In this document: in pieces, positions 1-23,468 of the stretch
How positions within the stretch are numbered: position 1 is the stretch's first letter
How the letters are laid out: each line of letters opens with the position of its first letter
Virus record (IMG/VR): IMGVR_UViG_3300020147_000026
Span: 1 to 23,468 of that record
Direction: 5' to 3' (one strand)
Length of the DNA stretch: 23,468 nt
From: a virus
Position numbers and translations under genes: made by a program
Notes under the pieces: model-generated
Seen by the model: only the letters and a program-made list of their open reading frames with translations
Databases searched by the model: none
What the model was told of the DNA's origin: nothing

Positions 1-45
1 CACCACAAAGTGAGGTATCCTATCTTTTAGACTATTCCAGAATTG

Positions 46-240
46 TTAGTTAATTTCATTTTTTCTTTGTTCTGATAAACATTCCATATGAACCTGAGAA
101 CCACCCTTAAAATAAGGGTCAAAATATGAAATTCTAGTGCTTACTTCATTATTACATTTTGCACATAAAATGTAGGTGTCTCCATGAATTGTTCCACCAA
201 TCTTATGTGTTGTATCACGTATAATTTTTTGTTTAAGCAT
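46..240 (-). CDS. small zinc-ribbon-like hypothetical protein
   Basis: I do not recognise this protein. From the ATG at 240 it is 64 residues long. It carries a Cys-x2-Cys pair (CAKC) followed about 25 residues later by H-x2-C (HMEC), which could form one zinc site. The reading frame stays open upstream to 294, but that part lies inside the tRNA-Tyr gene, so I chose the ATG at 240. It has a GAGG upstream, though about 12 bases away, which is rather far. It is the first gene after tRNA-Tyr on the same strand and may share its transcript. No function can be assigned. Confidence 0.6.
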   Translation of the reverse strand: MLKQKIIRDTTHKIGGTIHGDTYILCAKCNNEVSTRISYFDPYFKGGSQVHMECLSEQRKNEIN

Positions 241-262
241 AATAAATATTTTCCTCATTGAT

Positions 263-348
263 TGGTGCGTTAGGTAGGATTCGAACCTACTCACCCAGAG
301 GGAACAGATTTACAGTCTGCCGCAACTCTCCAACTTTGCCGCTAACGC
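263..348 (-). tRNA. tRNA-Tyr (anticodon GUA)
   Basis: A complete class II tRNA with encoded CCA. The acceptor stem GCGTTAG pairs fully with CTAACGC, followed by discriminator A and CCA. The D stem is GCAA/TTGC. The anticodon stem GCAGA/TCTGT holds loop CTGTAAA, giving anticodon GTA. A long variable arm and the T arm GTAGG-TTCGAAT-CCTAC follow. The long variable arm is what bacterial tRNA-Tyr has. It lies just downstream of the large structured RNA on the same strand, so RNase P cutting at its 5' end could release that RNA. Confidence 0.95.
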
Positions 349-778
349 ATTAAAACTTATACGCTCTCTGTTCTTTTTCAAGAATAAGTTGTACCGGAAG
401 ACAACCTAACAGATATAATCTATAGAGACGTATAAATTCTAAATTAAATGTTCATAAGGTTGAGACTACACTTATGAGTTAGCGCTTCAAGCATTATTGC
501 TACCCTTGCGAGGTAACTTTCTCTTGACGTCCACTAGACCTCTTGCGAGTATTCTAGTACGCTAACAACACCGCAGTTTTAAGTCATGCAATAGACTTGA
601 CATATGGTATTACTCTGTATCTTCATTTCCGTCTACCTTGCGGGCAGTTCGAGTTGGCAGCTCTACGAACTTTCTAATACAAACTAAATCATCCTTGCGA
701 GAATCATTAGACTCAGTTAACCGAAGTTCTGAGTATTAGGTGTCTTTCATACCATATCGGAACAGACTTTGCTTTTTA

Positions 779-862
779 ATCGATGGTTGGATTTGAACCA
801 ACTGCCGACTCCTTAAAATGGAGTTGCTCTACCAAATGAGCTACATGTGAACCTACCTCGAT
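779..862 (-). ncRNA. tRNA-Lys(UUU)-like fold embedded in the large RNA
   Basis: The D arm (GCTC...GAGC with the GGT-A loop), the anticodon arm (ACTCC/GGAGT, loop ATTTTAA, anticodon TTT) and the T arm (GTTGG-TTCAAAT-CCAAC) are all normal. The acceptor stem is not. The seven bases next to the D arm (TCACATG) do not pair with the 3' strand CATCGAT. A partner, ATCGAGG (6 of 7 pairs), lies 12 bases further out at 856-862. No CCA is encoded. Outside this, GGAACAG (minus strand, 866-872) pairs perfectly with CTGTTCC (759-765). The fold therefore looks like a domain of the large RNA rather than a free tRNA, though a decayed or oddly processed tRNA-Lys is possible. Confidence 0.7.
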
Positions 863-1402
863 GTGCTGTTCCTGTTGTTTCATATTCTTTTGGAATACAA
901 AATGCAACACACCGAATACCTTTTACCTGTCGGTTACTCAGTCATATTTCACGATATCTGTCTAATCTTTTTGGGATTATCCAGTAACCGTTAATATTGC
1001 ATATAAGCTCTAGACTACAACATCTCGAACCTATATACTACCCTTTCTCATACAAACTAACTGGTTGGTTTTGTTGTGAAGTCAGCACCACCTGTTACTT
1101 TCCTTTGACACTGTTTGTCCAGCTTCAAAAGCCGGCAGTAAGCCAAAGTTCTTTCCACAACACCAGCGTCATTCTTACCTCCACCAGTCTTATTAGTGAA
1201 GGAATCCTCGCGGATTTGAGCAGGCTTGCATAAATGGACTATTACTAGCGCTGGTATGTAGGCATTCCAGCTTTGGCCCTATCACTAGGGTTATCCTATT
1301 GAGATTATGCTCCCAATTTCTCAAACTCAATCAGGGGAGAGAGTTAAGGAATAAAAGGTGTCTATTCCAGGGGAATAAAAAGAATAGACACATAAATCAG
1401 TT

Positions 1403-1433
1403 TGGTTAATAAGTATGGATTCGAACCATAACC
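1403..1433 (-). ncRNA. T-loop hairpin followed by CCA, no matching tRNA 5' half
   Basis: On the minus strand TATGG-TTCGAAT-CCATA is a perfect tRNA T arm. It is followed by seven bases (CTTATTA), an A and CCA, exactly as at a tRNA 3' end. The 70-90 bases upstream contain no matching acceptor strand (TAATAAG would be needed), no D arm and no seven-base anticodon loop. They form a long hairpin around 1444-1482 instead. GGT/ACC at the edges can also pair. I read it as a T-loop element of the large RNA. Confidence 0.5.
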
Positions 1434-1719
1434 TCCGTTCCGTTTCTACACTTTGAATCGCTAAATTCTTCAGTGTATAATCCGGACTCAGTGTGCTTTC
1501 CTATACACTACTTAAAATACTGAATAGTCGGTTAGCGCCGAGTCTCCAGTACCCAAATTCGAAAGTTTTATCTGGGTTAGACTAATTTTCTGCTTGATTC
1601 GTATGAATCTCGATGCAGTTCCTGGCTTCCAACCAGGCGGTGGTTTATATGGTCAGGGTTGGAAGATAACCAATTTAGCTCACGCCTTTAACTCTCGTTA
1701 TATAAAATTAATCTAACTT

Positions 1720-1785
1720 AGATAAAACTTTAGTTCACCTTGGTTATACCCTTAGTTTTATAACCAAGGTGAACAAATTTTATCT
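1720..1785 (-). repeat. long hairpin, 16-bp perfect stem with imperfect extension
   Basis: The arms 1733-1748 and 1759-1774 are perfect reverse complements with a 10-base loop. The pairing continues with small defects through 1720-1732 and 1775-1785 to nearly 28 pairs. It lies just downstream, in minus-strand sense, of the 13-bp helix that closes the first domain of the large RNA. It could be a peripheral helix of that RNA or a processing site. It lacks a good U tract on either strand, so I do not call it a terminator. Confidence 0.7.
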
Positions 1786-2216
1786 GTAAAGGACACTAAG
1801 CCTATCCACGTCGTAACCTCAACCGAGATTGCAATCTCACCGGTATGTTCGTGCATACATAACGCGATACTTTATACTGCATATCCGTAGCGGCTTTTTC
1901 GGTAGCGTTAATTCAAGTCAGTCTTGGTTGTCCCAGTTTCATTCGTTGAATTAACCTAATTTATTAATGGGTCTATTTACGATTTAAATCCACCATGTCG
2001 TCAGGACCTGCGCGGTCAACGCGTATAGTGGTATAGGTTTCGTTTATAGTGTCCTTTACTATTGCTACTACATCAGTAGCTTGTCTATTTTACTTGATTA
2101 GGTGTTTGCCTAATCTTTCATCCAGAACCCCGCTATTTTTATACTTTTACTGTGTATCGGCAGAAGCGTCGCCAAACAGTTACTTCAAAGAGCGTTTACT
2201 GCTAAACTATTTGATA

Positions 2217-2245
2217 ATTATATATCAATAAGAATTAAAAGTAAA
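2217..2245 (-). promoter_or_regulatory. early-type promoter, array copy 1 (nearest the RNA)
   Basis: The -35 TTTACT (2240-2245) and perfect -10 TATAAT (2217-2222) are separated by 17 bases. This matches host-sigma70 promoters and the GTTTACT-type -35 typical of T4 early promoters. The predicted start, near 2210, marks the 5' end of the structured RNA. Confidence 0.8.
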
Positions 2246-2292
2246 ACATTTTTTAAAACTTATTTCTTTACAACTTTTCAAACAGTAGATGA

Positions 2293-2321
2293 ATTATATA
2301 TTAATAAAAATTAAATGTAAA
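2293..2321 (-). promoter_or_regulatory. early-type promoter, array copy 2
   Basis: The -35 TTTACA (2316-2321), 17-base spacer and -10 TATAAT (2293-2298) lie exactly 76 bases upstream of copy 1. The sequence around it is a diverged direct repeat of the copy 1 surroundings, about 75 bases per unit. Confidence 0.8.
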
Positions 2322-2367
2322 ACAATTTTTTAACTTTTATTTCTACAACAATTCAATCAATAGAGTC

Positions 2368-2396
2368 ATTATAAACAGTTTATAGATTAAAGTAAA
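2368..2396 (-). promoter_or_regulatory. early-type promoter, array copy 3
   Basis: The -35 TTTACT within GTTTACTT (2391-2396), 17-base spacer and -10 TATAAT (2368-2373) lie 75 bases upstream of copy 2. Its -35 sits right after the terminator at 2405-2434, so the array is insulated from upstream transcription. Confidence 0.75.
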
Positions 2397-2404
2397 CAGT
2401 AGAG

Positions 2405-2434
2405 TAAAAAAAACCTCTAACTAAGTAGAGGTTG
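2405..2434 (-). terminator. intrinsic terminator before the promoter array
   Basis: On the minus strand AACCTCTA (2426-2433) pairs with TAGAGGTT (2412-2419), and a run of eight T follows at once. The left arm can instead pair with an upstream copy at 2458-2468 over 11 bp (see the attenuator entry). Confidence 0.85.
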
Positions 2435-2468
2435 TCATTAACACTGCTTAAACTTTAACAACCTCTAC
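2412..2468 (-). promoter_or_regulatory. candidate translation-sensitive attenuator (three mutually exclusive arms)
   Basis: Three arms occur in minus-strand order. Arm 1 is GTAGAGGTTGT (2458-2468), arm 2 is its perfect 11-base complement (2425-2435), and arm 3 is TAGAGGTT plus the T run (2412-2419). Arm 2 can pair with arm 1 (antiterminator) or arm 3 (terminator). The TAG stop codon of the 43-codon ORF lies inside arm 1. A ribosome stopping there would block arm 1 and favour termination; without translation, read-through would be favoured. The geometry is seen in the sequence; the regulation is inferred. Confidence 0.5.
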
Positions 2469-2596
2469 ATTAAGTCCATTCCTCTATTAGTATAGAACGC
2501 AGGACGAGAACCTTTATCTGACACTTGAATGTCATGTGCTGTCTCAACCTCAAAGAGGAAAGCTAGCATTGATAAGGTTTTACTAATGTTTTTCAT
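2465..2596 (-). CDS. 43-residue small ORF, possible leader peptide
   Basis: ATG at 2596 to TAG at 2465. I do not recognise the peptide. It starts MKNISKTLSMLAFLF and ends in GMDLM, with a hydrophobic patch near residues 9-15 and acidic residues after it. No Shine-Dalgarno sequence is visible. Instead a T4 late-promoter box TATAAATA lies at 2603-2610, only six bases before the ATG, so a late transcript would be almost leaderless. The stop codon sits inside arm 1 of the attenuator-like hairpin set, which makes a regulatory leader peptide possible. It follows pqqA on the same strand. It could also be a chance frame. Confidence 0.45.
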   Translation of the reverse strand: MKNISKTLSMLAFLFEVETAHDIQVSDKGSRPAFYTNRGMDLM

Positions 2597-2602
2597 ATAA
2601 TT

Positions 2603-2610
2603 TATTTATA
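2603..2610 (-). promoter_or_regulatory. late promoter box TATAAATA
   Basis: An exact match to the T4 late promoter -10 box recognised by gp55 RNA polymerase. Transcription would start about at the ATG of the 43-codon ORF and run to the terminator at 2405 or through it. Confidence 0.55.
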
Positions 2611-2658
2611 AACTTCGAGTGATAAAACTGAATATTTTTGAAAAATATTTTAAAAGAA

Positions 2659-2682
2659 TAAGGGAGAACTTAATCTCCCTTG
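2659..2682 (-). terminator. terminator after pqqA
   Basis: On the minus strand AAGGGAGA and TCTCCCTT form an 8-bp stem (2674-2681 with 2660-2667) with a six-base loop. It is followed by a T-rich stretch (TTATTCTTTT). It starts nine bases after the pqqA stop codon. Confidence 0.7.
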
Positions 2683-2689
2683 ATTTCTA

Positions 2690-2761
2690 TTACTTATTCA
2701 TCACATACATCGTAACTTCAAAGCCAAATCTCATTTCAGTTGCTGTAGGTTTCGTCCACAT
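2690..2761 (-). CDS. pqqA: PqqA, ribosomally made precursor peptide of the cofactor PQQ
   Basis: A 23-residue peptide that starts MWTKP and contains GFEVTMY, the PqqA signature. In PqqA the Glu and Tyr of E-x3-Y (here Glu15 and Tyr19) are joined by the radical-SAM enzyme PqqE, with PqqD as peptide chaperone, and become the body of pyrroloquinoline quinone. Both residues and the spacing are kept, and the length is what the family has. A perfect AAGGAG lies six bases before the ATG at 2761 and a terminator follows, so it looks like a working gene with its own short transcript. No pqqB, C, D or E gene is in the window, so it would depend on the host's enzymes. It was overlooked by length-limited ORF calling. 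The function in infection is inferred. Confidence 0.92.
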   Translation of the reverse strand: MWTKPTATEMRFGFEVTMYVMNK

Positions 2762-2793
2762 ATTGCTCTCCTTGTTGATATTGGTACTACAGT

Positions 2794-2799
2794 ATTATA
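2794..2799 (-). promoter_or_regulatory. possible -10 box for pqqA
   Basis: A perfect TATAAT lies 33 bases before the pqqA start codon. No good -35 is present at 16-18 bases (the sequence there is GTAAAA), so this is a weak or activated promoter at best. Confidence 0.35.
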
Positions 2800-2862
2800 T
2801 ATCATCTGAGCAATGATTTTACTATGCATAAAGTATTAAAACATAGTAATTAAAAGTATTAA

Positions 2863-3288
2863 TTATGCAGCCTTCTTTAGTCCTATCGTATACTTAGACT
2901 TAAGTTCCCAGCTAGCCTTATCTTTAAATGGAATAATCTTGATTGAGGAAACGGCCGCGGACCTTTCAATCTTTGATTTGTCTACTACTTGAACAAGACC
3001 CCATTCTGAAAGAAGCTTGATAATTGTGTTGCGTCTTTCGATGTCAGCAACAGTAAGTGTGGCTTCCTTATTATCTAACGCAAACAGTTCCTTAAAATGA
3101 ACAATAAAATATTTACCTTGCTTGTGTAAGATATTACAAGTTTGATAAAGAACCTTTGATGTCATTGAAGCGATACCCATTCTTGTAAGGGTTTCTTTAA
3201 TCTTCAAAAAATCATCTGGCTCATTGAGAATTACTTCAACCATAGATTCTGGTGTCCAATCATAAAAAATTACATTCAAAGTTGTCAT
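2863..3288 (-). CDS. regA: RegA translational repressor
   Basis: RegA binds the ribosome start sites of phage early mRNAs and blocks their translation. The protein aligns along its length with T4 RegA (122 residues) through DFLKIKETLTRMGIA, KVLYQ, YFIVHFKE, EWGLV and the C-terminal KYTIG. The frame starts at ATG 3288, which overlaps the gp62 stop as ATGA and suggests translational coupling. The T4 protein, however, corresponds to an internal ATG at 3243 (MVEVILNEP), which gives 126 residues but has no clear Shine-Dalgarno. The longer start would add 15 residues. It is the last gene of the clamp and clamp-loader operon, as in T4; the DNA polymerase gene that follows in T4 is absent here. Confidence 0.93.
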   Translation of the reverse strand: MTTLNVIFYDWTPESMVEVILNEPDDFLKIKETLTRMGIASMTSKVLYQTCNILHKQGKYFIVHFKELFALDNKEATLTVADIERRNTIIKLLSEWGLVQVVDKSKIERSAAVSSIKIIPFKDKASWELKSKYTIGLKKAA

Positions 3289-3668
3289 TTTAACCCGCCC
3301 ACATTTTGTTGTTGTTTCAAAAAATCTATTTGCTCATCAGTCAATAAATTCAAGTATTGTAAAGCTTTTTCACTATTGACTTGATATACTTTTTTAATCA
3401 ATTCCAGATTTTCTGATGATACCGCTTTATACCACTTTGAAAATCTCTTTCTTTTATTTATAACATTTAGTAGATAACCATATTGCATATCAGAAGGAAT
3501 ATGGTTATTCACGTTCATTTCATTTGCATATAAGACAGTATCATGAAAGTAAGATAGACCACGATTAATAAGGAACGAGTTATAATCCTTAATGTTGCTT
3601 GGGTCTTCCTTTAATAAATCTGTCTTGTCTACATTAATGCTTTGTAGAAATTTAAATGGGTCACTCAT
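3285..3668 (-). CDS. 62: clamp loader small subunit gp62
   Basis: Identified by place and partial likeness: it sits between gp44 and regA, as gene 62 does in T4, and overlaps both (ATGAGTGA with gp44, ATGA with regA). gp62 joins a gp44 tetramer to load the gp45 clamp onto primer-template DNA. At 127 residues it is clearly shorter than T4 gp62 (187). The N-terminal PFKFLQSIN segment and the aromatic-rich middle (residues 40-80) fit the family. The missing length may be in the C-terminal collar part. The overlaps indicate strict translational coupling in the order 44, 62, regA. Confidence 0.85.
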   Translation of the reverse strand: MSDPFKFLQSINVDKTDLLKEDPSNIKDYNSFLINRGLSYFHDTVLYANEMNVNNHIPSDMQYGYLLNVINKRKRFSKWYKAVSSENLELIKKVYQVNSEKALQYLNLLTDEQIDFLKQQQNVGGLK

Positions 3669-4605
3669 TGAATTTACAGGTTCCCATCACTTCAGTCAAA
3701 CAAGCCATAGTATTCAGTTCATGGTCCATAACAAAAGCGGCTTTGTATTGATAGTCTGCAAGAATAAGAACCAATTGTGGGATAGATTCTTTTGACATAA
3801 TATCTGCTGACTTATCATACAGCTTACGGAAAATGTCGGTTGATTCAATATCAGAATTTGTACCAACCCATTTTCTTACGCCGGTGAAGTTCTTTTCCTT
3901 CAATAGCTTAAACATCTCGTTGTATACTTCATCACCGATGTTTACAAGAATACCCTCATCAATTACACCGGAAGATGAGTATCTTTGTAATTCATTGAGT
4001 ACTCGACGAAAATCCGGAAAATGCTTCATAATCAATGCAGCAACTACCTTCTTGTCGTACTTAATTCCTTCAGTGTCTAGAATAAAGAATGTTCTCTTCA
4101 GAAACTGAGCTGCAATTACCTTCTTATCTTTTGGCTCAATCTTAAAGTCAATCACCGAGCACCTCGAATGGAGAGGTTCGATAATCTTATTCTTATAGTT
4201 ACATGTAATAATGAATGAACAGTTGCTTGAGAACTCCTCCATCACTCCACGTAATGCTGGTTGGGTAGATTGACTGTTAAGATAATCACCCTCATCGATG
4301 ATGATAACCTTCTTTGCTCCAGTTAAACTAATACCGGATGCAAACGTCTTAATCTTACTGCGAAGGACGTCGATACCAGACTCTTCAGAACCATTAAGAA
4401 ACATGGTAGAAGCTCCAACCTCATTACATAATGCTAGAGCTAGAGTAGTCTTTCCTAATCCAGCAGTACCAGCAAAGATGAAGTTAGGAAGTCTGCCCTG
4501 AGCAACGAATTCCTTGAAAGTATTCTTCAGGCTTTCTGGGAGAATACAATCATCAATCTTACTTGGTCGATACTTTTGTACCCACAAAAATTCATTCTTA
4601 TTCAA
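3661..4605 (-). CDS. 44: clamp loader ATPase gp44
   Basis: AAA+ ATPase of the sliding-clamp loader, 314 residues (T4: 319). The start matches the family pattern QKYRPSKIDDCILP. Visible motifs are Walker A GTAGLGKTT (residues 46-54), Walker B VIIIDEGD, sensor 1 FIITCN and the Ser-Arg-Cys arginine finger (LHSRC). The C-terminal half holds the collar domain. The start codon is TTG at 4605, overlapping the gp45 stop; no ATG or good GTG is available nearby. The TTG start with no clear Shine-Dalgarno implies translational coupling to gp45. Confidence 0.95.
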   Translation of the reverse strand: MNKNEFLWVQKYRPSKIDDCILPESLKNTFKEFVAQGRLPNFIFAGTAGLGKTTLALALCNEVGASTMFLNGSEESGIDVLRSKIKTFASGISLTGAKKVIIIDEGDYLNSQSTQPALRGVMEEFSSNCSFIITCNYKNKIIEPLHSRCSVIDFKIEPKDKKVIAAQFLKRTFFILDTEGIKYDKKVVAALIMKHFPDFRRVLNELQRYSSSGVIDEGILVNIGDEVYNEMFKLLKEKNFTGVRKWVGTNSDIESTDIFRKLYDKSADIMSKESIPQLVLILADYQYKAAFVMDHELNTMACLTEVMGTCKFNE

Positions 4606-5287
4606 AATCAGAGTCCGATTCTAGTCCAACATAATATGTCAATTTAGTTACTTCGGCAGCATTAACGAACTTCGATACCTTATTGCTGGAGATAGACACA
4701 TTATAATCCCCTGGTACCAGACGTAAATTGCTGATTTTAAAATAAGCACTAAAAATTTCCTTTGTGCTTCCAACAGGAAATTCAAACTTATTGGCTGACG
4801 AGTTCTTCTTGTCTCCAACGATAACCTTGATTGAAGAACCATCCCCTCGAACAAGGACGTCTTGTGCCTTAAGGACATTAGACGTCTTTATAATCATATT
4901 GATATTATCAAGACTCAATGAGAAATTAATTGATGCTTCTGGAAAATTATCCTTGATTGTTGGAACATTGTCATCATTAATGTTAGGTTTGGTAAGAATT
5001 TCTGGCTCTGCGCCAAAATACTTGATAACCTGGTCATTCTCGCTAATGGTAACATATCCCTTATAGAACTCAATTTCTGGGTCCTTGAAAAGGGACATAG
5101 CACTAAGGAATTCTGTTAGGTCGTAGATGCCAAAATCAGAAGGAATAGTTTCCTTAATTTCGGCATGACCAAGAAGAGTTTCCTCAATTGATAAAGTTGA
5201 GATATTGTTACCTTTTGTTAGTAGCAAATTTGGATTAATTCTGCTGAAGTTTTCCAATACTACCATTGTGTCTTTACTAAATTTCAT
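4598..5287 (-). CDS. 45: sliding clamp gp45
   Basis: Processivity clamp of the replicative polymerase, and in T4-like phages also the mobile activator of late transcription through gp55. The length of 229 residues matches T4 (228). The N-terminal TMVVLENFSRINPNLLL and the overall alpha/beta pattern fit the gp45 family, and the gene lies immediately before gp44 as in T4. AAGGA occurs upstream, but 13 bases from the ATG. A GATAAATA sequence at the same place resembles a one-mismatch late promoter. The ORF reached by frameshifting from the MoxR gene ends at 5304, just upstream. Confidence 0.93.
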   Translation of the reverse strand: MKFSKDTMVVLENFSRINPNLLLTKGNNISTLSIEETLLGHAEIKETIPSDFGIYDLTEFLSAMSLFKDPEIEFYKGYVTISENDQVIKYFGAEPEILTKPNINDDNVPTIKDNFPEASINFSLSLDNINMIIKTSNVLKAQDVLVRGDGSSIKVIVGDKKNSSANKFEFPVGSTKEIFSAYFKISNLRLVPGDYNVSISSNKVSKFVNAAEVTKLTYYVGLESDSDFE

Positions 5288-5303
5288 AATAAGTTATTTA
5301 TCC

Positions 5304-5555
5304 TTAATTGTTTGATTTGACATGCCATGAGTCTGTTGTTATGTCATACTTTATAGAATAATTATTAGAATCTACTTCTCCAGAATTTTCTAACAATTTC
5401 CTAACCTCTTCATTCCATAAAAAAGTATCAGTTCCTGCATTATTAGGTACCTTTGTCACTAATTTACCTAGTATACTGGGAGACCCATCATATAAGTTAT
5501 ATGGGTCTGTAAAAGCCGGGTCTACCTCAATTTTATCTGGTAGACCCGCTATTCT
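5304..5555 (-). CDS. start-less C-terminal extension of the MoxR ATPase, reached by -1 frameshift
   Basis: An open stretch of 83 codons in the -1 frame relative to the MoxR ATPase gene, ending TAA at 5304. It has no ATG. The only plausible internal start is a GTG in the middle. It begins where the ATPase gene has a run of seven A (5555-5561). The translated part begins RIAGLPDKIEVDPAF and ends SWHVKSNN, with a composition like a real protein. Joining at the A run would give an ATPase of about 440 residues. I do not recognise the extension. Alternatives are a separate small protein from the GTG, or a recent frameshift mutation or sequencing error in the A run. Confidence 0.6.
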   Translation of the reverse strand, partial: RIAGLPDKIEVDPAFTDPYNLYDGSPSILGKLVTKVPNNAGTDTFLWNEEVRKLLENSGEVDSNNYSIKYDITTDSWHVKSNN

Positions 5556-5561
5556 TTTTTT
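5517..5561 (-). promoter_or_regulatory. programmed -1 ribosomal frameshift signal (A7 slippery run plus stem-loop)
   Basis: Seven A occupy 5555-5561 in the register CCA AAA AAA GAA TAG, a good A-AAA-AAA slippery site. Six bases later a perfect 10-bp stem begins, CGGGTCTACC with GGTAGACCCG (5539-5548 with 5517-5526), around a 12-base loop. A slippery run, a 5-7 base spacer and a stable stem is the classic layout, as in bacterial dnaX. The zero-frame stop TAG lies in the spacer. A second GACCC/GGGTC pair just downstream could allow alternative pairing. A weak terminator is the other reading, but only four T follow. Confidence 0.6.
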
Positions 5562-6628
5562 GGTTTGGGTACCTTTTGAACAAAAATGCTGTTGAATACA
5601 TCAATGAATGCCTTCTTTGTTTCAGTATCAAAACGACTAAGAGTCATTTCAACGGCTTTACGTTCGTCCTTGAACATAGAGTATGCATTAACGATGTGGA
5701 TTAATCGACGAGGAGTAATATTCTCATCGATACCACCTTCTTCAAACGTTTTCCGAATAACCTTTGCCCACTTGACCAACGTTGTAGCAAAATTTAGATT
5801 ATAACACTTTTGCTCCTTCATGATATTCAGGAGGATAGACATTTCGACTTCATCATCTGGATATGGTTGTTCCAACGTAACAGCGAATCGCTCAAGAAAG
5901 GCTTCATTATGGACATTTGTACCGATGTATTGCCCATCAGAAGAACCTTTACCTTTAGTATTTGCTGTTGCGATGATGTTAAATCCTGATGTAGGATAAA
6001 TCCATTCATTCGTCAGCTTGAAGTAGTATGGTTTACCTTCAAGAATACCTTGCAAGCACAGAATTTCATTTGGGCTTGCGGCATCTAATTCATCTAGAAG
6101 AAGAATATAACCTTTCTTCATAGCAATAAGAACTGGGCCTTCAACAACATAGACGTTTCCGTCAATCAAAGTCTTCGAACCAATAAGAGATTCTTCATCA
6201 GACTTGGAGTTGAGATTAACCCGAATCATAGGCTTGTTGTGTTTAGCGCAGATTTGTTCAACAGTCGTAGACTTACCGTTTCCTGTAGGTCCAGTCACAA
6301 AAACAGGAAAGAATTTTCCAGAGGAAATAATAACATCCATTTCAGCATAAATACCAAATGGAACGAAAGTGTTGTTTGTCAGAGGAACTGACAAGTCTTT
6401 GGATTCAACAGTTTTGATGTTATTTCCACCGATAGAGATACCAACATCACTAAATTGATATACACCACGACGGATTCGATTTTGTTGAAGCCAACGAGGA
6501 AATTTCTTTCTCTCAGACTTGATATAATATTCGTTTAATTGTCGTGAAGTAATCTCATTTGTTTCTAGAATTTCTGGAAACATTGAAAGAATCTCACTAT
6601 TAATTTTTTCAATTTCTTCTTTTTTCAC
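5549..6628 (-). CDS. MoxR/CobS-type AAA+ ATPase
   Basis: A 359-residue AAA+ ATPase. Visible motifs: Walker A GPTGNGKST (residues 113-121), Walker B ILLLDELD (Asp179-Glu180), sensor 1 IATANT (Asn223) and arginine finger LERF (Arg247). The helical lid contains TPRRLIHIVNAY. MoxR-family ATPases work with VWA-domain proteins as remodelling chaperones or metal insertases. The next gene upstream encodes such a VWA protein, so the two probably act together. Annotation as cobaltochelatase CobS is common in phages, but no cobalamin gene is here. The start is GTG at 6628 with GAGG eight bases upstream. It has its own early promoter at 6664-6692. The gene ends in a frameshift signal that may add 83 residues. 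Confidence 0.88.
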   Translation of the reverse strand: MKKEEIEKINSEILSMFPEILETNEITSRQLNEYYIKSERKKFPRWLQQNRIRRGVYQFSDVGISIGGNNIKTVESKDLSVPLTNNTFVPFGIYAEMDVIISSGKFFPVFVTGPTGNGKSTTVEQICAKHNKPMIRVNLNSKSDEESLIGSKTLIDGNVYVVEGPVLIAMKKGYILLLDELDAASPNEILCLQGILEGKPYYFKLTNEWIYPTSGFNIIATANTKGKGSSDGQYIGTNVHNEAFLERFAVTLEQPYPDDEVEMSILLNIMKEQKCYNLNFATTLVKWAKVIRKTFEEGGIDENITPRRLIHIVNAYSMFKDERKAVEMTLSRFDTETKKAFIDVFNSIFVQKVPKPKKE

Positions 6629-6663
6629 GATATATCCTCTACATAATATAAAATCGAATTATC

Positions 6664-6692
6664 ATTATATACAAAATCTATATTTTTGTAAA
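6664..6692 (-). promoter_or_regulatory. early-type promoter of the MoxR gene
   Basis: The -35 TTTACA (6687-6692), 17-base spacer and perfect -10 TATAAT (6664-6669) lie between the VWA gene stop and the MoxR start. The design is the same as in the three-promoter array. Confidence 0.8.
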
Positions 6693-6695
6693 CTA

Positions 6696-8810
6696 TTATG
6701 CTATTGACTTAATAACCTCGGCCAATATCATCTTTGATGTTTTTCGTTTTTCCATAGATTTCTTAAAGTTAATTTCATTGATGTTCTCTTTGAAATTAAC
6801 TTTGAGAACATCAGTGTACATATAAATTAGTTTATCTAAGAATTTATTATTATTGGTGGTATAGTAAAGGTTCTGATTATATTCCTTCTGAGCCTTTTGT
6901 ATGTCATCACCTCCACATTCGAAGTTATTCAAAGTTCTACGAAAATCATTATCTGAAGAATTTGAATAAACATCCTGACTAAGGTAAAAAACAATATTAG
7001 TTGTCTTATTGCGGTCCCTAATCATTTGAAGGAACAAGTTTCTAACTAAATTATTATCACTCTTAAGTTCGTATGTATTTTTAGTTATTGAGTCTGTAAT
7101 TGTATTAATTACGTTTTTGCCATATTTTGAATCAAGAAGAGATGATATAGCATCAGAATCACCATCACTTAGAAGAATAAATGAAACTTTGTCAATTTGG
7201 TTTCTTTTCTTATACTCATAAATGAAGTCATTCATAGATAGTAAAGAAGAGTTCAAAGGAGTTCCTGAAAGCCTATAAGTAAGAGATGAGTTATTTCCAA
7301 CCATCTTATATGACATAAAGCAAATTCTCGTCATATCTTCAAATTGAGACTTTGTCATTCTGTTGCTAAACATAGATATATGACATACTGAATATGTAAG
7401 TAACTCAATACCGTCAGGAGTAGCTGAAACCTTTTCACTGCTAAGCTTTGAATTATGGTTCTTGTCGGTGAATGCTATTACTTCATATGGAATATTCATT
7501 CTTCGACAGAACATAGACAAGTAAACAACTTGTTTCAATACGTCGGGCATCACATGGGCCATAGAACCGGACCAATCAACCAACATAATAACGGCATGAT
7601 TTTTACCAGACTTAACAATTTCAATTTGTTTGAAGATGTTAGTTGATATCTTATGTTTATAAATCTTATTCATGCTCAATTCACCAGACTTTGATACTGC
7701 AGTCCGAGAATATCTATCAGCCGCCTTTCTCATCTCAAATTCTTTAATCATGTTGTTGACATAACTTTCAGAATCCTTAAGGAATTGCTGATATTCAGGT
7801 AATACAGATTCTGAATCTCTTAAATAGATTCCGTTACTCTTCATACCAGAAATAAATTTATCAACAGAAACAAAATTATTACCGAATATATTTCTGGTGT
7901 ATTCTGTTGAATAATTGATGGCAGTTGTATCTGAATCAATAAATTCATGTAATTTTTCATTGAATTTCTGAATTGTCAGTTTCTTAGAAATGATGTCTTC
8001 TACATCAGATTCTGAATAATAATCATCATACTTGATATTAGTAGAATACTGACTTTCATTATCACTTGTTTCTTTATCATCTGATGAAATATTAGCATGG
8101 TCATAATCGATGTCAGTGCCACCATCGAGGCTGGCGTCAGCATCCTCATCGGAGCTGGAGATTTTCTTTGGATTGGAAATTTTATCCTGGATGTGTTTCT
8201 TTTCATTATTATCCAGAATCTTTCCTAGAATGTCATTGATATTTTTGCCAAGACTAGATTTAGTCATAGCCTTTGCTTCAGCAACAAGTTCTTGACATTC
8301 ATCAAACGTAGTAGTGCTATTGATTCTATCGAATAGAGCTTGTTCTTCCGGAGAAAACGTGATACCGGACGAAATACCTACTTTAGAATAAACGTTTACT
8401 CTATCGATGAATGGTAACTTATTAAATTTCGATGGCTTGCCAAAGAATTCTTTTTGAACTAGCTCTTGATATCCAGCATGAAAGGTTGGCTTTAATCCTG
8501 GATATTTCTCTTTCATCATTCGCTCGATACGATTATCTTCGATGATGTTCAAGATTGAGAAGTCGAGGCTGCGGAAGATTCTTTCACAATCTTCCATGCT
8601 TTCAACTATTGTGTATTTTGCGTGGGCTGCTTCGTGAGCAATGAACAAAGTTTCAACGGTATCAGACATTTTCGATTTGAAAATCGGTAGAGTCATGATA
8701 CGTTTTACAATGTCGAAAGAAGCTGTTTCTGCCTGAGTTCTGATAACAACAATATCTTCCTCAGACAAAATCTTAGCTAGAATGTCTTTTGAGTTTTTAT
8801 TCTTAATCAT
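6696..8810 (-). CDS. metallopeptidase-like plus VWA domain protein (CobT-like)
   Basis: A 704-residue protein in three parts. The N-terminal part has HEAAH (His59-Glu60, His63), a zinc metallopeptidase HExxH motif, and a glutamate-rich EDNRIE at 91-96 that could supply the third ligand. The middle (about 210-275) is very acidic and low in complexity. The C-terminal part is a VWA domain with the MIDAS motif DWSGS (Asp412, Ser414, Ser416), later GTPLNSS and LLSDGDSD. This arrangement resembles CobT and putative metallopeptidase-VWA proteins that partner MoxR ATPases. The neighbouring MoxR gene fits that. The ATG at 8810 has GAGG about eight bases upstream, and an early promoter precedes it. Peptidase activity is inferred from the motif only. 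Confidence 0.85.
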   Translation of the reverse strand: MIKNKNSKDILAKILSEEDIVVIRTQAETASFDIVKRIMTLPIFKSKMSDTVETLFIAHEAAHAKYTIVESMEDCERIFRSLDFSILNIIEDNRIERMMKEKYPGLKPTFHAGYQELVQKEFFGKPSKFNKLPFIDRVNVYSKVGISSGITFSPEEQALFDRINSTTTFDECQELVAEAKAMTKSSLGKNINDILGKILDNNEKKHIQDKISNPKKISSSDEDADASLDGGTDIDYDHANISSDDKETSDNESQYSTNIKYDDYYSESDVEDIISKKLTIQKFNEKLHEFIDSDTTAINYSTEYTRNIFGNNFVSVDKFISGMKSNGIYLRDSESVLPEYQQFLKDSESYVNNMIKEFEMRKAADRYSRTAVSKSGELSMNKIYKHKISTNIFKQIEIVKSGKNHAVIMLVDWSGSMAHVMPDVLKQVVYLSMFCRRMNIPYEVIAFTDKNHNSKLSSEKVSATPDGIELLTYSVCHISMFSNRMTKSQFEDMTRICFMSYKMVGNNSSLTYRLSGTPLNSSLLSMNDFIYEYKKRNQIDKVSFILLSDGDSDAISSLLDSKYGKNVINTITDSITKNTYELKSDNNLVRNLFLQMIRDRNKTTNIVFYLSQDVYSNSSDNDFRRTLNNFECGGDDIQKAQKEYNQNLYYTTNNNKFLDKLIYMYTDVLKVNFKENINEINFKKSMEKRKTSKMILAEVIKSIA

Positions 8811-8836
8811 AATATAGTCCTCACCAATAATGATTC

Positions 8837-8865
8837 ATTATATAATTTTTCTATGTTAAAGTAAA
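8837..8865 (-). promoter_or_regulatory. early-type promoter of the VWA gene
   Basis: The -35 TTTACT within GTTTACTT (8860-8865), 17-base spacer and perfect -10 TATAAT (8837-8842). The -35 lies across the end of the 71-codon gene upstream. Confidence 0.8.
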
Positions 8866-9071
8866 CTGTCCATTATAAGTTTTCCTAATTGAGATTTAGC
8901 ATCTTCAATACAATATTTGTATGGGATTTCAGAAGAAAACGTCCTATTGTAGTTCACAAGTTTCCCATTGACCTCGATAGAAATATATAAATGCTTCATT
9001 CTTGGGTCATAGTACCCGCCTAAGGATTTTGGACCTAGACCAGGCCCGTAGCTAAAATCAATAATTCGCAA
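8856..9071 (-). CDS. small hypothetical protein after gp46
   Basis: A 71-residue protein I do not recognise. It has a glycine- and proline-rich start (SYGPGLGPKSLGGYYDP) followed by a segment (HLYISIEVNGKLVNYNR) that looks like beta strands, and a helical end. The start is TTG at 9071, directly after the gp46 stop codon, with GGAG seven bases upstream inside the gp46 end, so it is translated with gp46. It is the last gene of the gp55-gp47-gp46 operon before the promoter of the VWA gene. Confidence 0.7.
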   Translation of the reverse strand: MRIIDFSYGPGLGPKSLGGYYDPRMKHLYISIEVNGKLVNYNRTFSSEIPYKYCIEDAKSQLGKLIMDSLL

Positions 9072-10790
9072 TTAAAACTCCGTCATTGTTGAGAAGTTTC
9101 CAACCTTCTCAAACTTAATCACTCTATCAAATCTGTCAATGATATTCTCAGTATTATGAGTAATAACAAATATATTAGAATCATGCTTCATTTCATCTAG
9201 CATGTTCAGAAGAAGTTCAACGCTACCAGAGTCCAGGTTTGAATTCAGAACTTCGTCCAAGAACAGAATATTAGTGTTCACTGAATTCTTAAGCTTAGCA
9301 ATATGTCTCCAGGCAAACAGAAGAGAAATATCAATTTTTTGTTTTTCTCCTTCTGAGAAGGAAGCATAAGTAAACTCGTCTCTATATCTAGACTTGATTG
9401 TCTCATTGAACGACTCATCAAGCTCAAACTTAACAAAGAAGTCCATCAGCTCGAGATACTTGTTAATAGTCATATTCATGATTGGTAGATATTCACGAAT
9501 AATAGACGTCTTGATTCCATTATCTTTCAGTAGGGTTTGAGCAATAACTTCTAATTGTTGTTGTTCGATTAAACTAGTCTTTCTGTTCGTCAGTTCCATG
9601 CCATTCTGAGCAAGTTCTTTTTTCTTTAATTTTTCCTCTTCAATAGAATCTGTTCTATTAGCTAGTTTGTTAAGGTCTTCCTTAAGAACTCGGATATTAG
9701 AATTGATAGAATCGATTGAGCTGTTTATGGAACCGATAGCAATATTCTTAGCTTGAATCTGACGTGTAACATTGGCTATCTCATTGTTTCTCGTTTCAAG
9801 TTCAGATAACTTAGTTGATATCTTATTGGATTCTTTTGTTATCTTTGAAATGGATTCTTTAATAGACTTAGTAACTGAACTCTTATGTTCATGAGGAATA
9901 TCTTGGTCGCATGAATCGCATTTAGAATTAATATCAAAGAATTCAATTTTTTCTTGAAGAGTTGACTGAGCATTCTCTCTCTTATATAGTTCCTTACGAC
10001 ACTCCTCAATAAGTCTTGAAGTAATGTTTGAATCAGATATGGAATTCTGAAGTTCAAGCAGCTCGTTAGAAGTTACTGTCAATTTTTCTGACAACTCTAA
10101 CAAATCATTCGTCTGGCCTGATATTTTGTTATTGATATCATCTACTTGATTTTGATGAAGCTCTGTCAAGTTTTTGATGATTTTCTTCTGAGTTTCAAGA
10201 AGAGTTAGAGTCGTCTTAAGGTCTGACTCAACCTTCATCAATTCTTCTTTTGTCTGATTAGACCTATCCTTATTCAGGGTGCTCATGATAGAAAAAACAC
10301 CGATATCTAGGATATCCTCAATAACCTCTCTGCGGCCACCTGGAGACAACTGCATAAATGGTGTGAACGAAGCAGAACCAAGAATGACTACTTGAGTAAA
10401 TGTCTTATAATTAAGCTTCAGAATCTGTTGTTCAAGAATTTTTTGATAGTCTCGAACATCAGAACTCTTGTTCATCAAGTTTCCGTTTTGATAAATCTCA
10501 AAGATATTCGGTTTCATACCTCTGACGATTTTATACTTTACAGAACCTATACTGAATTCAATCTCAACAAGACATCCCTTACCATTAACTGAATTTATAA
10601 GTTGGGATTTATTGATGTTTCTATGAGCTTTACCGAATAGAGAAAAACAGATAGCATCAAGAACAGAACTTTTTGATGAACCATTCTTACCAATAATCAG
10701 ATTGGATTTTGCTTTATTAAAATCAAATTCAATGCCAGAATTCCCAACTGACATGAAGTTTTTGTATCTAATAGTTTCAAAAATTATCAT
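9072..10790 (-). CDS. 46: recombination nuclease ATPase subunit gp46 (Rad50/SbcC-like)
   Basis: The ATPase half of the gp46/gp47 complex, which resects double-strand ends and feeds recombination-dependent replication. It has 572 residues (T4: 560). Motifs are Walker A IIGKNGSSKSS (about 32-42), a long coiled-coil region from about 170 to 430, a zinc hook CDSC (Cys291, Cys294) at its tip, the ABC signature FSEGEKQKID and Walker B ILFLDEVLNSNLD. It overlaps gp47 as ATGA, giving coupled synthesis of the two subunits. Confidence 0.96.
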   Translation of the reverse strand: MIIFETIRYKNFMSVGNSGIEFDFNKAKSNLIIGKNGSSKSSVLDAICFSLFGKAHRNINKSQLINSVNGKGCLVEIEFSIGSVKYKIVRGMKPNIFEIYQNGNLMNKSSDVRDYQKILEQQILKLNYKTFTQVVILGSASFTPFMQLSPGGRREVIEDILDIGVFSIMSTLNKDRSNQTKEELMKVESDLKTTLTLLETQKKIIKNLTELHQNQVDDINNKISGQTNDLLELSEKLTVTSNELLELQNSISDSNITSRLIEECRKELYKRENAQSTLQEKIEFFDINSKCDSCDQDIPHEHKSSVTKSIKESISKITKESNKISTKLSELETRNNEIANVTRQIQAKNIAIGSINSSIDSINSNIRVLKEDLNKLANRTDSIEEEKLKKKELAQNGMELTNRKTSLIEQQQLEVIAQTLLKDNGIKTSIIREYLPIMNMTINKYLELMDFFVKFELDESFNETIKSRYRDEFTYASFSEGEKQKIDISLLFAWRHIAKLKNSVNTNILFLDEVLNSNLDSGSVELLLNMLDEMKHDSNIFVITHNTENIIDRFDRVIKFEKVGNFSTMTEF

Positions 10791-11833
10791 ACTTGTTGGT
10801 TCACTGCCTCATTGTATAAGACACGCATATATGCCTTTAAACTATCTTTGTTTGTTGTGATATCAAGATTATCGATATAATTCGCTAAAATTGTACTGGT
10901 ATCTTCTAGGTTAATATTATCATCAATTGTACCATTTTGTAAATCTGATAAATCTTCGATGATTTTAACTTCAATCGGATTTGCAGCGTAGACTTTCTGC
11001 ATGAAAATATCAAAGTTATACAAGTCAGTTTTCTTTACGATGACAAGTCGAACATACTTACCAGTAAACTGGTCGAAGTCCACATTTTCCACATTCTTCT
11101 CATCATACTCAAATCTAGAAAACATCGTATGAGGATTTCTGTAGAATGTAAGTTCTCTTGTTTCAGTATCGAATATATGATATCCCTTATCATCAGCAAA
11201 GTCTTGCCAAGTCATTTCATAAGGAGTACCAACGTAAACGATATTATCTTTTCTAGACTTAGTGTGGTAATGACCAGACATAACCAATTCATACTTTTCA
11301 AATGGTTTATTATCTATACCGTCGTTAGCTTCCTGTCCTCTATACATAGCAAAACCAGCAAACTCAAAGTGACCAACACAAAGGTCTGACTTAGAATTCT
11401 TGATGAAGTCAAATACAACTGAAGAATTTTCCTTACAAATCCAGGGGATAATATCTATTGTTGTACCACCAATATTGATTGTATCTGGTTTGGTATAAAC
11501 GAAAACGTTATTGTATTCATTCAAAACCAATTCTTGAGTAACAACCTCAAGAGATTCTCTCCAATATAAGTCGTGGTTACCAGCTAAAGTATGATATTCA
11601 AATCCTAAATCCCTTATCTTATTAAAGTGTTTATCTTTAACTTCTTTTAGGATATAATTAGCTGTATATTTTCTAATATCAAATAGGTCACCAAGTTGAA
11701 CGATATGTTTTATTCCATGTTTCTGAAATTCTGGAATATAAAACTCGTCCCAGCATTTAATGAAATAATCATTGAAAATTTTGGACGAATTTCTAGCACC
11801 CCAATGAGTATCTCCAACTATTGCTATTTTCAT
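10787..11833 (-). CDS. 47: recombination nuclease subunit gp47 (Mre11/SbcD-like)
   Basis: Metallophosphoesterase-type nuclease, 348 residues (T4: 339), partner of gp46. The metal-binding motifs are all present in order: GDTHWG (Asp8, His10), GDLFD (Asp49), GNHD (85-88), GHFEF (154-158) and GHYHTK (187-192). Its start overlaps the gp55 stop by one base (TAATG), and its stop overlaps the gp46 start, so gp55, gp47 and gp46 form one tightly coupled operon, as in other T4-like phages. Confidence 0.96.
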   Translation of the reverse strand: MKIAIVGDTHWGARNSSKIFNDYFIKCWDEFYIPEFQKHGIKHIVQLGDLFDIRKYTANYILKEVKDKHFNKIRDLGFEYHTLAGNHDLYWRESLEVVTQELVLNEYNNVFVYTKPDTINIGGTTIDIIPWICKENSSVVFDFIKNSKSDLCVGHFEFAGFAMYRGQEANDGIDNKPFEKYELVMSGHYHTKSRKDNIVYVGTPYEMTWQDFADDKGYHIFDTETRELTFYRNPHTMFSRFEYDEKNVENVDFDQFTGKYVRLVIVKKTDLYNFDIFMQKVYAANPIEVKIIEDLSDLQNGTIDDNINLEDTSTILANYIDNLDITTNKDSLKAYMRVLYNEAVNQQV

Positions 11834-12396
11834 TAAATCTTACCAATTTTCAATGAGTTATATTCTTCAAGAGGAGAAGATACATCTTCTTCCTTTTTCT
11901 TCTTTTCTTTCTTTGGAGCTGGTGTCAAATCAATATCCATGTAAGCATTATTTTTCATAAACTCAACATAACCATTGTCGAAGTTCTCGTCTGCATCGTG
12001 GTCTTGAATATCCAGAAATTCTGTTGACACCGATTGAAATAGTGCTGCTTTGATTTTTGTTTGATTTTTCTCTTGTTTAATTCTACCAATGTAGGCATTC
12101 CAGGCACATTGGGTAAAATAAGCAAAAGGATTTGTAAACTCGATATTGTACTTATCAACGTTAACTATACAGGAAAATATAGCTTCACTGACCATTTCAT
12201 CTTTGTAGGAATAATTGATGAAGTTTGGTCTATAGATAAGTCTGTTACAGATATGCATAATACATTCACAGATGTATTTGTCTATTTCCGGAGGTTCTTT
12301 TCCTTCGGCTACAGCTTTATCTATTAGTTCTTTTCTTTTTACTAATGCTTCGTAGAATGATTTATTATTGACGTAATTCTTTGATGTTCTTGCCAT
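11833..12396 (-). CDS. 55: late-transcription sigma factor gp55
   Basis: The phage sigma factor that directs host RNA polymerase to TATAAATA late promoters, with the gp45 clamp as activator. It has 187 residues (T4: 185). It matches in NYVNNKSFYEAL near the N terminus, in the region 2-like part YKDEMVSEAIFSCIVNVDKY, and in NPFAYFTQCAWNAYIGRIKQEK. After residue 160 comes a lysine-rich linker, then SSPLEEYNSLKIGKI at the C terminus, the position where T4 gp55 carries its clamp-binding tail. The ATG at 12396 has AAGG upstream and a promoter-like sequence before it. The late promoters found in this window are its expected targets. Confidence 0.95.
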   Translation of the reverse strand: MARTSKNYVNNKSFYEALVKRKELIDKAVAEGKEPPEIDKYICECIMHICNRLIYRPNFINYSYKDEMVSEAIFSCIVNVDKYNIEFTNPFAYFTQCAWNAYIGRIKQEKNQTKIKAALFQSVSTEFLDIQDHDADENFDNGYVEFMKNNAYMDIDLTPAPKKEKKKKEEDVSSPLEEYNSLKIGKI

Positions 12397-12421
12397 TTGC
12401 TACCTTATTAACTATTTAATT

Positions 12422-12451
12422 ATTATACATAATCATTCCATATAATGTACA
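12422..12451 (-). promoter_or_regulatory. promoter before gp55
   Basis: A perfect -10 TATAAT (12422-12427) and -35 TGTACA (12446-12451, within TTGTACA) with an 18-base spacer, just upstream of gp55. It would serve the gp55-gp47-gp46 operon. Confidence 0.5.
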
Positions 12452-12460
12452 ATTTATCTT

Positions 12461-12850
12461 CTATGTAACGATCTTCCGTGTACACGCGGCTAATATTCCA
12501 ATGAATTCCTGATAATCAAAATTTAGTTTTAAGTTGTATTCGTCATATAGAAATACTGAGTCAAATCTGAATCCACGAATTCTATTAAATCCTCCGTTCA
12601 ACGAAATAAATTTAATCTTGATTCCATCGACTGTTTCAATAAATCCAGAATATCTAGTAACTCTTAATATTTGCTTCCCTGTGAATGGTAAATGATTGAT
12701 TATTTTATCGAACACATAATGTATTTGTGTAAAATTAGGACATACTACACAATACGTATTACCGGAGGTACCTGTTACTACAGCATCTATGATTTTGTCA
12801 AAAATAATTTCTGTTTGTGGTCGGTCTGAAAATAGGTTCAATTGTCTCAT
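12461..12850 (-). CDS. small protein resembling a stripped-down P-loop ATPase domain
   Basis: A 129-residue protein between uvsW and gp55. I do not recognise it by name. GTSGNT near residue 27 sits where a Walker A loop would be but lacks the lysine. VVCPNFTQIHYVF follows like a motif Ia strand. RIRGFRFDSVFLYDEYN (residues 91-107) resembles a Walker B with an acidic DE pair, and LAACTRKI resembles the motif III strand. This is the order seen in terminase and helicase ATPase cores. The loss of the lysine suggests no ATP hydrolysis. A ligand- or DNA-binding remnant is the inference. No Shine-Dalgarno stands out. Confidence 0.7.
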   Translation of the reverse strand: MRQLNLFSDRPQTEIIFDKIIDAVVTGTSGNTYCVVCPNFTQIHYVFDKIINHLPFTGKQILRVTRYSGFIETVDGIKIKFISLNGGFNRIRGFRFDSVFLYDEYNLKLNFDYQEFIGILAACTRKIVT

Positions 12851-12920
12851 AAAAATTTTACTTTAATTCCAAAAATGGTTATAATGAAACTCTGTTGGTA
12901 GCACGGAGTAGATATAGGGA

Positions 12921-14396
12921 CTACTTAAAGTCAACTTCAATAATCTTGTATTCAAACTTCTCAGTAACATATATCTTTATACGTTCTACAAAATGAGATA
13001 ACGTGATATTAGGTTTCTTACCTGTAGATAATTTATCTCCTATATCATACAGGTTTGCTACAATCTTGCCATCTTTAAGTCTTAATACTCTACCTATAGA
13101 TTGCAATACTCGATATACTGATTTAGTAGGTGATGCAAATATGACATTATCAAGAGCAGGGATATTTACACCTGTTGAAGTAGTCTGAACAGAAGCAATA
13201 ATAATTGCATCTTTATGGTCATTCAATTCAATACGAATTCGCTCGCGCTCCGCAGGAGAAACAGAACCTGCAATATAAAATATAGGTCTATCAGTTTTTT
13301 CTGATATCATATCGTAAAGAGTCTTACCATGTTCTATATATTGAAACAGGATAAGTGTGTTTCCTTTGGTATTGACAGCCAAGTTAGAGATGAATTTATT
13401 TCTTCTAGTGTTGTAACAAAGATATTTTAGCTCATCTTGCCACTTAAGACCTTTGACTAATTTACATTCTTCTTTTGGATATTTCAAAAGAATGGATTTA
13501 ATCTTTAGTTTAGTGACGTATCCAGTGTCCATCAGGTTTTTTGTTGTTATTACCTGATGGATTGGACCGAACAAACCTGTTAATGTTAGTCTATCAATGT
13601 TCTTTTTATCAATAGTTCCTGACATACCAATTCTATAAGGAGCATTGACACATTTTTCAAGAATACCAGAAAGAGATTTTGCTTTATATAAATGGCACTC
13701 ATCTCCAAGAACTACTTGGAAATTCTTAAAGTATCTAGCATCGAACTTATAGATAGATTGCCAAGTTGATATCTTACATGGATGGGTATCATCCTTTGAG
13801 AAACCAGAATAAATCTTCTGAACATTCTTCTGTACATCCCAGCCGTTAATTGACGAATAATCCTCAAAGTCTGAGAACATCTGTTCAACCAAACCTGTAG
13901 TAGGAACAAGAAGAAGGATTGGTCTCTTATGGTCAAGCATCCAACGAGTTATCACGTATAACATACATGATTTACCTGATGATGTAGGACTCAAAAGAAC
14001 TAATCTTCTATCATTAATTGCTTTTATGATAGAATCTATTTGATAATCCCGGACTTCTAAAAGTTCACCTTTTGATGCGAGTTTTAGTGATTTTATGTAA
14101 CTTTTTATGATGTTTTCATCAACTTTTTCACCATCCTGGAGTGAAAAATCTGAGGTATATGGTATATCACTTTTTTCACAATAACTCACTAACAGATCGC
14201 ATAAACCGGTATATAGAGTTTTTCTATTTGGGTCATACATCCGAACTTTACCGTCCCAGATACCTGCCTTATACAAAGGCATCCATCTGGCTCCAGGAAC
14301 TTCAAACGTGAAATATTCACAGATGTCTTGTTCTAATCCGCGGTCGTCTGAATAAGCTCTAAGATATGTATTGTTTAAAAACTCTATTTTTAGCAT
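12921..14396 (-). CDS. uvsW: ATP-dependent helicase UvsW
   Basis: Superfamily 2 helicase, 491 residues (T4: about 503). It unwinds R-loops and branched recombination intermediates and helps switch replication to the recombination-dependent mode. The N-terminal ~110 residues form the small DNA-binding domain. Helicase motifs follow: Q-like RDYQ, Walker A SPTSSGKS (136-143), DECH (232-235), GMSGT, and the motif VI region QSIGRVLR. The start codon overlaps the uvsY stop by one base (TAATG), so both recombination proteins are co-translated. The gene matches the T4 uvsY-uvsW neighbourhood. Confidence 0.96.
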   Translation of the reverse strand: MLKIEFLNNTYLRAYSDDRGLEQDICEYFTFEVPGARWMPLYKAGIWDGKVRMYDPNRKTLYTGLCDLLVSYCEKSDIPYTSDFSLQDGEKVDENIIKSYIKSLKLASKGELLEVRDYQIDSIIKAINDRRLVLLSPTSSGKSCMLYVITRWMLDHKRPILLLVPTTGLVEQMFSDFEDYSSINGWDVQKNVQKIYSGFSKDDTHPCKISTWQSIYKFDARYFKNFQVVLGDECHLYKAKSLSGILEKCVNAPYRIGMSGTIDKKNIDRLTLTGLFGPIHQVITTKNLMDTGYVTKLKIKSILLKYPKEECKLVKGLKWQDELKYLCYNTRRNKFISNLAVNTKGNTLILFQYIEHGKTLYDMISEKTDRPIFYIAGSVSPAERERIRIELNDHKDAIIIASVQTTSTGVNIPALDNVIFASPTKSVYRVLQSIGRVLRLKDGKIVANLYDIGDKLSTGKKPNITLSHFVERIKIYVTEKFEYKIIEVDFK

Positions 14397-14854
14397 TAAT
14401 TACCGGCGATAAATTGCTTCCAGTTTATAGCATTGCGTATTTGCCAGTCTCTGGACTTTAGTTGATTCATGATGGAGTCTAGGAGAATTCCAATTGATTC
14501 ATAGTATTCAATTCTTGATTGGAGTCTTGCTATATCCATATCTCCTTGGAGGAGTTCTTCCATTTCAGATTTGATTGGTTTTACGCCTTGCCATTGTGTC
14601 CAACCAGCTTCAATCAATTCTTCTTTTGTCATCTCTCCTTTATAGTATTTAATCTTCTTGGCGCGAAGCAGTTTCATGTCAAAGTTAACCTTACTAATCT
14701 TTGACTTATTGCTTATCAAATACCCAAGATACTTAGAATGTAGAGATGATGTTTTAATTGCTGACTTATCAAGATGGTCGTCGTCAATTACTGAGTCTTT
14801 TTCCCATTCTGATAATAGATTATCAATAAATGTAGGTGCTGCACCAGTTGTCAT
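14396..14854 (-). CDS. uvsY: recombination mediator UvsY
   Basis: UvsY loads the UvsX recombinase onto single strands coated with gp32. The C-terminal half matches T4 UvsY (137 residues), with the final stretch LKSRDWQIRNAINWKQFIAGN corresponding to the T4 end in order and spacing. The frame is open from an ATG at 14878, but that overlaps the gene upstream by 23 bases without a ribosome site. I prefer the ATG at 14854, two bases after that gene's stop, giving 152 residues. uvsX is not in the window. Confidence 0.9.
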   Translation of the reverse strand: MTTGAAPTFIDNLLSEWEKDSVIDDDHLDKSAIKTSSLHSKYLGYLISNKSKISKVNFDMKLLRAKKIKYYKGEMTKEELIEAGWTQWQGVKPIKSEMEELLQGDMDIARLQSRIEYYESIGILLDSIMNQLKSRDWQIRNAINWKQFIAGN

Positions 14855-14855
14855 A

Positions 14856-15407
14856 TTATTCAAGGTCTTCAAAATCAAATGATGTGTATTTCAATTCAAC
14901 CGTTGCTCGTAGATATTCAACATCAACAGAAGAATTAGTGAATGTAATTCCGGATAGAGCTAATGGATAGACATCCTTGAAACTAATTGTTTGGATATGA
15001 GTGTTATTATTTCCATATACTATTAGTTTAGCATCTGAATGCATCTTTAGTAAATCAGAAGAATTTGGTTGATTTTGTGGAACTGAAACGCCGTCAACGA
15101 ATTGATTCCATTGCTCATTATTATCTGGGAATGTTAAACCTTGCATCCATTTAAAAACGGACTTATAATTCTCCATGCTTTCATCAACAAGAAATTCAAC
15201 CGTAAGAATTTCAAATGTTAGTTTTTCAGCTGGAATAGATACATCAACGAATGGAGTTGCTTGTATAGATTCTTGCATAGACACACCAGGAACGTTACCT
15301 GACTGTGAAAAGAATACCACTCCCGGCAGCTTATCAATAATTAATTGAAACCCATTAGGAGATAATGGATTAATCTTTTCTGGCCAAGGACAAATAAATT
15401 TAGACAT
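14856..15407 (-). CDS. tail-tube-fold virion protein, candidate tail completion protein gp3
   Basis: A 183-residue protein. LPGVVFFSQSGNVPGVSMQES followed by beta strands and TVEFLVDESMENYKSVFKWMQGL is the pattern of tail-tube-fold proteins, also seen in the gp19 gene of this window (LPGSVVAEIPVP...). In marine T4-like phages the gene between gp23 and uvsY is, as I recall, the tail completion protein gp3, so position and fold both suggest that role: capping the tube end. The name is inferred. An early promoter for the opposite strand overlaps its ribosome-binding region. Confidence 0.6.
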   Translation of the reverse strand: MSKFICPWPEKINPLSPNGFQLIIDKLPGVVFFSQSGNVPGVSMQESIQATPFVDVSIPAEKLTFEILTVEFLVDESMENYKSVFKWMQGLTFPDNNEQWNQFVDGVSVPQNQPNSSDLLKMHSDAKLIVYGNNNTHIQTISFKDVYPLALSGITFTNSSVDVEYLRATVELKYTSFDFEDLE

Positions 15408-15411
15408 AATG

Positions 15412-15440
15412 TTTACTTTTAATTGAAAGAGTTATAAAAT
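15412..15440 (+). promoter_or_regulatory. early-type promoter facing right
   Basis: The -35 TTTACT within GTTTACTT (15412-15417), 17-base spacer and -10 TAAAAT (15435-15440), one mismatch from TATAAT. It faces the plus-strand gene and overlaps the leader of the tube-like gene on the other strand. Confidence 0.6.
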
Positions 15441-15484
15441 GTAAGTTAATTATATTTAGTTATTGAATTTAAAGTACAAAATAG

Positions 15485-15778
15485 ATGGAGTGTGTCCATA
15501 TAATGGTTACCTTGCCACGTGAATTTATCGCTATAAGAAAATATCCTGGTTATTTTTGGAATTCTATCGATAAAAGGTTATATTCCTTAAAAAAGTTTGG
15601 TGTTTTAAATCCTTTAAAAAGACAAAAACATTGGAAACTTAAAATTAATGGATATTTCATTTCTCATCAAGGGAAACAATTGTTCTTGTTTGAGAAAGAA
15701 CTTATAAATCTTACTCATTTTAATTATGAAATTCCAGCTAATTGTTCCTATAAATTCTATTCTGTGGAAGAAAAATGA
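15485..15778 (+). CDS. lone plus-strand small protein, NUMOD4-like in pattern
   Basis: The only plus-strand gene with support in this window, 97 residues. IRKYPGYFWNSIDKRLYSLKKFGVLNPLK followed (in separate parts) by GYFISHQGKQLFLFEKEL resembles the NUMOD4-type DNA-recognition module of homing endonucleases: a P-G-Y start, R/Y-S-L-K, then G-Y with beta strands. No nuclease motif is visible, so it may be a free DNA-binding module or an endonuclease remnant. The start could also be ATG 15503, which has GGAG 12 bases before it. An early-type promoter lies upstream and a terminator follows, so it is a self-contained unit dropped between late genes. Confidence 0.65.
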   Translation: MECVHIMVTLPREFIAIRKYPGYFWNSIDKRLYSLKKFGVLNPLKRQKHWKLKINGYFISHQGKQLFLFEKELINLTHFNYEIPANCSYKFYSVEEK

Positions 15779-15779
15779 A

Positions 15780-15801
15780 AAAGGAGACCGAAGTCTCCTT
15801 T
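15780..15801. terminator. bidirectional terminator between gp23 and the plus-strand gene
   Basis: A 9-bp stem AAAGGAGAC/GTCTCCTTT. On the minus strand the loop is TTCG closed by C-G, and TTTTCATTTTTC follows, a strong terminator for gp23 transcripts. On the plus strand CTTTG follows, weaker, and ends the small plus-strand gene. Confidence 0.85.
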
Positions 15802-15823
15802 CTTTGTACTGCTAAACTTCTAA

Positions 15824-17167
15824 TTACAGAAGGTTCGTTACTCTGAACTTGCTGTAGTAGTAGTTATTACCTGCTGCTAGACCGTTACCAGCTGCATCAA
15901 GCGACGTGAATGGGTTGGCTACCATACCATATCTTGTCTTGTATGCAATCTTTGGTTGGAACGTATCTGGGTCAGTTGTTTTGTACATTTGCAATGGAAT
16001 ATATGGGCAGTAGTACATACCAGCATCCCATGCAGAAGGACCTTTATAACCTACCAATACGAATTGGTTAGCACCGTAGTTTGAAGCGTATGGGTCAACA
16101 TAAACCTTCATACCATTCTTAAGAACACCAGCAAATGTTGAGTTTGCTTCGTCTACAGAAAGGTTGTTTTGCAGAGCTGGATTGTAGTCCAGAATACCTG
16201 CCATCATAAGAGCCGAAGCTACATCTGATGAGCAAAGAAGGAAGTTAGCCTTACCTCTACGTGTTCTTTGAGCAACAACGTTCGCATCTCTTTCGATTTG
16301 GAACATCAGACCCTTGAACTTTTCAACTGACCAACGACCATTTGAATCTACATCAAGGTCGAATGTACCAGCTGTTGCTGTGTTGTTTTGAGCACCTGCT
16401 TTAGCTGAAACGTAAATGTTACGAATAACTTCACGGTTCATTTCGCTAAGAATTTCTGTTGAAAGAATCTTGCTCAATTCGCCTTCAGCTGAAAGACCAT
16501 GAACTGATTGCAAGTCTTGTGCCAATTCGATTGTGTATTCAGCTTTCAATGCACGTGTTTGCGCTGTAACTGAAGTACGTTCGATAGTGAATGACATTTC
16601 ATTGAATGTACCACCACCTGAGCTACCAAGAGCTTCTGCAGAAGCAGTTGTCATACCTGTACCGTATGTGTATGGGTCATCGAAAGGACCTGTACCTGCA
16701 TGAGCACCTGAACCTGTACGACCTGATTCAGCTGTTGACTTACCTGAGAAGTCTGAATCTGCTTCGTTGAACAAAGCTTCGTTACCTGATTGACCACCGT
16801 AACGAGCCTTCATCGCGAAGATAAGACCTGTAGGCTGTGTCAAAGGTTGAACACCACAAAGGTCATAAGCAATCATTTGTGGCATTGCTCTACGAACCAA
16901 GCTGATAAGCACTGGGTCATAACCAGCAACTGTAGCACCTGTTAGGGTACCTGCACCACCAAGAGCTAAACCACCACCACCAGCGTTAGCGTGAGCTGCC
17001 TCATTAAGAGGTTGACCACCATTAGCCTTGATTGCTTCTCTTTCTTGGTTTTCCAAGCAAACGGCAGTAACTTCTCTACGGTGCTTGTCAGTAATTTTTG
17101 GAGAGTTTGAATCATCCAATACTGGAGCCCATTTTTCAACTAATTGTTGAACTGTTAAATTTTCCAT
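15824..17167 (-). CDS. 23: major capsid protein gp23
   Basis: Precursor of the hexamer-forming shell protein, 447 residues (T4: 521). The conserved SLVRRAMPQMIAYDLCGVQPL region is at about residues 90-110, followed by PTGLIFAMKARYG and the C-terminal RYGMVANPF. The segment LNE|AAHA at residues 54-60 fits the gp21 cleavage rule (Leu/Ile-x-Glu), so mature protein would start at Ala57. A late promoter TATAAATA lies at 17195-17202, and the strong UUCG terminator follows the gene. The high expression expected of this gene fits both. The shorter length probably reflects a smaller insertion domain. Confidence 0.97.
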   Translation of the reverse strand: MENLTVQQLVEKWAPVLDDSNSPKITDKHRREVTAVCLENQEREAIKANGGQPLNEAAHANAGGGGLALGGAGTLTGATVAGYDPVLISLVRRAMPQMIAYDLCGVQPLTQPTGLIFAMKARYGGQSGNEALFNEADSDFSGKSTAESGRTGSGAHAGTGPFDDPYTYGTGMTTASAEALGSSGGGTFNEMSFTIERTSVTAQTRALKAEYTIELAQDLQSVHGLSAEGELSKILSTEILSEMNREVIRNIYVSAKAGAQNNTATAGTFDLDVDSNGRWSVEKFKGLMFQIERDANVVAQRTRRGKANFLLCSSDVASALMMAGILDYNPALQNNLSVDEANSTFAGVLKNGMKVYVDPYASNYGANQFVLVGYKGPSAWDAGMYYCPYIPLQMYKTTDPDTFQPKIAYKTRYGMVANPFTSLDAAGNGLAAGNNYYYSKFRVTNLL

Positions 17168-17194
17168 AATTCTTTCTCTTTTGGGTTATATAAT

Positions 17195-17202
17195 TATTTA
17201 TA
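17195..17202 (-). promoter_or_regulatory. late promoter of gp23
   Basis: Exact TATAAATA box on the minus strand, 28 bases before the gp23 start codon. Confidence 0.85.
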
Positions 17203-17223
17203 CTTTAAAAGATTTCTATATAA

Positions 17224-18075
17224 TTAAGAATTAGCCTTGGCTAGTGTCTCAACATACAGTCTCATGTTTGGAGAAAGTTCTTTCTTAGTTTCTTTCTCTT
17301 CAACTTCTTCTAAAATTGGGTCATCTGTAATTACGTCTTCATTAATCTTAGTAGCTGGTTGTTTCTTATTGAAGAATGTTTCCTTCATGTTTTCCAGCTT
17401 AACTCTGAATGAATCTTCATCATCAAATGATAAATCTTCAGCAAACAAACGGAACTTTTCTGAATCAACATCTGTCAGACCTTCAGACAGAGAATCAACT
17501 AGAGCAGCTCTTTTGCCTTCATTAATAGACTTAATAAGCTCGATATTAGTTTTTACCGATTCAGCTAATTTTTCAGATGTTTCAGAAAGCTTTTCTTCAA
17601 GTTCTGATACAAGGTCAACCTTTTCATCAGATACTTGGATATTGTTTTCTACAAACAACTTGTGCAAACCAGTAATCAGATTTTCGCTAATTTCTAGCTT
17701 AATACCACTTTCCAGGGCAACTTCATTATCATTCAACCACTGCTCAACTACATAGTTGAGAAACCCATCAACATGTTCAACTAACCCTTCTTTTACTTCT
17801 TCCTTATGCTCTTCTAATTTCTTGTCATAAGATTCTTCAAGACGTTCAATTTCCGCCTTAACTCTTGTAACCACAGCAGATTCGAAAATCGCTCCTGCTT
17901 TAGTTTTAAATTCTTCAGACAATGCGTCTTCACCTTCGAACAAAGCACTGATATCTTCTTTAATAGTGTCTGTCTTAGTTTCTTTATTGTCTAAGTCTTC
18001 TGAAGTTTCTAGTTCTTCAGAGATGATTTTCGAATCTTTAAGCAATTCGTTAATTTGTTCGTTAATTGGTGGCAT
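17224..18075 (-). CDS. 22: prohead scaffold core protein gp22
   Basis: Main protein of the assembly core that shapes the prohead and is then chopped up by gp21. It has 283 residues (T4: 269) and is highly charged and helical throughout, with coiled-coil segments at about 75-110 and 155-190, and the typical C-terminal NMRLYVETLAKAN. AGGAG lies about nine bases before the ATG, and a late-promoter-like GATAAATA lies just upstream. It stands between protease gp21 and capsid gp23, the T4 order. Confidence 0.93.
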   Translation of the reverse strand: MPPINEQINELLKDSKIISEELETSEDLDNKETKTDTIKEDISALFEGEDALSEEFKTKAGAIFESAVVTRVKAEIERLEESYDKKLEEHKEEVKEGLVEHVDGFLNYVVEQWLNDNEVALESGIKLEISENLITGLHKLFVENNIQVSDEKVDLVSELEEKLSETSEKLAESVKTNIELIKSINEGKRAALVDSLSEGLTDVDSEKFRLFAEDLSFDDEDSFRVKLENMKETFFNKKQPATKINEDVITDDPILEEVEEKETKKELSPNMRLYVETLAKANS

Positions 18076-18097
18076 TTGTTAATTCTCCTATATTATT

Positions 18098-18105
18098 TAT
18101 TTATC
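18098..18105 (-). promoter_or_regulatory. probable late promoter of gp22 (GATAAATA)
   Basis: One mismatch to TATAAATA. The spacing to the AGGAG and start codon, and the sequence between (ATATAGGAGAA), closely copy the layout at gp19, which has a perfect box. Confidence 0.5.
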
Positions 18106-18751
18106 TTAATTTTTCTAGAAAATCTTCGAATAACCTGATGCGAATTTCATCAAGTTGTTTAGAATTAGCTCTCTTAACTATATTCTTAGATTCTTCTATA
18201 TCTCTTTCAACATAATGTCCATCAACAAATACCCACTCTTTGCCTTCCATTATGCCATCGACAAAAGCGTCTGGGGCAGATGGGTCAGCAACAATGTCGG
18301 CTGCAGTAGCAAGTCTAAAGTCGTTTTGAACAATGTTAACACCTTCGCTGTTTAGCTTAAGAGAACCAAGAGCTCTTGATGAAACACCTAAACGACCTCC
18401 TCCTTCCATGATACCTTTGGCAATATTGCCCATTGGTGTATCTAGAACGAGAGCCTTACCTACCCAATTAGTACCTTCTTTTGTTAGTTCCACGATTCTA
18501 TGTGAAACCTTATCCAGATTAATAGTGAACGAATTTGGGTGATTCAGTTCACCAAAGGCTGTATTTTTATCCACAGACTCAGTAATATATCTCTTTACTT
18601 CTTTGTCCATTACTGACTCAGGATACATTCTTCTATTTCTGTTCTTGATGTTAGACTGGAGCATAATACCTTTAATATAAAGGTTCTTTTTACCAGACAC
18701 TTCTTCAACAAGAACTTCTGTTTCTTCAACTAATTCTCTTATCAGTTTCAT
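18101..18751 (-). CDS. 21: prohead maturation protease gp21
   Basis: Serine protease that cleaves the core, shell and itself during head maturation. It has 216 residues (T4: 212). The motif FGELNHP provides His71, and GVSSRALG (from Gly122) provides the serine (Ser124 or Ser125), in the order of the herpesvirus-assemblin-like fold. His84 in KVSHR could be the third residue. The ATG has AGGA upstream and lies one base after the stop of the gene before it. Confidence 0.95.
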   Translation of the reverse strand: MKLIRELVEETEVLVEEVSGKKNLYIKGIMLQSNIKNRNRRMYPESVMDKEVKRYITESVDKNTAFGELNHPNSFTINLDKVSHRIVELTKEGTNWVGKALVLDTPMGNIAKGIMEGGGRLGVSSRALGSLKLNSEGVNIVQNDFRLATAADIVADPSAPDAFVDGIMEGKEWVFVDGHYVERDIEESKNIVKRANSKQLDEIRIRLFEDFLEKLR

Positions 18752-18752
18752 A

Positions 18753-19172
18753 TTAGCTTCCTACTTCTGTTGGGTCATCTGCTGGTCCAAATATTTCTGG
18801 CTCAAAAGATTGAGAATATCCACCGGCTTTTCTTAGGGATATATACAAATAAGCATCGCCAGTAATTTGAACTCTAATGTCATCAGTATTATTAACATTA
18901 TCGTTAAAACCCATGTTATCGAAAATCAATTCATTGGCGTCTGGACCATTAAGAGTGATGATATCAGTAGAGTCTCTTGTTATTTTGATAGATGATTCTT
19001 CAGCTCCTGACCATGTAAGAGAAATGATATTTACAGTTTGAGTGTCACCATCTTTAAATAATCTGTTAGTAACAAGAAGGTCAGTATCTAAATCAATAGT
19101 TTCATCTGCTGCCGCACCCCAAATTTTTACAGCTGCAAAAGTTTCTGTGTTTCTTAAAATTGCTTTTGACAT
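18753..19172 (-). CDS. conserved head-region protein of unknown role
   Basis: A 139-residue protein, mostly beta strands by eye: ETFAAVKIWG, TQTVNIISLTWSG, SSIKITRDSTDIITL, IRVQITGDAYLYISLRKAGGY. As I recall, proteins with this WSG...LRK-GY pattern sit between gp20 and gp21 in other marine T4-like phages. A beta-sandwich virion or decoration protein is possible. T4 has no clear counterpart. It is co-transcribed with gp21. Confidence 0.7.
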   Translation of the reverse strand: MSKAILRNTETFAAVKIWGAAADETIDLDTDLLVTNRLFKDGDTQTVNIISLTWSGAEESSIKITRDSTDIITLNGPDANELIFDNMGFNDNVNNTDDIRVQITGDAYLYISLRKAGGYSQSFEPEIFGPADDPTEVGS

Positions 19173-19173
19173 G

Positions 19174-19563
19174 TTAAATCTTTCTTAATATTTCCATGAA
19201 ATTATCGACAGACTCTTGCATGTAGTTAACAATATCAGGTTTGTTTGCTAATAAATTAGATAACAATTCTTGTGTTTCTTCTGATATAGCAACAACTTTA
19301 CCGTCAGCTAAAGTGTATCTGTACTTCCCGTTAGAATCTATAACAGTAAATTCTTGGACCACTGGGTCAATGTAAAAACTATTAGATTCGATAATTGCTT
19401 TATAATTATCAATGATAGTATTTGTTAGTTTATCAATATTATGATTCTCTTTTATAGACGACGCTAAATCATCCTCATTGATGTCAATAATATCCGAATA
19501 GACTAAATCTTCTTCGATTTCTTCTTTGAAAATTCTTTGTTTAAGGTCTGAATACTTAATCAT
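19174..19563 (-). CDS. head-region hypothetical protein, positional candidate for gp68
   Basis: A 129-residue acidic protein starting MIKYSDLKQRIFKEEIEED. It lies after the gp67-like genes and before gp21, where T4 carries prohead core gene 68. I see no motif match to gp68, so the link rests on place and length only. Its start overlaps the end of the gene before it. Confidence 0.55.
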   Translation of the reverse strand: MIKYSDLKQRIFKEEIEEDLVYSDIIDINEDDLASSIKENHNIDKLTNTIIDNYKAIIESNSFYIDPVVQEFTVIDSNGKYRYTLADGKVVAISEETQELLSNLLANKPDIVNYMQESVDNFMEILRKI

Positions 19564-19885
19564 CGTCTTTATTTATTTTGTTAAAGGCCTTGTTGATACC
19601 ATCAATTCTCTTTTTCTTGCGTTCAATATGCTTCTTTATTTCATTATCATTAGTTGATTTATTGATAGCCTTATCACTGTTTTTGTAATCTTTATAAGCT
19701 CTTATAGTATAAGCAGAAATAACTTCTTTAGAAATTTCGTCAATGTTAACAATATTATTTGATACTTGCTCTTTTAATTCGGTAACAGAAACGGAAACTC
19801 TTTCATTAATTAAATCTTCAAAAAGATTCATTGATTCAAGAGTGTTTCCACTGATAATAGAGTCAATAAGCTTTTTAATCTGCAT
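19556..19885 (-). CDS. gp67-like prohead core protein, second copy
   Basis: A 109-residue protein whose N terminus (LIDSIISGNTLESMNLFEDLI) matches the N terminus of the next gene upstream (LVDAILSGNTLDAMNAFEEVI), with its C terminus (KRIDGINKAFNKI) matching that gene's end (KRLDGIKKAVDKL). It is therefore a shorter paralog. The N-terminal helix pair also resembles T4 gp67, a core protein cleaved by gp21. It overlaps its neighbour by 11 bases. Confidence 0.7.
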   Translation of the reverse strand: MQIKKLIDSIISGNTLESMNLFEDLINERVSVSVTELKEQVSNNIVNIDEISKEVISAYTIRAYKDYKNSDKAINKSTNDNEIKKHIERKKKRIDGINKAFNKINKDDD

Positions 19886-20591
19886 TAAGCTCTTCCATTA
19901 TTGCTAGAACTTGTTCAGCCTGTTCCTTTGCTAGCTTATCTACAGCCTTTTTAATTCCATCTAATCTCTTAAATGCAATATTTGATTTTGCTTGAGCGGC
20001 TTTTGCTTTTTTCTCAGATGAGTTCTTTAAACCAGCTTCTCTCTCACGATGAGACAAGTGCATTAAGTTATTTGATAATTCAGCATTGGCTGCAGCATTA
20101 CCTGATGCTTTTTTGATATAAGAAGCCAATGTACCTTTTCCAATTTCTTGAATCAGCTCTTCAGCAATTTGTTCTATTTCAACATCTTCAATAGCTTGAT
20201 ATACTTGCTCTGCCTGTTCCTTTGCTAGTTTATCTGCAGCCTTTTTAATACCATTAAGTCTCTTATTGCGAATTTTTTCATGGTATTCACCAGGTTCTGA
20301 CTTCTTACCTACTCTACCTGAAACATGTGCGGAGTGAGCAGCAGAAGTACTTGCCTTCTTAATATAATTAACCAAAGTTCCACCTGAAAGCTCAGCAATC
20401 AATTCTTCTTTGATAGATTCAAGCTGTTCATCTGTGTGTTCTTCTGTTTGGAACATGTCAGCTGTAACATCAGCCTTCAGTGAATCTATACCTTCAGCTG
20501 CTTTATTTCCAATAACCTCTTCAAATGCATTCATAGCATCAAGAGTGTTTCCGCTTAGAATTGCGTCAACTAAATCTCTAGTATTACTCAT
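19875..20591 (-). CDS. 67: gp67-like prohead core protein with internal duplication
   Basis: A 238-residue protein from ATG 20591, chosen because AAGGAG lies just upstream and it overlaps the portal stop as ATGAGTAA; the open frame upstream to 20624 runs inside the portal gene. The N terminus resembles T4 gp67 (80 residues). The rest consists of two repeats, each ending in KRLxGIKKAxDKLAKEQAEQV and containing YIKKAS-x-AA. It is rich in Ala, Lys and Glu and predicted helical, like core proteins digested during maturation. It stands directly after the portal gene, the gene 67 position. Confidence 0.75.
   Translation of the reverse strand: MSNTRDLVDAILSGNTLDAMNAFEEVIGNKAAEGIDSLKADVTADMFQTEEHTDEQLESIKEELIAELSGGTLVNYIKKASTSAAHSAHVSGRVGKKSEPGEYHEKIRNKRLNGIKKAADKLAKEQAEQVYQAIEDVEIEQIAEELIQEIGKGTLASYIKKASGNAAANAELSNNLMHLSHREREAGLKNSSEKKAKAAQAKSNIAFKRLDGIKKAVDKLAKEQAEQVLAIMEELNAD
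19909..20264 (-). repeat. direct repeat inside the gp67-like gene
   Basis: About 62 bases at 19909-19970 and 20203-20264 agree at roughly 87 percent of positions. Both encode the LAKEQAEQV segment and the residues before it. The high DNA identity points to a recent internal duplication. Confidence 0.8.
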
Positions 20592-22119
20592 CCTTATCTC
20601 CTTGTTTTGCCGTCTCCATCTCACCTTGATGAGCAGCGTAATCTAATTGATCTGGTCTTTGTTTCAACATTCTTGAGTTCATGTCTTTTATGTCTTCGTC
20701 TGACAGCCTTAGAATGTTTCTACTAATCCATTCTGAGTCGACATATTTTCCATTAAATGGGTCAATCATTTGAACAGCAGCAAACCTTTGATTCCATAAA
20801 TCATTATCCTTGATTTCGGAATATAAGTTGTCTTTTTTGAAGTCAAATTTGATTAAGTCCTGAAGTTCTTCCCAATCGTCAGCACTGATGATTCCCTTTG
20901 TGATTAACTGAATGCGAAGAGCATCGAGGAACAGTTTAGAGAATTTAGCTCTAAGTCTATCAATAAACTTAGCAAATTTCACTTCATCTCTTGAGATTGC
21001 CGAAGACCTACCCATATCAAACAATCCACCACCTGGGTTTGATTGTAATCTTGATAACGGAACATTCAGTGCAGTGTATAATTTCTTCTGGAAGTATTCA
21101 ACATCGGAAATTTCACCAAGATTTGCTCCGCCAGCAAGAGTAGAAATTTCAGTACCCTTACCACCTTCTCTTCTTGGCATCCAGAAGTCATCAAGAACAG
21201 ACATATGTTTACGATCGTCTTTTACTTCACCACTACTTGCATCGTAAACAATTTTATTTTTATACTTCGCCATCATGTCATTAACGTATTGTTCAGCCTT
21301 AAGTTTAGGCAACGAACCTACATCAATGTAGAATACTCGTCTTTCAGGAGCTCTGGTAACTCTGTAAATTACCGTCGCGTCTTCCATGTATTTAAGTTGG
21401 TTTACTGGCTTGATTGCCTTATGTAGGAAACTAAGAACCATACCAGTATTCTTATCAACGATACCAGATGGTGTGAATATCACCGAGTCTTTGCTTAATT
21501 TTACGCCAGTATTTGATGAACTGTCAATAATACCCTTGTCGTTATAGACGAAATATTCATCAACATCTACAACGATATCGATACCTTTGTTGTTCTTTTT
21601 CTTATGGACATGTTTGACCTTTTTAATTTTTCTTGGGTCAATGAATCGCAGTTCTTGAATACCATTCTTTATATTTTTGTCATCAAGAATTATGAAATGA
21701 TATAATCTACCATCAACATACCAATCCCTAACCAAATCATAAGCATTAGTATTAAACTTTAATAGCTTAAGAATTGTTTTGAATTCTGTATTGAATTTTG
21801 TTTTAATAGCGTCTGAAAGCTTTGTGTCTTCAAGATTAAGTTCTACTAATTTACTGTCGCCCGTATCAACAATCATTTCATTAACGATTTCATCAACGGC
21901 AGTATCACAATCTGAATACATTGAAATTGAGCGATAACGCTTAATCAATTCATATTCATTTTTTAAAACTGTATCTAAATCAAGTGTATGACCAAGAAAA
22001 CCACCAGCAGTAACAGAGGAGTCAACAATAGCAGAACCATCCTGTTGGTCAGGATTTACTACTGATTGAATCTCCTCTGGCTTTTTCGAACGTGTTATTT
22101 CAAAACCAAATACTATCAA
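20584..22119 (-). CDS. 20: portal protein gp20
   Basis: Dodecameric ring at the head vertex through which DNA enters and to which the tail joins. It has 511 residues (T4: 524). Matching segments include YELIKRYRSISMYSDCDTAVDEIVNE near 70-95, LRFIDPRKIKKVK, YRVTRAPERRVFYIDVGSLPK, DFWMPRREGGKGTEI and RDEVKFAKFIDRLR. The start codon is TTG at 22119 with AGGA seven bases before it. It lies 12 bases after gp19 in the usual order 18-19-20. Confidence 0.96.
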   Translation of the reverse strand: MIVFGFEITRSKKPEEIQSVVNPDQQDGSAIVDSSVTAGGFLGHTLDLDTVLKNEYELIKRYRSISMYSDCDTAVDEIVNEMIVDTGDSKLVELNLEDTKLSDAIKTKFNTEFKTILKLLKFNTNAYDLVRDWYVDGRLYHFIILDDKNIKNGIQELRFIDPRKIKKVKHVHKKKNNKGIDIVVDVDEYFVYNDKGIIDSSSNTGVKLSKDSVIFTPSGIVDKNTGMVLSFLHKAIKPVNQLKYMEDATVIYRVTRAPERRVFYIDVGSLPKLKAEQYVNDMMAKYKNKIVYDASSGEVKDDRKHMSVLDDFWMPRREGGKGTEISTLAGGANLGEISDVEYFQKKLYTALNVPLSRLQSNPGGGLFDMGRSSAISRDEVKFAKFIDRLRAKFSKLFLDALRIQLITKGIISADDWEELQDLIKFDFKKDNLYSEIKDNDLWNQRFAAVQMIDPFNGKYVDSEWISRNILRLSDEDIKDMNSRMLKQRPDQLDYAAHQGEMETAKQGDKDE

Positions 22120-22131
22120 AATATAATCCTA

Positions 22132-22719
22132 TTAAACTGGGAAGCTTCCAATTGGTGTATCAATAGATACGTTGATTCCAAGGTCTTCGGATTCAGCTGT
22201 ATTTGAAGTCCAGAAATTGTATCTAAATGTCACATCAAACGTCTCAAGTGTTCCTGATTGTTCATAAGACAATTGGATTGGTCCAATTTCTGTCGGCCAA
22301 GCATCAACAAACTTGTAAGTTTTGATGATTGCCCCGCTTCTATCAAGGTGATGAACTGACAAGTCAACTTGATAATCGGTTGGGTTAGTTCTACCATCCG
22401 TTGTAGTTAGGTTTTGAATTCCATTAGACCATAACTCAAGAGCATTTCTGATACCAAATGAAGTATCATTGATGATTGAGATGTTCCATGGAGCGAATTC
22501 TCTTTCACCTGCTACGTACAGAGTACGACCTCTATACGGAACAGGAATTTCAGCAACAACTGAGCCTGGTAGTTGTGCAGCATTACAAAGGAATTGAGCT
22601 CGTTGCCCAGCAACTACGCCGAAACCTACGAAGTTAGGAAACGCTAGCTCAACTCTAAATTGATTTGCTCTTGCACCACCACCAATAAGATGCGCTTTAA
22701 AATCTGATAAATTTGCCAC
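22132..22719 (-). CDS. 19: tail tube protein gp19
   Basis: Subunit of the inner tail tube, 195 residues (T4: 163). The fold pattern is clear: FRVELAFPNF, CNAAQLPGSVVAEIPVPYRGRTLY, W-N-I-S-I-I-N-D, then AWPTEIGPIQLSYEQSGTLETFDVTFRYNFW. The start is GTG at 22719 with AGGAG eight bases upstream. A perfect late promoter lies at 22739-22746. Confidence 0.95.
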   Translation of the reverse strand: MANLSDFKAHLIGGGARANQFRVELAFPNFVGFGVVAGQRAQFLCNAAQLPGSVVAEIPVPYRGRTLYVAGEREFAPWNISIINDTSFGIRNALELWSNGIQNLTTTDGRTNPTDYQVDLSVHHLDRSGAIIKTYKFVDAWPTEIGPIQLSYEQSGTLETFDVTFRYNFWTSNTAESEDLGINVSIDTPIGSFPV

Positions 22720-22738
22720 TTTAATTTCTCCTATATCT

Positions 22739-22746
22739 TATTTATA
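22739..22746 (-). promoter_or_regulatory. late promoter of gp19
   Basis: Exact TATAAATA box on the minus strand, 20 bases before the GTG start of gp19, directly after the sheath gene stop. Confidence 0.85.
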
Positions 22747-23468
22747 TTAAGCGCCAACTTCCTCGAACGAAATTCCTGTTCGAGTTGCGATGAAATTCAA
22801 GTAGATATAGTTGATGCTTCTTGCTGGCTTAAGGTAGATATCAGCAACAAATTCATTTCTGTCTATAACTTCACCAGTGTTGTTTCTTTCGTCACAAACA
22901 ACTCTGAAGTCTGTCAGACCTCTTCTACCTTGAACATCTCTCAAGAATGGTTCTACTAGGTTCTTGAATTGAGCTCTTGTGAATGTATCATTGAATTCAA
23001 ACAGTTGGTACTTAGCAGCAGTAGCAATTGCTTTTTCTAGAACAATAAACAATCTACGAACGTTAATTCTGTCGAAAGCAGATGGTTTAGCAAGAAGAGT
23101 CTTGTCACCAAATAGAACTACACCCTGGCCAGGGAAGTTAACAACTGGGTTAACACCAGCTTGGTATAGGTTATCTCTTTCTGTTTTGCCTGGATTGAAT
23201 GCTAGCTTAACAACATTCTTGATTTGACCTCTGTTCAAACCGGCTGGTGAGAACCATGGATCGTTTGTGAAGTCAGTTCTAGCTGCAAGACCAGCAATAT
23301 CACCATTTAATGGAACATAACGGTAAACGTCATTGTAACGGTCATATTGGTACTTGAAACCTGAGTCTAAGAAACCATATGAGCTAGATACGTTCATTGC
23401 TGTTCTATATGCTTTAATAGCATCAACACCATCTGAACCATAACCAATAATTGGGTCGCCGGATGTTG
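22747..23468 (-). CDS. 18: tail sheath protein gp18, C-terminal part
   Basis: The gene runs off the right edge; about 240 C-terminal residues are visible (T4 gp18 has 659). The frame is open across the whole edge, so the ATG at 23397 is internal. Typical segments are GVVLFGDKTLLAKPSAFDRINVRRLFIVLEKAI, which sits in pieces over residues 93-125 of the part from that ATG, then FEFND, VEPFLRDVQGRRGL and the C-terminal FIATRTGISFEEVGA. The C-terminal domain makes the contacts that hold the contractile sheath together. Confidence 0.96.
   Translation of the reverse strand, partial: TSGDPIIGYGSDGVDAIKAYRTAMNVSSSYGFLDSGFKYQYDRYNDVYRYVPLNGDIAGLAARTDFTNDPWFSPAGLNRGQIKNVVKLAFNPGKTERDNLYQAGVNPVVNFPGQGVVLFGDKTLLAKPSAFDRINVRRLFIVLEKAIATAAKYQLFEFNDTFTRAQFKNLVEPFLRDVQGRRGLTDFRVVCDERNNTGEVIDRNEFVADIYLKPARSINYIYLNFIATRTGISFEEVGA

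What the first reader, a model, noticed from the sequence alone, without database searches (positions are those of the whole stretch)
350..2210. A 1.86-kb giant structured RNA, possibly a new or divergent GOLLD/ROOL-class phage RNA
The region between the promoter array and tRNA-Tyr has no credible protein gene but is almost fully paired on the minus strand. It has many GNRA tetraloops of different sequence (GUGA, GUAA, GCGA, GAAA, GCAA), a UUCG loop, T-loop elements and long-range helices such as the 13-bp one at 2047-2059/1786-1798. Established knowledge: giant RNAs GOLLD and ROOL occur in phages, often next to tRNAs, and are reported to assemble into RNA cages. The resemblance in size and setting is inference, and this one is longer than either.
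Basis: partly seen in the sequence, partly recalled or inferred. Interest (0 to 1): 0.93.

Follow-up and report, generated by a model that had tools for sequence, protein, structure and literature searches.

The report
GOLLD cage RNA with tRNA-like insert
A marine T4-like phage carries an ordinary-sized (879-nt) GOLLD RNA, a known kind of RNA that assembles into hollow cages, with a disabled tRNA-like domain in the loop expected to lie inside the cage, preceded by about 0.8 kb of further non-coding RNA that includes a small, apparently undescribed tRNA-like RNA.

Summary
The minus strand of 350-2210 is non-coding, but it is not one 1.86-kb RNA.

Window 1335-457 is a full-length GOLLD RNA of 879 nt. 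Rfam RF02032 matches the 3' domain at 224 bits. The 5' domain, which Rfam does not model, matches relatives I collected; 74 of its 87 consensus pairs show compensatory changes. Comparable, essentially full-length GOLLDs are 831-904 nt, so this one is typical.

A tRNA-Lys(UUU)-like domain (846-783) sits in the linker reported to face the cage lumen. Linker tRNAs are known. New here: they look systematically acceptor-defective. None of 24 pairs all seven acceptor positions and 2 of 24 have CCA, against 250 and 279 of 292 free tRNAs in the same loci. In Caulobacter phages the domain is identical except for a five-base block in the anticodon loop.

Upstream, three tandem promoters precede about 0.8 kb with no Rfam match. 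Its 3' part (1567-1402) belongs to an apparently undescribed pseudoknotted, T-arm-bearing RNA, also found in GOLLD/tRNA-array phages (four distinct sequences, 9 of 16 P2 pairs with compensatory changes). The rest (1568-2210) is an orphan.

Function is inferred: a cage presenting an uncharged anticodon decoy, with modest confidence.

The parts
2412..2433 (-). intrinsic-terminator-like hairpin with T8, closing the upstream (regA-side) unit
2368..2396 (-). tandem sigma70-like promoter 1 (TTTACT-N17-TATAAT)
   Evidence: consensus match, not tested for function
2293..2321 (-). tandem promoter 2 (TTTACA-N17-TATAAT)
2217..2245 (-). tandem promoter 3 (TTTACT-N17-TATAAT); start site inferred near 2210
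1568..2210 (-). orphan non-coding stretch: domain closed by the 13-bp helix 2047-2059/1786-1798, then a 16-bp perfect hairpin at 1733-1774
   Evidence: no homolog, no Rfam match, structure from single-sequence folding only
1402..1567 (-). T-arm pseudoknotted RNA: P2 of 16 positions (1538-1553/1516-1531), apical loop CGCUAA (1532-1537), complementary strand UUAGCG (1459-1464), T-arm (1414-1430), closing helix UUUGG/CCAAA
1358..1391 (-). 10-bp spacer hairpin between the T-arm RNA and GOLLD
   Evidence: sequence
916..1335 (-). GOLLD 5' domain
457..915 (-). GOLLD 3' domain (Rfam RF02032)
783..846 (-). tRNA-Lys(UUU)-like domain in the GOLLD linker; 3 of 7 acceptor positions pair, no CCA
263..348 (-). 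tRNA-Tyr (GUA), free tRNA downstream of GOLLD

Best explanation
Shown: 1335-457 minus is a canonical 879-nt GOLLD RNA in a T4-like marine phage, with a tRNA-Lys-like domain in its linker; 1567-1402 is a separate small T-arm/pseudoknot RNA. Inferred: all are made on one transcript from three tandem early promoters at 2396-2217, which runs into tRNA-Tyr, and are then processed. Inferred from the published structure of another GOLLD: fourteen copies assemble into a hollow cage and the linker lies in the lumen. Inferred from the comparative data here: the linker domain is a tRNA body that can no longer be charged or matured normally, kept for its shape and its exchangeable anticodon loop. The most likely role is a caged decoy or trap for tRNA-binding host factors, such as anticodon nucleases. 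My estimates: GOLLD identity 0.97; separate T-arm RNA 0.85; cage assembly 0.75; decoy role 0.25. The confidence below is for identity, layout and cage together, not for the decoy role.
For: Rfam GOLLD 224 bits over the full model. 5' domain found in eight distinct loci from the window sequence alone and in about 30 loci with a profile; 74 of 87 pairs with compensatory change in 21 sequences. Linker tRNA-like: 0 of 24 have 7/7 acceptor pairs and 2 of 24 CCA, against 250 and 279 of 292 free tRNAs (Fisher 1e-18 and 9e-23). Eight Caulobacter phages: the 71-nt domain varies only at five adjacent anticodon-loop positions, Lys CUU or Gly UCC. L182/L183: one of seven differences falls in the anticodon. 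14-mer cage with the linker inside, tRNAs sometimes in the linker, rise on lysis: PMC12286853.
Against: No transcript data exist for this phage. Cage assembly of this sequence is untested. GOLLD was dispensable in one Lactobacillus prophage (stated in PMC7567579). Three of 24 linker tRNA-likes have 8-nt anticodon loops and not all GOLLDs carry one, which speaks against a universal anticodon-decoy role. The Caulobacter anticodon swap may be a single recombination event.
Confidence: 0.7

Rival explanations
1. The whole 2210-457 transcript is one extended GOLLD of about 1.75 kb whose extra 0.8 kb forms an enlarged 5' cap.
For: No internal terminator on the minus strand between 2210 and 457 and no strong internal minus-strand promoter; the upstream part folds better than shuffles.
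Against: All comparable GOLLDs are 831-904 nt. Homology to other GOLLDs stops at about 1335. The 1567-1402 RNA occurs in other phages apart from GOLLD, between tRNA-Tyr and tRNA-Ala. Many relatives have a tRNA close upstream of GOLLD instead.
Confidence: 0.12
2. The linker element is a real phage tRNA gene that is cut out of GOLLD and used in translation.
For: T-arm, D-arm and often the anticodon arm are intact; Caulobacter phage records annotate it as tRNA-Lys or tRNA-Gly.
Against: Acceptor stem imperfect in 24 of 24, no encoded CCA in 22 of 24, 8-nt anticodon loops in three. In the window only 3 of 7 acceptor positions pair.
Confidence: 0.12
3. The linker domain is only a relic of tRNA insertion, tolerated because the linker is free to vary; it has no role.
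For: The linker is described as variable and disordered; sequence and identity of the insert vary widely.
Against: Present in most loci of this class with T-arm and D-arm kept while the acceptor stem is lost; within Caulobacter phages all change is confined to the anticodon loop.
Confidence: 0.3
4. The orphan stretch 1568-2210 is unstructured leader or decayed tRNA/ncRNA sequence rather than a functional RNA.
For: No homolog; minus-strand z not lower than plus; no excess of GNRA loops.
Against: Long perfect 13-bp and 16-bp helices; 11-mer inverted repeats occur in only 11 of 300 shuffles; it starts at the predicted transcription start.
Confidence: 0.4

Closest known systems
GOLLD RNA (Rfam RF02032; cryo-EM of env-38, PMC12286853)
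   Same: 3' domain above the gathering score, covarying 5' domain, variable linker with optional tRNA, phage location next to a tRNA gene, length about 0.88 kb
   Different: lies behind about 0.8 kb of other non-coding RNA; acceptor-defective tRNA-Lys-like linker; host phage is a T4-like marine myovirus
ROOL RNA
   Same: large phage RNA often near tRNA genes, forms a cage
   Different: no sequence/structure match to ROOL in the region at E up to 5
GOLLD of Caulobacter phages phiCbK, Magneto, Karma, Swift, Ccr5, Ccr29, RBC57, S2L (linker annotated as tRNA-Lys or tRNA-Gly)
   Same: same 3' domain and same position of an acceptor-defective, CCA-less tRNA-like
   Different: 5' domain only partly alike; not T4-like
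T4 species 1 and 2 RNAs (rnaC, rnaD)
   Same: small stable RNAs in a phage tRNA cluster; rnaC ends in a T-arm
   Different: no significant sequence similarity to the 1567-1402 RNA; the CGCUAA loop is absent

Membership tests
GOLLD (RF02032) | covariance-model score above gathering over the conserved 3' domain | tested here: met
   224 bits against 150, model 1-416 of 416
GOLLD (RF02032) | structured 5' domain of about 400 nt supported by covariation | tested here: met
   1335-916; 74 of 87 pairs with compensatory change in 21 sequences
GOLLD (RF02032) | variable linker after the first 3'-domain stem, sometimes holding a tRNA | tested here: met
   tRNA-Lys-like 846-783
GOLLD (RF02032) | phage or prophage, often by tRNA genes | tested here: met
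   T4-like gene set, tRNA-Tyr 109 nt downstream
GOLLD (RF02032) | assembly into a 14-mer cage | not testable with these tools
   published for env-38 only
GOLLD (RF02032) | expression rises during phage lysis | not testable with these tools
   only promoter-like sequences seen
ROOL | match to the Rfam ROOL model | tested here: not met
   no hit at E up to 5 in 200-2700
functional tRNA (linker element 783-846) | 7-bp acceptor stem and CCA end | tested here: not met
   3 of 7 acceptor positions, tail TAAAAA
tmRNA (1567-1402 element) | ARAGORN or Rfam tmRNA match | tested here: not met
T4 rnaC/rnaD (1567-1402 element) | sequence similarity | tested here: not met
   local alignment scores 23 and 17; no dedicated shuffle test was run, but chance scores for this region against other sequences were about 30

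The most novel reading that the evidence does not exclude
GOLLD cages of this class display a tRNA-like domain that cannot be charged, with an exchangeable anticodon loop, as a decoy for host tRNA-cutting defence enzymes; and the same transcript carries a second, undescribed pseudoknotted T-arm RNA found so far only in GOLLD- or tRNA-array phages.
Probability: 0.22. Interest if true: 0.85.

Novelty: new variant of a known kind. Interest (0 to 1): 0.5.

Why it matters
GOLLD has a solved cage structure but no function. The systematic loss of acceptor stem and CCA in its linker tRNA-likes, with an anticodon loop that can be swapped, turns the published idea of a cage carrying tRNAs into a narrower and testable one. 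It also suggests that such elements annotated as phage tRNA genes (as in phiCbK) should not be counted as tRNAs. The T-arm RNA at 1567-1402 is a candidate new family.

Tried and rejected
A duplicated GOLLD 5' or 3' domain upstream: profiles hit only 1335-457 and local alignment was at shuffle level. ROOL, tmRNA, introns: no Rfam or ARAGORN hit. A spliced tRNA-Leu at 1403-1517 was proposed by ARAGORN's intron mode, with two acceptor mismatches and a 20-nt loop insert; rejected in favour of the T-arm RNA once homologs were found. Homologs of 1568-2210: none among phage records, the loci fetched or Rfam; the upstream RNA of L191/L185/L225/L233 looked alike (closing helix then long hairpin) but its profile does not match. 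regA-flanking gaps in related phages hold small genes, not this RNA. Genome-wide pattern scan for the T-arm RNA: the hits that passed the structural filter were ordinary tRNAs. T4 rnaC/rnaD as relatives: no notable similarity. Folding energy as sole evidence for the upstream part: rejected because coding controls reach z -3.9 and the plus strand scores as low.

Full report
What the window is. The contig is a fragment of a T4-like myovirus: regA, gp62/44/45 clamp genes, CobS-like ATPase, SbcCD-like, gp55-like sigma factor, UvsW/UvsY, gp23 and others. Its gp23 is closest among phage records to pelagiphage HTVC008M, Melnitz and cyanophages at 55-60% identity. The RNA region follows regA and small genes on the same (minus) strand.

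The observation. No minus-strand ORF of 60 aa or more lies in 350-2210. A terminator-like hairpin at 2433-2412 is followed by three tandem TTTAC(A/T)-N17-TATAAT promoters, the last ending at 2217, so a transcript start near 2210 is likely (inference). Folding is stronger than in shuffles, but for the upstream part the plus strand does as well and some coding controls reach z -3.9, so energy alone does not settle it. GNRA loops are in excess only in the GOLLD part.

GOLLD. Rfam RF02032 matches 915-457 minus over its full length, 224 bits, E 1.4e-62. That model corresponds to the 3' region of the RNA; [quoted passage not shown] Searching with the window sequence, I found the 5' domain from about 1330 to 920 in eight distinct viral loci, best E 9e-33. 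Further pattern scans and a profile gave about 30 loci with both domains. The window's GOLLD is 879 nt. Leaving out three truncated or partial matches (L021, L213, L219), the other loci span 831-904 nt. RNAalifold on 21 5' domains predicts 87 pairs, 74 with at least one compensatory change. This is a normal GOLLD, not a longer class.

The linker tRNA. The GOLLD alignment places a tRNA-Lys(UUU)-like domain (846-783) in the variable linker. In the solved structure this linker lies inside the cage, and tRNAs are reported to occur there sometimes. Anchoring on the T-arm, only 3 of 7 acceptor positions pair in the window and no CCA follows. Across the class, ARAGORN-detected linker tRNAs show 0 of 24 with a full acceptor stem and 2 of 24 with CCA; free tRNAs in the same loci, scored the same way, show 250 and 279 of 292 (Fisher 1e-18 and 9e-23). 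The first acceptor bases coincide with the conserved flank GGUU, which may explain the defect. In cultured Caulobacter phages the same element is annotated as tRNA-Lys or tRNA-Gly; it too has 5 of 7 acceptor pairs and no CCA. In eight such phages the 71-nt domain is identical except for five adjacent anticodon-loop positions (CUU to UCC); in L182 against L183 one of seven differences over 880 nt is in the anticodon. These are few events, but they point to the anticodon loop as the part that changes.

The upstream 0.8 kb. A weak local alignment to L191 (score 50; 0 of 150 shuffles reach it) led to a shared architecture at 1567-1402: a hairpin of 16 positions with apical loop CGCUAA, a complementary strand UUAGCG 64-67 nt downstream, then a T-arm starting 34-36 nt further on, and a closing helix. 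The same element lies between tRNA-Tyr and tRNA-Ala in L225/L227/L228 and L233, and next to tRNA-Tyr in L191. A descriptor without a fixed loop, run over 2.5 Mb, found these, the window and three chance hits. Hairpin of at least 4 bp plus strand at that spacing occurs in 0 of 30,000 shuffles of the upstream region; note that the descriptor was set after the alignment was seen. On four distinct sequences, 9 of 16 P2 pairs have changes on both sides, and sliding the partner by one column drops pairing from 93% to 43-46%. No Rfam family matches. I regard this as a real, apparently undescribed RNA, seen so far in few phages. The remaining stretch 1568-2210 has no homolog and is unresolved.

How it may work. 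Shown: sequence, structure conservation, defects of the linker tRNA, layout. Inferred: one transcript, processing into parts, cage assembly as published for env-38, linker in the lumen. The decoy role is a further inference: phage tRNAs are proposed to counter host tRNA-cutting defences (PMC10264068), and a caged tRNA body that cannot be charged but keeps an exchangeable anticodon loop would suit a decoy or trap. Against it, some linker tRNA-likes have malformed anticodon loops and GOLLD was dispensable in one prophage. I put this role at about 0.25.

Novelty. The GOLLD is a new member of a known family. The systematic acceptor defect, the anticodon-loop-only variation and the T-arm RNA were not found in the papers I could read; the 2020 GOLLD paper on mycobacteria was not held and the original 2009 description did not appear in the searches, so this is not a full priority check.

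Noticed in passing
L191:9753-10279; L185:1-706; L225, L227, L228, L233: Another conserved structured RNA directly upstream of GOLLD in phages with very large tRNA arrays, no Rfam match, with an insertable domain closed by a covarying helix. In L225/L227/L228 nearly all of GOLLD is gone but this RNA remains.
   Followed up: partly
L185:100-235, L233 and L225 at the matching place: A 42-43 aa basic ORF with a Shine-Dalgarno-like site sits inside that RNA region in L185, L233 and L225 and is absent from L191.
   Followed up: no
L185 about 505-690 against L191:10225-10270: The 19-bp hairpin of L191 has its two arms about 150 nt apart in L185, with a tRNA-like (anticodon CUA by ARAGORN) in between.
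   Followed up: no
L235:1409-1547 (T4 rnaC): T4 species 1 RNA has a hairpin loop CGUCAA and a separate strand UUGACG that could pair with it, plus a 3' T-arm; the strand order is reversed relative to the 1567-1402 RNA.
   Followed up: partly
window 2690-2761, minus: Small ORF MWTKPTATEMRFGFEVTMYVMNK downstream of regA, resembling PqqA from memory; a near-identical peptide follows regA in related phages (L040, L048 and others).
   Followed up: no
L315-L316, L319-L324 (Caulobacter phages): Database records annotate the GOLLD linker element as a tRNA gene although it lacks a full acceptor stem and CCA.
   Followed up: yes

What the first reader, a model, noticed from the sequence alone, without database searches (positions are those of the whole stretch)
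759..872. A tRNA-Lys-like fold clamped inside the large RNA
The D, anticodon (UUU) and T arms are perfect, but the acceptor strand is displaced by 12 bases, no CCA is encoded, and an outer 7-bp helix (759-765/866-872) encloses it. That outer helix abuts the 9-bp helix closing 601-759. This reads as a tRNA used as a structural domain of a larger RNA and links the flanking parts into one molecule.
Basis: seen in the sequence. Interest (0 to 1): 0.75.

Follow-up and report, generated by a model that had tools for sequence, protein, structure and literature searches.

The report
tRNA cassette inside GOLLD phage RNA
A marine T4-like phage carries the known giant RNA GOLLD, and in the loop that faces the inside of its RNA cage sits a transfer-RNA fold with a crippled end, so it is probably a swappable structural part of the cage rather than a working tRNA.

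Summary
The tRNA-Lys-like fold is real (minus strand 846-783; Rfam tRNA 49.9 bits). It lies in the variable linker of a GOLLD RNA (Rfam RF02032, 224 bits, 457-915; 5' domain to about 1317). tRNAs in GOLLD linkers have been reported before, so the kind is known.

I compared 98 distinct GOLLD linkers, mostly from IMG/VR. The 759-765/866-872 helix is conserved and covarying with or without a tRNA, so it is GOLLD's own helix, not a tRNA clamp. The 12-base displaced acceptor pairing is not conserved. In 77 parsed linker tRNAs the D, anticodon and T stems are nearly perfect, while outer acceptor pairs 1-3 pair at about chance (0.51/0.36/0.62). CCA follows in 2 of 77. Standalone tRNAs in the same loci pair at 0.96-1.0, and 527 of 567 have CCA. 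Seven have 8-nt anticodon loops, and anticodons drift within lineages. Two GOLLDs identical outside the linker carry different tRNAs. The window's tRNA core is 93% identical to one in a GOLLD only 68% identical elsewhere. One linker holds a circularly permuted tRNA.

Best reading: a domesticated, non-decoding tRNA domain, exchanged as a cassette. What it does in the cage is not shown.

The parts
457..1317 (-). GOLLD RNA (3' domain 457-915 by Rfam; 5' domain to about 1317 by alignment to L080)
   Evidence: 224 bits, model 1-416 complete; 72.5% over 877 nt to the GOLLD of L080, covering 1317-461
866..872 (-). 5' strand of the outer 7-bp helix, GGAACAG; lies inside the first Rfam hairpin, so the helix is a pseudoknot in that model
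   Evidence: sequence; covariation
759..765 (-). 3' strand of the outer helix, CUGUUCC
   Evidence: sequence; covariation
766..865 (-). variable linker of GOLLD, between the two strands of the outer helix; conserved rims GUAGGUU (856-850) and GCAAAG (772-767)
   Evidence: literature on linker position
783..846 (-). tRNA-Lys(UUU)-like fold: acceptor stump 846-844/785-783 (3 bp), D arm 841-826, anticodon arm 824-808, T arm 802-786
   Evidence: (Rfam tRNA 49.9 bits)
815..817 (-). anticodon UUU
   Evidence: sequence
602..610 (-). 3' strand of the 9-bp helix of the GOLLD 3' domain
   Evidence: alignment, sequence
749..757 (-). 5' strand of the 9-bp helix; one base from the outer helix
   Evidence: alignment, sequence
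263..348 (-). tRNA-Tyr(GUA), a normal tRNA gene with encoded CCA, downstream of GOLLD

Best explanation
The locus is a GOLLD RNA of a T4-like phage. Its linker, which in the solved GOLLD structure points into the hollow of a 14-chain RNA cage, holds a domesticated tRNA. The tRNA entered from the phage tRNA pool. Its outer acceptor pairs and CCA are gone, and it hangs on the GOLLD helix by a stump of 3-5 bp plus the conserved rims GGUU...GCAAAG. I infer that losing the outer acceptor pairs stops RNase P and 3'-end enzymes from cutting the tRNA out of GOLLD, and that it is not charged and does not decode. The arms are kept because the folded L-shape (D/T elbow and anticodon arm) is what is used, as a compact body shown inside the cage. 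Linkers are exchanged between GOLLDs as cassettes. Shown here: GOLLD identity, retained arms, lost acceptor pairs and CCA, anticodon drift, cassette exchange. Inferred: no cutting, no charging, display inside the cage. What the tRNA domain binds is unknown; a tRNA-binding host factor (ribosome, tRNA-processing or tRNA-cutting enzyme) is the likeliest class.
For: GOLLD at 224 bits with the tRNA in its linker. 98 distinct linkers: 77 parsed tRNAs, 5 more recognisable by eye, 1 permuted, 15 without (the sample is biased toward tRNA-bearing forms). Acceptor pairing by position 1-7.51 .36 .62 .91 .94 .94 .96, shuffled about .45 for 1-6; D, anticodon and T stems perfect in 73, 74 and 73 of 77. 527 standalone CCA-ended tRNAs in the same loci.96-1.0 at every position; CCA encoded in 527 of 567 against 2 of 77. 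8-nt anticodon loops in 7 of 77; near-identical tRNA bodies with different anticodons, e.g. L028/L076 and L055/L086. At least 40 anticodon-state changes on a 66-tip tree of the GOLLD body. L207/L211: one substitution in about 500 nt outside the linker, tRNA cores 65% identical with sharp edges. Window/L080: cores 93%, bodies 68%. Linker cores are closer to other linker cores from diverged GOLLDs than to any of 502 standalone tRNAs in 39 of 47. Published: no free pseudo-tRNA detected in mycobacterial GOLLD; linker lies inside the cage.
Against: No RNA data exist for this locus. A few linkers hold intact or nearly intact tRNAs (L057 with 7 bp and CCA, L143 with 7 bp), so some may yield working tRNAs. 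About 15% of the GOLLDs sampled, and the whole Lactobacillales-like branch, do without a tRNA, so it is not essential to GOLLD. The 3-bp stump of the window is shorter than most. Retention of U33 (74 of 77) and mostly normal anticodon loops could mean some use of the anticodon arm.
Confidence: 0.78

Rival explanations
1. The linker is merely a permissive landing site next to tRNA arrays. tRNA genes fall in by recombination, do nothing there, and decay until replaced or deleted.
For: L057 and L143 look like fresh arrivals; some relatives differ by presence or absence of the tRNA (L017 vs L026); GOLLDs lie among many tRNAs (25 ARAGORN calls around L045).
Against: Decay should hit all stems alike; only acceptor pairs 1-3 are lost, while D, anticodon and T stems stay about 95% perfect and covary. 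Linker cores form their own pool, not close copies of standalone tRNAs.
Confidence: 0.15
2. It is a functional tRNA-Lys gene nested in GOLLD. RNase P and other enzymes cut it out and the host adds CCA.
For: Arms and anticodon UUU are normal in the window; the homologous Caulobacter phage element is annotated as tRNA-Lys; ARAGORN linker tRNAs.
Against: Only a 3-bp acceptor stump and no CCA in the window; outer acceptor pairs at chance level in homologs; odd or stop-reading anticodons and 8-nt loops; northern blots of a mycobacterial GOLLD found no free pseudo-tRNA.
Confidence: 0.05
3. The linker tRNA is bait: inside or on the cage it attracts host enzymes that cut or modify tRNAs during phage defence, and cassette exchange is driven by the variety of such enzymes. 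(A more specific form of the best explanation.)
For: Fast cassette exchange in otherwise identical GOLLDs; anticodons lean to GUU, UUU, CUU and UCU, 43 of 70 seven-nucleotide loops against 54 of 536 standalone tRNAs.
Against: The anticodon lean may be shared descent of cassettes, not selection; no defence enzyme was tested; some lineages have 8-nt loops that would not match a target.
Confidence: 0.12

Closest known systems
GOLLD RNA, Rfam RF02032 (Weinberg et al. 2009; Kretsch et al. 2025, PMC12286853)
   Same: Complete match of the 3' domain, phage genome, near a tRNA gene, variable linker, and a tRNA in the linker as reported for some GOLLDs
   Different: Cryo-EM env-38 has a 42-nt disordered linker; whether a GOLLD with a tRNA in the linker also forms the cage has not been shown in what I could read
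Pseudo-tRNA inside the GOLLD of Mycobacterium (PMC6582537)
   Same: tRNA-like element inside GOLLD, judged a pseudo-tRNA, no free product seen on northern blots
   Different: Mycobacterial tRNA cluster, not a T4-like marine phage; acceptor loss and cassette exchange were not described in the passages I read
tRNA-Lys annotated in Caulobacter phages CcrMagneto, CcrKarma and CcrSwift
   Same: Same position in GOLLD, CUU anticodon in CcrMagneto, acceptor pairs 2 and 3 broken, no CCA
   Different: Annotated as an ordinary tRNA gene, which this analysis suggests is a misannotation
tmRNA and viral tRNA-like structures
   Same: tRNA fold built into a larger RNA
   Different: Those keep a chargeable or CCA-like 3' end (own knowledge); here the acceptor end is the attachment point and is not chargeable by sequence

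Membership tests
GOLLD (RF02032) | Covariance-model score above the curated cut-off over the whole model | tested here: met
   224 bits vs 150, model 1-416
GOLLD (RF02032) | Variable linker between 5' and 3' domains, sometimes with a tRNA | tested here: met
   tRNA at 846-783 inside the unpaired model columns
GOLLD (RF02032) | 5' domain present upstream | tested here: met
   72.5% identity to the L080 GOLLD over 1317-461
GOLLD (RF02032) | Phage or prophage genome, near tRNA genes | tested here: met
   T4-like capsid protein 60% to Pelagibacter phage HTVC008M; tRNA-Tyr at 263-348
GOLLD (RF02032) | Forms a homo-oligomeric RNA cage | not testable with these tools
   needs in vitro RNA and cryo-EM
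tRNA gene | D, anticodon and T arms | tested here: met
tRNA gene | 7-bp acceptor stem | tested here: not met
   3 bp; ARAGORN makes no call
tRNA gene | CCA end (encoded in most tRNAs of these phages) | tested here: not met
   none in the window; 2 of 77 linker tRNAs vs 527 of 567 standalone
tRNA gene | Processed, charged, used in translation | not testable with these tools
   needs tRNA sequencing and acid-gel northern blots

The most novel reading that the evidence does not exclude
GOLLD cages carry up to 14 inward-facing tRNA mimics that act as exchangeable bait or docking sites for host tRNA-handling machinery (tRNA-cutting defence enzymes, ribosomes or processing factors), and linker cassette exchange adapts the phage to different hosts.
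Probability: 0.15. Interest if true: 0.9.

Novelty: new member of a known kind. Interest (0 to 1): 0.55.

Why it matters
GOLLD has a known cage structure but no known function. The linker is the one part that reaches the interior. Showing that it holds a tRNA fold kept under selection without its acceptor end, and exchanged as a unit between nearly identical GOLLDs, gives two concrete tests: does RNase P leave it alone, and does the phage need it? It also warns annotators: tRNA finders call these elements as real genes, including apparent stop-codon readers (L024 UUA, L139 CUA, L115 UCA), which could be mistaken for evidence of recoding in phages.

Tried and rejected
Displaced acceptor pairing: no excess over shuffles. 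Intron-containing tRNA search of the window: gave only a doubtful tRNA-Leu-like hit at 1403-1517 outside GOLLD. tmRNA: none in the window, although CcrMagneto has a permuted tmRNA nearby. A pattern aimed at more permuted tRNA linkers returned no further GOLLD linkers. Donor search: apart from L057 (a self-match of its own intact linker tRNA), no linker tRNA is a near copy of a standalone tRNA in the same loci. A neck helix UUCGC/GCGAA vs UUGCA/UGCAA looks compensatory in two groups, but only 2 bp are possible in the window, so it is not claimed there. Key papers (Weinberg 2009, Weinberg 2017, Morgado 2020) are not held.

Full report
What is there. The window is a 23 kb piece of a T4-like phage: the capsid protein at 15824-17167 is closest to Pelagibacter phage HTVC008M and Methylophilales phages, about 60% identical, and the record is an IMG/VR-type virus fragment. 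The minus strand at 457-915 matches the whole Rfam GOLLD model, RF02032, at 224 bits against a cut-off of 150. Alignment to the GOLLD in L080 extends the RNA to about 1317. The finding lies in the unpaired, variable columns of that model, the linker.

The tRNA. Infernal scores 846-783 (minus) as tRNA at 49.9 bits, but only model positions 5-66 of 71 match, and ARAGORN makes no call. The three arms are perfect. The acceptor stem is a 3-bp stump, AUG 846-844 with CAU 785-783. There is no CCA. In 77 homologs the pairing possible there is no longer than after shuffling (3.26 vs 3.29 bp). I reject it.

The outer helix. GGAACAG 872-866/CUGUUCC 765-759 is exact. Its 5' strand lies in an internal loop of the first Rfam hairpin and its 3' strand after the linker, so it is a pseudoknot that Rfam's model cannot show. 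Among 98 distinct GOLLDs it has 7 of 7 pairs in 96 and 6 of 7 in two, with 28 different sequences. That set was partly chosen on the helix, so I repeated the count on GOLLDs picked by other motifs only: all five variable pairs form in 51 of 53, and one of the two exceptions is probably a wrong anchor. Each of the five variable pairs exceeds all 1000 shuffles in the earlier set of 68; the last two pairs never vary. The helix is present in GOLLDs with no tRNA (e.g. L006, L011, L072, L094-L109). It is therefore part of GOLLD, and the tRNA sits in the loop it closes. It may be one of the published P stems; I could not check, because the 2009 paper is not held and the 2025 figures are not readable here.

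Homologs. Patterns from the rims of the linker fetched GOLLDs from IMG/VR, plus the phages CcrMagneto and Phosso; motif search and blastn then picked them out. The share with a tRNA (82 of 98, one more permuted, 15 without) is not a fair estimate, since one pattern was modelled on tRNA-bearing rims. In the 77 that my parser could fit, pairing at acceptor positions 1 to 7 is .51 .36 .62 .91 .94 .94 .96. Shuffling partners gives about .45 for positions 1 to 6 and .72 for position 7. The parser rewarded positions 5-7, but not 1-4. The D, anticodon and T stems are perfect in 73, 74 and 73 of 77. The parser required a UUC near the start of the T loop and at least 4 pairs in the T and anticodon stems, so those scores are somewhat favoured; the five linkers it could not fit include one lineage with an altered D loop. 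Standalone CCA-ended tRNAs in the same loci pair at .96 to 1.0 in every acceptor position, and 527 of 567 standalone tRNAs encode CCA, against 2 of 77 in linkers (L057 and L184); the L057 linker tRNA itself is one of the 527. So the fold is kept and the acceptor end is not.

Decoding. Seven of 77 have 8-nt anticodon loops, including L080, which holds the closest relative of the window's tRNA (cores 93% identical). Close pairs share the tRNA body but differ in the anticodon: L028 UGG and L076 UGA; L055 UUC and L086 with an 8-nt loop. A tree of the GOLLD body without the linker needs at least 40 changes of anticodon state over 66 tips (deep branches are weakly supported). ARAGORN reads three linkers as stop-codon readers. 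This is not how a decoding tRNA is expected to evolve.

Exchange. L207 and L211 come from different samples. Across about 500 nt outside the linker they differ by one base, yet from GUAGGUU to GCAAAG they carry unrelated tRNAs, 65% identical in the core. L123/L346, L162/L164 and L135/L217 have 98-100% identical 3' domains and different cassettes, but there the 5' side differs too, so recombination at the linker may have replaced more. The reverse also holds: the window and L080 share a 93% identical tRNA core in bodies that are 68% identical. Linker cores are closer to other linker cores from diverged GOLLDs than to any of 502 standalone tRNAs in 39 of 47 cases.

A permuted case. L045 has the T arm, acceptor 3' strand and CCA first, then the acceptor 5' strand, D arm and anticodon arm; the GOLLD strands enter at the variable arm and the acceptor stem is a closed hairpin. 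Two tandem tRNAs cut at both ends would give this order. The fold thus occurs in two topologies.

How it most likely works. Published cryo-EM puts the GOLLD linker inside a 14-chain RNA cage and notes that phage tRNAs are sometimes in the linker (PMC12286853). A mycobacterial GOLLD was reported to hold a pseudo-tRNA with no free product on northern blots (PMC6582537). From established knowledge, bacterial RNase P recognises the stacked acceptor and T stems, and charging needs the acceptor end. I infer that an intact tRNA such as L057 would be cut out of GOLLD, and that loss of pairs 1-3 protects the large RNA. The kept arms then suggest that the elbow and anticodon arm are used as a shape inside the cage. 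The partner is unknown.

Novelty. A tRNA in a GOLLD linker is known; this locus is a new member. In the papers I could search I found no account of the position-specific acceptor loss, the anticodon drift, the cassette exchange or the permuted form; that is absence from a limited library, not proof of priority.

Noticed in passing
L045 7608-7718: GOLLD linker with a circularly permuted tRNA-Leu-like element: T arm, acceptor 3' strand and CCA precede acceptor 5' strand, D arm and anticodon arm (anticodon GAU); attached to GOLLD through the variable arm.
   Followed up: partly
window 1395-2200 (-): A second strongly structured stretch upstream of GOLLD: helices of 16, 14, 13 and 12 bp, no Rfam match at gathering score, no relative in any fetched locus.
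   Followed up: partly
window 1403-1517 (-): T-arm-like UAUGG-UUCGAAU-CCAUA followed by CUUAUUA-A-CCA; ARAGORN with introns calls a doubtful tRNA-Leu with a 20-nt anticodon-loop insert. Could be another tRNA-like end, in the second structured RNA.
   Followed up: no
L001 2181-2500 (-): Permuted tmRNA in Caulobacter phage CcrMagneto, on the opposite strand to its GOLLD (Rfam 70 bits).
   Followed up: no
L024, L139, L115 linkers: ARAGORN calls stop-codon-reading tRNAs (anticodons UUA, CUA, UCA) that are GOLLD linker domains, a trap for claims of recoding in phages.
   Followed up: partly
L165, L153, L196, L170, L122 linkers: A lineage whose linker tRNA has a shortened D loop without GG and a UUCAAAA T loop, so the elbow may be broken.
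   Followed up: no
GOLLD linkers: Neck pairing UUCGC/GCGAA in one group and UUGCA/UGCAA in another, consistent with a compensatory second closing helix; weak in the window.
   Followed up: partly
window 46-294 (-): An 82-aa open frame overlaps the tRNA-Tyr gene at 263-348 on the same strand.
   Followed up: no
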